The notes beneath the pieces were generated by a model. That model ran no database searches. It saw nothing but the letters and a program-made list of their open reading frames with translations, and was not told where the DNA came from. Of a stretch of DNA of 64,000 bases, positions 1-64,000 are shown piece after piece. The DNA comes from Ruminococcus sp. (GTDB taxonomy: Bacteria > Bacillota > Clostridia > Oscillospirales > Ruminococcaceae): contig JAFXXD010000038.1 in the NCBI GenBank assembly GCA_017542475.1, positions 1 to 64,000 on the forward strand, given 5' to 3'. The position numbers and the translations under genes were made by a program. Position 1 is the stretch's first letter, and each line of letters opens with the position of its first letter.

Positions 1-1962
1 CTCGGCGAGTTCATCAAGTACATACAGGTCAAGGACTCTATAATGGGTGCGGACGGCAAGGTCGAGTACCGCATTATGGGCACAGGCGATATCCCCGTCA
101 AGGAGATGATAGCCGCTCTCGATACTATCAATTACACAGGCTATATCTCGCTCGAATGGGTAAAGCGCTGGGCTCCCGACCTCAGCGATGCGGGTATCGT
201 TATACCGCAGTTTGCAGAGTATATGGCTCCCTACAAGAGAAAGCACAAGCACCCGCTCCAGACCAATATGCGCGGCGACGGTCAGTATCCGTGGCCGAAG
301 GAGCGTATACTCAACTACACCTTCCCCGATATCCTCGACCGTATCTGCGACCAGTTCCCGAACCAGTACGCCTTCCGCTATACTGAGCTCGACTATACAC
401 GTACATACCCTGAGTTCCGCGACGATGTCGACAACTTCGCGCGTGCCCTGCTCGCTATGGGCGTCAAGAAGGGCGACCACGTTGCTATCTGGTCTACAAA
501 TGTGCCGCAGTGGTATATCACCTTCTGGGCTACCACAAAGATAGGCGCTGTTCTCGTTACTATGAACACCGAGTACCGCGTTCACGAGGCTGAGTATCTG
601 CTCCGCCAGTCCGATACCATGACCCTCGTTATGATAGACGGTATCAAGGATATCAAGTACGTTGACATCATCAAGGAGCTCTGTCCCGAGCTTGAGACCT
701 GCGAGCCGGGTCAGCTGCGCTCGGCGAAGCTCCCGTTCCTCAGAAACGTTATCACTATCGACTCCGAGAACCACGGCTGCTTTACATGGGAATCGGCTCT
801 TGCTCAGGGAAGAAAGGTCGCATACAGCGAGGTTGAGGCTGTCCGCAAAACTATTGATATCCACGATGTCTGCAATATGCAGTACACATCAGGTACTACA
901 GGCTTCCCCAAGGGCGTTATGCTCACACATTATAATGTTGTAAACAACGGCAAGGCTATCGGAGACTGCATGGATCTCTCCACAGCCGACCGTATGATGA
1001 TACAGGTGCCTATGTTCCACTGCTTCGGAATGGTTCTCGCTATGACCGCTTCCGTTACCCACGGTGTAACAATGTCGCCTATCACGAGGTTCAGCCCGAG
1101 AAAGGGTCTCGACTGTATCAACCGCGAGAAGATAACCTGCTTCCACGGCGTACCTACGATGTTCATAGCTATGCTCGGTCACGAGAACTTCGACAAGACC
1201 GACTTCTCGTATATGAGAACGGGCATTATGGCAGGCTCGCCCTGTCCGATAAAGACAATGGAAGAGGTCGTTGAGAAGATGCATATGAGCGAGATCTGCA
1301 TTACCTACGGTCAGACCGAGGCTTCTCCCGCTACAACTATGAGCAAGACGACCGATACTCTCGAGCAGCGCGTTAATACCGTCGGAGGTCCTATCTTCGG
1401 CGTTGAGTGTAAGATAGTTGACCCCGAGACAAATCAGGAGCTCCCCGACGATACAGACGGCGAGTTCGTTGCCCGCGGATACAACATTATGAAGGGCTAC
1501 TACAAGATGCCCGAGGCGACAGCTGCCGCTATCGACAGCGAGGGTTGGCTCCACACCGGCGACCTCGCACGCCGCCGCTCGTCCGACGGCTACTTCAAGA
1601 TAACAGGCCGTATCAAGGATATGATAATCCGCGGAGGCGAGAACATCTACCCCAAGGAGATAGAGGACTTCCTCTACACATACCCGAAGGTTAAGGATGT
1701 TCAAGTCATCGGCGTACCCGATGCCGACTACGGCGAGGAGATAATGGCTTGCATTATCCTTCAGGACGACGTTGAGGCTACGGAGCAGGAGATAAAGGAC
1801 TTCTGCCTCGCGCGTATGGCTAAGCACAAGTGCCCGAGGTACATCGACTTCGTGGACAGCTTCCCGATGAACGCCGCAGGAAAGATACTCAAGTACAAGA
1901 TGAGGGAGCAGGCTGTTGAGAAGCTCAAGCTCCACAATGCGGACAGTATAGTTACTGCATAA
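1..1962 (+). CDS. TIM-barrel isomerase-like domain fused to an AMP-dependent acyl-CoA synthetase (5' end outside window)
   Basis: The reading frame is open from base 1, so the true start lies upstream. The first 80 or so visible residues look like the C-terminal end of an AP-endonuclease-2-type sugar phosphate isomerase/epimerase barrel (VKDS early, then GYISLEW with the usual late Glu). After a short linker comes a complete adenylate-forming domain: the phosphate-binding motif YTSGTTGFPKG near visible residue 295, YGQTEASP, GWLHTGDLA, GGENIYPKEIEDFL and the C-terminal lysine segment NAAGKILKYKMR. This family makes acyl-AMP and then acyl-CoA from a carboxylic acid, ATP and CoA; the acid used here is not evident. 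The continuous frame makes the fusion certain within the window, but its function is unknown. Confidence 0.85.
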   Translation, partial: LGEFIKYIQVKDSIMGADGKVEYRIMGTGDIPVKEMIAALDTINYTGYISLEWVKRWAPDLSDAGIVIPQFAEYMAPYKRKHKHPLQTNMRGDGQYPWPKERILNYTFPDILDRICDQFPNQYAFRYTELDYTRTYPEFRDDVDNFARALLAMGVKKGDHVAIWSTNVPQWYITFWATTKIGAVLVTMNTEYRVHEAEYLLRQSDTMTLVMIDGIKDIKYVDIIKELCPELETCEPGQLRSAKLPFLRNVITIDSENHGCFTWESALAQGRKVAYSEVEAVRKTIDIHDVCNMQYTSGTTGFPKGVMLTHYNVVNNGKAIGDCMDLSTADRMMIQVPMFHCFGMVLAMTASVTHGVTMSPITRFSPRKGLDCINREKITCFHGVPTMFIAMLGHENFDKTDFSYMRTGIMAGSPCPIKTMEEVVEKMHMSEICITYGQTEASPATTMSKTTDTLEQRVNTVGGPIFGVECKIVDPETNQELPDDTDGEFVARGYNIMKGYYKMPEATAAAIDSEGWLHTGDLARRRSSDGYFKITGRIKDMIIRGGENIYPKEIEDFLYTYPKVKDVQVIGVPDADYGEEIMACIILQDDVEATEQEIKDFCLARMAKHKCPRYIDFVDSFPMNAAGKILKYKMREQAVEKLKLHNADSIVTA

Positions 1963-1965
1963 AAT

Positions 1966-1998
1966 AAAGCTGCCAAGTTTTTCGCTTGGCAGCTTTTT
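1966..1998. terminator. Bidirectional intrinsic terminator
   Basis: A 12-bp perfect stem (1966-1977 with 1985-1996) around a 7-base loop is flanked by A-rich and T-rich runs. It lies between the convergent ligase and pyrE genes and can serve both. Confidence 0.85.
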
Positions 1999-2001
1999 GT
2001 T

Positions 2002-2652
2002 TTATACTCCGTAGGTTGCTCTGTATTCGAGCATCTTGTCGAGGTATTCCTTTCCGGGTACAATGTCGTTCTTTATGGCTTCGATGATGTCCTCCATCGT
2101 AACGATAGGGTAGACGGTAACGCCGAAGTCGCGCTTGACCTCCTGTACTGCGGAGAGTTCGCCTGTGCCCTTTTCCATACGGTCAACGGTGATTACCATA
2201 CCTGTTACATTTACGTCAGCCGCGCCCTTGAGCTTGGGCATTGACTCGCGGAGAGCCTTGCCTGAGGTCATAACGTCGTCAATGATGATGACCTTCTCGC
2301 CGTCAACAAGGGTCTTGCCGACAAACATTCCGCCCTCGCCGTGGTCTTTTGCCTCCTTGCGGTCGAAGCAGTAGTTTGCGTCGATGCCGAATTTGTTGCT
2401 GAGTGCCACAACTGCCGAAACAGCAAGCGGTATGCCCTTGTAGGCAGGTCCGAAGAGAGTGTCTACGGGGATATTGTTCGCGTGTATGCACTCGGCGTAG
2501 TATTCACCGAGCTTCGCGAGCTGTGCGCCCGTCTTGTAGTTGCCGCAGTTGATGAAGTAGGGAGCCTTTCTGCCGCTTTTCAGCGTGAACTCGCCGAATG
2601 TGAGCACTCCGCACTCAACCATAAATTTGATGAAGCTTTCCTTGTAAGTCAT
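2002..2652 (-). CDS. pyrE: Orotate phosphoribosyltransferase
   Basis: At 216 residues it has the family's usual length. It joins orotate to PRPP to give orotidine 5'-phosphate in pyrimidine synthesis. The PRPP-binding motif VIIIDDVMTSGKALRE is intact, and the N-terminal part has the PyrE features KSGRKAPYFINCG and GPAYKGIPLA. The start has a GGAGG about 8 bases upstream. It follows the NYN-domain gene by 25 bases on the same strand and probably shares its transcript. The partner genes pyrD and pyrK are about 24 kb away in this window. Confidence 0.95.
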   Translation of the reverse strand: MTYKESFIKFMVECGVLTFGEFTLKSGRKAPYFINCGNYKTGAQLAKLGEYYAECIHANNIPVDTLFGPAYKGIPLAVSAVVALSNKFGIDANYCFDRKEAKDHGEGGMFVGKTLVDGEKVIIIDDVMTSGKALRESMPKLKGAADVNVTGMVITVDRMEKGTGELSAVQEVKRDFGVTVYPIVTMEDIIEAIKNDIVPGKEYLDKMLEYRATYGV

Positions 2653-2677
2653 TGAATTTACCTCCGTTTATTTTACG

Positions 2678-3301
2678 CTATTTTATAAGCGGTTTTACCG
2701 TTGCATAGTATTTCTTTGTCTTGCTGTTTCCGAACGCCTTGCATATTTCACTGCTGATTTTTTGTTTGCGTTTGGGGATATCTTTGATTTTAAGTCCCTC
2801 GTTCATTATTTTCTGGAGCTTGTCTTTGCTTGATTTATCAAGTTTAAGCGGTTTAATCGCTTTGTCAAATTCTGATTCGGCTCCCTGAATAACAGGAGTG
2901 GGAGTATTCTTATTTCCTTCTATATCAGATGTGATTGAGATAATAACGCCTTGTTGTTTCCAAAATGTCCTCAGATTCTCAAAGCCCTTATCGTTGCTGA
3001 TAATGTGTATATCGCTCGCAATCTGCGAACCTACCAAAAAACCAAGATATGTGGATAACTGAAAATCGAGAGCATTCTTTCCTCCCGCAGCAGCGTTGAT
3101 AAGCTGTAGAGAAGCTCTTGTTTGCGCAAGCTTGAAATGCAGGTCAAATGGGATAGTGTTGGCATTCTGCGTGTAAAAAACAACTATACAGTCGTTTTCA
3201 GTCAGAAGCTCTATTCCGTTGAAGCCAGATTTGTTGACATTCTCATAGTCGATAAGGTAATAACTTTTCTTAGACGTCGTATCCGTATTAATCATCTCCA
3301 T
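2678..3301 (-). CDS. NYN/PIN-like domain protein (putative RNase)
   Basis: About 207 residues. The N-terminal half carries the pattern of PIN-like NYN domains: YYLIDYENVN with an acidic residue opening the first strand, FYTQNAN, then ALDFQLSTYLG and IISNDKGFENL, which supply further acidic metal-ligand positions. The C-terminal quarter is Lys-rich and could bind nucleic acid. Relatives are metal-dependent RNases or are uncharacterised. In-frame ATGs at 3301 and 3295 are both possible starts; 3301 lies just after the stop of the upstream zinc-ribbon gene, so the two are likely translationally coupled. Confidence 0.7.
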   Translation of the reverse strand: MEMINTDTTSKKSYYLIDYENVNKSGFNGIELLTENDCIVVFYTQNANTIPFDLHFKLAQTRASLQLINAAAGGKNALDFQLSTYLGFLVGSQIASDIHIISNDKGFENLRTFWKQQGVIISITSDIEGNKNTPTPVIQGAESEFDKAIKPLKLDKSSKDKLQKIMNEGLKIKDIPKRKQKISSEICKAFGNSKTKKYYATVKPLIK

Positions 3302-3306
3302 TCTTT

Positions 3307-3651
3307 TCAGAACACGTATCCGCACTCGGGACAGCGGGGATAGTCGATATCGAGCTCGGTATTGCATTCGGGACAGCTCTTCTTCGGGAGCTTGTCTATG
3401 CTGTCGTCGATGTCGTAGTCGTAGTCCTTCGTGAAGCCGACCTGCCGCACGCGGAAGAAAACTCCCGCCACTATGCCACAGTCCTGACAGAAGAAGCCTG
3501 TAGTCTCGGGCTTGTCAGTCTCGGCGACGAGATTATCGCCCTCATACCACGATATCGTCGGGTATGCATAGCTGCTCATTGCTCCGACGCCGTGTACGCC
3601 TACTATGAATTTGCCTATTTTCATACGTTTGCCGCAGCTTCCGCATATCAT
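3307..3651 (-). CDS. Small protein with two zinc-ribbon-like Cys pairs
   Basis: The 114 residues begin MICGSCGKRMKIGKF, a CxxC knuckle. CQDC lies in the middle, and the end has CPECNTELDIDYPRCPECGYVF, a classic paired-CxxC zinc ribbon. I do not recognise a family function. The start at 3651 is preferred over the upstream in-frame ATG because GGGAGG sits 7 bases before it (complement of 3659-3664). It is first in an apparent operon with the NYN protein and pyrE. Confidence 0.65.
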   Translation of the reverse strand: MICGSCGKRMKIGKFIVGVHGVGAMSSYAYPTISWYEGDNLVAETDKPETTGFFCQDCGIVAGVFFRVRQVGFTKDYDYDIDDSIDKLPKKSCPECNTELDIDYPRCPECGYVF

Positions 3652-3681
3652 CACGACACCTCCCGCCGATAACATATATTT

Positions 3682-3710
3682 AGTATAGCACAGAATGTGA
3701 AAAATTGCAA
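3682..3710 (-). promoter_or_regulatory. Promoter for the zinc-ribbon/NYN/pyrE operon
   Basis: On the minus strand, TTGCAA (3705-3710) and TATACT (3682-3687) are separated by 17 bases, about 30 bases before the start codon. Confidence 0.65.
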
Positions 3711-3768
3711 CAAAATTGAGCCGAAACGTCGATGTGCAAAAAAATCTCCGCAGAATTGTAAAATCTAC

Positions 3769-3797
3769 TTGAAAAAATCCCGCAGACGGGTTATAAT
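3769..3797 (+). promoter_or_regulatory. Promoter for the SGNH-like membrane protein
   Basis: TTGAAA (3769-3774) and TATAAT (3792-3797) have a 17-base spacer and lie about 70 bases before the start codon. With the minus-strand promoter at 3682-3710 they form a divergent control region. Confidence 0.7.
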
Positions 3798-3868
3798 AGT
3801 AGGGAAGTGCTTTTAGAACGGTTTGCCGCGTACCGAAAACGGGCAGCCCTGTGAGGCTTGGAGTAAAA

Positions 3869-4726
3869 ATGGCTAAAAATAGAGTTGTTCAGCGAAAACC
3901 AAAGAAAAAGAAGGATAAACCTTTTATAAGATTCAACGTCGGAATGTTCATATTCCTGTTTTTGTTATCGTTTACAGCCTGCTTCGTGCTGTATATGCTC
4001 GCCGCAAATTTCAACCCCGAGTTCTTCGCCGATGAATTCGGTGCATCGGAGATAATCACCGAGGACAGCACTGACAGTACCGAGTCTATGACCGAGAGCA
4101 GCATAAGCGAAGTCGAGACCGTGCCTGCTCCCGACGGACTGACAAATCCCGTGCCGCAGTCAGCTGCTATGGACGCAAGCTATCTCGCGGACTGCTGTCT
4201 CATCACCGACCCGACTCTGCTTCAGATGGCGGACTTCGGAAGCTTCAGCAAGGATAACATATTCGGAAGTGCCGACCTCACCACTGCCAACTGCACCACT
4301 ACTAAGGTGGACAGCAACTTCGGAAATGCTACGGTATACGACATCGTCAAGAACAAGAAGCCGAACGTTGTGTACATTATGCTCGGAAACGACCTCGGAA
4401 CTTCAACGACCGACGATATGATTGCAAGCTATACCACGCTCGTGAACAATCTGCACGGTTCGCTCCCGACAATGGATATCTACGTTATGCAGATTCCTCC
4501 CGTCATTTACGACTCGGACGTTAAGTCGAACGAGAAGGTCAACGATTTCAATAACAGGCTCCTTGCGATGTGCAATACGATAGGAGTCCACTGCATCGAC
4601 ACTAACACCGCTCTGAAGAATGAGAGCGGGGCTCTCAAGGAAGAATACTGGTCGTATGATACTCTCGCGCTCTCGAAAGAAGCGTATGAGGCTGTCTGCG
4701 GTTACATACTGACACATACTGCATAA
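3869..4726 (+). CDS. Membrane-anchored SGNH-hydrolase-like protein with degenerate active site
   Basis: The 285-residue product has a Lys-rich cytoplasmic start, one membrane segment near residues 25-47 and a Ser/Thr/Glu-rich stretch, then an outward-facing domain that resembles Firmicutes SGNH/GDSL hydrolases (YIMLGNDLGTS, MDIYVMQIPPV, CIDTNTALKNESG). The usual nucleophile block GDS reads TDP, and the C-terminal DxxH block reads YDTLALS without histidine, so it is probably not a normal esterase. The start at 3869 has GGAG 5 bases upstream. It stands alone between its own promoter and terminator. Family assignment is by pattern only. Confidence 0.6.
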   Translation: MAKNRVVQRKPKKKKDKPFIRFNVGMFIFLFLLSFTACFVLYMLAANFNPEFFADEFGASEIITEDSTDSTESMTESSISEVETVPAPDGLTNPVPQSAAMDASYLADCCLITDPTLLQMADFGSFSKDNIFGSADLTTANCTTTKVDSNFGNATVYDIVKNKKPNVVYIMLGNDLGTSTTDDMIASYTTLVNNLHGSLPTMDIYVMQIPPVIYDSDVKSNEKVNDFNNRLLAMCNTIGVHCIDTNTALKNESGALKEEYWSYDTLALSKEAYEAVCGYILTHTA

Positions 4727-4734
4727 ATATAGTG

Positions 4735-4767
4735 TCCCGACCACAAGATATAGTGGTCGGGATTTTA
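4735..4767 (+). terminator. Intrinsic terminator
   Basis: A 10-bp perfect stem (4735-4744 with 4753-4762) and an 8-base loop are followed by TTTT. It ends the SGNH-like gene. Confidence 0.75.
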
Positions 4768-4890
4768 CGTTCAGTATACATAAATACGGATGACGGTATA
4801 TAGCCAAATTATGGATTTTTATGCGATTTGTTGTATGATATTACCATTTTTTTGCAAATTTCCACAGCATCTATTTGCTATTACGTGCAC

Positions 4891-4919
4891 TTGACTTTAG
4901 CTCGGCTATGTTTTATACT
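4891..4919 (+). promoter_or_regulatory. Promoter of nrdDG
   Basis: TTGACT (4891-4896) and TATACT (4914-4919) are separated by 17 bases, about 55 bases before the nrdD start. Confidence 0.75.
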
Positions 4920-4944
4920 AATATACAGAGACAAGTTGGGAGAC

Positions 4945-4960
4945 ACAACATATAGTAATC
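4945..4960 (+). promoter_or_regulatory. Possible NrdR box
   Basis: The 16-mer ACACAACATATAGTAA matches about 13 of 16 positions of the NrdR repressor box as I recall it (acaCwAtATaTwGtgt). It lies between the promoter and the ribosome binding site of nrdD, a plausible place for repression. NrdR boxes normally come in pairs about 31 bases apart, and only a weak partner (around 4915) is visible. Confidence 0.35.
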
Positions 4961-4974
4961 AGGAGGTTAAGGAA

Positions 4975-7293
4975 ATGATAATCCATATTATTAAAAGAGA
5001 CGGTCGAAAAGTCCCTTTTAATATTGAGAAGATCGCTAACGCTATTTTCAAGGCTGCCCAGTCATGCGGCGGTACCGATTTCAGCGTTGCGATGGACACT
5101 GCCGCGGATGTCTGCAGGCTCTATGAAGACGAGAATCCCGGCAAGGTTCCCACGGTTGAAGAGATCCAGGACCTCGTTGAGAAAACCCTTATCGAAAAAG
5201 GTCACGCAAAGACGGCAAAGGCTTACATTCTCTATCGTTATGAGCGCACACGCTCACGTGAGATGAAGACTAACCTGATGTGCGTACTCAATGAGCTGAC
5301 CTTCAGTGCCGCGAAAGACAGCGACATTAAACGTGAGAACGCCAATATAGACGGTGATACCGCCATGGGCACAATGCTCAAATACGGTTCGGTATCAGCA
5401 AAGGAATACTACGGGATGTATGTCCTCGAGCCCAGACACGCAAAGGCTCACCGTGAGGGCGATATACACATCCACGATCTCGATTTCTACACGCTCACTA
5501 CTACCTGTACACAGATAGACCTCAAGAAGCTCTTCACCAACGGTTTTTCCACAGGTCACGGCTTCCTGAGAGAGCCTAACGATATATCGAGCTATTCGGC
5601 TCTCGCTTGTATAGCGATACAGTCAAACCAGAACGACCAGCACGGCGGTCAGAGCGTTCCTACGTTCGACTACGCTATGGCGGACGGCGTAAGAAAGACC
5701 TACGTAAGCCGCTATATTGCGAATGTCGGAAGAGCACTCCAGCTCCTCGCAGGCAAAGAGGACGGAAATGACATCGCCAAGGAGATAGAAAAGGAGCTTC
5801 TTGAAAAGCACTCTCTCGCACCTGTCCTTGCGAACGACAACGGATACAGCGAAAAAGAGTTCGAGCTTCTCCTCGCTCAGACTGACGAGGAAACAGCTAA
5901 GAAGATACAGGAATTCTCCCGCAAGAACGCCGAGAAGGAGACCGACAGGGCTACGTATCAGGCTATGGAGGCACTCATCCATAACCTCAATACAATGAAC
6001 AGCCGTGCGGGTGCTCAGACTCCGTTCAGCTCGATAAACTACGGTACAGATACATCTCCTGAGGGAAGAATGGTCATCAAGAACGTTCTCCTCGCGCAGG
6101 AAGCGGGTCTCGGCAACGGCGAGACACCTATCTTCCCCATACATATATTCAAGATAAAGGACGGTATAAATTATAATCCCACCGATCCGAACTACGACTT
6201 ATTCAAGCTCGCGTGCAGAGTTTCTGCAAAGCGGCTGTTCCCTAACTTCTCATTCATAGACGCTCCCTATAATCTTCAGTATTATAAGGAGGGCAATCCC
6301 GATACCGAGATCGCGTATATGGGCTGCCGTACAAGAGTTATCGGCAATAACTACGACCCTTCACGCGAGATAGTTACAGGCAGAGGCAACCTCAGCTTCA
6401 CTTCCATCAACCTTCCCCGTATAGCTATCAAGTCCGACCACAATGTGGGGCTGTTCTTCGATAAGCTCGACGAGATGATGGACCTCGCTATCGAACAGCT
6501 TATGCACCGCTTCCGCATCCAGTGCCAGAAGCACGTAAGGAACTTCCCGTTCCTTATGGGTCAGGGCATATGGATAGATTCCGACAAGCTCGGTCCCGAC
6601 GATACTATTGAGGAAGTGCTCAAGCACGGTACTCTTTCCGTCGGCTTCATCGGTCTTGCCGAGACACTCAAGGCGCTCATCGGCGCTCACCACGGTGAGA
6701 GTGAGGAGGCTCGCGAGCTCGGACTTGAAATCGTCGGTGCTATGCGCAAGCGCCTCGACGAGGAGGCTAAGAGAACAGGTCTCAACTTCTCGCTTCTTGC
6801 TACTCCCGCAGAGGGACTTTCGGGACGTTTCGTCCGTATGGATGCGAAGAAGTACGGTATAATCGAGGGCGTTACCGACCGCGATTACTACACCAACTCC
6901 TTCCACGTACCCGTTTACTATCCTATAAGTGCATTCGAGAAGATAAAGATAGAGGCTCCGTACCATGCGCTTACGAACGCAGGTCACATCAGCTACATCG
7001 AGCTCGACGGCGACCCGCTCGAGAACCTCACAGCCTTCGAGAAGATCGTTCGCTGCATGAAGGAATCGGGTATCGGCTACGGCGCTATCAATCACCCCGT
7101 TGACCGTGACCCTTGCTGCGGATACACAGGTATCATCGGTGATGTTTGCCCGTGCTGCGGACGCAAGGAGCACTCCAACGATGTTGCCTTCGACCGTATC
7201 AGACGTATCACAGGCTACCTCGTGGGTACGCTCGACCGCTTCAACGACGGCAAGCGCGCTGAGGAGCACGACAGAGTAAAGCATAACGTTTAA
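4975..7293 (+). CDS. nrdD: Anaerobic (class III) ribonucleoside-triphosphate reductase
   Basis: This 772-residue glycyl-radical enzyme reduces ribonucleotides to deoxyribonucleotides without oxygen. An ATP-cone domain (IIKRDGRKVPFNIEKIANAI) opens the protein. The catalytic core has NSRAGAQTPFSSINYG. Near the end, cysteines 714/715 and 725/727/728 form the zinc site, and RITGYLVG holds the radical glycine (about G747). The start at 4975 is chosen because AGGAGG lies 8 bases before it and the ATP cone begins there; the open frame upstream has no such support. Its activase nrdG follows after 9 bases. Confidence 0.96.
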   Translation: MIIHIIKRDGRKVPFNIEKIANAIFKAAQSCGGTDFSVAMDTAADVCRLYEDENPGKVPTVEEIQDLVEKTLIEKGHAKTAKAYILYRYERTRSREMKTNLMCVLNELTFSAAKDSDIKRENANIDGDTAMGTMLKYGSVSAKEYYGMYVLEPRHAKAHREGDIHIHDLDFYTLTTTCTQIDLKKLFTNGFSTGHGFLREPNDISSYSALACIAIQSNQNDQHGGQSVPTFDYAMADGVRKTYVSRYIANVGRALQLLAGKEDGNDIAKEIEKELLEKHSLAPVLANDNGYSEKEFELLLAQTDEETAKKIQEFSRKNAEKETDRATYQAMEALIHNLNTMNSRAGAQTPFSSINYGTDTSPEGRMVIKNVLLAQEAGLGNGETPIFPIHIFKIKDGINYNPTDPNYDLFKLACRVSAKRLFPNFSFIDAPYNLQYYKEGNPDTEIAYMGCRTRVIGNNYDPSREIVTGRGNLSFTSINLPRIAIKSDHNVGLFFDKLDEMMDLAIEQLMHRFRIQCQKHVRNFPFLMGQGIWIDSDKLGPDDTIEEVLKHGTLSVGFIGLAETLKALIGAHHGESEEARELGLEIVGAMRKRLDEEAKRTGLNFSLLATPAEGLSGRFVRMDAKKYGIIEGVTDRDYYTNSFHVPVYYPISAFEKIKIEAPYHALTNAGHISYIELDGDPLENLTAFEKIVRCMKESGIGYGAINHPVDRDPCCGYTGIIGDVCPCCGRKEHSNDVAFDRIRRITGYLVGTLDRFNDGKRAEEHDRVKHNV

Positions 7294-7302
7294 GGTGATA
7301 GA

Positions 7303-7803
7303 ATGGAACTCAGGATCGCCGGTACTGCCAACGATTCTATCGTTGACGGTCCCGGAATAAGATTTACGATATTCACTCAGGGCTGTCCGCACAACTGCAA
7401 GGGCTGCCACAACCCGCAGACCCACGACTTCAATGGTGGCGAAGTCGTTGATACTGCGGAGCTCCTCGCTAAGGCAAAGGAGAATCCGCTGCTGGACGGC
7501 GTTACATTCAGCGGCGGCGAGCCCTTCTGTCAGGCGGAGGCACTTGCGGAGCTCGGGGAGCAGATAAAGGTTCTCGGGCTGAACATAATCACATATACAG
7601 GCTACACCTTCGAGTACCTCTATGAGCACCGCGCCGAAAATGGCTGGGGCAGGCTGCTCGGAGTGACTGACTACCTCATAGACGGTCCCTTTATCCTTGA
7701 ACAGAAGGACTGGGAGATAAAGTTCAGAGGCAGCAGCAATCAGCGGTATATCGACTGCAAGGCAAGCATGGAGCAGGGCAGGGCAGTGGAGTGCGAGCCG
7801 TGA
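7303..7803 (+). CDS. nrdG: Anaerobic ribonucleotide reductase activating protein (radical SAM)
   Basis: The 166-residue activase puts the glycyl radical on NrdD using S-adenosylmethionine. CPHNCKGCHNPQTHDF gives the CxxxCxxC cluster motif, and FSGGEPFCQ is the SAM-binding GGE motif. Length and order (nrdD then nrdG) are as usual. The ribosome binding site AGGTGA lies in the short gap after the nrdD stop. Confidence 0.95.
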   Translation: MELRIAGTANDSIVDGPGIRFTIFTQGCPHNCKGCHNPQTHDFNGGEVVDTAELLAKAKENPLLDGVTFSGGEPFCQAEALAELGEQIKVLGLNIITYTGYTFEYLYEHRAENGWGRLLGVTDYLIDGPFILEQKDWEIKFRGSSNQRYIDCKASMEQGRAVECEP

Positions 7804-7813
7804 TCATAAAAGC

Positions 7814-7850
7814 AAAACCGTTATCGGAGCTTTTCCGATAACGGTTTTTT
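7814..7850. terminator. Bidirectional intrinsic terminator
   Basis: A 15-bp perfect stem (7814-7828 with 7834-7848) with a 5-base loop is bounded by A and T runs. It separates nrdG from the convergent MATE gene. Confidence 0.85.
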
Positions 7851-9216
7851 ATTGCAGCTTGGCTTTTTGATGCTTGCTCATAAAGTGCAGCATAATGTAG
7901 AATACGACAGTCTCAATCAGGAAGGTGGCTGTCCACGATATCATATAGGACGAGTAGAGTATCTCGAGCGTGTGATATTTCGGGATCTGGAATACCGTGT
8001 ATATCCACAGTATGCGGAATCCGCACACTCCCGCGACTGTGATGAACATAGGCGCGACACTGCTGCCAATGCCGCGGAGCATACCCGTTGCCACGTCCAT
8101 TATGCCGCACAGGAAGTAGGGGAGACAGATGAACATAAGTCTTGTGATACCATATTTTATCGCCTCGTCGGAGTCGGTAATGTATATCGAGAGCAGGGGA
8201 CGACTGAACAATACTGCAAGTCCCCCGAGCGATACGCCTGCTCCGAATGCGAGGGCGAGGCAGGCAAGCATTATCTTGCGGATACGGTCGAATTTGCCTG
8301 CTCCGTGGTTCTGTCCCGCGTAGTTGAGAGCACTCTGGCTGACGGAGTTCATCGAGATGTAGACGAATCCCTCGATATTCTGGGCGGCGGCGTTGCCCGA
8401 CATAACTACCGAGCCGAACGAATTGACCGACGACTGTATGATGACGTTAGATATCGAGAACAGCGAGCCCTGTATTCCTGCGGGAAATCCTATCCTGATT
8501 ATTTTTATTAGCTGACGCCAGTATATGTGCATTTCACGGAGTTTCAGCCTGCACGCGTCCTCGCGCCGCATAAGTGCCCATAGCACCAGTGCCGCTGACA
8601 TTACCTGTGAGAGCGCAGTTGCGAGTGCAACTCCCGCAACATCCATTTTCAGCACGATAACGAAAAAGAGGTTCAGCAGTACATTTACTACGCCCGCGCC
8701 CGTGAGGAAGTAGAGCGGGGACTTCGTATCGCCCGCTGCACGAAGTATTGCTCCGCCGAAATTGTAGAGCGTGCTTGCGATAATGCCCGAAAAATAGATT
8801 CGCATATACGTCGTTGATAGCCCGATAACGTTGTCGGGAGTCCCCATAAGCGAGAGTATCCGCCTCGCGCCGACTATGCCTGCTATCGTCAGAAAAGCTC
8901 CGCATATCGCTGCTAACGGGATAGCGGTATGTACGGTACGGCGGACGTCCTCGTCCTTGTTTGCGCCTACTCCGTGAGCTACGGTGACACCTGCACCAAC
9001 CGAAAGTCCGATAAACAGATTAACGAGCAGATTTATGACAGCTCCGCAGGCTCCGACAGCCGCAACGGATATACTTCCGCAGAAGCGTCCGACAACGACG
9101 AGGTCAGCCGCATTGAAGAGCAGCTGCAGCACGCCAGTGAGTACTATCGGAACTGTGTATGCGATCAGTCCTTTAAGAAGCGGTCCTTCCGTGAGATCCG
9201 CTGTATTCCTGCGCAC
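7849..9216 (-). CDS. MATE-family multidrug/cation efflux transporter
   Basis: The 455-residue protein has about 12 hydrophobic helices. It starts with the MATE-like TEGPLLKGLIAYTVPIVLTG and has a loop DLVVVGRFCG and an internal duplication of six-helix units. MATE proteins export drugs or metabolites using a sodium or proton gradient; the substrate cannot be read here. The start codon is GTG with AGGAG 9 bases upstream (complement of 9226-9230). It is transcribed alone. Confidence 0.9.
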   Translation of the reverse strand: MRRNTADLTEGPLLKGLIAYTVPIVLTGVLQLLFNAADLVVVGRFCGSISVAAVGACGAVINLLVNLFIGLSVGAGVTVAHGVGANKDEDVRRTVHTAIPLAAICGAFLTIAGIVGARRILSLMGTPDNVIGLSTTYMRIYFSGIIASTLYNFGGAILRAAGDTKSPLYFLTGAGVVNVLLNLFFVIVLKMDVAGVALATALSQVMSAALVLWALMRREDACRLKLREMHIYWRQLIKIIRIGFPAGIQGSLFSISNVIIQSSVNSFGSVVMSGNAAAQNIEGFVYISMNSVSQSALNYAGQNHGAGKFDRIRKIMLACLALAFGAGVSLGGLAVLFSRPLLSIYITDSDEAIKYGITRLMFICLPYFLCGIMDVATGMLRGIGSSVAPMFITVAGVCGFRILWIYTVFQIPKYHTLEILYSSYMISWTATFLIETVVFYIMLHFMSKHQKAKLQ

Positions 9217-9250
9217 CGCAGGTCACTCCTTTCTCTATCCATATTCATTT

Positions 9251-9279
9251 ATTATATTCCTAACCGTTAAAAATGTCAA
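9251..9279 (-). promoter_or_regulatory. Promoter of the MATE transporter
   Basis: On the minus strand, TTGACA (9274-9279) and TATAAT (9251-9256) are 17 bases apart, an exact consensus pair. Confidence 0.8.
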
Positions 9280-9351
9280 TAGATAAAATATGAAATAAGC
9301 CGTCAGCAGTGCTCTAAATGTGACAGAACGGAAAAAATTTTCAAATATCTA

Positions 9352-9380
9352 TGGACAAACTGAAATTAATAGTGTATAAT
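9352..9380 (+). promoter_or_regulatory. Promoter of the PrsA/SurA-like lipoprotein
   Basis: TGGACA (9352-9357) and TATAAT (9375-9380) have a 17-base spacer, about 45 bases before the start codon. Confidence 0.75.
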
Positions 9381-9423
9381 AATATGGTATATGAAATTTT
9401 AACACACTCGGAGGCTAATCAAA

Positions 9424-10668
9424 ATGAATAATTTAAGAAAAATTGCGGCGGCGGGTCTGTCGGTCGCACTTTCTGCGTCTATGATAGGCTGTACCCCCGC
9501 TATCGGTGCAGGCTCAAAGACGGCTATGTCTGTGGACGGTTATGACGTTCCCGCAGGTCTTTTCATTTACTATACATTACAGGGCTACAACGAGGCGGCA
9601 AGCCATCTCCAGCAGAAGAACGGCACCGAACCCTCGGTCGATGATGTCAAGAGCACAAATATCGAGGATACCGACTCCACTGACTGGATACAGAACAAGG
9701 CTACCAAATACTGCAAGGACTTCGTTGCGGTACAGAGAGAGTTCGAGCTCATAGGCGGTGAGCTCACGTCCGAAGAAAAGGACGAAGCGGCTCAGATGGC
9801 TGAGTATTACTACGCACAGTATCCCACATATGCTGATAACGGCATTAGTCTTGACACAATGAAGCTTATGGCTGAAAGCTCATACAAGGAGCAGAAGATA
9901 TTCGACCATTACTACGGCTTCGAGGGCGAAAAGGGCTGCTCGGAGGACGAGCTCAAGGAATACTTCAACGACAACTTTGCACGTGTAAAGTATGTTTCCA
10001 TAAGCCTTCTTGATGGCGAAGGAAACAAGGTATCCGAGGATAAGGAGAGAAACCTCCGCAAAAAGGCTGACGAATACGCAGCTCAGATAAACGACAAGGC
10101 AAGAGAGATCGACAAGATGCTTGAGGTCAACAATGTGCAGTCTGATTATGACGAGTATGTTGAGGCTCAGAACACTACCCTCGCTCAGCCTACAGTTGAA
10201 GAAGAGACTACAACTACTGCCGTAGAGGAGACCACTACAGAGTCTACCGAGTCTACTACGACCACTACAGACAAGTACGACGGCGAGCGTATCATTCAGA
10301 AGAACACAACTACTACGGCTTCTGCGGACAGCTCCGACGATACCGAAACTACATCGGCTGAAGAAGAGGATTCCGAGTACAAGTTCAAGGAGTTCATATT
10401 CAACGAGCTTACCCTTGACAAGGCTACTGTTTACGACTACGACGGCAGCACCATTTACGTCGTTATCCGCGGCGACCTCCACGAGCGTATGACTGAGGAG
10501 GACTACTGGAATGCGGATTATATAAGCTATCTCCAGTCGATGAGATATACCGACGATTTCAAGGAATACCTCGAAGAAAAGGCTGATGCTCTCTCGCTCG
10601 AAAAGAACAAGTCAGCGTACAGACGCTATGCTCCGTTCAAGCTCAAGCTTGAAGATAATTCAAAGTAA
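9424..10668 (+). CDS. PrsA/SurA-like lipoprotein without a recognisable PPIase domain
   Basis: 414 residues. The signal peptide ends in the lipobox SMIGC (Cys about residue 23). The charged helical part that follows (DWIQNKATKYCKDFVAVQREFELIGGELTSEEKDEA) resembles the N-terminal chaperone region of SurA/PrsA foldases. Where PrsA has a parvulin domain I see only VKYVSISLLD and then a Thr/Glu-rich insert around residues 255-315, followed by a C-terminal helical segment. It probably acts outside the membrane on exported proteins, but the assignment is tentative. It is monocistronic. Confidence 0.55.
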   Translation: MNNLRKIAAAGLSVALSASMIGCTPAIGAGSKTAMSVDGYDVPAGLFIYYTLQGYNEAASHLQQKNGTEPSVDDVKSTNIEDTDSTDWIQNKATKYCKDFVAVQREFELIGGELTSEEKDEAAQMAEYYYAQYPTYADNGISLDTMKLMAESSYKEQKIFDHYYGFEGEKGCSEDELKEYFNDNFARVKYVSISLLDGEGNKVSEDKERNLRKKADEYAAQINDKAREIDKMLEVNNVQSDYDEYVEAQNTTLAQPTVEEETTTTAVEETTTESTESTTTTTDKYDGERIIQKNTTTTASADSSDDTETTSAEEEDSEYKFKEFIFNELTLDKATVYDYDGSTIYVVIRGDLHERMTEEDYWNADYISYLQSMRYTDDFKEYLEEKADALSLEKNKSAYRRYAPFKLKLEDNSK

Positions 10669-10673
10669 GGAAA

Positions 10674-10706
10674 AACCGCAGGTCAGTGACCTGCGGTTGC
10701 TTTTTT
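10674..10706. terminator. Bidirectional intrinsic terminator
   Basis: The 12-base arms 10674-10685 and 10687-10698 are perfect complements (the innermost bases must open to form the loop). A T run follows. It sits between the convergent lipoprotein and DUF1292 genes. Confidence 0.75.
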
Positions 10707-11007
10707 ATTCAAATTCGTATTCGCCCTTATAGTTCTTCTTGAACTCGGTGTAGACCTCTTCGAGAAGTGCATCGTCCTCGACAGAGACAAAATCGTCAAA
10801 TTCTTCGTCCTCTCCCTCGATTATCTCAAGGATAACTATGCCGTCGTCCTCCTCGTCAAAGGGGAGAAGTACAGCGAAAAGGCGCTCTTTGTACTCTACG
10901 GTGTCAAGTATCTCGAATGAGACCTCATTGCCGTCGTCATCAGTGAGGGTTATATAGTTCTCTTCGTCTTCGAGCTCTTCATTGTTGTTCTCGATTATTT
11001 CGCTCAT
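10705..11007 (-). CDS. DUF1292 (YrzB-like) acidic protein, copy 1
   Basis: The 100-residue, strongly acidic protein has the DUF1292 core: TLTDDDGNEVSFEILDTVEY, then LFAVLLPFDEEDDGIVILEI. The family is common in Firmicutes and its function is unknown. AGGAGG stands 8 bases before the start. A paralogue lies at 22846-23163. Confidence 0.85.
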   Translation of the reverse strand: MSEIIENNNEELEDEENYITLTDDDGNEVSFEILDTVEYKERLFAVLLPFDEEDDGIVILEIIEGEDEEFDDFVSVEDDALLEEVYTEFKKNYKGEYEFE

Positions 11008-11038
11008 TGTATGACCTCCTTACAGGTTTGATAATATA

Positions 11039-11066
11039 ATTATACTGATTTTTTGCAATTTGTCAA
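11039..11066 (-). promoter_or_regulatory. Promoter of DUF1292 copy 1
   Basis: On the minus strand, TTGACA (11061-11066) and TATAAT (11039-11044) have a 16-base spacer. Confidence 0.7.
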
Positions 11067-11103
11067 TGGCTTTCCGAGGCAGGCGAGGGGAGAGGGGAGT
11101 CCC

Positions 11104-12093
11104 CTATTTTTTGCGTGACTTGTCGGACTTGACGTTAGCAAGCGGATTGCTCTCAACTGCGCTTCTGACATTGTCGTCACTGAGATGGGTGTATATCTCC
11201 GTCGTGGAGACGCTCGCGTGTCCGAGGAGCTCCTTCAGCGTGAGGACATCGGCGTCTCCGTACTGATACATCAGCGTTGCGGCGGTATGTCGGAGCTTGT
11301 GCGTGGTTATGCCTTTGCCGTCAAGTCCTGCTTCCTTCAGCGAGTTTTCAACAATTTGCTGGACGCGGCGCTTGGAGATACGCTTGTTCTGATTGCTGAT
11401 AAAAAGTGCGGGCTCGGCTTCGGCTTTTTTGTTGGCTGACCTGTCTTCAAGGTAGCTGTTCAGAGCCTCAATACACGCTGAATTGAGGTACACCATACGC
11501 TCCTTGTTGCCCTTACCGAGAACTTTAAGCCGCTTTTCCGCGAAGTCGATATCCCTGACATCTATACCTACAAGCTCGCTCAGTCGCATACCGCAGTTCA
11601 GAAACAGAGTAAGTATACAATAATCTCGTTTGGAATCAGTACTGTCAGCGGAAGCAAGCAACCTCAGACTATCATTGAGTGAAAGGAACTTCGGCAGAGC
11701 CTGTTTGGGGACGGGAACTTCGATATCCTTTGTCGGATCTTCGGGTAGTATGTGCGTGGATTTGGTCAGATACTTGAAAAAACTTCGCAATGCCGAAAGC
11801 TTGCGGTAACGCGCTTTATCAGCGTTATGGCGCTCGTCGGCTGTATAAAAGATGAAATTGTAGATGTCAGAAAGAGTTATCTGCTTTAAATCGGCTGTCG
11901 TCATTCCTGAAATATCAACATCTTCGATGTTTTCAACATTATCGTTTTTGAGGTTGAAATAGTATTTAAGAAACAGTCTTGTATCAAGATAATATTCCTG
12001 AATCGTGCGCTCCGAGAGCATTTTTACTACCTTGATGTGGACAAGGTAATCGTTCAGAAATTCAGGATTATTGCTATTGTTATAATTTTTCAT
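11104..12093 (-). CDS. Tyrosine recombinase (XerC/XerD-like)
   Basis: The 329-residue site-specific recombinase has all catalytic residues: R170 (CGMRLSEL), K194 (GKGNKE), H265 and R268 (HKLRHTA), H292 (LLGHAS) and nucleophile Y301 (EIYTH). The N-terminal half is a SAM-like DNA-binding domain (residues 10-115). XerC/D resolve chromosome dimers; phage-type integrases also share this layout, but no phage genes or attachment repeats are near. Its ATG overlaps the Nudix stop codon in ATGA, so the two are coupled. The C-terminal tail is Lys-rich. Confidence 0.9.
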   Translation of the reverse strand: MKNYNNSNNPEFLNDYLVHIKVVKMLSERTIQEYYLDTRLFLKYYFNLKNDNVENIEDVDISGMTTADLKQITLSDIYNFIFYTADERHNADKARYRKLSALRSFFKYLTKSTHILPEDPTKDIEVPVPKQALPKFLSLNDSLRLLASADSTDSKRDYCILTLFLNCGMRLSELVGIDVRDIDFAEKRLKVLGKGNKERMVYLNSACIEALNSYLEDRSANKKAEAEPALFISNQNKRISKRRVQQIVENSLKEAGLDGKGITTHKLRHTAATLMYQYGDADVLTLKELLGHASVSTTEIYTHLSDDNVRSAVESNPLANVKSDKSRKK

Positions 12094-12605
12094 AAAATCC
12101 TCTTATCAAGTAAGTATTCGAGTACAAGAGCTTCGCGCTCTATCAGCATAGCGTCGTAACCATTGTGATCGTGTGTGCGGTTGATCTCTATAGCCTTGTG
12201 AGGGTCTACATACTCAAGTCGGAAGCCTTCCTCAGACTCGTATTCATCAAGCGACTGCGCACCGACAGCTTCATCTGTCGAGCATATATAATAGAAGTTT
12301 TCCTGCTCGAATATTTCATTTGCGTTTACAAGGCTTCGCTGTACGCGCAGCACCGAACCGAGCTCCGTGACTGATTCCGGTATTATATGCAGTCCGGTTT
12401 CTTCGCTGACCTCACGCGTCAGCGTATGAATGTGTGACTCGTTGCTCTCGATTCCGCCGCCTGCGAATTTGTAGTAGTCATATTTCTGACTGTAAACCAT
12501 CGCAGCCTTTGAATCCCTTATAATTACGGCTCTCACAGACGGACGTCTGAATCTCGGCATAGCTTCATCGTAGTCCTTCAGGTCTATAGTAATTATTCTT
12601 TCCAT
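12090..12605 (-). CDS. Nudix hydrolase
   Basis: The 171-residue protein has a complete Nudix box, GGIESNESHIHTLTREVSEETGL (residues about 58-80, pattern Gx5Ex7REUxEExGU), which binds Mg2+ and cleaves nucleoside-diphosphate compounds. The substrate cannot be told. The start has GAGGA about 8-10 bases upstream. It is the first gene of a two-gene operon with the recombinase and follows a leader with a 13-bp inverted repeat. Confidence 0.85.
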   Translation of the reverse strand: MERIITIDLKDYDEAMPRFRRPSVRAVIIRDSKAAMVYSQKYDYYKFAGGGIESNESHIHTLTREVSEETGLHIIPESVTELGSVLRVQRSLVNANEIFEQENFYYICSTDEAVGAQSLDEYESEEGFRLEYVDPHKAIEINRTHDHNGYDAMLIEREALVLEYLLDKRIL

Positions 12606-12631
12606 AATATGTCCTCGCTAAATCCCGTTTA

Positions 12632-12663
12632 AAGTTGCACCAAACTTTGATTTGGTGCAACTT
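12632..12663. repeat. Perfect 13-bp inverted repeat in the Nudix-recombinase leader
   Basis: AAGTTGCACCAAA (12632-12644) and its exact complement (12651-12663) surround the 6-base loop CTTTGA. It lies between the minus-strand promoter and the Nudix ribosome binding site, about 26 bases before the start codon. There is no T run, so an operator or mRNA leader hairpin is more likely than a terminator. Confidence 0.7.
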
Positions 12664-12687
12664 ACTGAATAGTATCGCTATGGTATT

Positions 12688-12716
12688 ATTATATCACCTT
12701 TTCTATAAGTTTGCAA
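12688..12716 (-). promoter_or_regulatory. Promoter of the Nudix-recombinase operon
   Basis: On the minus strand, TTGCAA (12711-12716) and TATAAT (12688-12693) are 17 bases apart. Confidence 0.65.
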
Positions 12717-12771
12717 GAATCCGAGAATATACCATATAAAGAATATAAAGCCGAGTTTTTGCGCTCATTCC

Positions 12772-12800
12772 TTGACAAAACGCGGCTGATATGATATAAT
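12772..12800 (+). promoter_or_regulatory. Promoter of the aroBAC operon
   Basis: TTGACA (12772-12777) and TATAAT (12795-12800) have a 17-base spacer, an exact consensus. The leader of about 70 bases has a small GCTGC/GCAGC stem, but no riboswitch was recognised. Confidence 0.85.
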
Positions 12801-12877
12801 TAAATATAATTTAGTTTCAGAAAATCGCTGCTGTAAAACGTTCAGGCAGCTCTGTTTTATGAAAGGCGGAAACTCGC

Positions 12878-13921
12878 GTGAAAACTGTCCATATCCGTAC
12901 AAGCAATCCGTATGACGTTATAATTGAGCGCGGCATTATCTCTAAATGCGGCGAATATATCTCATCTGTTACCAAGTCCAAGAAAGCTGCCGTTATAACC
13001 GATGATATCGTCGGCAGGCTTTATGCGGATACTGTCTGCGAATCCCTGCGCTCACAGGGATTTGAGGTCGGAGTTTTCACATTTCCCAACGGCGAGGCTT
13101 CAAAGAATCTTGATACATTAAGTAAAATTTACAACTATTTATGCGAGTTCGGTATAACCCGCAGTGATTTCCTTATCGCTCTCGGCGGCGGTGTTGTCGG
13201 CGACATTACAGGTCTTGCAGCCGCAACTTTCCTGCGCGGTATAGATTTCGTGCAGATACCGACTACCCTGCTCGCACAGGTCGATTCATCTGTCGGCGGC
13301 AAGACTGCTGTGGATATTGCAGGCGGAAAGAACCTCGTCGGAGCTTTCAAGCAGCCTGTGCTCGTGCTGTGCGACAGCAACACGCTCTCTACCCTGCCCG
13401 AGACTGAGCTTGCCTGCGGTATGGCTGAGGCAATAAAGTATGGTATGATTCGCGACAAGAAGCTTTTCGAGCTCATAGAATCGCATAATATAAGCAATGT
13501 GGACGAGGTCATCGACGACATTGTTTATACGAGCATCGACATCAAGCGCGACGTTGTCGAGCACGACGAATTCGACAAGGGTGAGCGCTTTATCCTCAAT
13601 TTCGGACACACTCTCGGTCACGCCATCGAGGGCTGGCACAATTACACCGATTACACACATGGTATGGGCGTTGCGGCGGGAATGTGCATGATGACCGACA
13701 GATTTTGTGCTCCCGAGCTTGCTGAGAGACTGCGCAGATGTGTTACAGCGTACAAGCTCCCTACGGGTACGGAAGCACCGATGGAGAAGCTTCTCCCCTT
13801 CTGCTCAGTTGATAAAAAGCGTGAGCTTGACTCTATCAGCTTCATTGTCTGCGAGGAGATAGGAAAAGCTGAGATAAGACGCGTTACGCTGGACGAATTC
13901 TATCGTCTTATGGGGGTATGA
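12878..13921 (+). CDS. aroB: 3-dehydroquinate synthase
   Basis: The 347-residue enzyme turns DAHP into 3-dehydroquinate, the second shikimate step, using NAD+ and a divalent metal. Visible motifs are GGGVVGDITGLAAATFLRG, PTTLLAQVDSSVGGKTAVD and the metal-ligand segment NFGHTLGHAIE. The start codon is GTG, with GGCGG about 8 bases upstream; a downstream ATG would remove conserved N-terminal strands. It is the first gene of the aro operon; aroA follows with a single-base gap. Confidence 0.95.
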   Translation: MKTVHIRTSNPYDVIIERGIISKCGEYISSVTKSKKAAVITDDIVGRLYADTVCESLRSQGFEVGVFTFPNGEASKNLDTLSKIYNYLCEFGITRSDFLIALGGGVVGDITGLAAATFLRGIDFVQIPTTLLAQVDSSVGGKTAVDIAGGKNLVGAFKQPVLVLCDSNTLSTLPETELACGMAEAIKYGMIRDKKLFELIESHNISNVDEVIDDIVYTSIDIKRDVVEHDEFDKGERFILNFGHTLGHAIEGWHNYTDYTHGMGVAAGMCMMTDRFCAPELAERLRRCVTAYKLPTGTEAPMEKLLPFCSVDKKRELDSISFIVCEEIGKAEIRRVTLDEFYRLMGV

Positions 13922-13922
13922 T

Positions 13923-15149
13923 ATGGATATTCGTATAAGTCCCTCAAGGCTTGCGGGAAGCGTTGATATTCCTGCGTCCAAAAGCTGCGCTCACCGCGCT
14001 CTTATATGTGCCGCTCTTGCTGACGGCGTATCGCATATCAGCGGCGTGACCTTTTCCAAGGACATTGAGGCTACGATTAATGCTATGACAGCCCTCGGAG
14101 CTTCATTTGAAGCCGATGGCGACAATATAACCGTGCACGGTATCTCCGAGATTCCCTCAAATGCCGATATAGTCTGCAATGAGAGCGGTTCCACGCTCAG
14201 ATTTGTTATACCGATTGCTGCCGCTCTCGGAGTTGATTCTGTTTTTCGTGGCAGAGGCAGGCTTCCCGAGCGCCCTATTGACATCTATAAGCGTGAGCTC
14301 AGTAAGTACGGTGTACACTTCGTTACCGAGACTATGCCTTATGAGATATCGGGCAGGCTCACAGGCGGCAGATTTGAGGTCGAGGGTAATGTGTCCTCGC
14401 AGTTCATCACGGGTCTGCTGTTTGCGCTCCCGCTGTGTGATGGCGATTCCGAGATAATTCTCACATCTCACCTTGAATCGCGTCCATACGTGGATATAAC
14501 GCTCGATATACTCAGGCGCTTCGGTATCGTCATAAACGAGAATGAGAACGGCTTTACAGTCAAGGGCGGACAGAGGTATATCCCGCACGACGAAAAGGTA
14601 GAGGGTGACTACTCGCAGGCGGCTTTCTTTTATGTCGCGAATGCTATGGGCTCGGCGGTAAAAATCAACAACCTCGCTCCCGACAGTGTTCAGGGCGACA
14701 AAAGAATAGAAGATATTATCAATAATTCAGCCAAAAATGCTGAAATAATCAGTTTTAACGAGGACTGCTCGGATATTCCCGACCTTGTTCCGATACTCTC
14801 CGTGCTCGGAGCTTACGGCAAGGAGCGCTCCGTCATCTACAACGCCGAGAGGCTTCGTATCAAGGAAAGCGACCGTCTTGCGACGTGTGCGGATATGCTC
14901 GGTAGACTCGGCGGAAACGTCACTGTTACCTCGGACGGTCTTATTATTGAGCCGAACGGCAGACTTCACGGCGGCGAGGTCGACAGCTTCGGCGACCACA
15001 GAATTGTTATGGCTGCGGCTATCGCGGCTCTCGGAGCTACGGGCGACGTCATTATCCGCGGCGCGGAGGCAGCTGAAAAATCCTACCCCGACTTCTTCAG
15101 AGATTACACTTTACTTGGAGGTATTGCAAATGTCATCGATCTGGAATAA
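13923..15149 (+). CDS. aroA: 3-phosphoshikimate 1-carboxyvinyltransferase (EPSP synthase)
   Basis: The 408-residue enzyme transfers enolpyruvyl from PEP to shikimate-3-phosphate. It has the N-terminal SKSCAHRALICAAL, NESGSTLRF, SSQFITGLLFALP, RIKESDRLAT and the C-terminal FGDHRIVMAAAIAAL, all normal. The residue after NESG is Ser rather than Thr. The 3' end overlaps aroC by 20 bases, with the aroC ribosome binding site GGAGG inside aroA. Confidence 0.95.
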   Translation: MDIRISPSRLAGSVDIPASKSCAHRALICAALADGVSHISGVTFSKDIEATINAMTALGASFEADGDNITVHGISEIPSNADIVCNESGSTLRFVIPIAAALGVDSVFRGRGRLPERPIDIYKRELSKYGVHFVTETMPYEISGRLTGGRFEVEGNVSSQFITGLLFALPLCDGDSEIILTSHLESRPYVDITLDILRRFGIVINENENGFTVKGGQRYIPHDEKVEGDYSQAAFFYVANAMGSAVKINNLAPDSVQGDKRIEDIINNSAKNAEIISFNEDCSDIPDLVPILSVLGAYGKERSVIYNAERLRIKESDRLATCADMLGRLGGNVTVTSDGLIIEPNGRLHGGEVDSFGDHRIVMAAAIAALGATGDVIIRGAEAAEKSYPDFFRDYTLLGGIANVIDLE

Positions 15150-16176
15150 CAGGATCTCCATATCATTCTTCGGTGAAGCCGAGGGTGCTGCTATAGGTGT
15201 AACGATAGACGGTCTGCCCGCGGGCGAGTTCATCGACTCTGACGAGATTCGCCGCTATATGGACAGGAGAACGCCTGATTCCTACAGGGACGAGAATACG
15301 CGCAGAACTCCTCTGCCCCGTATTATGTCGGGCGTTTCAGGCGACCGAACATCGGGCGGTCCGCTGTGTGCCTTTATCCAGAACGTTGACAGGCGTCCGC
15401 GTGAAGAGCGAAAGAATGAGCTCTCAGCAAATACGCGCGTCGGTAACGCCGATTATACGGGAGCTGTACACTTCCGCGGCTACAATGACGTTATGGACAG
15501 AAGCTCACGCGCCGAGAAGCTGACTGCTCCGCTCTGCTTTGCGGGAGCTGTATGTGCTCAGATACTTGAGCGCCGCGGAATCTTCACAGGGGCTCATATC
15601 GCTCAGATACACAATATCAAGGACAACCCTTATGACAGGGTCAAGCTCGACCGCGACGCTGTCATAAGCGTGAGATATAAGGACTTCCCCGTTATCAACG
15701 ACCGCAAGGGCTGGCTTATGCTCGAGGATATCGCAAGGGCTAAGGAAGCGGGCGAATCGCTCGGCGGTATTATCGAGTGCGCTGCTGTGAATGTTCCCGC
15801 GGGAGTTGGCTCGCCGATATTCGACGGTCTCGAAAACAACATCGCTCAGCTCATTTTCGGTATACCGTCCGTTAAAGGACTCGAATTCGGAGCGGGCTTC
15901 AGTACAGCGAAAATGGTGGGAAGTCAGAGCAGCGACGACTTTTACGTTGACGAGCACGGTCACGTGCTTACCCGTACCAATAATCACGGCGGTATCCTCG
16001 GAGGTATATCCTCGGGTATGCCGATAACACTGAACGTAGCCTTCAAGCCCGTTCAGAATGAGGGCAGCGGAGGGCTTGGAGATACCTGTATCGTTCCCAA
16101 GGTAGTTCCTTGCGTGGAAGCCGCTGTTAATATCGCGCTTCTCTCAAATATGCTCGATTACCCGAGCTTCTGCTGA
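15130..16176 (+). CDS. aroC: Chorismate synthase homologue lacking conserved catalytic residues
   Basis: The 348-residue protein aligns by eye along its length with chorismate synthase (IGVTIDGLPAGE, IMSGV, SLGGIIECAAVNVPAGVG, GGILGGISSGMPI, CIVPKVVPCVEA). Family hallmarks are changed. FGESHG reads FGEAEG (His replaced by E18). RPxHAD reads RVGNAD (His replaced by N106). The Gly-rich GGGHFSGR or GGRSSARE segment reads MDRSSRAEK (122-130). The C-terminal RHDPC reads LGDTC. The first two sites hold the active-site histidines that protonate FMN and phosphate. The reading frame is clean. It may be a divergent working enzyme, a pseudoenzyme or one with a new role. The start at 15130 gives the usual N-terminus and has GGAGG upstream. 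Confidence 0.8.
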   Translation: MSSIWNNRISISFFGEAEGAAIGVTIDGLPAGEFIDSDEIRRYMDRRTPDSYRDENTRRTPLPRIMSGVSGDRTSGGPLCAFIQNVDRRPREERKNELSANTRVGNADYTGAVHFRGYNDVMDRSSRAEKLTAPLCFAGAVCAQILERRGIFTGAHIAQIHNIKDNPYDRVKLDRDAVISVRYKDFPVINDRKGWLMLEDIARAKEAGESLGGIIECAAVNVPAGVGSPIFDGLENNIAQLIFGIPSVKGLEFGAGFSTAKMVGSQSSDDFYVDEHGHVLTRTNNHGGILGGISSGMPITLNVAFKPVQNEGSGGLGDTCIVPKVVPCVEAAVNIALLSNMLDYPSFC

Positions 16177-16185
16177 GGTGATACA

Positions 16186-16779
16186 ATGCACGACGAAAAC
16201 ATTTTCAAGATGTCTGAGATGGCTGACACCGAAATAAAGGACGTTCCTACGCTGAATATCCTTATCTGCTACCTGCTCTATAAGATAGGCAAGCCGGTCA
16301 GCGTCGAGCACCTGTACGATATCATCATCAATACGGGTGTGATAAACTACTTCTACTATCAGGACTCTATCGACTACCTGCTGACTAACGGACTCATTAC
16401 CGAGGAGCAGGACGATAAGGGCGTGAACTGCTATGTGCTCCAGCCTAAGGGTACTGTCTGCGCAAAGGAGCTCAAGACCTTTGCTCCCAAGGCTTACCGC
16501 GACAAGCTTGTGCTCGCGGCTCTGCGCTACTTCGCAAGGCTCAAATACGAGCAGGAGATAAAGATAGAATACATCGAACTCGAAAGCGGCGTATATACTC
16601 ATATCCGCTGTCTCGATGTAAAGAACGACCTTATGGACCTCAAGCTCTTTGCTCCCGATATGGGACAGGCTAAGCTCATCGGTGAAAAGGTTATGCTCAA
16701 TCCTGCGGGCTTCTACGGCAAGGTCATCGAGCTTGCGCTCTCCAACGAGGAGGACCCTTATGACCTCACGGATAATTAA
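16186..16779 (+). CDS. DUF4364 family protein
   Basis: The 197-residue protein begins with a winged-helix-like region (LNILICYLLYKIGKPVSVEHLYDIII, DSIDYLLTNGLI) followed by a basic/beta C-terminal half (YIELESGVYTHIRCL, MDLKLFAPDMGQAKLIGEKVMLNP). This fits the Firmicutes DUF4364 family, which may be a transcriptional regulator but is not characterised. GAGGTGA precedes the start, which lies 9 bases after the aroC stop. It is in the aro operon. Confidence 0.75.
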   Translation: MHDENIFKMSEMADTEIKDVPTLNILICYLLYKIGKPVSVEHLYDIIINTGVINYFYYQDSIDYLLTNGLITEEQDDKGVNCYVLQPKGTVCAKELKTFAPKAYRDKLVLAALRYFARLKYEQEIKIEYIELESGVYTHIRCLDVKNDLMDLKLFAPDMGQAKLIGEKVMLNPAGFYGKVIELALSNEEDPYDLTDN

Positions 16780-16939
16780 CGCGCTCAGCGGCTCTCCACT
16801 GCCGACGTGGCTCGTAGTCGTACTGTGTGTGGTCATATTTGTGGCTGTGTCGGTCATAACGGGCTATGTAACATACAAATACCGCATAAACAGCTCTAAA
16901 GGAGTGCAGGAGACTGATGATAACAAATCCGATAAATAA
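16760..16939 (+). CDS. Small single-pass membrane protein
   Basis: A 59-residue product starting MTSRIINALS, with one strong hydrophobic helix (about residues 15-38) and a charged tail ending NKSDK. The start is supported by GAGGAGG about 8 bases upstream, inside the end of the DUF4364 gene, which it overlaps by 20 bases. The overlap implies translational coupling. No family recognised. Confidence 0.6.
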   Translation: MTSRIINALSGSPLPTWLVVVLCVVIFVAVSVITGYVTYKYRINSSKGVQETDDNKSDK

Positions 16940-17258
16940 TATAAGCACCGACGGTCTGCACAGGGATACCGCGCTGTATGAGGACTCACATTTTATCGCC
17001 TTCATTCAGCCATATGAGGTCGATGAAAGAATCGAGGAGTACCGCGAGGAGGCTCTTGCTCTCGCCGAGAATGAGCCCTGCGACAGGATAGTCATATACG
17101 CTGTGCTCGAATATGACGAGGCAAGAAGCACTCTCATATCCGCGGACCTTATGTGCAAAAGCGTTCCCTACGAGAAATATGTGGAACTGGCGTCGAAGCT
17201 GCTGAACAGCTGCCGCCTTTTCTTTTTCAGAGGGCGAAAGGAGATAGACAATGAATAG
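16917..17258 (+). CDS. Hypothetical protein in the aro operon
   Basis: The 113-residue soluble protein overlaps both neighbours (23 bases with the small membrane protein, 8 bases with the dockerin gene), which strongly supports it as a real coupled gene. It contains ALYEDSHFIAFIQPYEVDER and ends in a basic RLFFFRGRKEIDNE. No motif or family is recognised. GGAG repeats at 16900-16912 provide the ribosome binding site. Confidence 0.6.
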   Translation: MITNPINNISTDGLHRDTALYEDSHFIAFIQPYEVDERIEEYREEALALAENEPCDRIVIYAVLEYDEARSTLISADLMCKSVPYEKYVELASKLLNSCRLFFFRGRKEIDNE

Positions 17259-18093
17259 GAAGCAAGCACTTTCCGCGCTTCTTGCGGCAGCAATATCGTG
17301 CTCCGTATGCGGTTACGGGATGGCAGGCGCCGAGGATACCAAGGCACATACTGTCACGGTCTATGACTTCGACGGCAATATTATGACCACCTTGACCGTA
17401 AACGACGGCGCGGCGCTCGACCTCAGCGGCGTGGACACCTCAAAGCTTGAAAAACACCTCGACGTCTATACACAGATTGGCTTCAGCTCGTGGAGCTCTT
17501 ACCCTGAGAAGATAACAGCTGATACTGCGGTTTATGCGCTCTACAAGAAGATGACGATATCCCTTGACAGCAAGCCTGTCAAGACGGAATATTACTCCAA
17601 AGAGGGAAATATCGACCTCAGCGGACTGAAGGTGACTATCACCGTGAACAAGCAGACTCCCGAAAAGGATGAGCAGGGCAAGTTCAAGATAGCCAATGAG
17701 GTGCTGAGCATTGAATCAAAGTGTACCGCTGTGCCCGCTACGCTCGGTGAAGCCTTCGCTGAGAACAGGACTGCAAACGTCAAGGTCTACCCCATTGACA
17801 GCGAGAAGGAGATCCTTTCCTACGATATCAGCTACTTCCCCGAGATAGGCGATGTCGATATGAACGGAGCTGTCAATGCCTCCGATGCATCGGAGATACT
17901 GAAATTCTACTCGCTTTCTTCGACAGGACAGGTCCCCGCGTACAAGGACGATCAGCAGAAGCGTGCTGATATCGACAAAAACGGCAAGGTCGATTCCAAC
18001 GACGCGTCTATCGTTCTCGTGTACTACTCCGCAGCTTCAACGGGACAGGATACTAATATGGATAAAATGCTCGCCGGCAAACAAAAATTATGA
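17251..18093 (+). CDS. Secreted dockerin-containing protein
   Basis: 280 residues. A signal peptide covers residues 1 to about 27. A beta-rich region follows with a Big-like stretch (TISLDSKPVKTEYYSKEG, about residues 100-180). The C-terminus (about 200-270) is a type I dockerin with two calcium-loop repeats: DVDMNGAVNASDASEILKFY and ADIDKNGKVDSNDASIVLVYY. Dockerins plug into cohesins of a cellulosome-type scaffold. No catalytic domain is visible, so it could be a structural or binding component. It is the last gene of the aro operon, an odd place for a cellulosomal part. Confidence 0.8.
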   Translation: MNRKQALSALLAAAISCSVCGYGMAGAEDTKAHTVTVYDFDGNIMTTLTVNDGAALDLSGVDTSKLEKHLDVYTQIGFSSWSSYPEKITADTAVYALYKKMTISLDSKPVKTEYYSKEGNIDLSGLKVTITVNKQTPEKDEQGKFKIANEVLSIESKCTAVPATLGEAFAENRTANVKVYPIDSEKEILSYDISYFPEIGDVDMNGAVNASDASEILKFYSLSSTGQVPAYKDDQQKRADIDKNGKVDSNDASIVLVYYSAASTGQDTNMDKMLAGKQKL

Positions 18094-18110
18094 TTTTTTC
18101 GCTTTTGCTA

Positions 18111-18139
18111 TTGCAATATATCCGAAAATGATGTATAAT
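18111..18139 (+). promoter_or_regulatory. Promoter of glyA
   Basis: TTGCAA (18111-18116) and TATAAT (18134-18139) have a 17-base spacer, about 45 bases before the chosen start. Confidence 0.7.
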
Positions 18140-18186
18140 TGACTTATAATGCTTTTGTGCAACTTTTTTTAAGGAGAATGATAAAA

Positions 18187-19443
18187 ATGTATAACGACCT
18201 TATGGATTCTATCGGATTCGTTTCAGGCTATGACCCCGCTGTCGGCGAGGCTATGGGCAAGGAGCTTGCTCGTCAGCAGAGAAATCTCGAGCTCATCGCA
18301 AGCGAAAATATAGTTTCCCCTGCTGTTATGGCTGCTATGGGAAGCGTCCTCACAAACAAGTATGCTGAGGGTTACCCCGGAAAGCGCTACTACGGCGGCT
18401 GCCAGTGCGTTGACGAGGTAGAGGCTATCGCTATAGAGAGAGCCTGTAAGCTCTTCGGCGCTAAGTTCGCTAACGTTCAGCCGCACTCGGGTGCTCAGGC
18501 TAACACAGCTGCTTATTTCGCTGTTCTCCAGCCCGGCGATACCGTTCTCGGTATGAGCCTTGCAGACGGCGGTCACCTCACACACGGCTCGCCCGTAAAC
18601 CTCTCGGGCAAGTACTTCAACTTCGTTTCCTACGGTCTCGACGACGAGACAGAGATGATAAACTACGATACAGTTCAGGCTCTTGCCAACGAGCACAAGC
18701 CCAAGCTCATAGTTGCGGGTGCAAGTGCTTATCCGAGAGCTATCGACTTCAAGCGTCTCCGCGAGATAGCTGATTCCGTAGGTGCTCTCCTTATGGTGGA
18801 TATGGCTCATATTGCGGGTCTTGTTGCGGCAGGCTGCCACGAGTCCCCTGTCCCCTACGCTGACATCACTACAACTACTACTCACAAGACTCTCCGCGGA
18901 CCTCGCGGCGGTCTTATCCTCACAAATGACGAGGCTCTCGCAAAGAAGATAAACTCCGCTATATTCCCCGGCACACAGGGCGGTCCTCTGATGCACACAA
19001 TTGCTGCCAAGGCTGTTTGCTTCGGCGAGGCTCTCAAGCCTGAGTTCAAGGATTATCAGCAGAGAATCGTCAAGAACGCTAAGGCTCTTGCTGACGGTCT
19101 CGTAAAGAGAGGCTTCAACCTCGTTTCGGGCGGCACTGATAACCACCTCATGCTCGTTGACCTCCGTCCCTTCAATATCACTGGCAAGGAGCTTGAGCAC
19201 AGACTTGACGAGGTATACATCACTGTTAACAAGAATGCTATCCACAACGACCCCGAGAAGCCCTTCGTTACAAGCGGTATCCGTATCGGTACTCCAGCTG
19301 TTACTACAAGAGGTCTTGGCGTTGAGGAAATGGAGAAGATAGCTGAGTACATCTACCTCTGCGCTACAGATTTCGAGAACAAGGCTGACGAGATCCGCGC
19401 AGGTGTAAATGCTATCTGCGAGAAGTTCCCGCTCTACAAGTAA
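18187..19443 (+). CDS. glyA: Serine hydroxymethyltransferase
   Basis: The 418-residue PLP enzyme interconverts serine and glycine with tetrahydrofolate, feeding one-carbon units to ThyX, purines and methylation. Motifs are [38 protein letters not shown] and [14 protein letters not shown], whose Lys binds PLP. The start at 18187 is chosen because AAGGAG lies 10 bases before it and the family N-terminus begins there. It is monocistronic. Confidence 0.97.
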
Positions 19444-19453
19444 GACGACCGAA

Positions 19454-19484
19454 AGGGACGGACAAGCTGTCCGTCCCTGTTTTT
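19454..19484 (+). terminator. Intrinsic terminator of glyA
   Basis: An 11-bp perfect stem (19454-19464 with 19468-19478) with a 3-base loop is followed by GTTTTTT. Confidence 0.85.
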
Positions 19485-19497
19485 TATGGAGGAGTTT

Positions 19498-19887
19498 ATG
19501 GCGGAGCGTGATATTCAGAAAGAAATAACGGCTTCTGAAAACAAAACCTATGCGTATTTCAATTCCGTGCTGTGCAGTCTGGCATCAGGTAATTTCCTGA
19601 TTTTTTTGCTGTCCTGTATCGGTACGCTGATGCGTTCATCGAATATTGATGATGTGACAGGAATGCCCGTTGACCCTGACTTCATGGACAGCGTTATACT
19701 ATTTGGCTTTATTGCATTCGTGTGCCTTATGCTTGATGCTTTCTTCGCCTGCAAATGGTTCAGACGTATCCGCTCTCTTGAAAAGAAGGCAGCGACTATC
19801 TTGATATCACTCGCGGTCTACATTGCTCTGACGCCCTTACTCGGCTATATCTCACTGTTGATCTATGGGTTGATACTATGGAAATAA
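19498..19887 (+). CDS. Small membrane protein of unknown function
   Basis: 129 residues with three hydrophobic segments (about 28-45, 66-84 and 100-126) and a short charged start, MAERDIQKEITASENK. The start at 19498 follows GGAGGAG; the ATG at 19486 precedes that site and is unlikely. It begins a tight group (this gene, a C39-like protein, a GNAT and rarA), so glyA terminator read-through or a hidden promoter must drive it. No family recognised. Confidence 0.6.
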   Translation: MAERDIQKEITASENKTYAYFNSVLCSLASGNFLIFLLSCIGTLMRSSNIDDVTGMPVDPDFMDSVILFGFIAFVCLMLDAFFACKWFRRIRSLEKKAATILISLAVYIALTPLLGYISLLIYGLILWK

Positions 19888-20240
19888 AATATATACACGA
19901 GCCGACCGACCTCCAGTGCGGTCAGGCTGTTCTTGCGATGATACTCGGCACTACTGCGGAGCATATCTGCGATATCCTCGGCAACGACAGAGAAACTACG
20001 CTCGCAGAGATGAAGCGGGTACTGCGCGATAACGGCTTCACTGTCTCCAACGAGCGGGTGCAGGTGCGCGTGAAAGCGGAGCTCCCGCCGCTGTGTATGC
20101 TCAGCCTTGAAACGCCGAGATGCTGGCACTGGTCGCTCTACTGCGGCGGAACGTTCTACGACCCCGAGCACGGCGTCATGGACGACTTTCCCGCTTCAAA
20201 CCGCCGTTACTACTGGAAGATTACTTGTCCCGAGGTGTAA
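19878..20240 (+). CDS. C39-like papain-fold protein, cytoplasmic
   Basis: The 120-residue protein has the core of bacteriocin-processing-type C39 peptidases: LQCGQAVLAMILG (candidate nucleophile Cys after Gln), WHWSLYCGGTFYDPEHG (candidate His and Asp). No signal peptide or transporter domain is present, so it is a stand-alone domain. It may cleave a peptide or may only keep the fold. It overlaps the preceding membrane-protein gene by 10 bases. Confidence 0.55.
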   Translation: MEIKYIHEPTDLQCGQAVLAMILGTTAEHICDILGNDRETTLAEMKRVLRDNGFTVSNERVQVRVKAELPPLCMLSLETPRCWHWSLYCGGTFYDPEHGVMDDFPASNRRYYWKITCPEV

Positions 20241-20243
20241 ACT

Positions 20244-20711
20244 ATGAAGATAATCCGCCTTTATGAAAACTCCTCTCCCCTGATATGGGCGGAGGACATT
20301 GCAAAAAGCGACTGGCGTGCGGGGCAGTACCTCGCCGAGCTTATCAGCGACAACAGGCTGAGGGAGCTCTGCGGCGAGACTACAGAGGTTCTGCTCCTTG
20401 TTGATGATGACAGGCTCGTTTCGTTCTGCACACTTGCTGAGCAGGACGAGATTACCGATACCGAGCTGAAGCCATGGATAGGCTTCGTCTACACCTTCCC
20501 CGAATACAGGGGCAAGCGCTGTATCGGCAAGCTGATAGACTATGCCTGTAATCTTGCTTCAAGTCAGGGATATGATACCATCTATGTCTCAACCGACCAG
20601 AAGGGGCTGTACGAAAGCTTCGGATTCGAATATACAGGCGCCGAAAAAATGTCGATATACGGCGAAATGTCGATGATATACAAACGCAGTACAAAGAAAG
20701 AGGAGGCATAA
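20244..20711 (+). CDS. GNAT-family N-acetyltransferase
   Basis: 155 residues. The acetyl-CoA-binding motif is WIGFVYTFPEYRGKRCIGKLI (about residues 78-98), followed by YVSTDQKGLYESFGFEYTG, the usual C-terminal GNAT helix-strand. The substrate is unknown. It starts 3 bases after the C39-like gene and ends just before rarA. Confidence 0.8.
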   Translation: MKIIRLYENSSPLIWAEDIAKSDWRAGQYLAELISDNRLRELCGETTEVLLLVDDDRLVSFCTLAEQDEITDTELKPWIGFVYTFPEYRGKRCIGKLIDYACNLASSQGYDTIYVSTDQKGLYESFGFEYTGAEKMSIYGEMSMIYKRSTKKEEA

Positions 20712-20712
20712 T

Positions 20713-21982
20713 ATGTCAGCTCCGTTAGCAGATAGGATACGACCGAAAACGCTTGACGATGTCGTCGGGCAGGAGCATATCCTCGCCGAGGGAAAGCCGC
20801 TCCGACGCATAATCGAGAGCGGAAATGTCCCGAATATGATATTCTACGGTCCGTCGGGAGTCGGCAAGACCACTGTTGCACGTATTATTGCTGAAAACTG
20901 CGGTATGTCGCTGTATAAGCTCAACGGAACGAATGCTTCTATCTCCGATATCAAGGACATTGTCGCTGATATAGGTACTTTCGGCAGCGAAAACGGTATT
21001 CTTCTCTACCTCGACGAGATACAGTACCTCAACAAAAAGCAGCAGCAGAGCCTGCTCGAATATATCGAAAACGGAGATATCACGCTCATTGCTTCAACTA
21101 CCGAGAATCCTTACTTTGCCATTTTCAACGCTGTCATCAGCCGAAGCACCGTCTTTGAGTTCAAGACAGTAGCTGCGGAACAGCTCAAGCCCGCTATACG
21201 CCGTGCTTTTTCGATAATCTCCGAGGAAAACGGCGTTACGGTAAATGCGAGCGATGAGCTTATCGACAAGATAGCATTCAGCTGCGGCGGTGATGTACGA
21301 AAAGCGATAAATACTGCCGAGCTCGCTGTTATGTGCGGCGAATCAGCTAACGGAACAGTAACTATCACCGCTGATTCGCTCGATATCCTCGCTCAGCGGA
21401 GCAATATGCGCTACGACCGCGACGGCGACCAGCACTACGATATTCTCTCCGCGTTTCACAAGTCGGTACGCGGCTCGGGAGAATGCTGCTCTTCACTACG
21501 CGGCACGGCTTATTGAGGCGGGAGATATTATCTCGCTGTGCAGGCGTATGCTCTGTATCGCAAGCGAGGACGTGGGTCTCGCCTACCCTATGGCTGTCCC
21601 GATAGTCAAGGCGTGTGTGGATTCCGCGCTTCAGCTGGGTCTGCCTGAGGCAAAGCTGCCTATCGCGGAGGCGATAATCCTTATGGCGACTGCTCCAAAG
21701 TCAAACAGCGCGTGTATGGCTATAGACGCGGCGCTTGCGGACGTGAAGGAGTGCGACGCTCTCGATTTCCCGCGGCATTTGCAGAACAAGCACTTTGACG
21801 GCAAGGGTGCGGCTGTTGTCGGGCAGCACTACCTCTACCCTCACAATTTTCCGAATCATTACGTCGAACAGCAGTATCTTCCCGATGCGCTCAAAAACCG
21901 CATTTACTACGAATTCGGCGACAATAAGCAGGAGCAGGCGGCGCTTCAGTACAGGAAGTCGCTGCTCGAAAAGCTCAAATAG
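20713..21982 (+). pseudogene. rarA: Replication-associated recombination ATPase RarA/MgsA, frameshifted
   Basis: The family product is an AAA+ ATPase acting at stalled forks. Frame one (20713-21516) gives the ATPase part: Walker A GPSGVGKTT at residues 46-54, LYLDEIQYLNKKQQQ, STTENPYF and SCGGDVRKAINTAE. It runs out of phase inside the conserved segment KSVRGS and stops 12 residues later. Homology resumes in another frame from about 21482 (NAALHYAARLIEAGD) to 21982, ending in the tetramerisation domain (HYLYPHNFPNHYVEQQYLP). Inserting two bases near 21479 (TCGGACGAGAAT in place of TCGGGAGAAT) would restore S-D-E-N. It is a real mutation or a sequence error. Confidence 0.85.
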
Positions 21983-21983
21983 C

Positions 21984-22013
21984 AACAAAAAGCCCCGAGA
22001 GACCTTCGGGGCT
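21984..22013 (-). terminator. Terminator of the large RNA
   Basis: AGCCCCGA (22006-22013 on the minus strand) pairs with TCGGGGCT (21991-21998), followed on the minus strand by TTTTT. On the plus strand the T run is poorer, so it mainly serves the minus-strand RNA but may also stop rarA transcription. Confidence 0.75.
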
Positions 22014-22632
22014 GTATTGTTATTCAATTGTCAGTATTAAGCGACTTTCATCACTTAGCTAAATTACCTGTTGGACTCACTCCTTCAGTCTAAATCTTGA
22101 ATGAATACCTCATTTTCATAGTTTCATCATTCCTTCATTGAAGAATCAAGATCTTTAATTGTAATCAAGCAGTGTAAAGTTGTCACTCCATTGGACTATA
22201 CCTCCAAAAGGATTTTGGGACTTTGTAAATTCGTCCGTATAGCAGACCCGAAGGTCAATCACTCAACTTCTCATTGGACTCAACCTTTACAATAAGATTC
22301 TTGACAATATATCTAAAGACTTATCGTCGAAGTTTCAGATAACTCTGTATCCAAATCGAGTAAGCTATGAAGCCGTATTTTTTTCTTCAGCAATGCGTCC
22401 GCGTTGTGCTCGGCAATGATTTGTAGCTTCAAAACTATGGAACAAGTCTCAAGGACCTATATTCCCTCTTATACAGTACCGATCACTCCGCGAGCCCGCC
22501 GGCTTCACGCTGTGATGCTATACTTACTTCCATTGGACTCACACTCCTTCCCGCCATAAATAATCTACATTGAGGAACCCTCAGACCAAGTAGATTCGGC
22601 TCTGTAACCTTTACTGTTACTTCCTTTTCCTT
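21984..22632 (-). ncRNA. Large structured non-coding RNA candidate (about 650 nt)
   Basis: The stretch has no credible ORF on either strand, a good minus-strand promoter at one end and a GC-rich hairpin with TTTTT at the other. Read on the minus strand it contains many clean helices. From 5' to 3': GUAAC/GUUAC (22604-22620); AAUCUAC/GUAGAUU (22562-22596) enclosing UGAGG-GUU-CCUCA; GACC-UUCG-GGUC (22245-22256); CCAAAA-UCC-UUUUGG (22204-22218); AUCUUGA/UCAAGAU and GAAUGA/UCAUUC around 22090-22155; UAAGUGA/UCGCUUA near 22037-22056. The motif AGUCCAA occurs four times (complements at 22071-22077, 22191-22197, 22274-22280, 22533-22539). Length and style resemble giant bacterial RNAs such as ROOL or GOLLD; membership is unproven. 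Confidence 0.7.
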
Positions 22633-22638
22633 GATTAT

Positions 22639-22667
22639 ATATTACCATACAGGTTGTAGAAAGTCAA
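22639..22667 (-). promoter_or_regulatory. Promoter of the large RNA
   Basis: On the minus strand, TTGACT (22662-22667) and TAATAT (22639-22644) are 17 bases apart, predicting a start near 22632. A second possible -10, TATAAT, overlaps at 22634-22639. Confidence 0.65.
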
Positions 22668-22777
22668 TAGTTTTCTTCAAGTTTTCACAGAATTATGATA
22701 CATTTTGTATATTTGCACAAAACATTGTGTTACACATCATCATTCTGACTAAATACTGTGAAGTTTTTATTTTCCAC

Positions 22778-22806
22778 TTGAAAATATATACTATATAGTG
22801 TATAAT
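22778..22806 (+). promoter_or_regulatory. Promoter of DUF1292 copy 2, with a palindrome in the spacer
   Basis: TTGAAA (22778-22783) and TATAAT (22801-22806) have a 17-base spacer. Inside the spacer is the perfect 10-bp palindrome ACTATATAGT (22790-22799), a position where a repressor would block polymerase. Confidence 0.7.
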
Positions 22807-22845
22807 ATTTATATCAAACAGGCTTACGCCAAGAAGGAGATAACT

Positions 22846-23163
22846 ATGTCAGAGATGAACGAATACACCCCCGAGCTCTTTGAGCTCATAGATCAGGACG
22901 GCAACAAGAAGCAGTTCGAGCTCATAGATGCTGCCGAGATACGCGGCGAGCAGTACTACGCTATGCTCCCTGCTGTCGAGGACGAGGACTTCCTCAACGC
23001 CGACTGTGACCTCGTCATCCTCAAATCCATTGACGAGGACGGCGAAGAGATACTTGCCTCCATTGACAACGACGACGAATTTGAAGTCGTTTCCGCCTTC
23101 TTCCTCGAGCGTATGGAGGAAGCTCTCAATGCCTTCGATGAAGACGATGATGAAGAGGAATGA
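22846..23163 (+). CDS. DUF1292 (YrzB-like) acidic protein, copy 2
   Basis: The 105-residue acidic protein has the DUF1292 core FELIDQDGNKKQFELIDAAEI, QYYAMLPAVEDED, CDLVILKS and a poly-acidic tail. AAGGAG lies 7-8 bases before the ATG at 22846; the longer frame starting near 22798 overlaps the promoter and is rejected. It lies between the large RNA and the 6S-like RNA. Function unknown. Confidence 0.85.
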   Translation: MSEMNEYTPELFELIDQDGNKKQFELIDAAEIRGEQYYAMLPAVEDEDFLNADCDLVILKSIDEDGEEILASIDNDDEFEVVSAFFLERMEEALNAFDEDDDEEE

Positions 23164-23191
23164 TTTTCTTCAGATTTTCATAAAAAAGGTA

Positions 23192-23220
23192 TTGATTTTT
23201 TGAAACGTATATGATATAAT
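23192..23220 (+). promoter_or_regulatory. Promoter of the 6S-like RNA
   Basis: TTGATT (23192-23197) and TATAAT (23215-23220) have a 17-base spacer; the predicted start is near 23227. Confidence 0.8.
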
Positions 23221-23226
23221 ATACAT

Positions 23227-23420
23227 AGTAACAAAGACTTCTGCCTTGTTCGAGAAATTATAGTTTTTTATAATCCAACACATTATTTAAGGGAATTCAG
23301 CTCCGTGTGCGGACTGCAGACCTCCCGCTTGCGGAAGAAGGGAGCGAGAAGCATTCGGGCGTTTACCCACCTGCTGAGTGCGGGTTTTATTCGCTATATA
23401 AACGGCAAGGCGGATCCGAA
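23227..23420 (+). ncRNA. ssrS: 6S RNA candidate
   Basis: A roughly 190-nt stretch without an ORF has its own promoter and terminator. The ends form a 9-bp closing stem (23240-23248 with 23406-23414). Inside is a large AU-rich bubble (23249-23295 opposite 23379-23405). A distal arm begins with a 6-bp helix (23296-23301 with 23373-23378) and holds further hairpins (CUCCC/GGGAG at 23322-23326 and 23340-23344, CCG-UGUG-CGG). Closing stem, open central bubble and long terminal arm is the plan of 6S RNA, which mimics an open promoter and binds RNA polymerase. From memory, the Bacillus 6S-1 gene also lies near rarA. Other small RNAs are not excluded. Confidence 0.55.
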
Positions 23421-23426
23421 AAAACA

Positions 23427-23456
23427 GCGGCAAATCAAATGATTTGCCGCTTTTCT
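23427..23456. terminator. Bidirectional intrinsic terminator
   Basis: A 10-bp perfect stem (23427-23436 with 23441-23450) and a 4-base loop are followed by TTTTCTTTT. It ends the 6S-like RNA and the convergent degV gene. Confidence 0.85.
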
Positions 23457-23457
23457 T

Positions 23458-24330
23458 TTACTTCTCCGTCTTGCGCCTTATCATAATACCGACAAGGTCG
23501 GATCCGATGCTCGAAGCTGTAACTCCGCCTATACGTGCTATCATCTCGGGCTTACGTCCCGAGTGCTTGGTGAGCTCCTTCTCTATCTCCTTTATAGGAG
23601 CGACCTCGCTGCCGTATACAAGGACGTAAGGAGTCTGCGGGGTCATCTTTTTCTCGACGAATTCAAGGAGCTTGGGAACGATATTCTTAACACCGCGAAT
23701 CTTCTCAGCTGTGACAGCATTGCCGTCCGCGAATTCAATAATCGGTCTCATTCCGAGAAGCTCTCCCGCAAATGCACGCGCCTCCTCGATACTGCCCGAA
23801 CGGCGGGCGAATTTGAGGCTGTAGGGTACAACGTATCCTCCTCCTACATTGAACCAGTCACGGATATATGCTACGAGGGATTCAGCCGAATCTCCGCGGC
23901 GAGCCTTCTTTGCCGCCTTCATCACAGGGTAGCCGTAGAAAAGCGAGTAGCAGCGCGAGTCGAGATTGAATATGCGAAGCTTGCCGTTTGCATCCTTGTT
24001 TTCGGCGAAGAAACGCTTATTTGCCGATACCGCATTTGCATATGTTTTTGAAGCTATACTGCTTATAGATACACATATGATATCAGTGTAGCCGTTCTCG
24101 TAAAGCTTGGTGTAATACTGAATGAAGGTGTCCTCGGAGATAGGGATATGGCGCGGGATATCCTCGGACATATTCATCATACGATAGAACTCCTCGGGAG
24201 TTTTGTCGGTATCCTTGTACTTTTTTCCGTTAAGCTTCAGCTCGATAGGTATCACGTAGATGCCGAGCTCGGCAACTATCTCCTTCGGGAGGTCGCAGCA
24301 GCTGTCGGTAAGAATCGCTGTCTTTGCCAT
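23458..24330 (-). CDS. DegV family fatty-acid-binding protein
   Basis: 290 residues beginning MAKTAILTDSCCDLPKEIV, the typical DegV start; SEDIPRHIPISEDTFIQYY and CVSISSIASKTYANA match the family's fatty-acid pocket region. DegV/FakB proteins hand bound fatty acids to FakA kinase. No fakA is in the window. The start at 24330 has GGAGA 8 bases upstream; the open frame beyond it runs into trmL. It lies 13 bases after trmL in the same operon. Confidence 0.88.
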   Translation of the reverse strand: MAKTAILTDSCCDLPKEIVAELGIYVIPIELKLNGKKYKDTDKTPEEFYRMMNMSEDIPRHIPISEDTFIQYYTKLYENGYTDIICVSISSIASKTYANAVSANKRFFAENKDANGKLRIFNLDSRCYSLFYGYPVMKAAKKARRGDSAESLVAYIRDWFNVGGGYVVPYSLKFARRSGSIEEARAFAGELLGMRPIIEFADGNAVTAEKIRGVKNIVPKLLEFVEKKMTPQTPYVLVYGSEVAPIKEIEKELTKHSGRKPEMIARIGGVTASSIGSDLVGIMIRRKTEK

Positions 24331-24343
24331 ATTCGTTTCTCCT

Positions 24344-24841
24344 TTACCATTTATATTTTGTGAGCTTCCCCTCGCGGGAAAGGTCGGGATAGTCCCATTG
24401 TCTGAGCACCTCATATACCGCAATTGCAATAGAATTTGAGAGGTTGAGACTTCTCAGCTCGTTCCTCATAGGTATTCGCAGGCAGGAATCGGGATTATCG
24501 TGCAGCAGCTCCTCGGGAAGCCCCTTGTCCTCGCGCCCGAAAAACAGGTAGCTATTGTTCGGGTATTCCTGCTCGCTGTGGACCTTTCGTCCCTTAGTTG
24601 TGAAATAGAAAAAATTGCCGTCGGGATTGCAGGCGAAGAAGTCTTCAAGTCCATCATAATAAATTATATCGAGCTTATCCCAGTAGTCAAGTCCCGCGCG
24701 TTTGAGCTGCTTGTCCGTGACCTCGAATCCGAGCGGTCGGACGAGGTGCAGTCTTGCGCCCGTAACGGCGCAGGTTCGGGAAATGTTCCCCGTGTTCTGC
24801 GGTATCTGAGGTTCTACAAGGACGATGTTGAGATTATGCAT
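24344..24841 (-). CDS. trmL: tRNA (cytidine/uridine-2'-O-)-methyltransferase TrmL
   Basis: The 165-residue SPOUT methyltransferase (former CspR) modifies the wobble base 34 of certain leucine tRNAs. It begins NIVLVEPQIPQNTGNISRTC, and the knot region has FFGREDKGLPEELL and RIPMRNELRSLNLSNSIAIAVYE. Length is normal. It lies 21 bases after the C1-peptidase gene and just before degV. Confidence 0.92.
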   Translation of the reverse strand: MHNLNIVLVEPQIPQNTGNISRTCAVTGARLHLVRPLGFEVTDKQLKRAGLDYWDKLDIIYYDGLEDFFACNPDGNFFYFTTKGRKVHSEQEYPNNSYLFFGREDKGLPEELLHDNPDSCLRIPMRNELRSLNLSNSIAIAVYEVLRQWDYPDLSREGKLTKYKW

Positions 24842-24862
24842 AATTTCCCTTCTGTTATTGTA

Positions 24863-26194
24863 TTATTTGGCATAAAGTGCCTTTATACAGCAATTATTCG
24901 GGTCAAAATCAACACCGAACTCTGCCGTAATGTTCATATCTTCCGTTCTGAAGGCTGTATCAAGTCTGACTTTGATACCCTTTTCGGTCATATCATGCCA
25001 CCCGTCGTCCAGCCTAATGAATGACTGTCCGCTCTCGGAAACAGTCTTGTAATCACTATCACCATAGTCGATATCCTCGCCCTCGACGGGAGCACCCTTT
25101 GAGTAGGTTATCGCTACGGCATAATCGGAGACAGCCTGCGGAGTGTCAAGCTCTACAGTGTGATAGCCGTGGTAATCAAGCACGGCGTCCTGAGAGTAAA
25201 GAAGCTGAGAAAAGTCCGCGCTGTATATATCTATGGTTATATCCTGCTCATCGAAGTCGTTATATGTTCCGACAGCGGCAAGAGTTCCTGCCTTATGGAA
25301 AACATTTGCAGTAGTCACTCCGTTTTCATCAAGTATGCAAATTTCCTGCTCGTTGCCCGCATCATATGCGAGCACCTCCGAATACTCATCCGTGACAGAA
25401 TGGCTTATTCCATACTCCAAAGGCGCATCGTAGGAAACATAAAAGAATCCTGCCGAGCCAAATGCACTGTTATAGCATATCCACGCACCGTCCTCAGAAG
25501 CAGGAGTGTTGAAATACTGCTTGGGGAAGTGGTCATCGTAGCCGATTATAGTAACATCGTGGTTGAATTCCTCTCTCGTATAATTGAGAGTATAATAGCC
25601 TCCGTGCCAGCCTTTATATCTATTGTCGGTATCGTTTACTCCGATAGCAACTCCGCCGCGGTTTTTAACAGCTTCCTTTATAGCGTCGCGGTCATCTGTG
25701 TCAAGTATCACGCTGCCGTCTATCGTTATATCACCGAAGCCGTTGGTCAGAGTCTCGGTCACCATCCACTGCCAGCCACCTATGTTCTTTCCGTTAAAGC
25801 CTTCTTTTGGAAAAAAGCCTTCTTCTTTCTCGTCGAGATAAATGCGGTCAAGCATTTCCATTGGGTCAACGGTGATGTATGAGCCGTTTTTCATGACATA
25901 AGCTGTTTCCATGCTGTTTGCCGCCGAGAAAAGCCAGCAGGTGCCGCCTTCCTGTTCCTTCATTCTGATATCGGGATATTCCTCAAGCAGGTTGAAGTAG
26001 CCGTCCTCGCCGTGAACATAGTCCTTCGGAGCGGAAGTAGTTGCCTCTGTCTCGGCAGTTGCTGGTTCAGTGCTGACCTCTTCTGTTACAGAGGGCGTTG
26101 TGTCTTCGTTCGGAGTATCAGCTTCTTTTGCACCGCAGCTGCACAATGATATAACAATTGATAAAGCGAGTAATAAAAGTGTTGCTTTCTTCAT
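24863..26194 (-). CDS. Papain-like (C1) cysteine peptidase lipoprotein
   Basis: 443 residues. The signal peptide ends at a lipobox (ISLCSC, Cys about residue 20), followed by a Thr/Glu-rich spacer to residue 55. The papain domain shows Q81, C86 (EGGTCWLFSAANS), H212 (NHDVTIIGYDDH) and N242 (ICYNSAFGSAGFFYVSY), so the catalytic set is complete. The last 150 residues form a beta-rich domain seen in cell-surface C1 peptidases. It is likely anchored outside the cell, cutting proteins. First gene of an operon with trmL and degV. Confidence 0.85.
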   Translation of the reverse strand: MKKATLLLLALSIVISLCSCGAKEADTPNEDTTPSVTEEVSTEPATAETEATTSAPKDYVHGEDGYFNLLEEYPDIRMKEQEGGTCWLFSAANSMETAYVMKNGSYITVDPMEMLDRIYLDEKEEGFFPKEGFNGKNIGGWQWMVTETLTNGFGDITIDGSVILDTDDRDAIKEAVKNRGGVAIGVNDTDNRYKGWHGGYYTLNYTREEFNHDVTIIGYDDHFPKQYFNTPASEDGAWICYNSAFGSAGFFYVSYDAPLEYGISHSVTDEYSEVLAYDAGNEQEICILDENGVTTANVFHKAGTLAAVGTYNDFDEQDITIDIYSADFSQLLYSQDAVLDYHGYHTVELDTPQAVSDYAVAITYSKGAPVEGEDIDYGDSDYKTVSESGQSFIRLDDGWHDMTEKGIKVRLDTAFRTEDMNITAEFGVDFDPNNCCIKALYAK

Positions 26195-26240
26195 AATGAT
26201 TACTTTCGGCTTATTCAGAATAAATAATGCGTTTTATAAG

Positions 26241-26269
26241 ATAATAAGAGTGTCCGCTTTGGCGGTCAA
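26241..26269 (-). promoter_or_regulatory. Promoter of the C1 peptidase-trmL-degV operon
   Basis: On the minus strand, TTGACC (26264-26269) and TATTAT (26241-26246) are 17 bases apart. Confidence 0.65.
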
Positions 26270-26290
26270 TACAATTATCGGAGTAGTAAA

Positions 26291-26464
26291 ATGGATATGA
26301 AAGCTATCGTCAAGGGTATGACAGCGGGCGCTGCCGTAGGACTTGTCTGCTATGCGATGTCGTCCGCGAGCCCTATGAAAAAGCGCAGTATCAAGCGCGA
26401 CGCGGCTAAGACTATGCGCGCCGCGGAGAGCCTAATACAGGACATCACGTCTGTATTCTCATAA
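26291..26464 (+). CDS. Small YtxH-like protein
   Basis: The short gene encodes 57 residues starting MDMKAIVKGMTAGAAVGL. A short hydrophobic Gly/Ala-rich helix (6-26) is followed by a basic amphipathic helix (KKRSIKRDAAKTMRAAESLI), the plan of small YtxH-type proteins of Firmicutes. GGAG stands 7 bases before the ATG, and a terminator follows its stop at once. Function unknown; no clear promoter was found. Confidence 0.6.
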   Translation: MDMKAIVKGMTAGAAVGLVCYAMSSASPMKKRSIKRDAAKTMRAAESLIQDITSVFS

Positions 26465-26472
26465 TTGCTATC

Positions 26473-26500
26473 GGGCGGATCGTATCCGCCCTTTAGTTTT
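26473..26500 (+). terminator. Intrinsic terminator
   Basis: An 8-bp stem (26473-26480 with 26484-26491) with loop CGT is followed by TTTAGTTTT. The T run overlaps the stop codon of the convergent ruvX gene. Confidence 0.75.
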
Positions 26501-26939
26501 GTTCGGGCTGATTTGGCTGGTATTTGCTGTTGCGTCTGAAAGCAAGGTAGCTTTCGAGGATTATAACTGCGGCTACAGCGTCTATGACTGCCTTGCGCTT
26601 CTTGCCGCGGGTATTTGTTTCGTTGAGGAAGTTGTGCGCGGAGACAGTCGTGCAGCGCTCGTCCCACAGCTTGGTGGGTATTCCCGTCAAGGCTTCGAGC
26701 TTCTGAGCGAAGAGGGTGCATTTTTCGCACCTCTCCCCTATTGTGCCGTTCATATTCTTCGGGTAGCCGACAACTATCTCCTCTGCGCGCTGCTCCTTTG
26801 CAAGCGCCGCGGTCTTTTCTATGCATTTCTCGAAGTCCTTCTCCTGTATCACTGTCACGGGCGATGCTATGAGCTCGCTCTTGCCGCAGACGGCGATGCC
26901 TGTTCGGGAGTCTCCGAAGTCTACTGACATTATTATCAT
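26493..26939 (-). CDS. ruvX: Holliday-junction resolvase-like/pre-16S rRNA nuclease YqgF
   Basis: The 148-residue RNase H-fold protein starts MIIMSVDFGDSRTGIAVCG (first catalytic Asp). It has VVGYPKNMNGTIGERCEKC, IPTKLWDERCTTVSAHNFL and KAVIDAVAAVIILESYL with the last catalytic Asp. The family processes the 16S rRNA 5' end and was first called a resolvase. The start at 26939 is chosen because the domain begins there and GGTGA, made by the pyrD stop region, precedes it. It is the last gene of the pyrKD operon. Confidence 0.9.
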   Translation of the reverse strand: MIIMSVDFGDSRTGIAVCGKSELIASPVTVIQEKDFEKCIEKTAALAKEQRAEEIVVGYPKNMNGTIGERCEKCTLFAQKLEALTGIPTKLWDERCTTVSAHNFLNETNTRGKKRKAVIDAVAAVIILESYLAFRRNSKYQPNQPEQN

Positions 26940-26943
26940 ATGT

Positions 26944-27855
26944 TCACCAAGGCTTGACAGTGCCGATAATATCGCGCACCGAGGCAAATCCCTTGCTGTC
27001 GAGCCATTCGTTCATCTCCTCGACTATCCGCACGGGAGCATACGGGTCTGTGAAGATAGCGGCACCGACCTGAACGGCGGAAGCTCCTGCCATCATAAGC
27101 TCTATCGCGTCACGTCCCGAAGAAACGCCTCCCATACCGATAACAGGGATATTCACAGCGTTTGCGACCTGCCATACCATACGAACAGCTATCGGGAAGA
27201 CTGCGGGGCCGCTCATTCCGCCGACATTATTGCGGAGTATCGGTCTGCCTGTGTTTATATCTATCCTCATTCCGAGGAGAGTGTTTATCAGCGAAACTGC
27301 GTCTGCGCCCGCTGCCTCTACCGACTTTGCGATGTCGGCAATGCTCGTTACATTTGGAGAGAGCTTCACTACGAGAGGCTTTGTCGTGGCGGCGCGTACC
27401 TTGCGCGTTACCTCTGCTGCCATATCGCAGCTCGTGCCGAACGCAGCTCCGCCCTGCTTGACATTCGGGCAGGAGATGTTCAGCTCTATCATATGTACAT
27501 CGGTGGATTCGAGCTTTGCAGCTACCTCTGCGCACTCGTCGGGAGTTGAGCCCGCTATGTTCGCGAGAACAACAAGGTCCTTTGTGAGCAGGTACGGAAG
27601 CTCTGTATCTATGAAGTGGTCTATACCCGGGTTCTGCAGTCCGACTGAGTTGAGCATACCCGCGGGAGTTTCAGCGATTCGCGGCGCGAGGTTGCCCGTG
27701 CGAAGGTGGAGCGTCGTGCCCTTTGTGGCGATTCCTCCGAGCTTATCGAGCGGGAAGAGCTCCTCGTATTCGCGTCCGTAGCCGAAAACGCCTGATGCGG
27801 GGATTATCGGGTTCTTGAAGTCAACGCCGCATACTTTTACCGAAAGGTCAGCCAT
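26944..27855 (-). CDS. pyrD: Dihydroorotate dehydrogenase 1B, catalytic subunit
   Basis: 303 residues. It oxidises dihydroorotate to orotate with FMN. The family features are NPIIPASGVFGYG, TKGTTLHLRTGN, NSVGLQNPG, the active-site Cys region IELNISCPNVKQGG and the C-terminal FMN-phosphate loop GMGGVSSGRDAIELMMAGA. With PyrK next door it is the NAD+-linked type 1B. Its ATG overlaps the pyrK stop codon. Confidence 0.96.
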   Translation of the reverse strand: MADLSVKVCGVDFKNPIIPASGVFGYGREYEELFPLDKLGGIATKGTTLHLRTGNLAPRIAETPAGMLNSVGLQNPGIDHFIDTELPYLLTKDLVVLANIAGSTPDECAEVAAKLESTDVHMIELNISCPNVKQGGAAFGTSCDMAAEVTRKVRAATTKPLVVKLSPNVTSIADIAKSVEAAGADAVSLINTLLGMRIDINTGRPILRNNVGGMSGPAVFPIAVRMVWQVANAVNIPVIGMGGVSSGRDAIELMMAGASAVQVGAAIFTDPYAPVRIVEEMNEWLDSKGFASVRDIIGTVKPW

Positions 27856-28625
27856 TACCAGAGCACCTCCTCTGCGTTGAATACGGGACCGTCCTTGCAG
27901 ACGTGAGCGAAGTATTCCTCGTCGTTACGCTGTGTACGGCACGCACAGCCAAGGCAAGCGCCGATTCCGCAAGCCATGCGCTCCTCGAGCGAAATCTCGC
28001 AGCGTATGCCGTTTTCTTTGCATATTGCGGCAATGCCTTTGAGCATGGGAATTGGTCCGCAGGCGTATACCATATCTATTCCGCCAGCCTTTGCAAGGTC
28101 AGTGAGCGGCTGCGTAACGAAGCCGTGTATACCAGCCGAGCCGTCGTCTGTGCAGAGAATAGTCTCAGCTCCAGTGGACTTGAAGTCGTCCTGCAATATA
28201 GCCGCTGCGGAATTACGGAAGCCGCTTATGGCAACGGCTCTCTCTCCGTAAATCTTAGCAAGGGGGAGCATGGGAGGAGTTCCTATACCTCCGCCGACGA
28301 GCACTACCTTCTTAAAGCTGTCGTCAACTGTGAAGCCGCGTCCGAGCGGTGCGAGCATATCAACGAGGTCACCCTTGTTGAGCTTCGCTATCTCGGCTGT
28401 GCCCTCTCCACGTATCTCAAAAACTATGCGGAGAGTGCCTTTTTCCTTGTTTATGCCGCAGATCGAGATAGGTCGGCGGAGTGTGAAGCCGTTAGCGCGG
28501 ATATGCACGAACTGACCCGCTGCAGCAACCGCAGCCACCTCGGGACAGGCTATCGTAAAGCTGTATATCTCGCGGGCTATAGCCTTTTTCTCGGTTATTA
28601 TGTATTGACCCTGTGTGTATTTCAT
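27855..28625 (-). CDS. pyrK: Dihydroorotate dehydrogenase electron-transfer subunit
   Basis: The 256-residue FAD/2Fe-2S protein passes electrons from PyrD to NAD+. It has the ferredoxin-reductase FAD motif RRPISICG, the NAD domain VVLVGGGIGTPPMLPLA and the C-terminal iron-sulfur cysteines CGIGACLGCACRT with a later CKDGPVF. Length is normal. It lies 3 bases after the LRR gene and overlaps pyrD. Confidence 0.96.
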   Translation of the reverse strand: MKYTQGQYIITEKKAIAREIYSFTIACPEVAAVAAAGQFVHIRANGFTLRRPISICGINKEKGTLRIVFEIRGEGTAEIAKLNKGDLVDMLAPLGRGFTVDDSFKKVVLVGGGIGTPPMLPLAKIYGERAVAISGFRNSAAAILQDDFKSTGAETILCTDDGSAGIHGFVTQPLTDLAKAGGIDMVYACGPIPMLKGIAAICKENGIRCEISLEERMACGIGACLGCACRTQRNDEEYFAHVCKDGPVFNAEEVLW

Positions 28626-28628
28626 AGC

Positions 28629-29405
28629 TTAGTATTCCTTCTTCTTTCCGCAGCTCTTGCACTTGTTGAACATACCGAACTTGCTGCCGCAGTTGGTGCA
28701 GAGATTCTGGCTGCGCAGATATGTATAGAGGCTGCAGTGCTTGTATACATCGGCAGCGTTGAACTGCTGCTGCTTGAAGAATATGCGGCTGACGCCGAAG
28801 GTGTTGTCCTTCTTCTTGAGCCAGAACGAGGGCTCGGTCATATCATTTTCCGTCTCCCACGTAGTGTAGCTGCTCTCGAAGGCGATCTCCTCGAGTCCGC
28901 AGCACATAGCGTTGTACATTATCTGCTCGACGCTTGCGGGTATGGTTATCTTCTTGAGTGAATCACAGCCGTCAAAAGTCTTGTAGTTTATCTTTTTCAG
29001 AGTAGCAGGTAAACGGACGCTTCTGAGCGAGGTGCAATCCTTGAACACGGAATCGGCGATCTCCATAACTGTGTCAGGGATAACGACGGACCGTATACTT
29101 GTGTTGCCCTTGAAGGCTCCCGAAGCGATAGAAGTTATGTATTCGGGTATCTCGACGTCCTCGAAGTCGCCCGTAAAATGATAGAGCGTGCCGTCCTCGT
29201 ACTGGAAGATATCTCCCTTGAGAACGGGCTCGGGCTTCTTCTTAACAACGGGCTTGGCGTTGAGAATCTCGCTCATTTTGAGTCTCTCACCGCAGTGTCC
29301 GCAGTGCCAATACTCCATATCCTTGTCAGCCATAAGCAAAGCCTTACATACGGGACATATCACCTGTACAAAATCCTTGATATCAATGTAATCCTTGAAT
29401 AACAT
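28629..29405 (-). CDS. Zinc-ribbon plus BspA-type leucine-rich-repeat protein
   Basis: 258 residues. The N-terminus has two CxxC pairs (ICPVCKALL, WHCGHCGERL). Residues about 80-185 are LRR_5/BspA repeats (ITSIASGAFKGNTSIRSVVIPD and similar units). The C-terminus has another zinc ribbon (NLCTNCGSKF, NKCKSCGKKKEY). There is no signal peptide, so it is probably cytoplasmic; its role is unknown. The start at 29405 has AGGAGG 6 bases upstream. It is the first gene before pyrK-pyrD-ruvX. Confidence 0.75.
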   Translation of the reverse strand: MLFKDYIDIKDFVQVICPVCKALLMADKDMEYWHCGHCGERLKMSEILNAKPVVKKKPEPVLKGDIFQYEDGTLYHFTGDFEDVEIPEYITSIASGAFKGNTSIRSVVIPDTVMEIADSVFKDCTSLRSVRLPATLKKINYKTFDGCDSLKKITIPASVEQIMYNAMCCGLEEIAFESSYTTWETENDMTEPSFWLKKKDNTFGVSRIFFKQQQFNAADVYKHCSLYTYLRSQNLCTNCGSKFGMFNKCKSCGKKKEY

Positions 29406-29476
29406 TTGTACCCTCCTGAAACTTTTCTTCATTCTGACGCGACTGCACAAGGCTGTACAGTCCATACATTATTTAC

Positions 29477-29505
29477 ATTATAACACAAATCAATTATAAA
29501 TGCAA
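29477..29505 (-). promoter_or_regulatory. Promoter of the LRR-pyrK-pyrD-ruvX operon
   Basis: On the minus strand, TTGCAT (29500-29505) and TATAAT (29477-29482) are 17 bases apart. No PyrR-type attenuator was recognised in the leader. Confidence 0.7.
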
Positions 29506-29560
29506 TATCTACAAAAAAATATTCTTAAAAAAGTTGCGCCTTGATGTATTTATACAAAAT

Positions 29561-29598
29561 AAAGGCTGTCATCGTTTTGAGCGATAACAGCCTTTAAA
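29561..29598 (-). terminator. Terminator of the clostripain-like gene
   Basis: A 14-bp stem with one mismatch (29561-29574 with 29582-29595) lies just after the stop codon, followed on the minus strand by a T-rich run. Confidence 0.7.
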
Positions 29599-29601
29599 AT
29601 T

Positions 29602-32028
29602 TTACTTCACGATAGGCTCGGACCAGTATTCCTGATTATAGATGTCGGTGAAATGGTACATAAGACGTACCTCACCCTTTCCTACATCGGTGTTGCTGAT
29701 CTTCATATCCTCTGAATACGTCAGTGTGTCGCCGAGGTAGTATGTATCCATATATTCGCCGTCATAGGTGTAGTAGTCGCAGATAAAGTCAATCTTGTCG
29801 CCCTCTTCGAGGTCGGTGATACCCTTGCCTATGGTGTCGGTCTCCTCGTTTACATACGCGGGCTCAGCGCCTGCAATGTAGCCGTTGGGATTCTCGCTAT
29901 CGAAAATGAGTATGAGGTTCACGCGCTCGTTGTTGAGATATGCGGGAACATAGCCTGTAATCGTATAATCGTCTCCGTCCTCAACTGTATCGGTGTGGTA
30001 GTAAGCTATCGTATGACCGTCAATAGCAAGCCAGTTTCTTGAGGTATCGGCAATAAGGTCGCCGTCCTTGAAGCTGTAGACGCTGTCGAGTCCGAGGTCG
30101 ATATAGCCCTCTCCGTCGTCGTAGAACATATTGAGGTCGAGACTGTGTACAAGCGCCCACTGTTCATCAGGGAGAGTCATTCTGTACTCGCTGCCCTTCT
30201 GAGTCCATACGAGGTTCTCAACATCAAAGTGATTGAGAGCAACGAAGTCAGCCGCGCTGTCGTTGGAGATCGTGCTGTCGCTCATAAATGCGATATTGGA
30301 CTTGTCCAGACCGTCTATCTGTACGGAACGTCCGCCGCCCAGGAAGGCTCCGAGAAGCGAGCTAATAGCGTCAGCGCCGCCTGATGTTCCCGATGAACCG
30401 CCTCCCAGGAGTGCAGCAAATGGGGAGCTTGAACCACCTGCCGCTATCTGTCCGCTCGTTTCAAGCTTCGCAAACTGGCGGATGCACTTGGAATAAGCGT
30501 CGCTCATACCTATCTGAGAATAGGTCGAGCAGGCGGGGTCAACGTAAGAAGTGCGCTTGTACGGGAAATAGATGGATACGCCGTGAGCATTGCTAACATT
30601 GGAGGAGGTGCGGTTGTACTTTACAGCGCCATTTATAGCTGCCGAGAGCTCCACGCCCTCCTGTGTAGCCATATTTTCAGCAAGGTCTACGAGGTCTACC
30701 TGATCTATCTTGTTCTTTTCAGCAAATTCGCGTGTGCCGTATCTCGCGTCGGAGACCTTCTGGTACTCCTTGTTGGTGATGAGCGTGCTTACGCTGTTTG
30801 CGAATGTGTTGAGCTTTGAGGGAACAGTTGCCGAGAATTCCGCGAGGTCGATAACAGAGAGGGTAGTCTTCTGACCGCGGCATTTTTCAGCGCACTTAGC
30901 AACGAAATCGTCAACGATGTTCTTGCCTATTTCAAGGGTAGGCATAGAGGTGTTGCTTCCGAGCTTCGTCACCCAGTTGGTGTAGTACCAGCCGACACCG
31001 GGCTCTGTCTCCTCGGAGGCAATGAGGTAATCGGCGTAGTCATTGAGCATAAGAGCGTTCTCAGCTGTAGCCATAAGGCAGGCGTCAAAGCCGATGAAGT
31101 CGAATTTAACATTGGCGCTCTTGAGAGCCTTGCTGATATTTGCAAGATCCATCGAGCCGTTGCCCATTTTCTCGTCGTAGCCGTAGCCGCTTACAGATCC
31201 GCCGCCGTGATCCCAGAGGATAAGCTCGTTTCTGTTAGCGGGAAAATTGGTATTGCAGTACTTGATAAAGCCTGCAAGAGTATCGGGAGAGGTCATAGCC
31301 TTATTGCCGTCGTCAGCAACGAGCTGTCTGAGTCCGCCGTCCTTTATCTGGTATATCTGGTTGACCTTATTGCTTATGCCCTGTGTCTTCCAGCCCTTGC
31401 AGCCGCCTGTGTACACGATGATATTAACGTTGTCGCCGTACTTTGCAGCGGCTATCTCGCCCATATCCGACGAGCCCATGCCGTACTTCGATTCAAGGTC
31501 GGTTCCGCACATATAGAGCATTATCGTTACCTTATCGTTGTTGTTGCCGATAATTTTAGTTCTCTTGGCACGGGCACTTGATACAACAGTGTCGTCAACC
31601 TCTGTTGCCGTATCCTCGTAGCTTCCGCCGACGTTCATATCATCGTTGCTGAAGCTGTAGCCGGAGGGTACATCGCCGCTTCCGCCCGCAAGCATACCAT
31701 TGACGAGGTCGTTGATATCAGCTGAGCCTCCGCCGCCTGCACCGCCGCCGAAAAGCTTGGGAAGTATGAACAGTGCAGCAAGAAGAAGGATAAGACCCAA
31801 GCCTCCGCCTCCGCCTATTGCTGCACGCTTTACGCCGCTGCCCGAGTGCTGCTGAGGAGCACCTGCCTGCGAATTGCCTGCGGGACGGTTACCCGTAGGC
31901 TTAGCTGCTGAATGGTCAGCCGAGCCGACCTGTCCTGTTCCGAGTCCTTCGCCTCTTTTATAAGCTCCGCTTCCGCCCGAAGTAACGTTTTTCTGACGTC
32001 CGCGGGGCCTGTTCTGATTAGGATCCAT
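29602..32028 (-). CDS. Membrane-anchored clostripain-like (C11) cysteine peptidase
   Basis: 808 residues. A Gly/Asn/Ser-rich hydrophilic start precedes one membrane helix (about 76-90), followed by a Gly-rich spacer. The C11 domain (about 165-540) has VTIMLYMCGTDLES, the catalytic His in LILWDHGGGSVSGYG (H274) and the nucleophile in FIGFDACLMATAE (C317). The last 240 residues form a beta-rich region. The topology puts the peptidase outside the cell. C11 enzymes cut after basic residues and often self-process; Arg/Lys sites (RAKRTK, about 153-158) precede the domain. Confidence 0.88.
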   Translation of the reverse strand: MDPNQNRPRGRQKNVTSGGSGAYKRGEGLGTGQVGSADHSAAKPTGNRPAGNSQAGAPQQHSGSGVKRAAIGGGGGLGLILLLAALFILPKLFGGGAGGGGSADINDLVNGMLAGGSGDVPSGYSFSNDDMNVGGSYEDTATEVDDTVVSSARAKRTKIIGNNNDKVTIMLYMCGTDLESKYGMGSSDMGEIAAAKYGDNVNIIVYTGGCKGWKTQGISNKVNQIYQIKDGGLRQLVADDGNKAMTSPDTLAGFIKYCNTNFPANRNELILWDHGGGSVSGYGYDEKMGNGSMDLANISKALKSANVKFDFIGFDACLMATAENALMLNDYADYLIASEETEPGVGWYYTNWVTKLGSNTSMPTLEIGKNIVDDFVAKCAEKCRGQKTTLSVIDLAEFSATVPSKLNTFANSVSTLITNKEYQKVSDARYGTREFAEKNKIDQVDLVDLAENMATQEGVELSAAINGAVKYNRTSSNVSNAHGVSIYFPYKRTSYVDPACSTYSQIGMSDAYSKCIRQFAKLETSGQIAAGGSSSPFAALLGGGSSGTSGGADAISSLLGAFLGGGRSVQIDGLDKSNIAFMSDSTISNDSAADFVALNHFDVENLVWTQKGSEYRMTLPDEQWALVHSLDLNMFYDDGEGYIDLGLDSVYSFKDGDLIADTSRNWLAIDGHTIAYYHTDTVEDGDDYTITGYVPAYLNNERVNLILIFDSENPNGYIAGAEPAYVNEETDTIGKGITDLEEGDKIDFICDYYTYDGEYMDTYYLGDTLTYSEDMKISNTDVGKGEVRLMYHFTDIYNQEYWSEPIVK

Positions 32029-32050
32029 TTTATACCTCCCGAAATATTAT

Positions 32051-32069
32051 CACTCCAATTTACGGAGTG
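32051..32069 (-). repeat. Small leader hairpin before the C11 gene
   Basis: CACTCC (32051-32056) pairs with GGAGTG (32064-32069) in the leader between promoter and ribosome binding site. Its meaning is unknown; it may affect mRNA stability. Confidence 0.35.
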
Positions 32070-32084
32070 TTTACTTCTTTTTAC

Positions 32085-32113
32085 ATTTTACAACATTAAA
32101 GTGAATATGTCAA
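32085..32113 (-). promoter_or_regulatory. Promoter of the C11 peptidase gene
   Basis: On the minus strand, TTGACA (32108-32113) and TAAAAT (32085-32090) are 17 bases apart. Confidence 0.75.
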
Positions 32114-32129
32114 GGATTAATTGCAATTA

Positions 32130-33002
32130 TCAGTCTGCTTTTTTGGTGGTCGTTTCCGATGAAGCAGGCTCTGTGGCGGCTGTAGTAACCTCTGCGCTGC
32201 CCTGTGAGCAGTTACAGAGATAGAAGCTGTAGTCCTTCTCGTCGTCGGACTTGCAGTTCACGAAAAGGTAGATGTTGAGGTCGCAGGTCTTGTCACCGAC
32301 CAAATATTCGGCATTTATGACATATATTCCATTCGGGTACGAGCCGCTGTACAGGTCAGCTTCAAGCGTTCCACTCTTGATATCTGCAGTGTAGCCGAGC
32401 TTTGCATATTTATTGTTATTTGAAACGATACGGAGCTCGCTGAGTTCGCCGCCGTAGCTCTCTGCCTTCAAAGTTCTGCCGTCCTTTATCTCGGCGGTAA
32501 AGCCTATATCCGACTTGGAAGACCTGACCTCGGCGCCGTTTATGTAATAGCTTGCCGACGAGCCGTCCTTACCCTTATCAAGTCCTACAACAGCTTTGTC
32601 CGAAAAGCTTGAGAATGTCCACTCCGAGTTGGGATAATAGTGGAAGAGGTCGCCGCTTTCCTCCTTGGTCAGTGTCAGAACCGCTTTTGCGGCATCGGCT
32701 GCTATTGTCTCGTTGTACTCGTGATATTCGAGCTTGCTTACAGAAGAAGCAGTTGTGGTCGTGGTCACGGAAGTAGTCGCTATAGTCGTTGATGCCGTCG
32801 TTTTGGCTGTTGATACAGTCGTACCCGCAGTCGTGGTCGTCTCTTCCGAGGTCTCCGTAACAAGCGGAGCGGATACAGGCTTCGCCTCATGCTCGGGCTT
32901 GTGGAAATAGGCATATGCTCCGATAGCGGTCAGAGCTCCCGCAAGCAGCAGTACGAGCACAAAAAAGATGAGATTGATCCCCGCTCCCGATTTTTTACTC
33001 AT
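32130..33002 (-). CDS. Membrane-anchored protein with Thr-rich linker
   Basis: 290 residues. One N-terminal membrane helix (about 9-32) is followed by a Thr/Ser-rich linker (about 47-92) and a beta-rich extracellular domain (about 95-265) with two Cys pairs near the end, then a second short Thr/Ser tail. I do not recognise the domain. The Thr-rich linker resembles those of this window's secreted cellulases, suggesting the same surface glycosylation. The C11 gene downstream has its own promoter. Confidence 0.65.
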   Translation of the reverse strand: MSKKSGAGINLIFFVLVLLLAGALTAIGAYAYFHKPEHEAKPVSAPLVTETSEETTTTAGTTVSTAKTTASTTIATTSVTTTTTASSVSKLEYHEYNETIAADAAKAVLTLTKEESGDLFHYYPNSEWTFSSFSDKAVVGLDKGKDGSSASYYINGAEVRSSKSDIGFTAEIKDGRTLKAESYGGELSELRIVSNNNKYAKLGYTADIKSGTLEADLYSGSYPNGIYVINAEYLVGDKTCDLNIYLFVNCKSDDEKDYSFYLCNCSQGSAEVTTAATEPASSETTTKKAD

Positions 33003-33038
33003 ATTTATCTCTCCTTTATATTGATAGTTGATACATTT

Positions 33039-33067
33039 ATTTTACGACACGTTCATACAAAAGTCAA
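33039..33067 (-). promoter_or_regulatory. Promoter of the Thr-rich membrane protein
   Basis: On the minus strand, TTGACT (33062-33067) and TAAAAT (33039-33044) are 17 bases apart. Confidence 0.7.
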
Positions 33068-33164
33068 GATTTTCGCGCAAATATTTAAGATTGGTTTAAG
33101 CATTGCGGATATAATTGAAAGTAAAGTACAGGATCCAAATACTGCTGAAAAGGAGGTCTTTTCT

Positions 33165-33443
33165 ATGATGAACAGGATATGCGTGATACTTACCACTGCT
33201 GCCGCTCTGATATGTCTGCTCGTGTTCGTTACAGGCGATAACTCGCAGGCTATCGAAGACGTCTGCCCGCAGACTCAGTCGGTATCGGAAGACAGGATAC
33301 AAATTGTAGTAAAGGATGACGGCGGTATGCCTTACGGTGTGAATATCGCTGTGGGAATTGTTCTCATAGGCGGAGCTGTCGCGGTGTGCGGATTCTGTGT
33401 AAGAGAGCTGCGCAAGGAAAGATTCTCGCCATTTGATAAATGA
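33165..33443 (+). CDS. Small membrane protein
   Basis: 92 residues with a signal-like first helix (MMNRICVILTTAAALICLLV), a short external polar loop and a second helix (VNIAVGIVLIGGAVAVCGF), ending with a basic tail RELRKERFSPFDK. AGGAGG lies 8 bases before the ATG at 33165; the longer frame upstream would cross the divergent promoter region and is rejected. No family recognised. Confidence 0.6.
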   Translation: MMNRICVILTTAAALICLLVFVTGDNSQAIEDVCPQTQSVSEDRIQIVVKDDGGMPYGVNIAVGIVLIGGAVAVCGFCVRELRKERFSPFDK

Positions 33444-33500
33444 CAGCGCCTCGACAATTTTCTTCTCTTGTTAAATATGAATTAATTATGTACAAAGCAC

Positions 33501-33529
33501 TTGACGTTTTGGTTATATTGTGGTAAAAT
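33501..33529 (+). promoter_or_regulatory. Promoter of the GH9 cellulase
   Basis: TTGACG (33501-33506) and TAAAAT (33524-33529) are separated by 17 bases; an 80-base leader follows. Confidence 0.75.
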
Positions 33530-33608
33530 CTATAATGTATGGGAGTTCGTCTGCTGTGACGGCTCCAAATTGTTGAAACGACAATATTATTGAGAGGAGA
33601 AAACCAAA

Positions 33609-36050
33609 ATGATTAAGAAGATCATCTCGGGAGCACTGTCGGCATCTGTCGCTGCGACCTGCCTGACATTTACGGCTCCCGCGGCTCAGGTCGGCGTAAG
33701 CGCCGCCTCTGAGTTCAATTACGCAGATGCGCTCGACAAGTCGCTGTTCTTCTATGAAGCTCAGCAGGCAGGTCCTCTTCCCGACTGGAACAGAGTAGAG
33801 TGGAAGAGCGATTCCACGATGTCCGATGAGATACTCGGCGGCTGGTATGACGCAGGCGACCACGTAAAGTTCAACCTTCCTATGGCTTATTCGGCTTCAA
33901 TGCTGGCTTGGGGACTTTATCAGTACCCCGACGGCTTAAAGGATTCGGGACTTATGGACACTTACGTCAACAACCTCGAATTCGTAATGGACTACCTTGC
34001 AGACTGCGACCTTGGCGACGAGGTCGTATATCAGGTCGGAAACGGCAAGGCCGACCACACTTGGTGGGGACCTGTAGGTCTTATCGAATACGGTATGGAG
34101 GACAACGGTCATACTGTCGCAGAGGCGCGTGAAACTCTGAAATCCTCCAAGGGCTGCGGAGCTGCATTCGGTGAAATGGCTGCCGCTCTTGCTGCGGGAT
34201 ATGCAGCTCTTGACGGACGCACAGATGACTCCAAGCGCGAGTCTTATCTCAAGCACGCGGAAAACATCTATAAGATAGCCAAAGCTTCGCCAAATGACGA
34301 CGTTTACAACAAGAGCGATGCTCAGGGCTTCTACCAGTCGAGCCACGTCTATGACCAGCTCCTTTACGCTGCCGACTGGCTCTATATCGCTACAGGGGAC
34401 AGCAAATACCTCGACGATGCAAAAAGCTACCTCTCTGAGCTGCCTCCTATGCTCGGCGAGGGTGGTATCGCATATGGCTGGGTACACTGCTGGGACGATA
34501 ACACACAGGGTGCTATGCTCCTGTACGCTATAAATACAAAGGATAAGGACGCTATCGCTCACGTAAAAAAGCACTGCGACCGCTGGGTCAACGGCGACGA
34601 GGCTACGATAATCAAGGGCGGACTCCGCTGGCTGAGCAACTGGGGCTGCCTCAGATACGCCAACGCAGCCGCTTTCATCGCCACTGTTGCGAGCGATACA
34701 GTATTCGAGGGCACGGACACGAGTGCATACACGGAATTCGCTGAAACTCAGGTAAACTATGCTCTCGGCGACAATCCTCTCAATCAGAGCTATGTTGTCG
34801 GCTTCGGTGATAAGTACCCCCAATACCCCCACCACCGTACAGCTCACGGCTCGTGGAAAAATGACCTCAAGATCCCCTCAGAGACAAGACATATACTCTA
34901 CGGTGCACTTGTCGGAGGTCCCAATCAGGACGGCTCCTACAACGACGACCGCGAGGACTTCATAAACAACGAGGTAGCTACCGACTACAATGCAGGCTTC
35001 ACCGCTATGCTCTGCAAGATGATCGACAAATACGGCGGCACAAAGGACCCTAGCTTCCCGCAGAAGGAAGTTCACGACGGTCCCGAGTTCTACGTTGAGG
35101 TGCTCTCAAAGGGCGGCGATTCGAGCGGACAGACCATAAGCTTCAAGGTGACGAACCACTCAGCGTGGCCCGCAAGAGTACAGGATAACATCTCCTTCCG
35201 CTACTATATGGACCTCAGCGAGGTCATTTCCGCCGGCAAGAACCCCGAGGACCTCGTTATCCGCTGTGACCGTGACCAGTCAGCGATGTACGCCGATAAA
35301 GGCTACAAGACCGCTGAGATATCCAAACCCAAGCAGTACAGCGGCAACATCTACTATATCGAAGTAAACCTTCCCGACGGACGTGTGGCACTGCCTATAT
35401 CTGAGGGTCAGCAGCAGTGCGAGATACTTCTCGCCCTTGTTATGCCCGACTACGGCAGCGGCTGGGATTCGTCCAACGACTTCTCAGCAAAGGACCTCGG
35501 CAAGACAGCAACAGGCACTGACGGCTCGGCAGTCGGTATCATAACCCCTTATGTTCCCGTTTATGTTGACGGCGTGCTCTACTACGGCGAAGAGCCCGAC
35601 GGCACAAAGGCTGACGGTCTCGGCGGTACAGGCGATGTAAAGCCCATAGTTGTTACCACCACCGCTTCCACCACAAAAACAACTACGACCACGACAGCTA
35701 CAACTACGGTCTCAGGCACGGATGAAGGCACAACCACCACTCAGGAGATACTTTCTCCCCCGCCTGTCAGTTCATCGACCGAGGCTGACACAACTACTGC
35801 TAATAACGGCGGCACCGCTTCCGATGATACTCTTTACGGTGACGCGAACCTCGACAAGAAGGTAAGCATAGCAGACGCTGTTGCTATACTCCAACACCTC
35901 GGCAACAAGGACAAATACGGTCTTAAGCCGCAGGGACTCATAAACGCAGACGTTTATTCAAACGGTGACGGCATTACAGCCAAGGACGCATACACTATCC
36001 AGCAGGTGGATTCGGGCGAATACAAGGCTGAACAGCTGCCTATTTCATAA
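33609..36050 (+). CDS. GH9 endoglucanase with CBM3 and dockerin
   Basis: 813 residues. A signal peptide ends near 33. The GH9 domain (about 35-480) has the catalytic aspartates in GGWYDAGDHVKFNLPM (D81, D84), HHRTAHGSW and the acid Glu in EDFINNEVATDYNAGF. A CBM3 module (about 493-665, GPEFYVEVLSKGGDSSGQ, ISFRYYMDLSEV) likely is the 3c type that helps GH9 act processively. A Thr/Ser-rich linker leads to a type I dockerin (about 742-805) with LYGDANLDKKVSIADAVAIL and ADVYSNGDGITAKDAYTIQQ. It attacks cellulose, probably attached to a cohesin scaffold. It has its own promoter and terminator. Confidence 0.95.
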   Translation: MIKKIISGALSASVAATCLTFTAPAAQVGVSAASEFNYADALDKSLFFYEAQQAGPLPDWNRVEWKSDSTMSDEILGGWYDAGDHVKFNLPMAYSASMLAWGLYQYPDGLKDSGLMDTYVNNLEFVMDYLADCDLGDEVVYQVGNGKADHTWWGPVGLIEYGMEDNGHTVAEARETLKSSKGCGAAFGEMAAALAAGYAALDGRTDDSKRESYLKHAENIYKIAKASPNDDVYNKSDAQGFYQSSHVYDQLLYAADWLYIATGDSKYLDDAKSYLSELPPMLGEGGIAYGWVHCWDDNTQGAMLLYAINTKDKDAIAHVKKHCDRWVNGDEATIIKGGLRWLSNWGCLRYANAAAFIATVASDTVFEGTDTSAYTEFAETQVNYALGDNPLNQSYVVGFGDKYPQYPHHRTAHGSWKNDLKIPSETRHILYGALVGGPNQDGSYNDDREDFINNEVATDYNAGFTAMLCKMIDKYGGTKDPSFPQKEVHDGPEFYVEVLSKGGDSSGQTISFKVTNHSAWPARVQDNISFRYYMDLSEVISAGKNPEDLVIRCDRDQSAMYADKGYKTAEISKPKQYSGNIYYIEVNLPDGRVALPISEGQQQCEILLALVMPDYGSGWDSSNDFSAKDLGKTATGTDGSAVGIITPYVPVYVDGVLYYGEEPDGTKADGLGGTGDVKPIVVTTTASTTKTTTTTTATTTVSGTDEGTTTTQEILSPPPVSSSTEADTTTANNGGTASDDTLYGDANLDKKVSIADAVAILQHLGNKDKYGLKPQGLINADVYSNGDGITAKDAYTIQQVDSGEYKAEQLPIS

Positions 36051-36067
36051 GACATAATTGCAATCTG

Positions 36068-36097
36068 AAAAACGGGGAGTATATACTCCCCGTTTTT
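36068..36097. terminator. Bidirectional intrinsic terminator
   Basis: A 13- to 14-bp palindromic stem (36068-36081 with 36084-36097) is flanked by A5 and T5, between the GH9 gene and the convergent GHL10 gene. Confidence 0.85.
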
Positions 36098-36105
36098 GGA
36101 ATAAA

Positions 36106-37248
36106 CTAACGGTAAAACGCATAGCCGTCGGCTGTCGATGACTTTACAAGCCCGCCCTGACGCTCCAGTATGTCGGGAGATGTGACCCATTCGTCGCGTC
36201 CGCTCTCCCCTGCCCATTCGTCATCTTTGCCGAGCTTGTACTCCGCAAGCCCGACTATCAGCGAAACCTCACTGTTTGCAGTAAGCTCCTCCCAACGGCG
36301 GAGCGTGGGCTCGAACGGGCAGGTCTCATTCTCGAAGCCGAAGTATATCTGCGGGACAATGTAGTCACAGTATGAGATATCGGAGCTCCACAGTTCAACA
36401 TCGGCGTAGAGCTTTTCATAGTCTGCCTCGATATTCCCCTGCGGACTTATGCCGAATTTATACCTGTTTCCGCGGGCGTGTACGGTGTCGCGGAGCGACT
36501 TCACCATTGCGGTGACATTATCGCGCCGCCATTCTGCAAGATCAGCAGCGCCGCTTGCTTCAAAAGCTTCGGAATCAAAGGACGGGTCTGTCGTTGGGTA
36601 GAAATAGTCGTCGATGTGGACACCATCAATTTCGTATTTTGTGAGAATCTCCTCGGCGGCTGAGCTGACGAGATCGCGCACCTCTGCATATACGGGGACG
36701 AGATACCAGCGGTCGCCTATGAGCCTGATATAGCCGCTCTCTGGCGAGTCCGCCCACTTTTTCGCGATGAAGCTGTCGGGAAGCTGTGACATCTGCTCCT
36801 CCGTCTGCATACGCAGCGGGTTCATCCACGCATGGAGCGATATCCCGCGGAAGTGTGCCTCCTCAATCGCTATTGAAAGCGGGTCATAATCACCGTCCCA
36901 GTACGTTCCGCGCGGGAAGATGTCGGAATCGTAGTATGCGTCGCCGTTCGGGTGTACGTGGAAATATACCGTGTTTATCCCCTGTTCTGTCGCTTCATTA
37001 AGCATAGCTGACAGCGCTGAGCGGTATTCGTCCTCGGTCTTGCCCTGCAAGATGTCGGCAAAGCGCATATACGGTATCCACAGGGCTGTCTGATTCGTGT
37101 AATTAAGCGGTATATAGGTGCTTACTCCGCCAGCTGGAGCACTGCTCTCGGACGCGAGAGATGTTCCCGTGTCATATATAAAATCGTTTGTCTGCGGTGC
37201 GCAGCTTGTCAGCAGAAGTACAGCATAAAATATAATAAGCTTTTTCAT
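36106..37248 (-). CDS. Family 10-like glycosyl hydrolase (GHL10) lipoprotein
   Basis: The 380-residue protein begins MKKLIIFYAVLLLTSCA, a lipoprotein signal. The body is a TIM barrel with the GHL10 features ALWIPYMRFADIL, NTVYFHVHPNGDAYYDSDIFP, SLHAWMNPLRM, DGVHIDDYFYPT and YKFGISPQGN. Relatives act on peptidoglycan or polysaccharide, but few are characterised. The start at 37248 follows GGGAGGG. The frame stays open far upstream, but that part is antisense to the MBL gene and is not used. It is divergent from the MBL gene across a 66-base gap. Confidence 0.85.
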   Translation of the reverse strand: MKKLIIFYAVLLLTSCAPQTNDFIYDTGTSLASESSAPAGGVSTYIPLNYTNQTALWIPYMRFADILQGKTEDEYRSALSAMLNEATEQGINTVYFHVHPNGDAYYDSDIFPRGTYWDGDYDPLSIAIEEAHFRGISLHAWMNPLRMQTEEQMSQLPDSFIAKKWADSPESGYIRLIGDRWYLVPVYAEVRDLVSSAAEEILTKYEIDGVHIDDYFYPTTDPSFDSEAFEASGAADLAEWRRDNVTAMVKSLRDTVHARGNRYKFGISPQGNIEADYEKLYADVELWSSDISYCDYIVPQIYFGFENETCPFEPTLRRWEELTANSEVSLIVGLAEYKLGKDDEWAGESGRDEWVTSPDILERQGGLVKSSTADGYAFYR

Positions 37249-37314
37249 CTTGTCCCTCCCCAAGCAATTATATGCCTCGGGACAAAATATTATTATTGAG
37301 GTCGGTGATACAAT

Positions 37315-38184
37315 GTGAAGAAAACAATAGCTGCTCTGCTCTCTGTAGTATTTGTGCTTGTAACTGCAGCGTGCGAGAAGGAAACCGCTCCCTCTGAGAG
37401 CGTTGGTATCACAGAACCGTCTTATTCTACCGATATCACAGGACTGGAGGTCACCTTCTTTAACGTCGGCAAGGCTGACGCGATGCTGCTGCTCAGTGAG
37501 AACAGTGCCGTCATAATCGACTGCGGAGAAAGAGGCGACTCCAAGCAGATAGTGAACTATCTCAAGGAGAGAGGGCGTGATACCGTCGATTACCTCATTC
37601 TCACCCACTATGACAAGGATCACGTCGGAGGGGCGGCAAAGGTCATAAACAGCCTTGACGTCAAGAATATCCTTGGTCCCGACCACAATCAGCAGAGCGA
37701 GGAGGTCGATAGGTATATCGTTGCTATGAACGCTAAAAACATTACTCCGCAGCTCGTTACCGAGGATATAAGCTTCACGCTCGACGGTATGGAAATAACT
37801 GTTGACGCTCCCGACAAGAGGAATTACGGCGTGAACGACGACAATGATTTCTCGCTTGTGACCAAGGTCGTACACGGCGATAATACGCTGATTTTCGCGG
37901 GAGACGCTATGGAGCAGAGGCTCGACGAGGTTATGGACATCGGCGACTGCGATCTGCTGAAGGTCCCCTATCACGGACGCAAAATCGCTAATCTCGGTGA
38001 CTTCCTCGACACTGTGACTCCCGAATATGCGATAGTATGCACCTCGAAGGAGGAATTCGCGGGAAATGTGCAGAAGCAGCTCAGCAAGCGCAATATCACA
38101 TATTATTCGACCTGCTTCAATGGTCGGATAACCGCTGTCAGTGACGGAAAATCGCTGACTATCACTTCCGAAAAGGTTGTATAA
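37315..38184 (+). CDS. MBL-fold (ComEC-C-terminal-like) lipoprotein
   Basis: 289 residues. The signal ends in a lipobox (VTAAC, Cys about 19). The metallo-beta-lactamase fold shows ITGLEVTFFNVGKADAMLL, VIIDCGERGD, the metal motif LTHYDKDHVGGA, LIFAGDAM and LLKVPYHGR. This matches the hydrolase domain that ends ComEC and stand-alone surface versions of it. It may be a nuclease or phosphodiesterase. The start is GTG with GGTGA upstream. Confidence 0.85.
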   Translation: MKKTIAALLSVVFVLVTAACEKETAPSESVGITEPSYSTDITGLEVTFFNVGKADAMLLLSENSAVIIDCGERGDSKQIVNYLKERGRDTVDYLILTHYDKDHVGGAAKVINSLDVKNILGPDHNQQSEEVDRYIVAMNAKNITPQLVTEDISFTLDGMEITVDAPDKRNYGVNDDNDFSLVTKVVHGDNTLIFAGDAMEQRLDEVMDIGDCDLLKVPYHGRKIANLGDFLDTVTPEYAIVCTSKEEFAGNVQKQLSKRNITYYSTCFNGRITAVSDGKSLTITSEKVV

Positions 38185-38190
38185 CGTATC

Positions 38191-38219
38191 AAGGGCAGCA
38201 GAAGCTGCCCTTTTTTTGC
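38191..38219 (+). terminator. Intrinsic terminator
   Basis: A 9-bp stem (38191-38199 with 38204-38212) with a 4-base loop is followed by seven T. Confidence 0.85.
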
Positions 38220-38238
38220 ATAAATTATGTGATTTTCC

Positions 38239-38267
38239 TTGACTTGAAGCCCCAAAAATGATAAAAT
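38239..38267 (+). promoter_or_regulatory. Promoter of the thyX operon
   Basis: TTGACT (38239-38244) and TAAAAT (38262-38267) have a 17-base spacer. Confidence 0.75.
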
Positions 38268-38298
38268 AATAATATATGCTTTTAAGAAGGTGTTGTTT

Positions 38299-39078
38299 TT
38301 GAAGGTTATCCTTTTGGCAAATACTCCCGAGCCCGAAAAGGTAGTCGCTACTGCCGCTAAGCTCTGCTATTCGAGCAGCGATATAGGCTCGCTTATGGAA
38401 GGTCTTACTGAGGAAAAGACCGCGGGATTCATTGAAATGCTTGCTTCTATCGGTCACGAGAGCGTTATGGAGCACACAAGCTTTACCTTCGGTATCGAGG
38501 GTATATCGCGTGCGTGCTCGCATCAGCTCGTTCGTCACCGCATAGCTTCATACAGTCAGAAAAGCCAGCGCTACGTCAACGAGAACGGCTTCGAGTTCGT
38601 CACTCCGCCGGAGATAGCGGCTCTGCCCGAGGCTAAGGCTGAGTTCGACCGCACTATGGAGGAGCTCACCGCAAGCTACGAGAAGATAGCAGACCTGCTC
38701 ACTGCGAGCCATACCAAGCGCTTCATCAGTGAGGGTATGGACGAGAAGACTGCCGCTTCAAAGGCGCGTAAGCTCGCCAATGAGGACGCCCGCTTCGTTC
38801 TGCCCAATGCCTGTGAGACAAAGATAGTCGTCACGATGAACGTCCGCTCGCTGTTCAACTTCTTCGAGCACAGGTGCTGCAACCGCGCTCAGTGGGAGAT
38901 AAGAGCTGTGGCAGAGGAAATGCTCCGTCTGTGCCTTGAAGTCGCGCCGCATATCTTCGCTTATGCGGGTCCGTCCTGTGTAGCGACTGGCAAATGTCCC
39001 GAGGGCAAGATGACCTGCGGCAGGATGAAAGAGGTTCAGGCTCATTACAAGGCTCTTGCGGACAAAACGGAGGCGTGA
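38299..39078 (+). CDS. thyX: Flavin-dependent thymidylate synthase
   Basis: 259 residues. It makes dTMP from dUMP with methylene-tetrahydrofolate and FADH2. The signature RHRIASYSQKSQRY fits the ThyX RHRx7-8S motif; HESVMEHTSFTFGIEGISRA, VLPNACETKIVVTMNVRSL and FFEHRCCNRAQWEIR are also typical. The start is TTG at 38299, because AAGGTG lies 6 bases before it and the protein then begins with KVILLANTPEPEK, as in relatives. It is the first gene of a seven-gene operon. Confidence 0.94.
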   Translation: MKVILLANTPEPEKVVATAAKLCYSSSDIGSLMEGLTEEKTAGFIEMLASIGHESVMEHTSFTFGIEGISRACSHQLVRHRIASYSQKSQRYVNENGFEFVTPPEIAALPEAKAEFDRTMEELTASYEKIADLLTASHTKRFISEGMDEKTAASKARKLANEDARFVLPNACETKIVVTMNVRSLFNFFEHRCCNRAQWEIRAVAEEMLRLCLEVAPHIFAYAGPSCVATGKCPEGKMTCGRMKEVQAHYKALADKTEA

Positions 39079-39966
39079 ATGCTCGAATTCAGAGAAATAA
39101 GCATTATCGATAAAGATAAGATAGACCGCGCTCTTGCAAAGTCTGATTTTATGGGTTGTGAGTATTCCTTCGCTAACAATCTTGCTTGGCGGAGGCTAAA
39201 CAACTCCAAAATCGCCTTCTACAAGGACTTCTACATCTGCGCCTCCTTCAACGACGGAAGCGAGCCTCCATGCTATATTCTTCCCGCAGGTGAGGGCGAC
39301 TACCGCGAGGTCATCACCGAGCTTAAACGTCACGCCGAGAGTCTCGGCTTCCCGCTGACGATGTTCGGCTTCACGGATAAGACGCTCCCTATGCTCGATG
39401 AGCTGTTCCCCGAGCAGTTCACCGCCGAGCTCGACCGTGACAGCTCCGACTACATCTACCTGCGCTCCGACCTTGCGGAGCTCGCGGGAAAGAAGTACCA
39501 CGCAAAGAGAAACCATCTTGCGAGGTTCAAGGAGCTCGAATACAAATACTCCCCTATCACTGAGCGCGATTACGACGACTGTATATTGTTCGCGACCGAG
39601 CAGTATAACTCGCGTGATAATTCCGAACATTCCTTCATAGCTGAGCAGTTCGCGATAAATACCTATTTCTCACATTTTGAAGAGCTCGGACTGAAAGGCG
39701 GTATTATCCGTATCGGCGGAAAGGTCTGTGCGCTGACGATAGGCGAACACCTCAACAGTGAGACCTTCTGCGTTCATATCGAAAAGGCGGACACGTCCTA
39801 TAATGGCATTTATGCAGGTATCAATAACCTGTTCGTTCGCTCCGCGACGGACGGTCACAAATATATCAACCGCGAGGAGGATCTCGGGCTTGAGGGCTTG
39901 CGCAAGGCGAAGCTCTCGTACAATCCCGCGTTCATTCTCAATAAGTATTACGTTGTTTTCAAATAA
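39079..39966 (+). CDS. DUF2156 family protein
   Basis: The 295-residue protein resembles the C-terminal catalytic region of phosphatidylglycerol lysyltransferase (two GNAT-like folds). It has CEYSFANNLAWRR, SSDYIYLRSDLAELAGKKYHAKRNHLARF and YINREEDLGLEGLRKAKLSYNP, as in soluble DUF2156 proteins. There is no membrane domain. It may transfer an aminoacyl group, but the acceptor is unknown. Its ATG directly follows the thyX stop, with GGAGG just upstream. Confidence 0.85.
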   Translation: MLEFREISIIDKDKIDRALAKSDFMGCEYSFANNLAWRRLNNSKIAFYKDFYICASFNDGSEPPCYILPAGEGDYREVITELKRHAESLGFPLTMFGFTDKTLPMLDELFPEQFTAELDRDSSDYIYLRSDLAELAGKKYHAKRNHLARFKELEYKYSPITERDYDDCILFATEQYNSRDNSEHSFIAEQFAINTYFSHFEELGLKGGIIRIGGKVCALTIGEHLNSETFCVHIEKADTSYNGIYAGINNLFVRSATDGHKYINREEDLGLEGLRKAKLSYNPAFILNKYYVVFK

Positions 39967-39984
39967 ACCTGAAAGGATATTTCT

Positions 39985-40530
39985 ATGATATACGTATTTC
40001 TTGCTGAAGGCTTTGAAGAAATAGAGGCTCTGACACCCGTTGACCTGCTCAGACGTGCAGGCAAGCAGGTCATCACAGTAGGTGTCGGTGACAGCGTTAT
40101 CGTCGGTTCACACGGTATCCCCGTTGTTCCCGATACTATCGCGCAGGAAGCCGTCCTCGACGAGGGACTTGAAATGATCGTGCTCCCCGGGGGTATGCCC
40201 GGAACGCTCAACCTCGAGGGCTCGCCCTATGTGCAGGCGGCAATCGACTACTGCATGGAGAAAAATCTCCCCATCGGAGCGATATGCGCTGCTCCGTCTA
40301 TTCTCGGACACAAGGGTCTGCTCAAGGGCAGGACAGCTGTCTGCTACGAGGGCTTTGAGACTCAGCTCGACGGTGCGACCATAGGTGAAGGCTCAGTCGC
40401 TGTGGACGGCAACATCGTTACTGCACGCGGCGCGGGTGTTGCTACGCAGTTTGCTCTGAAGCTTATCGAAGCCGCTGTTTCAAAGGCTGAGAGCGAGCGC
40501 ATATTCAACGCCATACTCTGCGAGAAGTAA
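39985..40530 (+). CDS. DJ-1/PfpI family protein
   Basis: The 181-residue DJ-1 fold has the N-terminal Glu (LAEGFEEIEALTPVDLLRRAG), LPGGMPGT, the nucleophile Cys in IGAICAAPSILG and a C-terminal TARGAGVATQFALKLIE. Such proteins are glyoxalases, deglycases or chaperones; which one cannot be told. GAAAGGA precedes the start. Its stop overlaps the next start codon (TAATG). Confidence 0.9.
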   Translation: MIYVFLAEGFEEIEALTPVDLLRRAGKQVITVGVGDSVIVGSHGIPVVPDTIAQEAVLDEGLEMIVLPGGMPGTLNLEGSPYVQAAIDYCMEKNLPIGAICAAPSILGHKGLLKGRTAVCYEGFETQLDGATIGEGSVAVDGNIVTARGAGVATQFALKLIEAAVSKAESERIFNAILCEK

Positions 40531-41096
40531 TGCAGGACAAGAAAGAGCTCCGCAGATATTTCTCGGAGCTGCGCAAAGCTGCAAAATCCCCCGATAAGGA
40601 CAGGCTCATATGTGAGCGGGTACTCTCGCTCGATGAGGTAGTAAGCACTGATACAGTGCTGCTATTTGCGTCATTCGGCTCAGAGCCCGATACTTGGGAG
40701 CTTGCGGAAAAGCTTATTGCTACCGGCAAGACCGTAGCTTTCCCGAAGTGCGGAAAGCTCGGCGTGATGACCTTCCACTGCGTAAATGATATATCAGCTC
40801 TCAGGGCTGATACATCGGGAAAGTATGGCATATGCGAGCCTGACAGCGCCCTTCCCTGTCCCTATATCACCGACAGAACGGTGTGCATTGTCCCGGGACT
40901 GGCATTTACCGAAAGAGGCGGACGGCTCGGGTACGGCGGAGGCTTCTACGACCGCTTTCTCACCAAATATCCGAATATTTGCACCATTGCTATCGCTTAT
41001 GAAGCTGCTATAACTGACAGTCTGCCCCTCTCGGAGACAGACGTTATGATAAATCAAATCGTGACCGAAGAAAGGACGGTGCTCTGTAATGAGTGA
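40530..41096 (+). CDS. 5-formyltetrahydrofolate cyclo-ligase
   Basis: 188 residues. It uses ATP to turn 5-formyl- into 5,10-methenyl-tetrahydrofolate. It has the family motifs ELRRYFSELRKAA, FPKCGKLGVMTFH, IVPGLAFTERGGRLGYGGGFYDRFL and IAIAYEAAI. The folate link fits its operon partner thyX and the glyA gene elsewhere. It overlaps both the DJ-1 gene and mltG. Confidence 0.93.
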   Translation: MQDKKELRRYFSELRKAAKSPDKDRLICERVLSLDEVVSTDTVLLFASFGSEPDTWELAEKLIATGKTVAFPKCGKLGVMTFHCVNDISALRADTSGKYGICEPDSALPCPYITDRTVCIVPGLAFTERGGRLGYGGGFYDRFLTKYPNICTIAIAYEAAITDSLPLSETDVMINQIVTEERTVLCNE

Positions 41097-42468
41097 CAAC
41101 AGAGACGCTATAAACGATATTCTCAACGAGCTGGATAAGAAGAACGAACAGCCCGCTGAGGCTCCCGAGCAGCCCGAGGCAAGACCCGAACCTGTACAGG
41201 AGGCTCCTCAGCATACTGCCGAGCCCGAGCACGTACAGGAGCAGGCTGTCTCCTCTCCTGTACAGCCGCAGATGTACGGGCAGGCTCCGAATATGGGCTA
41301 TCCGTATGGCGGAGCTCCACAGCGAATGAACGGCGCTCCTCAGCAGCACAAGAAGAAGCACAGGAAGAAAAAGAAGCAGAGAAGCCGTCTGCCGGGCGTT
41401 ATCATCTATACGACCTTCATATTCGGCATTTCGATAATACTATCGCTTGTTATCATCAGCTTCGGAAAGGATATGCTCGGTATCGGAAAGAGCGACAAGA
41501 CTCAGCTCGTCGTTATCCCCGATGGCGCGGGTACACAGGAGATATCCTTACTGCTTGAAGAGGAGGGTATCATCAGGTCACCCAAGGCTTTCCAGTTCTT
41601 CTCAAAGCTGAGAAAGGACAACGATTACTACATCGCGGGTCAGCATTTCCTGCGCCCGAATATGGCTTATGAGGCTATTATCGACGAGCTCACGAAGATA
41701 CCTACCGAGGAAAAGGGCGAATCTATCCAGGTAACCTTCCCCGAGGGCATCACGCTTATCGACGCCGCAAAGATATTACAGGACGAGGGTGTATGCGATT
41801 CCTCCGACTTCATCTTCTACTTCAACTCGGGCGGATTCGGCTTTGAATTCGAGGACCAGCTCCCGCTCGACTCAACTATGAAGTTCGAGAAGATGGAGGG
41901 CTATCTCTTCCCCGATACCTACTACTTCTACAAGAACAGCGAGCCCGAAGAGGTCTGCCAGAAGATATACTACAACTTCAACGAGAAGATGACTCCCGAG
42001 CGCTACAAAAAGATGAAGGAGTGCAATCTCTCGCTTGATCAGCTCATCACCTTTGCTTCGATAGTACAGGCTGAGGCTCCCACATCTGAGGATATGGTAT
42101 TGGTTGCTTCAGTATTCTGGAACCGTCTCGAGCATTCCGACGAGTTCCCCAGACTTGAATCCGACCCGACCAGCAATTACGCAAAGGACGTTGTACGTCC
42201 CAATATGGAATATTTCGACGAAGCATTCGTAAGCGCCTATGATACCTACAAGACGACAGGCCTGCCCTCGGGCGCTATCTGCAACCCCGGTATCGAAGCT
42301 ATCGACGCCGTACTCGCACATCAGTCCAGCGATTACTATTACTTTGTTGCCAATATCCTTACCAAGGAGACATTCTTCTCTGAGACCATCGAAGAGCACG
42401 ACCAGAGAGTTGCTGAATGTGAGGAATACTACAGACAGGCAGCAGCTGAAGCTGTTGACGGAGAATAA
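41089..42468 (+). CDS. mltG: Endolytic peptidoglycan transglycosylase MltG
   Basis: 459 residues. A Pro/Glu/Gln-rich cytoplasmic region (1-85) and a Lys cluster precede one membrane helix (about 102-125). The external YceG domain follows, with a LysM-like part (VVIPDGAGTQEISLLLEEEGI) and the active region TFASIVQAEAPTSEDMVLVASVFWNRL, whose conserved Glu is catalytic, then TTGLPSGAICNPGIEAIDA. MltG cleaves new glycan strands to end elongation. The disordered cytoplasmic tail is long compared with E. coli MltG. It is followed by a U32 gene, as in Bacillus (yrrL-yrrN/O). Confidence 0.92.
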   Translation: MSDNRDAINDILNELDKKNEQPAEAPEQPEARPEPVQEAPQHTAEPEHVQEQAVSSPVQPQMYGQAPNMGYPYGGAPQRMNGAPQQHKKKHRKKKKQRSRLPGVIIYTTFIFGISIILSLVIISFGKDMLGIGKSDKTQLVVIPDGAGTQEISLLLEEEGIIRSPKAFQFFSKLRKDNDYYIAGQHFLRPNMAYEAIIDELTKIPTEEKGESIQVTFPEGITLIDAAKILQDEGVCDSSDFIFYFNSGGFGFEFEDQLPLDSTMKFEKMEGYLFPDTYYFYKNSEPEEVCQKIYYNFNEKMTPERYKKMKECNLSLDQLITFASIVQAEAPTSEDMVLVASVFWNRLEHSDEFPRLESDPTSNYAKDVVRPNMEYFDEAFVSAYDTYKTTGLPSGAICNPGIEAIDAVLAHQSSDYYYFVANILTKETFFSETIEEHDQRVAECEEYYRQAAAEAVDGE

Positions 42469-42477
42469 GGAGACTGT

Positions 42478-43695
42478 ATGAACAAGCTTGAAGTCCTCGC
42501 CCCCGCGGGAGACGAGGAGAGACTTGCCGCGGCGCTGAATTACGGCGCCGACGCGGTATATCTCGGACGCAAACAGTTCGGTATGCGTTCGTCTCCTATG
42601 AATTTTGAATTTGAACAGCTTGTAAAGGCTGTCGAGCTGGCGCACGCAAAGGGCGTGAAGGTATACCTCACCTGCAATACCCTGCCCCGAAACAACGAGA
42701 TTCCCTTCTTCGAGCGCTTTGTCAAGGAGGCTGTCGAAGCCAAGGTCGATGCTCTTATCGTAGCGGATATCGGTCTGCTGATGCTTATCAGGAAGTATGC
42801 TCCCGATATGGAGATACATATCTCAACACAGACTGGTATTGTCAACTACGTAACGGCGAATGAGCTCTACAATATGGGCGCGAAGAGAGTCGTTCTCGCG
42901 AGAGAGCTGTCTCTCGACGAGATAGCAGAGATTCGCGCAAAAACTCCCTCCGACCTCGACATCGAGTGCTTCGTTCACGGAGCTATGTGTGTGTCGTTCT
43001 CGGGAAGGTGCCTGCTCTCGCAGTATCTTGTCGGTCGAGACGCCAACCGCGGCGAATGTGCTCAGCCCTGCCGCTGGAGCTATCACCTCGTAGAAGAAAA
43101 GCGCCCGAACGAGTTCTACCCGATATTCGAGGACGAAAAGGGCACGTATATCCTCAATGCGAAGGATATGTGTATGATAGAATACATCGACAAGCTCGCT
43201 GAGGCGGGTGTATACAGCCTTAAAATTGAGGGACGTGCAAAATCCGCGTACTATGTCACCGTTGTCACAAACGCGTACAGGCTCGCTGTGGATGAATACT
43301 ACAAGGATCCGTATAATTTCAAGCTCCCCGACTGGATACGCGACGAGGTGTATAAGGTCAGCCACAGGCAGTACTGCAGCGGCTTCTTCTTCGGCAGACC
43401 CGATAATTCCCAATACTACGAGAACAGCGGATATATCCGCAATTACGACGTAGTCGCTGTCGTTGACGAATGCAGAGACGGCACGGTTTACTGTACTCAG
43501 CGCAACCGCTTCTTTGCAGGCGATACCGTGGAGCTCCTTGCACCGTCGAGCAAACCCGTTGAGTTGAAGCTCGATACACTGTACGACGAAAACGGCGTGC
43601 AGATAGAGACTGCCAATCACGCGATGATGAAGTTCAGCTTCCCGTGTGATATGAGCTTTCCTGCGGGTACTGTGATCCGCAAGGCGGTAGACTGA
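42478..43695 (+). CDS. U32 family peptidase/tRNA hydroxylation-type protein
   Basis: 405 residues. It starts EVLAPAGDEERLAAALNYGADAVYLG and has the cysteine-rich signature ECFVHGAMCVSFSGRCLLSQYLVGRDANRGECAQPCRW. U32 proteins bind an iron-sulfur cluster and several members are RNA-hydroxylation enzymes (RlhA, TrhP), others collagenase-like; this one resembles the TrhP/YrrO side by context after mltG. GGAGAC precedes the start. Confidence 0.9.
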   Translation: MNKLEVLAPAGDEERLAAALNYGADAVYLGRKQFGMRSSPMNFEFEQLVKAVELAHAKGVKVYLTCNTLPRNNEIPFFERFVKEAVEAKVDALIVADIGLLMLIRKYAPDMEIHISTQTGIVNYVTANELYNMGAKRVVLARELSLDEIAEIRAKTPSDLDIECFVHGAMCVSFSGRCLLSQYLVGRDANRGECAQPCRWSYHLVEEKRPNEFYPIFEDEKGTYILNAKDMCMIEYIDKLAEAGVYSLKIEGRAKSAYYVTVVTNAYRLAVDEYYKDPYNFKLPDWIRDEVYKVSHRQYCSGFFFGRPDNSQYYENSGYIRNYDVVAVVDECRDGTVYCTQRNRFFAGDTVELLAPSSKPVELKLDTLYDENGVQIETANHAMMKFSFPCDMSFPAGTVIRKAVD

Positions 43696-43696
43696 T

Positions 43697-44155
43697 ATGA
43701 GCATCGAGGTCACATTCGGAAAACTCCGCGAGGAAGACCTCAGCGAGGCATTTGAGCTCTGTACGAGGTGCTTCGGGGAGTTTGTCTCATTCGAGAACGT
43801 CCGCGAGACTTATCAGCTCTGCAAAAATGACATGAATTACCATTTTATCGTTGGCAGGCATAACGGAAAAGTAGTCGCTTATGCGTCTATGATACTCAGC
43901 TATAACCTATTCGACGGGACCTATCCTGTCGCTACACTGTGGTATGTCTGCGTGCACGAGGACTACAGGCGGCAGGGCGTCGCAAGGGCTCTTTTCCGCG
44001 AGATAGACCGCATAGCCGACGAGAACAGCGTTGAGGTCATAATGCTCACCTGCGATAAGGATAACCTGCAGGCGAAAAAGCTGTATAGAACGCTCGGATA
44101 CGCCGAGGACACGGAAACACTGTTTCTAAAGAACATCTATGAACAATGGGACTAA
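43697..44155 (+). CDS. GNAT-family N-acetyltransferase
   Basis: 152 residues. The acetyl-CoA site is LWYVCVHEDYRRQGVARALFREI, followed by LTCDKDNLQAKKLYRTLGYAE, typical of GNATs that modify small molecules or protein N-termini. Substrate unknown. It starts one base after the U32 stop and ends the operon. Confidence 0.85.
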   Translation: MSIEVTFGKLREEDLSEAFELCTRCFGEFVSFENVRETYQLCKNDMNYHFIVGRHNGKVVAYASMILSYNLFDGTYPVATLWYVCVHEDYRRQGVARALFREIDRIADENSVEVIMLTCDKDNLQAKKLYRTLGYAEDTETLFLKNIYEQWD

Positions 44156-44160
44156 AAAAG

Positions 44161-44206
44161 AGGGAATGTCTCTGCAAATAACAGCGCAGCTTCCCTAGAA
44201 TCTTTT
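44161..44206 (+). terminator. Possible terminator of the thyX operon
   Basis: AGGGAA (44161-44166) pairs with TTCCCT (44191-44196), with inner CTGC/GCAG pairs; TCTTTT follows a few bases later. It is a weaker hairpin than the others. Confidence 0.4.
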
Positions 44207-44270
44207 ACAAAATGAATTCTTCCGGCATAAAAATGTATCAAGTTGTTTGAGAAGCAAGGAGGATCTAACT

Positions 44271-45434
44271 ATGCAAAACTTTGACTATATGACACCCACA
44301 AGACTTATTTTCGGCAGGAACGTTATTGAAAAGCTCCCTGAGGTAATGGCACAGTTCGGAAGGAAGATACTACTCACCTACGGCGGTGGAAGTATCAGAA
44401 AAATCGGTCTCTATGACAGGGTTAAGGAGCTCCTGTTAGACTTCGATATCATCGAGCTTTCGGGTATCCAACCGAATCCGAAGTACGACCCAAGCGTGCT
44501 TGACGGCGTAAAGCTCTGCAAGGAGCATGGTATCGATGTGATACTTGCGGTCGGCGGCGGCAGTGTGCTCGACTGCTCCAAGGCTATCGCGGCGGGAGCA
44601 AAGTACGACGGCGACCCGTGGGACCTGATTTCATACAAGGTCAAGGCGCAGGAAGCTCTCCCTATCGTGGACATAATCACACTTGCCGCAACGGGCAGCG
44701 AGTATGACTGCGGCGGTGTTATCTCTCGCATTGAGACGAATGACAAAATAGGCTACGTGGACACGAACCTCTTCCCTGCTGTATCGTTCCTCGACCCAAC
44801 CTACACGTTTACTGTATCGAAAAAGCAGACCGCGGCAGGCTGTGCCGATGCGATGAATCACATTATGGAGCAGTATTTCTGCGAGGATTCAACTCTGCTA
44901 AACGACGGCTTTATGGAGGCAGGACTCAAGAGTCTGATGGTCAACGCGAAGAAGTGCCTTGATGATCCTGAGGACTATACAGCAAGAGCTGAAATGATGC
45001 TCACCTGCACCTACGGCTGCAACGGCATTTATGCGCTCGGAAACAGTATGTCTGGCTGGCCGTGTCACGGTATGGAGCATGCGCTTTCCGCTTACTATGA
45101 CATCACACACGGCGAGGGACTTGCTATAATCACTCCCCGCTGGATGAAGAATATCCTCAGTGAAAAAACGGTTGACCGATTCGTGAAGTACGGCGTAAAT
45201 GTGTTCGGTATCGACAGCAGCCTTGAAAGGTTTGCAATCGCGGAAAAGGCAATTCAGGCTACCTACGATTTCTTCAAGTCTATCGGCATTCCGATGACGC
45301 TCCGGGAGGTCGGTATCGACGAGAGCCGCATTAACGAAATGGCACATCACGTCGCCGTAAACGAGGGGCTCGAAAACGCTTGGGCTCCGCTGCTTGAAAA
45401 AGATATCGCTGAAATATTCACCGCCTCTTTATAA
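44271..45434 (+). CDS. Iron-containing alcohol dehydrogenase (BdhA/YqhD-like)
   Basis: 387 residues. The start FDYMTPTRLIFGRNVIEKLPEV is typical. The nucleotide-binding loop is AVGGGSVLDCSKAIA, and the metal ligands are in GCADAMNHIMEQYF (Asp, His) and CHGMEHALSAYYDITHGEGL (His residues). The family reduces aldehydes to alcohols, using NAD(P)H, in fermentative bacteria. The start at 44271 has AAGGAGG 7 bases upstream. It is followed closely by an S66 peptidase gene. Confidence 0.92.
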   Translation: MQNFDYMTPTRLIFGRNVIEKLPEVMAQFGRKILLTYGGGSIRKIGLYDRVKELLLDFDIIELSGIQPNPKYDPSVLDGVKLCKEHGIDVILAVGGGSVLDCSKAIAAGAKYDGDPWDLISYKVKAQEALPIVDIITLAATGSEYDCGGVISRIETNDKIGYVDTNLFPAVSFLDPTYTFTVSKKQTAAGCADAMNHIMEQYFCEDSTLLNDGFMEAGLKSLMVNAKKCLDDPEDYTARAEMMLTCTYGCNGIYALGNSMSGWPCHGMEHALSAYYDITHGEGLAIITPRWMKNILSEKTVDRFVKYGVNVFGIDSSLERFAIAEKAIQATYDFFKSIGIPMTLREVGIDESRINEMAHHVAVNEGLENAWAPLLEKDIAEIFTASL

Positions 45435-45448
45435 GGAGGTGTTCCGAC

Positions 45449-46597
45449 TTGTCAAATGCTGAATTGAAGCCTTTTGCTCCCGAGCCGTTAAAAACAGGCG
45501 ATAAGGTCGCAATAATATCCCTTTCGAGCGGGATCATCGGTGAGCCGTACTGCGCTCATGAAAGGGAGCTTGGCTTGCGCCGTCTGCGTCATTTCGGGCT
45601 CGAACCCGTTTTCACCGAGCACGCACTTATGGGAAGGGACTACATAATGGCGCACCCCGAGGCGCGTGCTGCCGACCTCAAAGCCGCCTTTCTCGATGAC
45701 ACGGTTAAGGGCATAATCACTTCAATAGGCGGATTCGAGACCTTCCGCACCTTTCCGTATCTTATGGAGGACGAAGAATTCATAAATGCAGTACGTCAGA
45801 ACCCTAAGTTCTTCCTCGGTTTCTCAGATACTACCAACAACCACTTTATGTTCCGCAGGATGGGCTTGCAGACCTTCTACGGACAGGCGTTTATGTGCGA
45901 TATTGCAGAGCTTTCGGGAGATATGCTCCCCTACTCCAAGGCGCAGTTCGAGAGCTGCTTTGCCCCGTATCATGGCAGGAAAATAACTCCCGCCGAAGTA
46001 TGGTACGAGGAAAGAGCGGACTTTTCCGCCGCCGCAGTCGGGACTATGCCTGTACAGCACAAAGAGGAACACGGCTACGAGCTTTTGCAGGGCAGCCCTA
46101 TTTTTGAGGGCGAGCTCCTCGGCGGCTGTATCGACAGTATGGGAGAAATGCTCATCGGAGCCAATATGGAGCTTCTCAGCGAGCTGCTCGGCGATGAATT
46201 GATAAATAATCCGCAGCTTGCCGAAGATCTGAGAATACAAAGCGAGATAACACGCAGATACAGCATTTTCCCGACCGCAGATGAATGGCGCGGTAAGATA
46301 CTCTTTGCCGAGACCAGTGAAGTAATGCCTACTCCCGAAATGCTGAGAGAGTATCTCACCGCAATGAAGAATGAAGGTGTATTCGAAGGTCTGAACGGTA
46401 TCATAGTCGGCAAGCCAATGAATGAAAAAATCTACGACGAATACAAGTCAGTGTGGTGTGAAATTGTGGAAAACAAGGATATTCCGATACTGTATAACGT
46501 CAACTTCGGGCACGCAGCTCCGAGAGCCATACTCCCCTACGGTGCTGTGGCTCGCGTTGACGCTGACAGGCAGGAAATAACTCTGCTGAATACATAA
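45449..46597 (+). CDS. S66 family peptidase (LD-carboxypeptidase/MccF-like)
   Basis: 382 residues. LKTGDKVAIISLSSG opens the fold; the nucleophile Ser is in FFLGFSDTTNNHF, the Glu in ILFAETSEVMPTP and the His in VNFGHAAPRAILPYG, so the Ser-Glu-His triad is complete. Relatives trim murein tetrapeptides or inactivate microcin C. The longer central insert and C-terminal form are MccF-like. The start is TTG with AAGGAGG about 9 bases upstream. Confidence 0.88.
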   Translation: MSNAELKPFAPEPLKTGDKVAIISLSSGIIGEPYCAHERELGLRRLRHFGLEPVFTEHALMGRDYIMAHPEARAADLKAAFLDDTVKGIITSIGGFETFRTFPYLMEDEEFINAVRQNPKFFLGFSDTTNNHFMFRRMGLQTFYGQAFMCDIAELSGDMLPYSKAQFESCFAPYHGRKITPAEVWYEERADFSAAAVGTMPVQHKEEHGYELLQGSPIFEGELLGGCIDSMGEMLIGANMELLSELLGDELINNPQLAEDLRIQSEITRRYSIFPTADEWRGKILFAETSEVMPTPEMLREYLTAMKNEGVFEGLNGIIVGKPMNEKIYDEYKSVWCEIVENKDIPILYNVNFGHAAPRAILPYGAVARVDADRQEITLLNT

Positions 46598-46610
46598 TTG
46601 ATAAAAAAGG

Positions 46611-46645
46611 GAGCTTGTCCGAGAAAAGCATCGGACAAGCTCTTT
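46611..46645 (+). terminator. Intrinsic terminator
   Basis: A 12-bp stem (46611-46622 with 46631-46642) and an 8-base loop are followed by a short T run. It ends the alcohol dehydrogenase-S66 pair. Confidence 0.65.
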
Positions 46646-46731
46646 ATGTTTATGTATCAATACAGATCGGATTCAGAATGTAAAACCTCCGCCCATAGTA
46701 ACGCTGTCCGCAGACAGGAGCCTTCAAAAGC

Positions 46732-48462
46732 TTAAAAATCCATTGTCGCCGTAAACTTCTTTCCCTTGCAGCTGACGTTCAAATTGAAACCATTGCGAGC
46801 GGCGGCAGATGAAGCTATCGCAAGACCGAGACCGTGACTTCTCTTGTCGCTCCGAGCCTTGTCACCCTTGACAAACGGCATCAGCAAGTCCTTGGTGTCG
46901 ACATACTCGGTCACATCATTGACTATGCACAGCCGCTTTTTATCAGCGGTGACAGTAATGACTCCGTCATCGCGTGTATACTTCACAGCGTTGGATATAA
47001 GGTTCTCAACAGCCGCCGCGAGCACGTCCTCGTCCGCGCTCACCTGCCCTCCGAGGTCTGTCTTCAGCTCTATATTTCTCTCATCAAGCGCTGCGCGATA
47101 CTTATCGAGAAGCCTCTCTGTCATCGCCTTTATATCAACTTTCTTTTTGTTCAGCTTTTTCATCTGCTCATTTTCGCTGAGCTCCAGCGTCTTTGCGATG
47201 ATATCATCGGTGTAGGAGACATTATTCATTATCGAGCTGATGTATTTCAGCTCCTTTTCGCTTCCGCTGTCCTTTCGGAGCTCTTGTAAATTCTCGGCAT
47301 AGCCGCCGATTACAGCGAGCGGCGTTTTGAGGTCGTGGGCGAGGTTGTTGATAAGATCGCGCTGGTAGTCCTCGAAGGCGTAGCGAGCCTTGTTTTTCAC
47401 ATTCCTTATAATGCATATCACCAGCACGAGCAGCATCGGTATGATGAAGGTCAGAGCCGTTACTACTGCGTACTTTCTAACTGCATGCCTGTTCATCGTG
47501 TTTATCCGCGTAACGCTTGTGATAGCTGTGACGCCGTACTCGTTGTCGAATTGAATGAGCTTATCACCGTAGAAATCGTAAACATTGTTCATTTCGGGAG
47601 ATGCCGCCTGAATTCCCCAGCGCACATCCTGAGAGTTTGACTTGCGCTTGTACTGCTCGAATATCTCGTCGAACTTTTCGGGGTCAGCACCCCATATGCC
47701 GTCAAAGCCGCCTTGCGGATAGGAATCGGGTGAATCGCGGTCGGCGAGGGTAACAAGTTCAAAGCCCTGCTCCTTGGCGTCTATCACAAGCTCGCGCTCG
47801 TCGATGAGCTTATCGTCGTCCCATTCCAGATTTGAGAAAAACGGCAGTTCATATCTCTTCACCTCTATCTCGTGAGGTATCATCTTGTTTTTTTCTCTGT
47901 TCAGATAGAGGCTGTTTATAAAGAATTCATAGCCCACCTTACCGCTTCTCTGGTCCTTGAAGTACTGCGCAAACAGCTCGTTCAGCTCGGGGATATCGAA
48001 CTCCTGAGGGTCATAGCTGCAATAGCGCCTTCCCTCAGTATCGGGGGCTTCACGGATGACTATCCACATCCTCGCCCTGTTCGAGAGTATGACATTCCCG
48101 TCAGCATCGACAGCCCATTTCGCGGACACGCTCTCAGGGTCGTCGTAGGTCGTAGCAATGATATACGGAGCATTATTTAAACCTGCTGTAGTTATCGCTC
48201 TGTCAGCACTGAGACAAAGCTGGAATTCAATAGGTCTGTTCATTCTCACCGAGATATCCGAGCGGTGCTCTATCTGTGAACTGAAACTGCTTATCTCATC
48301 GGAGTTTTGAAGCTCGCTTTCATTCTTGATATAGGTGCTGCCGATAGAAACACTTAAATATAATACAGTTATCGTCAGCAGTATCGGCAGTATCATTCCC
48401 GAAGCAAACATTCTTATAAATGTGGTTCGCTTAGGCTTGCGCATAGGGTTTTTACGTTTCAT
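46732..48462 (-). CDS. Sensor histidine kinase
   Basis: 576 residues. Two membrane helices (about 22-46 and 330-355) flank a large extracellular region of about 285 residues that I do not recognise and that could sense an external ligand. There is no clear HAMP domain. The kinase part has the phospho-His in NNLAHDLKTPLAVIGGYAENL, the N-box NLISNAVKYTRDDG and G-box RSHGLGLAIASSAA. The start at 48462 (AAGGAG 8 bases upstream) is preferred over the GTG 9 bases earlier. It lies just past the response regulator's stop. Confidence 0.9.
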   Translation of the reverse strand: MKRKNPMRKPKRTTFIRMFASGMILPILLTITVLYLSVSIGSTYIKNESELQNSDEISSFSSQIEHRSDISVRMNRPIEFQLCLSADRAITTAGLNNAPYIIATTYDDPESVSAKWAVDADGNVILSNRARMWIVIREAPDTEGRRYCSYDPQEFDIPELNELFAQYFKDQRSGKVGYEFFINSLYLNREKNKMIPHEIEVKRYELPFFSNLEWDDDKLIDERELVIDAKEQGFELVTLADRDSPDSYPQGGFDGIWGADPEKFDEIFEQYKRKSNSQDVRWGIQAASPEMNNVYDFYGDKLIQFDNEYGVTAITSVTRINTMNRHAVRKYAVVTALTFIIPMLLVLVICIIRNVKNKARYAFEDYQRDLINNLAHDLKTPLAVIGGYAENLQELRKDSGSEKELKYISSIMNNVSYTDDIIAKTLELSENEQMKKLNKKKVDIKAMTERLLDKYRAALDERNIELKTDLGGQVSADEDVLAAAVENLISNAVKYTRDDGVITVTADKKRLCIVNDVTEYVDTKDLLMPFVKGDKARSDKRSHGLGLAIASSAAARNGFNLNVSCKGKKFTATMDF

Positions 48463-48467
48463 TCCGT

Positions 48468-49139
48468 TCACTCCTTCGTCAGCTTATACCCCCGTCCCAC
48501 GAGCGTCTTTATCTGCGAGCCTGCGCTTCCGAGGGCTTTTCTGAGCTTCTTGATATGATTGTCCACGACGCGGTCGCTGCCGAAATAATCGCAGCCCCAG
48601 ACCTTGTCGAGGAGGGTATCGCGTGTGACGACCCAGTTCTGGTGCTCAAGCAGATACCGAAGTATCGCGAATTCCTTCGGTGGGAGCTCTACCTCCTCCT
48701 TACCGGTGAAGCATCGCAGGGTACGCTTGTCGAGAGTTATCGAGCCGCAGGAGAGCTTGTCGTTCATATCGTTTCCAGCACGGCGGACAAGAGCCTCGCA
48801 CTTGCTGTACAGCACCGACAGCAGGAAGGGCTTGACGATATAGTCGTCGCAGCCGATATCGTAGCCGCTGAGAATGTCCTCCTCGCGCCCGCGCGCAGTT
48901 ATGAACACCACGGGTACGTCGCTCTTCCTGCGCAGCTGTCTGCACAGCGTGAAGCCGTCTATCTCGGGGAGCATGATATCGAGCAGTACGAGGTCGTAGC
49001 CTTCAAGTCCGCCGCCTATCATATCGAGAGCGTCGCCGCCGTTCATCACAGCCTCGACCTTCGTGCCCTTGTTTCCGAAATATTCCTGAATGATATCACA
49101 AATCTCAATGTCGTCCTCAACAATAAGAATCCTGTTCAT
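48468..49139 (-). CDS. OmpR-family response regulator
   Basis: 223 residues. The receiver has VEDDIEICDIIQEYF, phospho-acceptor Asp in LVLLDIMLPEIDGF, FITARGREED and the Lys of IVKPF. The C-terminal winged helix has ELPPKEFAILRYLLEHQNWVVTRDTLL and DNHIKKLRKALGSAG. Paired with the adjoining kinase. The next gene on this strand upstream is across a gap ending at the GH30 terminator; targets are unknown. Confidence 0.93.
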   Translation of the reverse strand: MNRILIVEDDIEICDIIQEYFGNKGTKVEAVMNGGDALDMIGGGLEGYDLVLLDIMLPEIDGFTLCRQLRRKSDVPVVFITARGREEDILSGYDIGCDDYIVKPFLLSVLYSKCEALVRRAGNDMNDKLSCGSITLDKRTLRCFTGKEEVELPPKEFAILRYLLEHQNWVVTRDTLLDKVWGCDYFGSDRVVDNHIKKLRKALGSAGSQIKTLVGRGYKLTKE

Positions 49140-49254
49140 AAGTCACTCGCTCCTTACCCTGTGATCATAGTATAAACTGACTATGTATCCTTTTTATATC
49201 CTTTGTGTGCTTTTTAATTATATCTGTATTATGGGGAATTGTCAAACCGCGCAC

Positions 49255-49286
49255 AAAAAAGCAGCACCTGTTAAAGTGCTGCTTTT
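49255..49286 (-). terminator. Terminator of the GH30 gene
   Basis: An 11-bp perfect stem (49257-49267 with 49276-49286) is followed on the minus strand by six T, just past the GH30 stop. Confidence 0.85.
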
Positions 49287-49297
49287 GGATATAGATA

Positions 49298-51601
49298 TCA
49301 GCTCTCGGGGAGCTCGCTTATCCTGCTTGCGTCATACATCTGAATTGATAACGCATCGCGTGCTGTAACTCCGTCGCCGTTGTTGTATACATCTGCATTG
49401 AGAAGCCCCTGCTCTGTGAGCTTGTACTTGTCCTTGTTGCCGAGATACTGGAGAATAGCCACTGCGTCAGCGACCGTGACCTTCTCGTCGAGGTTAGCAT
49501 CACCCCAGAGCTCAGCGACAGGTGCGGCAGTAGTTGTAGTCGTTGTGGTCGTCGGAATAGTAGTTGTCGTGGTTGTCGTAGTAGTTGTAGTTGTGGTCGA
49601 TTCAGTCGTTGTAGTTGTGGTTGGAATAGTTGTGGTCGTTGTTGTCTCGGGAACTGTTGTAGTTGTTGTGGTAGTAGTTGTTGTGGTGGTAGTGGTCGTT
49701 GTTGTCGTGGTAGTGGTAGTCGTCGTAGACGTCGTTTTCGTCGTTGTCGTTGTTGTCGTGGTCGTAGCCACAGGTCCCTGTATCTGTGTACCTGCCTTGG
49801 CTACGATAGCCTCATCTATGCTGAAATCTGCGGTGTCATTTTCAGTTTCAACGTAGAGGATATAGCTCGAGCCCTCGGGAAGCTTATAATTCGGATTTGA
49901 AAGCTGTACGTACTCTCCGTTGGACTGCGCGCTTGCAATGTGGTCGTATTTCGTCTCACCGTTTGCGTCTGTGTACTGGAGCGACAGCATCATATTGCCT
50001 GTACCTGCTGCGACTACACTGAAGCTGTACTCCTGTCCGCCTGTGAATGTGTTCACATCGAGGGTTTTCATTGCTCCGTGCCACGACTTGCTTCTGCCCG
50101 AAATCGTGAGAGCCTTGCTGCCCGCGTAAGCTGTACCGCCTGTGTTGACGGTGGACTCGCCGCGAGCCTCCCAGCTATCGTTGCTTGATTCAAATGTGTC
50201 GTGGTAGTAATATCCATTAGCGTCAGGCTTTATCGGCTCTGCGGGAACAGGGTCGCCGCCGCCCTGAAAGCCGCTTCCGTCGCTGGTCATCGTTACAACA
50301 AAGGTGGAAACGCTGTTTCCGGGGAGTTGACAGGTGAACGACGAGCCGCTTGCCGTCAGACCCTTGGTCTGCGCAAGATTTTCGTTCGCGGAAGTCCTGT
50401 ATCGGTCAACGTTTGTGATACTTCTGCCGCTGAGGTTGAACTGCTGAGATACCTCGTTGCTGCTGTTATTTACTGCAACTATCTCGACCTGCGTATCGCT
50501 GTGCTTATACGCGGAAACGTAAATGCCGCTGTTAGGCTGCTCGGTCGCGTCGATACGAACATCGCCCGGGCGGATATACTTTGAATACTGCGCCATCATA
50601 TAGCCGCGCTTAGTCGGCTGACCGTCGTCCTGACCGATAAGGCTGTAGCTGCGTCTGATGTACCACCAGGTGTATACGCTCATATTGCCGACTACAAGAC
50701 CGTTGTGAATATTCTCCGCGACCTTTATCGCCTCGGGGAAACGGTTTGCGGAGTTGCTGTCCGAGTTCGGAACATAGACCTCGGTCATCCATATTTCCTT
50801 GCCCGAATTCTCAAGAGCGGGAAAATCCATCTTATCTCTCGGAGTGCCATAGAAATGTGTGCCGAAAAGGTCTGTATTCGCATTAGCCTTTGCGTTGTTC
50901 AGTATCTTGTTGTAATAGTCCCTGCCGTTGCCCCACGCACCATACTGGAAAGTCTCGGGCGACATCAGCTTCGCATTTGTTCCTGACTTTACAGTCTGAC
51001 CGTAATTTGCAATGAAGTTGGTCGTGCGGTCAGGACTCCAGTAAGTCCAGTCCGTAGAATAGTCAGGCTCATTCTGCACCGATACCGAATAGAGGTTCAC
51101 GCCCTGACCCTCGACATACTTTATAAAGCTGTTCAGATGCTGAGCGTACTGTGCCTCGGCGTTGTCGTTAAGCACGTACTTGCCGCCGTTAGTTCCGCCC
51201 GAGCCTGCCTTGCGCATACTTGAAGGCGGGTTCCACGGAGTTGCGAATACTGTCGCACCGAGCTTCTGAGCGCCCTTTGCTGTCGGTATAGCTCGCGACC
51301 ACGCGCTCTGGTCGTCGCTGACATAGATACGCAGAACTGTCAGTCCGAGCTGATTGTTGCCTGTTCCGAACGCGGTCTGTATCTGCGCATCTGTAAGGTC
51401 GTAGCCCTGCCACTCGGGAAGATTCATACCTCCGAAGCCGCGTATCGTCTGATAGGTCTTGCCTGTGTTGACTGTGCAGGCGGAAGCCGCCTCTGCGCTG
51501 ATTACAGGCGTTGTACTGCTGAACACTGCCGACATCGAAAGCAGCATCGCACTGCTTACTGCGCCCGACAGCAGGCGCGTCATTTTCCCTCTTAATGACA
51601 T
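49298..51601 (-). CDS. GH30 (subfamily 8-like) xylanase with CBM22 and dockerin
   Basis: 767 residues. Signal peptide to about 40; GH30 catalytic barrel and side domain (about 42-440) with acid/base E178 (SVQNEPD) and nucleophile E274 (WMTEVY). WWYIRRSYSLIG resembles the Arg segment that binds glucuronic acid in glucuronoxylan-specific enzymes, so glucuronoxylan or arabinoxylan is the likely substrate. A CBM22-like module (about 463-605; YYYHDTFESSNDSWEARGE) follows, then a near-pure Thr linker (613-691) and a type I dockerin (about 697-760). The start at 51601 has GGGAGG 7 bases upstream. It lies beside the arabinose operon. Confidence 0.93.
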   Translation of the reverse strand: MSLRGKMTRLLSGAVSSAMLLSMSAVFSSTTPVISAEAASACTVNTGKTYQTIRGFGGMNLPEWQGYDLTDAQIQTAFGTGNNQLGLTVLRIYVSDDQSAWSRAIPTAKGAQKLGATVFATPWNPPSSMRKAGSGGTNGGKYVLNDNAEAQYAQHLNSFIKYVEGQGVNLYSVSVQNEPDYSTDWTYWSPDRTTNFIANYGQTVKSGTNAKLMSPETFQYGAWGNGRDYYNKILNNAKANANTDLFGTHFYGTPRDKMDFPALENSGKEIWMTEVYVPNSDSNSANRFPEAIKVAENIHNGLVVGNMSVYTWWYIRRSYSLIGQDDGQPTKRGYMMAQYSKYIRPGDVRIDATEQPNSGIYVSAYKHSDTQVEIVAVNNSSNEVSQQFNLSGRSITNVDRYRTSANENLAQTKGLTASGSSFTCQLPGNSVSTFVVTMTSDGSGFQGGGDPVPAEPIKPDANGYYYHDTFESSNDSWEARGESTVNTGGTAYAGSKALTISGRSKSWHGAMKTLDVNTFTGGQEYSFSVVAAGTGNMMLSLQYTDANGETKYDHIASAQSNGEYVQLSNPNYKLPEGSSYILYVETENDTADFSIDEAIVAKAGTQIQGPVATTTTTTTTTKTTSTTTTTTTTTTTTTTTTTTTTTTTTVPETTTTTTIPTTTTTTESTTTTTTTTTTTTTIPTTTTTTTTAAPVAELWGDANLDEKVTVADAVAILQYLGNKDKYKLTEQGLLNADVYNNGDGVTARDALSIQMYDASRISELPES
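49529..49765 (-). repeat. Polythreonine-coding ACN repeat (linker)
   Basis: About 79 codons are almost all Thr (ACN), broken by Pro, Val, Ile, Glu, Lys and Ser. Codon third bases vary, so it is a protein-level repeat that mixes ACA, ACC, ACG and ACT rather than a simple DNA repeat. Such linkers are usually O-glycosylated and keep the modules apart. The complement reads as polyvaline, which is an artefact. Confidence 0.85.
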
Positions 51602-51660
51602 ATGATTACCTCCCAAAAGTATTTGTCTTAACGATTGATAGACTGATTTCATCTACATAT

Positions 51661-51689
51661 ATCATACAACATATGAACAAATTGTTAAA
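51661..51689 (-). promoter_or_regulatory. Promoter of the GH30 gene
   Basis: On the minus strand, TTTAAC (51684-51689) and TATGAT (51661-51666) are 17 bases apart. The leader is about 60 bases. No clear AraR-like site is seen here. Confidence 0.55.
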
Positions 51690-51746
51690 CCCATATTTTA
51701 GTAAGGTAGTGGATAATTTATGGATTCTGTAATGTTTTTGTCTAAA

Positions 51747-51774
51747 AAGAAAACCTCCGTTAAAATAGCGGAGG
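51747..51774 (-). terminator. Terminator of the arabinose operon
   Basis: CCTCCG (complement arm 51769-51774) pairs with CGGAGG (51754-51759), followed on the minus strand by a TTTTCTTTTT run, about 50 bases after araD. Confidence 0.8.
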
Positions 51775-51823
51775 CTCTCTTTTGGTATTGGAGGGAAATT
51801 CTTATCGTTTTATTACACGGACA

Positions 51824-52510
51824 TCATTTCTGTCCGTAGTAAGCGTTTGCGCCGTGCTTGCGGAAGAAGTGCTTGTCAAGAAGTCTCTGCGGCATATTCG
51901 GCGTATCGGAGCGAAGTGTTTTCGTTATCCACGCCATAGCCGAAAGCTCCTCGAGCACAACAGAATTATGCACGGCTTCCATACAGTCCTTGCCCCATAC
52001 GAATGGTCCGTGGTTTGCCACGAGGACTGCGGGGATATTCCGGTATTCCTTACAGCACTCGACAATGACCCTGCCCGTCTCGAGCTCATATTCGCCCTTG
52101 ACCTCGGCATCCGTCATCTCACGTGTACAGGGTATCTCTCCGTAGTAGTAATCACCGTGAGTAGTCCCGAGCGGCGGTATCCCGATGCAAGCCTGCGCGA
52201 ATGAGGTAGCGTACCTGCTGTGAGTGTGAACGACTCCGCAGACGCCGTCGAAGTTTCTGTATATTTCAAGATGTGTAGGCGTATCGCTCGACGGAGACAG
52301 TCTGCCCTCGACCTTTTCACCGTCGAGAGTGAGGACAACGATGTCGTCAGCCGTCATAGAGTCGTATTCAACACCGCTGGGCTTGATAGCGACAAGTCCC
52401 GACTCGCGGTCGTATTCGCTGACATTGCCCCACGTAAATGTAACAAGTCCGTACTTGGGAAGGAGCAGATTCGCTTTTAGTACGCGCTCTTTAAGCTCCT
52501 TAACGTCCAT
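51824..52510 (-). CDS. araD: L-ribulose-5-phosphate 4-epimerase
   Basis: 228 residues. This class II aldolase-type enzyme converts L-ribulose-5-P to D-xylulose-5-P, the last step of arabinose use. It has LVTFTWGNVSEYDRES, IKPSGVEY, the zinc ligands in GVVHTHSRYATSFAQA, and LVANHGPFVWGKD. Length is normal. It overlaps the end of araA by 11 bases and ends the operon. Confidence 0.95.
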   Translation of the reverse strand: MDVKELKERVLKANLLLPKYGLVTFTWGNVSEYDRESGLVAIKPSGVEYDSMTADDIVVLTLDGEKVEGRLSPSSDTPTHLEIYRNFDGVCGVVHTHSRYATSFAQACIGIPPLGTTHGDYYYGEIPCTREMTDAEVKGEYELETGRVIVECCKEYRNIPAVLVANHGPFVWGKDCMEAVHNSVVLEELSAMAWITKTLRSDTPNMPQRLLDKHFFRKHGANAYYGQK

Positions 52511-53933
52511 AGATAACGTCTCCCAGCATCATATCGCGCTCAAGCTGATACTTCGTTGTGTTCTTGTCGATAACAACGAGCTCTATACCCATAATACGAG
52601 CAAAATCGCGTACAGTCTCGTCTGTGATATCGTAGGAGAGAACAGTGTGGTGAGCTCCGCCTGCGATTATCCAGCACTCCAGTCCCTCAAGGAAAGAGGG
52701 AGCGGGCTTCCACATCGTTCTTGCAACGGGAAGATTAGGCATTGTCTGGAAGGGCTTCTCGCACTCAACATCCTGAGCGATAAGACGGAGTCTGCCGCCG
52801 ATGTCGATAAGGGACAGCGCTTTTGCGGAGCCCGCCTTGCCCTCGAATACTAATCTTGCAGGAGGTTCCTTGCCTCCGATGCCAAGATGATGAACTTCTA
52901 TTCTCGGTCTGTCAGCCGCAATGGACGGGCAGACCTCTAGCATATGCGAGCCGAGAATGAGCTCGTGCTTGTAGTCGTAGTTGTAGTCCTCCATAAATGA
53001 GGTGTTTCCGTCGGGATACATAGCCTTAACGATAGCTGTCATACCCGCAGTCTTCCAGTCGCCTTCCGCACCGAAACCGTAGCCCTTGTGCATAAGGTGC
53101 TGTGTAGCAAGACCGGGGAGCTGCTTCATACCGTAGAGATCCTCAAACGTGTTGGAGAATGCCTTTGCACCCTCGCGGACAAGTATCTTCTCGATAGCTA
53201 TCTCCTCGCGAGCCTGATAGCGGATAGTCTCCTCGTCAGCCTTGTCGAAATCGTAGAGCTCGGCGTATTCCTTCATAAGAGCGTCGATCTCAGCGTCTGT
53301 AACAGCATCCATCAGCTTAACAAGGTCGCCGACAGCAAAGGTGTTGACAGACCAGCCAAGCTTGATCTGAGCCTCTACCTTATCGCCCTCGGTAACTGCG
53401 ACCTCGCGCATATTATCGCCGAAGCGGACGATTTTCAAGCTCTTGCTGAAAAGTACTCCGACAGCCGCACGCATCCAGTCAGCTATCTTGCCCTGAACCT
53501 CGGGATCAGCCCAGTGACCCGCCACAACAGCTCTCGGCATACGCAGACGCGCACCGATGAAGCCGTGCTCGCGGTCACCGTGAGCGGACTGGTGGAGGTT
53601 CATATAGTCCATATCAATAGCCTCGTTGGGGATATTGTCATTGAACTGAGTATGGAAGTGGAGCCACGGCTTCTGGAGCATTGCCAGACCGTTTATCCAC
53701 ATCTTTGAAGGCGAGAACGTGTGGCAGAATGTGATAATGCCTGCGCACTCGTCATCATAATTTGCTTCCTTGATTATCTTGGTTATCTCCTCGGTCTTCT
53801 TGACCGTGAGCTTGTACTCAACAGGAAAAGGAAGTTTAAGCCCCGCAACTATCTTCTTGGAGTCCTCCTCGACCTGTCGGAGTGTTTCCTCTCCGTACAG
53901 GAACTGGGAGCCGGTTACAAACCAGAATTTCAT
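52500..53933 (-). CDS. araA: L-arabinose isomerase
   Basis: 477 residues. It converts L-arabinose to L-ribulose with Mn2+. The start KFWFVTGSQFLYGEETLRQVEED is typical. FCHTFSPSKMWINGL, DMDYMNLHQSAHGDREHGFI, GYGFGAEGDWKTAGMTA, SFMEDYNYDYKHELILGSHM and VHHLGIGGKEPPARLVFEG carry the active-site Glu and His ligands. It lies between araB and araD. Confidence 0.97.
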   Translation of the reverse strand: MKFWFVTGSQFLYGEETLRQVEEDSKKIVAGLKLPFPVEYKLTVKKTEEITKIIKEANYDDECAGIITFCHTFSPSKMWINGLAMLQKPWLHFHTQFNDNIPNEAIDMDYMNLHQSAHGDREHGFIGARLRMPRAVVAGHWADPEVQGKIADWMRAAVGVLFSKSLKIVRFGDNMREVAVTEGDKVEAQIKLGWSVNTFAVGDLVKLMDAVTDAEIDALMKEYAELYDFDKADEETIRYQAREEIAIEKILVREGAKAFSNTFEDLYGMKQLPGLATQHLMHKGYGFGAEGDWKTAGMTAIVKAMYPDGNTSFMEDYNYDYKHELILGSHMLEVCPSIAADRPRIEVHHLGIGGKEPPARLVFEGKAGSAKALSLIDIGGRLRLIAQDVECEKPFQTMPNLPVARTMWKPAPSFLEGLECWIIAGGAHHTVLSYDITDETVRDFARIMGIELVVIDKNTTKYQLERDMMLGDVIYGR

Positions 53934-53952
53934 CTATCATCTTTCCTTTCTG

Positions 53953-55539
53953 TCATTCGGAAACTGACGCTCTGACAGCCGAGAGCCCCGAAATATATTT
54001 TTTCATATAAGCGTTCAGACCGTCGATGTCCTCCTGTTTGGGAGAAACGGTACTGCCCTTCATATCAGCGAAAACTCTGCTTCCGAGATAGTTCTCGAGG
54101 GATTCGCCGCTGTTCTTGTTAGCCATATATGCCGCAAGGAGAGCAATTCCCCATGCGCCGCCCTCGCCTGCTGTCTGCATGAGCGTTACATCTGCTCCGA
54201 GAGCAGCCGCAAGGAAGTTCTGACTGGGTACGGGAGTCTTGAAGAATCCGCCGTGAGCGTAGATACGCTCGAGCTTGACGTGCTCCTCCTCGGTGAGGAT
54301 ATCCATTCCCGCTTTAAGCGCCGCAACGCATGAATAAACGAGAGAACGTGCAAGATTGCGGATATTGAGCTCTGACTCGGGACTTCTCATAAGGAGAGGT
54401 CTACCGTCCCTTACGCCTGTTACAGGCTCACCGGCATAGTAGTTGTAGGATATGATACCGTCGCAGTCGGGAGTACCCTCCGCGGCGAGAGAATACAGCA
54501 TATCATAGAGCTTGCCCTTGGTCATATCGACCCCCGCTTCCTTGAGGAAGCCGCCGAACATACCGAACCACGCATCGAGATCGGATGTACAGCTGTTGCA
54601 GTGGACCATAGCCACGGGGGCACCGCACGGGGTAGTAACGATGTCTATCTCGCGGTGAACGGATTTAAGCTTATCCTCAAGTACAATCATCGAGAATATA
54701 GACGTTCCCGCAGAGACATTGCCCGTCTTGGGAGTAATGCTGTTAGTGGCAGCCATACCCGTCTGAGCGTCGCCCTCGGGCGGACAGAACGGAACACCTG
54801 CCTTGAATGTGCCTGTCGGGTCAAGGAGCTTCGCTCCAGCCTCTGTAAGAGTACCCGCGCACTCCCCTGCCTGTACGATTTTCGGAAGAAGCTCCGAGAG
54901 GCTCTTTTTCAGCTCTGTACCTGCCGTAAGAGTGTCGAATCTCGACATCATAGCCTTGTCGTAATCGCAGGTCTTGGGGTCTATAGGGAAGATGCCCGAA
55001 GCGTCACCCGCTCCGATTACCTTCTCAGCCGTAAGCAGGTAGTGCACATATCCCGCAAGAGTAGTCATAAACGCAAGCCTGTTGATATGCGGCTCCTTGT
55101 TCAGAACAGCCTGATACAGATGAGCCACGCTCCAACGCTGAGGAATGTTGAAGTCGAAGGCGTCAGTAAGACGCTCGGCAGCCTCCTCGGTCATAGTGTT
55201 GCGCCACGTCCTGAAAGGCACGAGCTGTTCATCATTGCTGTCGAAGGCTAGATAACCGTGCATCATCGCCGAAATACCCATAGCCGCAGCCGATTCGAGC
55301 TTAACGTCGTATTTATTCTCGACATCCTTCATAAGGTCGGCAAAGCAGTCCTGCAAGCCCGACTTTACATTATCGAGTGAGTATGTCCACACTCCGTCAA
55401 GGAGCTCGTTCTGCCAGTCGTGAACACCCGCAGCAAGCGGCGTGTGTGTGTCATCTATGAGGACAGCCTTGATACGTGTCGAGCCGAATTCGATACCTAT
55501 AACAGCCTTACCGCTGTTAATTATATCAGCACCGCTCAT
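53953..55539 (-). CDS. araB: Ribulokinase (FGGY family)
   Basis: 528 residues. It phosphorylates L-ribulose. It has VIGIEFGSTRIKAVLID, MGISAMMHGYLAFD, FRTWRNTMTEEAAERLT, GVPFCPPEGDAQTGMAATNS and HGGFFKTPVPSQNFLAAALGADV near the C-terminal end. Context between transporter and araA supports ribulokinase over xylulokinase. Its start overlaps the end of the permease gene by 4 bases. Confidence 0.92.
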   Translation of the reverse strand: MSGADIINSGKAVIGIEFGSTRIKAVLIDDTHTPLAAGVHDWQNELLDGVWTYSLDNVKSGLQDCFADLMKDVENKYDVKLESAAAMGISAMMHGYLAFDSNDEQLVPFRTWRNTMTEEAAERLTDAFDFNIPQRWSVAHLYQAVLNKEPHINRLAFMTTLAGYVHYLLTAEKVIGAGDASGIFPIDPKTCDYDKAMMSRFDTLTAGTELKKSLSELLPKIVQAGECAGTLTEAGAKLLDPTGTFKAGVPFCPPEGDAQTGMAATNSITPKTGNVSAGTSIFSMIVLEDKLKSVHREIDIVTTPCGAPVAMVHCNSCTSDLDAWFGMFGGFLKEAGVDMTKGKLYDMLYSLAAEGTPDCDGIISYNYYAGEPVTGVRDGRPLLMRSPESELNIRNLARSLVYSCVAALKAGMDILTEEEHVKLERIYAHGGFFKTPVPSQNFLAAALGADVTLMQTAGEGGAWGIALLAAYMANKNSGESLENYLGSRVFADMKGSTVSPKQEDIDGLNAYMKKYISGLSAVRASVSE

Positions 55540-56627
55540 TTCTTAACTCCTTTTGCCTCAGCAGGTCTTGAAGATGAGAGATTGGCTTTTTTGCGGCGGG
55601 CAATGATGATACTCTGAACTATGAGGAATATACAGAGCATCGAGGCATTTGTGATACCCGTCCACCAAGCCTGATCAAGACCGATGGATGAAACGATATT
55701 CTGAATAAGTGCGAGAGAAAGAACGCCGAAAAGTGTACCTACGATATTTCCGACGCCGCCCGTAAGCATAGTTCCGCCGATGATGGACGAAGCGATCGCG
55801 TTCATCTCCGCGCCCGAAGCGTGTGTAGCCGAACCCGAGCCTACGTGCATAAAGTAAACAAATCCGCCAATTCCGCCTAATATACCGCACATAAGGTATG
55901 CAAGGAATGTCGTTCTCTTTACATTTATTCCGAGCATGAGTGCGCTTTGTCTGTTGCCGCCGACAGCGTAGAAATTACGGCCTGTCTTCGTCCATTTTAG
56001 GAAGACAAACAGCAGTGCAACGACCACAAGAGCTACGATAACGCCTATTTCTATGTATGCGTCGATATATTCGCCTCTCTTGTTGTATGAGCCAAGGAAA
56101 GGAACGGTGATCCTCGTTTCCTTGAGCTTTACGAAAGCCTCGTTCTGTACGTTGAACGGGTTCGTGTTGACGATAGTCGTCATGCCTCGCGCGAAGAACA
56201 TACCCGCGAGAGTTACAATGAACGGCTGAATGTCAAGATAGGCTACGAGGTAGCCCTGTACCAGTCCGAAAGCGAGACCGATACCGAGTGATATGAGTAT
56301 AGCTCCGACGACGCTGCCGCTGTGCATATCGAGGTAAACGGCTGAGCTCATACTTACGAGAGCTGCCATACCTCCGACCGAGATATCGATTCCGCCTGTT
56401 ATCATAACGAGAGTCATACCGCAGGCGAGAATGATAAGAGCGGCGTTTGCGTTGAGCATATTGAAAAATGTCTGTGCTTTAAGGAATCCCGAACCAAGAA
56501 CGATTATCGCGAACAGATACATCAGTACAAACACGACTATCGTTATCGACATCAGAAGATTGGTATCGGAGAGATTCCCGAGCAGACTCCTTCGCGTTTT
56601 CGCGGGAGTCAGATACTTCTGCGACAT
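55536..56627 (-). CDS. Sugar ABC transporter permease (YjfF-like)
   Basis: 363 residues with about 10 helices of the CUT2 family: LACGMTLVMITGGIDISVGGMAAL near the middle and NAIASSIIGGTMLTGGVGNIVGTLFG near the end. It matches the YjfF type, the second of two different permeases in galactofuranose-type transporters. It follows the other permease by 28 bases and is coupled to araB. Confidence 0.88.
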   Translation of the reverse strand: MSQKYLTPAKTRRSLLGNLSDTNLLMSITIVVFVLMYLFAIIVLGSGFLKAQTFFNMLNANAALIILACGMTLVMITGGIDISVGGMAALVSMSSAVYLDMHSGSVVGAILISLGIGLAFGLVQGYLVAYLDIQPFIVTLAGMFFARGMTTIVNTNPFNVQNEAFVKLKETRITVPFLGSYNKRGEYIDAYIEIGVIVALVVVALLFVFLKWTKTGRNFYAVGGNRQSALMLGINVKRTTFLAYLMCGILGGIGGFVYFMHVGSGSATHASGAEMNAIASSIIGGTMLTGGVGNIVGTLFGVLSLALIQNIVSSIGLDQAWWTGITNASMLCIFLIVQSIIIARRKKANLSSSRPAEAKGVKK

Positions 56628-56655
56628 AAATTATTCCTCCGTTTCAAACGCTTTA

Positions 56656-57747
56656 TCAGCTTTTCAGCTCTGCCTTTTCAGGCGAGCGCAGCTTCTTGAA
56701 AACAGCTGCTATCTTTTCTCTTACTATAGGAGCACTCAGCACAACAAGGGCAATAACTACTACCGCCTTATATGCTGACAGGGCTTCCGAGTTTACATCA
56801 AATTTGTAAAGCGTTGTTGTAAGGAACTGGATAACGTATGCGCCGAGAATGGAAGCGGATATCTTGAATTTACCGCCTCCGAGCGAGTTTCCGCCGATAG
56901 CTACAGCAAGGATAGCGTCCATTTCGATATCCTTCGCAGTAACGGAGTAGTTGATGGTAGAAAAACGGCTTACCTTTATGAAGCCCGCAACAGCTACACA
57001 GAGTCCGAGGAAAACATAGGTAATGAACTTGATGAAAGCAGGATTCAAACCGTTGAGGCGGGAAGTCTGCTCATTCAAGCCAACCGACTGAATGTACAGC
57101 TTGAGATTCGTAAACTTCATTATCAGCGCAATGATGATGAAGCACGCAAGCGCAATAAAGAACGGAGTCGGTATCGGTATTCCGGGAATATAATTTCCGA
57201 AAATGGAGAAGGTCTTATCATTGACCACGGGGAGCTCGTTGTTGTTTATCCACGCAGCAATGGAGCGTCCTGCCGTAAATAGTATTAGGGTAGCGACCAT
57301 CGGCTGTATCTTGAAGACAGAAACGAGCAAGCCGTTGAAGGCTCCGAAAGCCATAGCAACGAGGCAGCATACGATGAAGGCGACGATAATGGGCGCCTGT
57401 AACTCGTCGGGACGGGAATTCGTTCCGCAGAGCACTCGCAGTACCACACTTCCAGCGATAGCCATAGCAGCACCGACAGAAATATCCTGTCCGCGTGAAG
57501 CCGCGGTAACGAGAGTCATACCGATAGCGAGTATCGCGAGCTCGGAGCCATAGTCGATAATGGAGATGATATTTCCCGAGAGAACGGGATTTCCATCACT
57601 GTTGGGACCTATCGTTATCTTGAAGAACGAACGGTCAACGATAAAATTAAACAAAGCAAGAATGAACAGAGCAGCGATCGGGATGAATATCTGATTTCTG
57701 AACAAAGCTGTTATAATGTTGCCTTCGGTTTTTGTTTTGTTGCTCAC
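56656..57747 (-). CDS. Sugar ABC transporter permease (YtfT-like)
   Basis: 363 residues with about 10 helices. CUT2 motifs are ELAILAIGMTLVTAASRGQDISVGAAMAI and DIEMDAILAVAIGGNSLGGGKFKI. It differs from the next permease, so the pair probably forms a heterodimer, as in YtfT-YjfF. It overlaps the ATPase stop by 4 bases. Confidence 0.88.
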   Translation of the reverse strand: MSNKTKTEGNIITALFRNQIFIPIAALFILALFNFIVDRSFFKITIGPNSDGNPVLSGNIISIIDYGSELAILAIGMTLVTAASRGQDISVGAAMAIAGSVVLRVLCGTNSRPDELQAPIIVAFIVCCLVAMAFGAFNGLLVSVFKIQPMVATLILFTAGRSIAAWINNNELPVVNDKTFSIFGNYIPGIPIPTPFFIALACFIIIALIMKFTNLKLYIQSVGLNEQTSRLNGLNPAFIKFITYVFLGLCVAVAGFIKVSRFSTINYSVTAKDIEMDAILAVAIGGNSLGGGKFKISASILGAYVIQFLTTTLYKFDVNSEALSAYKAVVVIALVVLSAPIVREKIAAVFKKLRSPEKAELKS

Positions 57748-59255
57748 TCCTGCTCACCTCCTGCAATAGTATTCATAATGGAATTCTGCGTAAGCTGGTC
57801 GCCCTTGAGCTCGCCGACAAGCTTGCGATCGCGCATAACGAGAAGACGTGAACAGGTACGCAGCATCTCATCGGTCTCGGACGAGATAAAGGTTATGCTC
57901 ATACCCTCGGAAGCAAGCTTGAGCACAAGCTTCTGTATATCCACCTTTGTACCGACGTCGATACCGCGTGTAGGCTCGTCGAGGATAAGGTACTTCGGGT
58001 GCGTAAGAAGCCAGCGTCCGAGAATGACCTTCTGCTGGTTACCGCCCGAAAGCGACTTTATAGGAGTCTCGACCGAAGCGGTCTTGATGTCGAGCAGCTT
58101 TATGTACTCGTCAGCGAACTTGGTAGCCTCAGCCTTTGAGAAAGGCTTGAAGAAGCCCTTCTTGACCTGTAAGGCGAGAATGATATTGTCGCGGACAGAC
58201 AGGTCGCCGACGATACCGTCGCGCTTTCTGTCCTCGGCAAGGTAAGCTATGCCCTGCTTCATAGCGTCGATAGGCTTTTCGATATTGACAGGCTTTCCGT
58301 CAACCTTGACTCTACCGCTCGTGACCTTATCAGCGCCGAAGATAGCGCGTACACACTCGCTTCGTCCCGAGCCGAGAAGACCCGTGAAGCCGTTTACCTC
58401 GCCCTTGCGGATATGGAAGTTGAAGGGCTTGATACCCTCGGTAGAACAGAGCTCCTCAGCCTCGTAAACGATCTCGCTCTTCTTTTCATCGAAGGTCGGA
58501 ACATCGTTCTTGATATCAGCCATATCGTCAAGCTCCTTGCCAAGCATTTTTGATACGAGCTGAACACGCGGCAAATTCTCTATCTCGTACTCGCCCACAA
58601 GCTTGCCGTCGCGAAGAACGGTTATCTTGTCACAGACCTCATAGACCTGATCGAGGAAGTGGGTAACGAAGATGATACCTACTCCCCTGCTCTTGAGGTC
58701 ACGCATAAGCTTGAACAGCTTTGCGACCTCGGATTCGTCGAGTGATGACGTAGGCTCGTCAAGGATAAGGATATTGCAGTCCATTTCGACAGCACGGGCA
58801 ATAGCGACCATCTGCTGAACAGCGATAGAGCAGCTTGCCAGCTGCTGAGTGGACTTGACATTGATATCAAGTGATTTCAGTACCTCGTCAGCCTTGCGGT
58901 TCATATCACGCCAGCTGACGAAAGCTCCTTTGCCGCGTCCGATGAAGATATTCTCGGCAACAGTAAGATTAGGGCAGAGTGAAATTTCCTGATAAACCGT
59001 ACTTATGCCGTAATTCTGAGCCTCCTGAGGAGAGCGTATCTGCACGGGGATATGACCCTTGAGGAAGATATCTCCGCTGTCTTTAACGTGAACTCCCGTG
59101 AGTACCTTGATAAGTGTGGACTTACCTGCGCCGTTTTCGCCCATAAGCGCGTGAATCTCACCCTCATGGAGGGTAAAATCAACGTTTTTTAACGCTTTTA
59201 CACCTGGAAACGATTTGTAAATTCCCCGCATTTCCAGCAACGTTTTCGCCTGCAT
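57744..59255 (-). CDS. Sugar ABC transporter ATP-binding protein (two ABC domains, YtfR-like)
   Basis: 503 residues with two nucleotide-binding domains. The first has Walker A GENGAGKST, a signature-like ASCSIAVQQMVAIARA and LILDEPTSSLD. The second has GLLGSGRSEC, signature LSGGNQQKVILGRWL and LILDEPTRGID. This is the usual CUT2 arrangement. The start at 59255 has AGGAGG 7 bases upstream. A hairpin lies between it and the substrate-binding protein gene. Confidence 0.94.
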   Translation of the reverse strand: MQAKTLLEMRGIYKSFPGVKALKNVDFTLHEGEIHALMGENGAGKSTLIKVLTGVHVKDSGDIFLKGHIPVQIRSPQEAQNYGISTVYQEISLCPNLTVAENIFIGRGKGAFVSWRDMNRKADEVLKSLDINVKSTQQLASCSIAVQQMVAIARAVEMDCNILILDEPTSSLDESEVAKLFKLMRDLKSRGVGIIFVTHFLDQVYEVCDKITVLRDGKLVGEYEIENLPRVQLVSKMLGKELDDMADIKNDVPTFDEKKSEIVYEAEELCSTEGIKPFNFHIRKGEVNGFTGLLGSGRSECVRAIFGADKVTSGRVKVDGKPVNIEKPIDAMKQGIAYLAEDRKRDGIVGDLSVRDNIILALQVKKGFFKPFSKAEATKFADEYIKLLDIKTASVETPIKSLSGGNQQKVILGRWLLTHPKYLILDEPTRGIDVGTKVDIQKLVLKLASEGMSITFISSETDEMLRTCSRLLVMRDRKLVGELKGDQLTQNSIMNTIAGGEQE

Positions 59256-59310
59256 TGCGTTTCCTCCTAAGCGTATTTTCGTTGTATTCTGCAAAAATGA
59301 TTCTAAAATT

Positions 59311-59351
59311 AGTGCGGTGACAAATGGCATATACGAAGGTGTCACCGCACT
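59311..59351 (-). promoter_or_regulatory. Intercistronic hairpin between binding protein and ATPase genes
   Basis: A 12-bp perfect stem (59311-59322 with 59340-59351) has a 17-base loop and a poor T run. In transporter operons such a hairpin usually protects the binding-protein mRNA and reduces read-through, giving more binding protein than ATPase. Confidence 0.65.
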
Positions 59352-59377
59352 TATTTGTTTATTCAGTGTCCTGTGGA

Positions 59378-60373
59378 TCAGATACCGTAATTCTGAACGT
59401 CCTCGTCAGTGATAGTTGTAGCATCGAAGCCCTTCTCGTTCATAATGATGGTCTTCTCGGAGAGAGTCTCACCCTTTTCGAGCTTGCCGATGATATCAAC
59501 GATGTAAGAAGACTGGAAGGGGTTGCACTGTCCGTCGTAGTTCCAGTTGCCTGCCTTGAGTTCCTCAAGAGCCCACTTGTTGCAGTCAAAGCCCATTACA
59601 ACAACGTCCTTGCCAACGCCATGCGAGATATTAGCCTTGTCGAGAGCAGCAACAGCGCCCTTAGCCATATCATCGTTCTCGGCATAGATAACGTTGAACT
59701 TCTTATTAGCGTCGATGGCAGACTGAACTATCTGCTGCGCCTTCTCAGCGTTCCACTCAGCTGTCTGCTCAACAACGATGTTCCAGTTGAGGTCGGAAGC
59801 TGTCTTTGTGAGAGCGCCCGAGCGACCCTTCTGAGCAGCGGAGCCCATTACACCCTGAAGGTGGATAATGTCATAAGAAGTAAGGTTCTGGCTCTTGAGC
59901 CAGTCAACAGCCTGCTCGCCTTCCTTATCCATATCGGAAACGATGGAGGCTTCGTAGAGGCTCGGATCAGCGTCAATAGTACGGTCGAAGAGGATAACTC
60001 TTACGCCTGCGTCCTTAGCGTCCTTGAGAACTGTGTCCCAGCCTGCTGTATCAGCAGCGGAAATGAGAAGGTAGTCAACAGAGTCCTGAATGTACTTCTG
60101 AGCATAGTTGATCTGCTCCTCGTTCTTGAGGCTGTATGAGAATGAAGCGTCATATCCGTTGTCCTTAGTGAATGTAGCCTTGAGATCGTTAACATTAGCT
60201 GTACGGTAGCCCGACTCGTTAGGGTCGTTGTTGATAATGCCGACCTTGATGAGAGACTTGGACGAACCGCCCGAGCTTGACGACGATGAGCCGTCGCTTG
60301 TACCGCAGCCTGCGAAAACAGCGCCGCAGAGAAGCATACTTGTTGCCATTGCAAGAACCTTGTTCATTTTCAT
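59378..60373 (-). CDS. Sugar ABC transporter substrate-binding lipoprotein (YtfQ-like)
   Basis: 331 residues. The lipobox is VFAGC after a short signal, followed by a Ser/Gly tether. The LacI-type periplasmic fold starts IKVGIINNDPNESGYRTANVNDL, with YAQKYIQDSVDYLLISAADTAGW and FDRTIDADPSLYEASIVSDM. It captures the sugar outside the cell. The araBAD neighbours and the two-permease layout suggest L-arabinose, perhaps in the furanose form. It is the first transporter gene, behind a promoter with AraR-like operators. Confidence 0.92.
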   Translation of the reverse strand: MKMNKVLAMATSMLLCGAVFAGCGTSDGSSSSSSGGSSKSLIKVGIINNDPNESGYRTANVNDLKATFTKDNGYDASFSYSLKNEEQINYAQKYIQDSVDYLLISAADTAGWDTVLKDAKDAGVRVILFDRTIDADPSLYEASIVSDMDKEGEQAVDWLKSQNLTSYDIIHLQGVMGSAAQKGRSGALTKTASDLNWNIVVEQTAEWNAEKAQQIVQSAIDANKKFNVIYAENDDMAKGAVAALDKANISHGVGKDVVVMGFDCNKWALEELKAGNWNYDGQCNPFQSSYIVDIIGKLEKGETLSEKTIIMNEKGFDATTITDEDVQNYGI

Positions 60374-60424
60374 AATAACTTTCCTCCATCCGATTGAAAT
60401 TATTGATTAACGTTCGTATCGTTA

Positions 60425-60462
60425 ACTTGTACTTACATTATAATGTTTTTGTACATACATTG
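60425..60462 (-). promoter_or_regulatory. Transporter promoter -10 with two AraR-like operators
   Basis: On the minus strand, CAATGTATGTACAAAA (60447-60462) and TAATGTAAGTACAAGT (60425-60440) each match about 11 of 16 positions of the AraR box as I recall it (ATTTGTACGTACAAAT). Their centres are 22 bases apart, two DNA turns. The lower box covers the -10 TATAAT (60437-60442). No good -35 is seen. Confidence 0.55.
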
Positions 60463-60520
60463 ATACCAAAAATAATGCGCTAAATGTTTATTATTTTTAG
60501 AATGTAATATTTTGTATACA

Positions 60521-61213
60521 TTAAGGACAGATATTGGCGTTCGTCTGGAACTGCCTCGGGGTCTGTCCCGTATACTTTTTGAATATCTGACTGAAATACC
60601 GATAATCTCTGAAACCTACATCGTACGCGACTTCATAAATCATCTTCGACGTGCAGCACAAAAGCTCCCTTGCGTGGGCTATCCGTGCCGCCGCGATATA
60701 CTCCGAAAGATTTTGTCCGTACTTTTTCTTGAACTGTGTACTGAGGTACGACGGACTCAGCCCGACCGCCTCAGCGACAACGAGCAGCGAGAGCTCATCA
60801 TTCATATAGTTCATATCAATGTAGTCACGTGCCTTGGCAACAATACTCTTTCCGCTTTCCTTGGCAGAGCCTATACGCCACATTATGCAGTCGTACACTA
60901 TCTTCCTCAGAAACTCGATAGTCTCGTTTGTATTCATAAGCTTCGAGCCGATGTCATCGGCAATTCCGAAGCGCTCGCAGAACACCTCATTGCTTATACC
61001 GATCTTTTCGGCAAAGGTATGAGCCGCAACGTAGATATCCATGCAAACATAAAGCCTGATAACGAGCGAGCCTATCTGTGAGAAATCGACCTCTTCGAGT
61101 ATGGAGTCGAGCTTATCGGTGCAGTCCTCGAGCTTTCCGCTCTGTAAAAGGTCTTCGACCTTTCGTATGTCTATGCGTTTGACGTCCTGCATCATATCAC
61201 TTTTTTTATCCAT
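60521..61213 (-). CDS. AraC-family transcriptional regulator
   Basis: About 230 residues. The N-terminal 125 residues are helical and unrecognised. The C-terminal double helix-turn-helix has LSLLVVAEAVGLSPSYLSTQFKKKYGQNL and IYEVAYDVGFRDYRYFSQIFKKYTGQTPRQF, typical AraC. The start is uncertain: 61213 has GGGG 8 bases upstream, but 61219 or 61240 are possible. It lies between araR and the transporter genes, so it probably adds a second control layer on arabinose use. Confidence 0.85.
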   Translation of the reverse strand: MDKKSDMMQDVKRIDIRKVEDLLQSGKLEDCTDKLDSILEEVDFSQIGSLVIRLYVCMDIYVAAHTFAEKIGISNEVFCERFGIADDIGSKLMNTNETIEFLRKIVYDCIMWRIGSAKESGKSIVAKARDYIDMNYMNDELSLLVVAEAVGLSPSYLSTQFKKKYGQNLSEYIAAARIAHARELLCCTSKMIYEVAYDVGFRDYRYFSQIFKKYTGQTPRQFQTNANICP

Positions 61214-61258
61214 ATCCATTACCCCACACGATATTGCCATTCAAAGGAGCCGTATATC

Positions 61259-62341
61259 TTACAGCTTCTTGACCGAGTCACGTATCTTAAGTTCGGGTGT
61301 GAATATTATGTCGTTATTGTCAGCCGAGGGCGAGCATATAAGATCTATGAGCTTCTCAGCTACAGCCTCGCCTAGCCTGCGCTTGGGATGAGCGATAGTC
61401 GTGAGCGGCACATCGCATATCGACGCATATTTTGAATCATCGATACCAAGAACAGATATCTCGTCGGGCACGCTTATGTCGTGCTCCTTGCAGAACTGCA
61501 GGAGCTTTACAGCTATGTTGTCGTTGTAGCATACAACAGCAGTCGTCTCACTCAGCAGCACGAGCAGATTGTTCTCGCCCGAGGTAAATACCGAGTTCTT
61601 GTCAGAGGTCGCGAACCAGAGGACATTTTCTTCTGCATTACGCAGACCGTGAGCTATGCAGCTCTTCGTAAAACCGCTGTATCTCTTATGTCCCTGAATA
61701 TCATCAAGAGCGAAGATACCCGCTATCCTTCTGTGTCCGCAGCCGAACGCGTAGTCGGTGGCAAGTCTGCCTGCCGCCTCGTCGTCGATGGAAACGCACG
61801 GATAATCAGACCACGGATATTTTGCATTGAAGAAAACCACAGGGATATTCTTTCTGCGGAGCTCATCGTAAAGCTCCATATTCGGATTGGGAAGCGCACT
61901 CTTCGACGGCTCGATTATGAGACCCTGTACGCCGCTCGAAATCATGCTCTGAAGAGCCTGCTGTTCCTCCGATACCTTGTTATGTGTGATGGCAAGCTGC
62001 ATCGAATAGCCCGAATCATTGAGTACGCTCTCTATACCCGTAACTATCTGCGGGAAGATATAATCGGTGAAATAAGTGGAAATAACGCCGATATTTCTTA
62101 CCTGCGAGGGCTGGTCGGGCTGTGCTGAGCCTGCCGAAACGAATGCGCCGCTGCCTCTTACGCGGCTGATGACGTTCTCGTTCTCAAGACACATAAGCGC
62201 CTGTCTGACAGTCTGTCTGCTGACGCCGTGTATTTCGCAGAGCTCTTTTTCGGTGAGGAAACGGTCCTTCGGCTTCAGATTGTTTGAAGCTATGTAGTCC
62301 TTTGCCCACTCAACGATATTCAAATATTTATAATCTTCCAT
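61259..62341 (-). CDS. araR: AraR-type arabinose repressor (GntR DNA-binding plus LacI-type effector domain)
   Basis: 360 residues, close to Bacillus AraR (about 362). The N-terminal GntR winged helix (about 1-72) has RFLTEKELCEIHGVSRQTVRQAL and ISRVRGSGAFV. The rest is a periplasmic-binding-like domain (IGVISTYFTDYIFPQIVTGIES, TAVVCYNDNIAVKLLQF). AraR represses arabinose genes until arabinose binds. The start at 62341 has GAGGAGG 6 bases upstream. AraR-like boxes lie before it and before the transporter operon. Confidence 0.9.
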   Translation of the reverse strand: MEDYKYLNIVEWAKDYIASNNLKPKDRFLTEKELCEIHGVSRQTVRQALMCLENENVISRVRGSGAFVSAGSAQPDQPSQVRNIGVISTYFTDYIFPQIVTGIESVLNDSGYSMQLAITHNKVSEEQQALQSMISSGVQGLIIEPSKSALPNPNMELYDELRRKNIPVVFFNAKYPWSDYPCVSIDDEAAGRLATDYAFGCGHRRIAGIFALDDIQGHKRYSGFTKSCIAHGLRNAEENVLWFATSDKNSVFTSGENNLLVLLSETTAVVCYNDNIAVKLLQFCKEHDISVPDEISVLGIDDSKYASICDVPLTTIAHPKRRLGEAVAEKLIDLICSPSADNNDIIFTPELKIRDSVKKL

Positions 62342-62400
62342 TACTACCTCCTCAGCCCGATTGTATCTCGGTTTTTCTTTATGATAACACAAATATATCA

Positions 62401-62416
62401 TTTTGTAAATACAACT
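62401..62416 (-). promoter_or_regulatory. AraR-like operator upstream of araR (proximal)
   Basis: TTTTGTAAATACAACT on the plus strand matches about 12 of 16 positions of the AraR box. It overlaps a possible minus-strand -35 (TTTACA), suggesting that araR represses itself. Confidence 0.45.
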
Positions 62417-62434
62417 TTGAAAATTGTCTGAAAA

Positions 62435-62450
62435 ATTTGTATGTGCAGAC
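62435..62450 (-). promoter_or_regulatory. AraR-like operator upstream of araR (distal)
   Basis: ATTTGTATGTGCAGAC matches about 12 of 16 positions of the AraR box, 34 bases centre-to-centre from the proximal site. Confidence 0.45.
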
Positions 62451-62508
62451 AATATTTTTGTTCATAATTTGTGCACTTTGACATTACTTGTATTGCAAAA
62501 ATATACTA

Positions 62509-62537
62509 TTGACAAAAAATCGAATATAAGATATGAT
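62509..62537 (+). promoter_or_regulatory. Promoter of the Gfo/Idh gene
   Basis: TTGACA (62509-62514) and TATGAT (62532-62537) have a 17-base spacer. It diverges from araR. Confidence 0.75.
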
Positions 62538-62569
62538 AATATCAACAAAACAAATACGGAGGTGCTGTT

Positions 62570-63550
62570 ATGGAAAAGATAAAATGGGGTATCATCGGAA
62601 CGGGACGTATCGCTCGTGCATTCGCTGCGGCTCTCGAGGGAGTTCCCGAGGCGGAGCTGTATGCAGTTGGCTCGCGGAGCAGCGAAAAATCAGCTTCTTT
62701 CGCCGCTGAGTTCGGCTTTGCCAAGTCATACGGAAGCTACGATGAGCTTCTATCCGACGACAATATTAATATAGTATATGTCGCGACACCGATGGCGGCT
62801 CACTATGATGTGTGTATGTCCGCGCTCCGTAAAGGCAGGAACGTCTTCTGCGAGAAGTCCGTAACTCTCAATGCCGCTCAGCTACGCGATATACTCGCTC
62901 TCGCTGACGAGAAGGAACTCTTTTTCTGCGAAGCGATGTGGATGAAATGCCGCCCGACCTACCTCAAAATGAAGGAATGGATAAGCTCGGGAAGGATAGG
63001 TGATATCCGCTGTATCAAGGCAGATTTCAGCAACCTCGTCCCCTATGACGCAAACGACCGCCTTTTCCGTGCCGACTGCGGCGGCGGCTCACTTCTTGAC
63101 GTGGCCGTATATCCGCTGACCCTCGTCCATGACCTTCTCGGCGTACCCGTCTCTATAGACAGCGCTGCTCATATTGAAAACGGCATCGACCTCTCGGAAT
63201 CGCTCATACTCCGCTACAATAATGGCGCTTTCGCCTCGATAGACGCAGGCTTCGAGATGTCTCTCCGCAACAACGCCGTGATCTCGGGCACCGACGGAAG
63301 TATCGTCTTCGGCGACTGCTTCTTCTGCTCCGATACCGTATCCCTCTATGACCGCGACCGCCGTCTTGTCGAGGAGTTCAATTCTCCTGCCCGTGTGAAC
63401 GGCTACGAATACGAAATAGAAGAAGCCCACCGATGTCTTCGCAGCGGACTTACCGACAGCCCTTTGATTCCGCACTCGGCAACACTTGAAGTAATGGAGA
63501 TAATGGACGGACTGCGAAAAGAATGGGGAATGAAATTCCCGCAGGAATAA
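62570..63550 (+). CDS. Gfo/Idh/MocA family oxidoreductase
   Basis: 326 residues. The NAD(P)-binding start is WGIIGTGRIARAFAAAL; VYVATPMAAHYDVCMSALRKGRNVFCEKSVTLN holds the usual EK pair (here CEKSVT in place of CEKPLA), and GGGSLLDVAVYPLTLVHDLLG is the substrate-side helix. Such enzymes oxidise or reduce sugars, inositols or related diols; the substrate is unknown. Divergent placement to araR hints at pentose or plant-sugar use, but no AraR-like site overlaps its promoter. Confidence 0.9.
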   Translation: MEKIKWGIIGTGRIARAFAAALEGVPEAELYAVGSRSSEKSASFAAEFGFAKSYGSYDELLSDDNINIVYVATPMAAHYDVCMSALRKGRNVFCEKSVTLNAAQLRDILALADEKELFFCEAMWMKCRPTYLKMKEWISSGRIGDIRCIKADFSNLVPYDANDRLFRADCGGGSLLDVAVYPLTLVHDLLGVPVSIDSAAHIENGIDLSESLILRYNNGAFASIDAGFEMSLRNNAVISGTDGSIVFGDCFFCSDTVSLYDRDRRLVEEFNSPARVNGYEYEIEEAHRCLRSGLTDSPLIPHSATLEVMEIMDGLRKEWGMKFPQE

Positions 63551-63554
63551 AAAT

Positions 63555-63582
63555 AAGGCTGACCAGAACGGTCAGCCTTTCT
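63555..63582. terminator. Bidirectional intrinsic terminator
   Basis: A 10-bp perfect stem (63555-63564 with 63570-63579) and a 5-base loop lie between the convergent Gfo/Idh and upp genes. Confidence 0.8.
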
Positions 63583-63587
63583 CATTA

Positions 63588-64000
63588 TTATTTTGTACCG
63601 AAGATTCGGTCGCCCGCGTCTCCTACACCGGGAACAATGTACTTGTCCTCATTCAGTCCCTCGTCTATGACGCCTGTATAAACGTCAACATCGGGGTGAG
63701 CAGTAGTCACAGCCTTCACACCCTCGGGAGAAGCGATGATGCACATAAACTTGATGTTGCTAACACCGAGCTTCTTTATCTCGGTGATAGCGGCAGTTGC
63801 GGAATTGCCCGTCGCCAGCATCGGGTCAACGATGATGACCTCGCGCTCGCTGATGTCCTCGGGCATCTTCGAGTAGTACTGCACCGCGCCCTTGGAGTCG
63901 GGATCGCGGAAGATACCGATGTGACCTATCTTAGCCGCGGGAACGAGCGAGGTCACGCCGTCCACCATACCGAGACCTGCACGGAGGATAGGCACGATAG
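63588..64000 (-). CDS. upp: Uracil phosphoribosyltransferase (5' part outside window)
   Basis: The C-terminal 137 or so residues are present; the gene continues past base 64000. [24 protein letters not shown], the PRPP loop [18 protein letters not shown] and the C-terminal uracil-binding segment [17 protein letters not shown] are all normal. It salvages uracil to UMP. Family proteins are about 209 residues, so roughly 70 are missing from view. Confidence 0.95.

Follow-up and report, generated by a model that had tools for sequence, protein, structure and literature searches.

A putative 650-nt structured RNA gene in Ruminococcus, probably of a new class, with conserved start and stop codons at three of its four repeats

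What is encoded by about 650 nt that lie between a promoter and a terminator and hold no ordinary gene? This question was raised by the minus strand of the stretch of Ruminococcus DNA analysed here (64,000 nt, hereafter the window). The initial annotation had read the region as an independent structured RNA gene, similar in size and character to the giant RNAs ROOL, GOLLD and OLE. Our comparison of homologues supported an independent structured RNA, probably of a new class, and spoke against ROOL, GOLLD and OLE; what the annotation had missed were the start codons and early stops at three of the four copies of AGUCCAA.

Transcription unit and neighbours

Homologues were compared in an expanded set of 85 sequences, drawn from part of the 94 genus matches described below. 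The alignment of 81 sequences left out 4 of these 85 as too short, and that of 45 left out 8 of 53 homologues with no recognisable 3' end. The unit in the window was composed as follows:

22667..21984, minus strand: predicted RNA gene including its promoter
22639..22667, minus strand: promoter TTGACT-17-TAATAT, recognised by sequence, with a counterpart in 78 of 85 homologues
21986..22632, minus strand: predicted transcript of about 650 nt, its 5' end estimated from the -10 box
22013..21986, minus strand: intrinsic terminator, a GC hairpin followed by a T run

Both the promoter and the terminal GC hairpin with TTTTT had been recognised in the initial annotation, and both recurred among homologues, as would be expected of an independent class of structured RNA. 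TTGAC(A/T), a 17-nt spacer and an accepted -10 box were found in 78 of the 85 sequences, two others having no 5' room; five -10 variants were accepted, namely TAATAT, TATTAT and three looser ones of our own choice. Downstream of the -10 box, 40 of the 85 carried CAAGGAAAAGGA or CAAGGAAAGGGA and the remainder variants of these. The predicted 5' end in the window, CAAGGAAAAGGA (22622..22633, minus strand), is SD-like, often AAGG-rich among homologues, and recalls the SD elements that stabilise RNAs from the 5' end. At the other end, a hairpin with a T run was present in 64 of the 77 homologues with enough 3' flank, at a threshold that we set ourselves. The predicted 3' ends lay at 513 to 956 nt (median 641), a few of which may be other hairpins. 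A terminator-like hairpin can also be read here on the plus strand, for the convergent neighbour.

This convergent gene and the divergent gene upstream, both on the plus strand, are taken to be rarA and a DUF1292 gene, respectively, names that come from the initial annotation and not from a family search. Of 82 homologues whose flank was long enough, 57 had the divergent DUF1292 gene upstream, and rarA was observed at 38 of 73, indicating that the RNA has no single obligatory neighbour. In the window, rarA (20713..21982, plus strand) is divided into two ORFs in different frames, though it is a single frame in the relatives L002 and L003; the split reflects either a frameshift or an assembly error. 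Just past DUF1292, 6S RNA (RF00013) was matched with 62.8 bits at 23235..23418 on the plus strand. An Rfam scan of 18 homologous loci found 6S RNA (10 loci), T-boxes (3 loci) and one tRNA near the element; L115, L120 and L122 each carry a T-box leader on the strand of the RNA, about 100 nt past its 3' part.

Conserved structure and distribution

The minimum free energy of the element was lower than that of each of 20 shuffles (z -3.0), in line with the highly structured RNA first proposed. The following domains were distinguished, with pairs numbered according to homologue L001 (window position = 22639 - position):

22553..22600, minus strand: hairpin P1, with compensated pair 46-74
22368..22507, minus strand: P2, a long hairpin and the largest domain, containing P2b
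22439..22465, minus strand: P2b, inside the P2 domain
22310..22367, minus strand: P3, with CAG..CUG and GAC..GUC hairpins, very conserved in sequence
22039..22056, minus strand: hairpin P4, AAGUGAU-GAAA-GUCGCUU, with compensated pair 584-599

The initial annotation had proposed covariation among homologues as a check, and compensatory changes were indeed found in P2, P2b, P1 and P4. Across 34 aligned P2 domains, 33 pairs were predicted, of which 16 changed on both sides, and 96.5% of the cells were paired. The 63 compensated cells compare with a shuffle mean of 16.8 and were reached in none of 500 shuffles, the fold having been predicted from the same alignment that served for this test. When the fold was slid along the alignment, only 5-10 pairs were changed on both sides. 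With 81 homologues and a tree-based null that replayed the substitutions, the top two of all column pairs were Watson-Crick pairs in P2b (184-192, not reached in 60 simulations) and in P2 (155-231, E 0.13); the third, 435-440, had an E of 0.45 and was Watson-Crick in 65% only. Tested alone, 6 of the 90 pairs of the consensus fold reached E 0.05 (four in P2/P2b, one in P1 and one in P4), and the other 84 missed it individually. The homologues share compensatory base changes, although these were not significant with the first 45 sequences, whose scan over the whole RNA gave no pair at E 0.5 or better. The nearly invariant P3 domain gave no significant covariation. As for the UUCG-capped GACC/GGUC hairpin singled out earlier, it is present in the window but belongs to the linker from repeat 2 to repeat 3, a highly variable part of the homologues, and the conserved helices are others. 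A long-range pairing between the 5' end and repeat 4, seen in a fold of 34 sequences, was lost with 81, where the P1 hairpin with compensated pairs appeared instead.

Within the genus Ruminococcus, the P2 domain was recognised by its covariance model in 94 of 125 genomes. Good genomes (completeness of 90% or more, contamination of 5% or less) matched in 63 of 68 cases, with a single match each except for one genome with two; the 31 genomes of the 125 without a match included the other 5 good ones. In a family sample the model found 5 genomes out of 297 and one genus out of 126, that of the window; both the genus and the family searches used stricter filters, which may overlook remote relatives. 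By DNA search, 14 of 40 genomes including that of the window were matched, all of one genus. When the DNA pattern of the 5' hairpin was run against a collection of 84,980 species, each represented by one genome, it gave 50 matches, 47 of them titled Ruminococcus and 3 bearing only the name of a higher taxon; with two extra bases it matched 5 genomes of 396 from the family, each belonging to the genus of the window. Overall, no homologue outside Ruminococcus was found in the samples searched. In L139 (G522, contig 117), two equal-scoring copies of the RNA lie about 3.8 kb apart in one genome. In L019 (G001, end of contig 31), the contig end carries a partial match to the 3' part of the RNA, additional to a fuller copy in the same genome.

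Because the element has homologues, compensatory changes, a promoter and a terminator, it is probably an independent large structured RNA gene of a new class. Neither the window element nor its counterparts in the 18 homologous loci were matched by Rfam 15 (4,227 families) at the gathering score; when E was allowed up to 10, five weak matches to the element appeared, the best (E 0.73) far under its family threshold. The element does not replace tmRNA or RNase P RNA, since both were found elsewhere, above cut-offs, in all five genomes searched. No report of this RNA was found in the accessible literature searched, which covered structured RNAs of Ruminococcus, large RNAs in general, minigenes, STAB-SD elements and RNAs that bind ribosomes.

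Start codons and stops at the repeats

The four copies of AGUCCAA noticed in the initial annotation are all present, and each forms the end of a longer SD-like motif, AAAGG..GAGUCCR. The first three lead at once into a start codon, followed by a short frame:

22534..22553, minus strand: repeat 1 (R1), GGAAGGAGUGUGAGUCCA, able to pair over the full length of the 16S 3' tail (17 pairs, two 1-nt bulges)
22483..22533, minus strand: ORF1, 16 codons and UGA (MEVSIASQREAGGLAE), start AUG in 74 of 81 homologues and GUG in the other 7
22275..22294, minus strand: repeat 2 (R2), GUAAAGGUUGAGUCCA
22263..22274, minus strand: ORF2, AUG AGA AGU UGA
22192..22210, minus strand: repeat 3 (R3), GGAGGUAUAGUCCA
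22183..22191, minus strand: ORF3, AUG GAG UGA
22071..22088, minus strand: repeat 4 (R4), GAAGGAGUGAGUCCAA, no start codon

The region had been called ORF-free. This held for longer frames: no ORF of at least 30 aa was common to most homologues, the commonest group comprising 30 of 81 and lying on the opposite strand. It did not hold for the three conserved mini-ORFs. AUG or GUG followed R1, R2 and R3 in 81, 79 and 76 of 81 homologues, respectively. These counts were taken from alignment columns alone, since the re-anchored repeat sets (n=81; R2 missing in 1, R3 in 6 and R4 in 23) are scored for start letters. By parsimony on one tree, the R1 start changed at least 6 times, always from AUG to GUG and in no other way. 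R2 was followed by AUG in 78 and GUG in 1, the remainder being one AUA and one ACG; R3 by AUG in 76, the remainder being three gaps and two ACA; and R4 by AUG in only 4 of 81. R4 keeps the motif with no start codon, indicating that the motif has some role besides initiation. The SD-like tetramer ends 10-12 nt ahead of the start in R1 and 7-9 nt ahead in both R2 and R3, and in R3 the spacer varies while tetramer and AUG persist. The CC ahead of the start is nearly invariant in R1-R3, in sets anchored by a score that rewards CC.

The stops were likewise conserved. ORF1 had 14-20 codons in 81 of 81 homologues, ORF2 had 2-8 codons in 80 of 80 (3 codons in 61; one of the 81 dropped) and ORF3 had 2-11 codons in 75 of 75 (six dropped). 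Among distinct sequences, the stop fell at 14-20 codons in 74 of 74 for ORF1 (shuffle maximum 52), within 8 codons in 71 of 71 for ORF2 (maximum 61) and within 11 codons in 63 of 63 for ORF3 (maximum 51). None of 1,000 column shuffles per ORF test reproduced the observed placement; this shuffle ignores relatedness, and the length limits in both nulls were fixed after the data had been seen. We relied on it because the tree-based null, which gave 0 of 300 in each test, fails to keep column frequencies intact and is too severe. The two remaining frames did far worse, with 19 and 26 sequences for ORF2, 29 and 33 for ORF3, and 25 and 11 for ORF1. The stops were kept through many changes of identity, at least 16 in ORF2, 15 in ORF3 and 20 in ORF1 (parsimony, one tree). 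The ORF2 stop alternates among UAA, UAG and UGA, and UGG never occurs at codon 4 in 80 sequences; a stricter regular expression yielded no ORF2 in 11 of 85 sequences. The length of ORF3 changed at least 27 times on the same kind of reconstruction, yet never above 11 codons. In L008, a strain of R. flavefaciens, ORF1 has a 1-nt deletion and the resulting frame is 19 codons long. The ORF1 stop lies inside the compensated pair 155-231, so part of its alternation between UAA and UGA follows the helix.

On the pattern of starts and stops, the three SD/start/stop modules look selected as such. Because the peptides vary, it is translation itself, not its product, that appears to be selected, although not every residue is free: the second codon of ORF2 is nearly fixed, being AGA in 71 of 74, while codon 3 varies.

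The repeats were also compared with the 3' tail of 16S rRNA. 16S rRNA was sought in the window's genome assembly and in five relatives but was not found in the former or in four of the latter, so the tail was taken from the fifth relative, whose 16S rRNA ends UGGAUCACCUCCUUUCU. R1 of the window was predicted to pair with all 17 of these nucleotides, interrupted by two 1-nt bulges, at -22 to -23 kcal/mol, energies that ignore accessibility. At -23.0 kcal/mol it took second place when the sites from both strands of the window were ranked. R4 and R3 ranked 24 and 25, the repeats not being independent of one another, and R2 paired weakly (-10 kcal/mol, rank 640 of 682 sites). Over 81 homologues the median for R1 was -18.3 kcal/mol, which was bettered by 6% of 49 long ORFs of the window, treated as genes, even when the best start of each was allowed.

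Explanations and known systems

The explanation that we prefer, and to which we give an even chance, is that the element is the gene for a structured RNA of about 650 nt that is new, restricted to the genus and active through ribosome engagement at its start-stop modules. The RNA would be transcribed from promoter to terminator, and ribosomes would be loaded onto, or initiate at, the three mini-ORFs, where R1 could pair with the whole 16S tail. The last codons and the stop of ORF1 lie in the 5' strand of P2, so translation of ORF1 would open the long P2 hairpin, and fold and translation would be mutually exclusive. The window RNA terminates ahead of the convergent gene, for which reason its action would be in trans, that of a regulator which responds to translation or occupies ribosomes; it might also only be shielded by them. 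Against this explanation stand the distance of 10-12 nt between tetramer and start in R1, which is long for initiation, the weak pairing of R2 with the 16S tail and the motif kept in R4 with no start codon; the stops, moreover, could merely protect the fold.

The main rival takes this last point further. The motif GAGUCCRAUG would bind a protein or make a tertiary contact, the starts would be incidental, and the stops would avert unfolding by stray translation. We hold this to be a serious possibility, if a minority one. It would explain why R4 retains GUGAGUCC with no start codon and why CC is nearly invariant ahead of the starts, subject to the anchoring score just mentioned. A candidate partner lies within the RNA itself: the internal loop of P1 reads UUGGUCU in the window (22583..22589, minus strand), largely complementary to AGUCCAA, and UUGGWCU in 56 of 81 homologues. 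However, most of the others have UUGGUUU and the repeats show no matching changes; no covariation supported a pairing of the repeats among the 81 homologues. An incidental AUG also fits poorly with R3, which holds AUG and tetramer though the spacer degenerates, and with R1, whose start moves to GUG only.

A bolder form of the preferred reading, which we regard as speculative and unlikely, would make the RNA a translation-side counterpart of 6S RNA. It would mimic mRNA start sites and capture ribosomes by full pairing to the 16S tail and by its three modules, with P2 closed or melted according to the state of translation.

A pure 30S decoy is the next rival after the structural motif, and we find it doubtful to a greater degree. 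Here the repeats would sequester small subunits by pairing to their free 16S 3' tail, whether or not the mini-ORFs are translated. The complete pairing of R1, the ranks of R4 and R3 and the often AAGG-rich 5' end would suit such a decoy. The poor pairing of R2 would not, conserved starts and in-frame stops would be needless, and a single gene copy would need extreme abundance.

Dual-function RNAs have a precedent in RNAIII, and ORF1, with its 16 codons, could likewise encode a conserved small peptide, since in most nearer homologues it ends in QREAGGLAE or close variants. In several diverged homologues, however, the frame is displaced relative to the conserved P2 stem or the peptide has a different end (SVKPAD.., ESQRKAD..). 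The conserved codons coincide with the 5' strand of P2, and the changes A11T and G12S are compensated on the opposite strand. A conserved ORF1 peptide was contradicted on both counts and rejected, and little chance is left to this reading. Finally, a member of ROOL, GOLLD or OLE, or a cis-regulatory leader, recommended by size and complexity alone, has a negligible chance given the lack of an Rfam match, zero matches to the exact 5' hairpin pattern in the viral contigs searched, no tRNA found in the 64-kb window (one of the 18 homologous loci, L064, has a tRNA about 1 kb away) and a window RNA that stops at its own terminator ahead of the convergent gene.

How, then, does the element compare with known systems? 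In the parts of the source considered, ROOL, GOLLD and OLE all have profiles in Rfam, ROOL and GOLLD are phage- or prophage-encoded and often near tRNAs, and GOLLD was reported to bind ribosomes in pull-downs (PMC12286853). The element resembles the three in being a large RNA with an elaborate conserved structure and a function little known or unknown, as far as that source was covered (PMC12286853). It differs in having no covariance-model match, in being chromosomal and genus-wide, in its pattern being absent from viral contigs, in having no tRNA in the window and in its start-stop modules. A further feature by which members of the three would be recognised is assembly of the RNA into homo-oligomers.

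Very short frames with a regulatory effect are also on record. The two-codon minigene mg2 of axe-txe acts in cis on translation of the toxin gene, and its effect comes via translation, not product, according to the sections considered (PMC8708949). ORF2 and ORF3 share its layout of SD-like site, AUG, one or a few codons and stop. While mg2 acts in cis on a downstream gene, the three modules here lie in a structured RNA with its own terminator.

Strong SD sequences were found to stabilise Bacillus RNAs even with no start codon, as described in the portion of the work covered (PMC3997798). The element has an SD-like sequence near its 5' end in the same way, and bound ribosomes would shield the RNA. 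In contrast to these STAB-SD sequences, which belong to mRNA leaders, its SD-like motifs recur along an RNA that is not an mRNA and come with start and stop codons. From what was seen of these systems, which were compared through parts of papers, none has the build of the element.

Little is known of what most large conserved bacterial RNAs do, and this element offers an unusual handle, in that conserved start and stop codons with varying peptides point to ribosomes. 6S RNA is a structured RNA that occupies a central machine. It is a genomic neighbour of the element, with DUF1292 between them, but sequence and structure differ and the partner proposed for the element is the ribosome instead of RNA polymerase. 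If ribosome engagement is the right reading, a major group of fibre-degrading rumen bacteria would have an RNA that reports on or occupies ribosomes.
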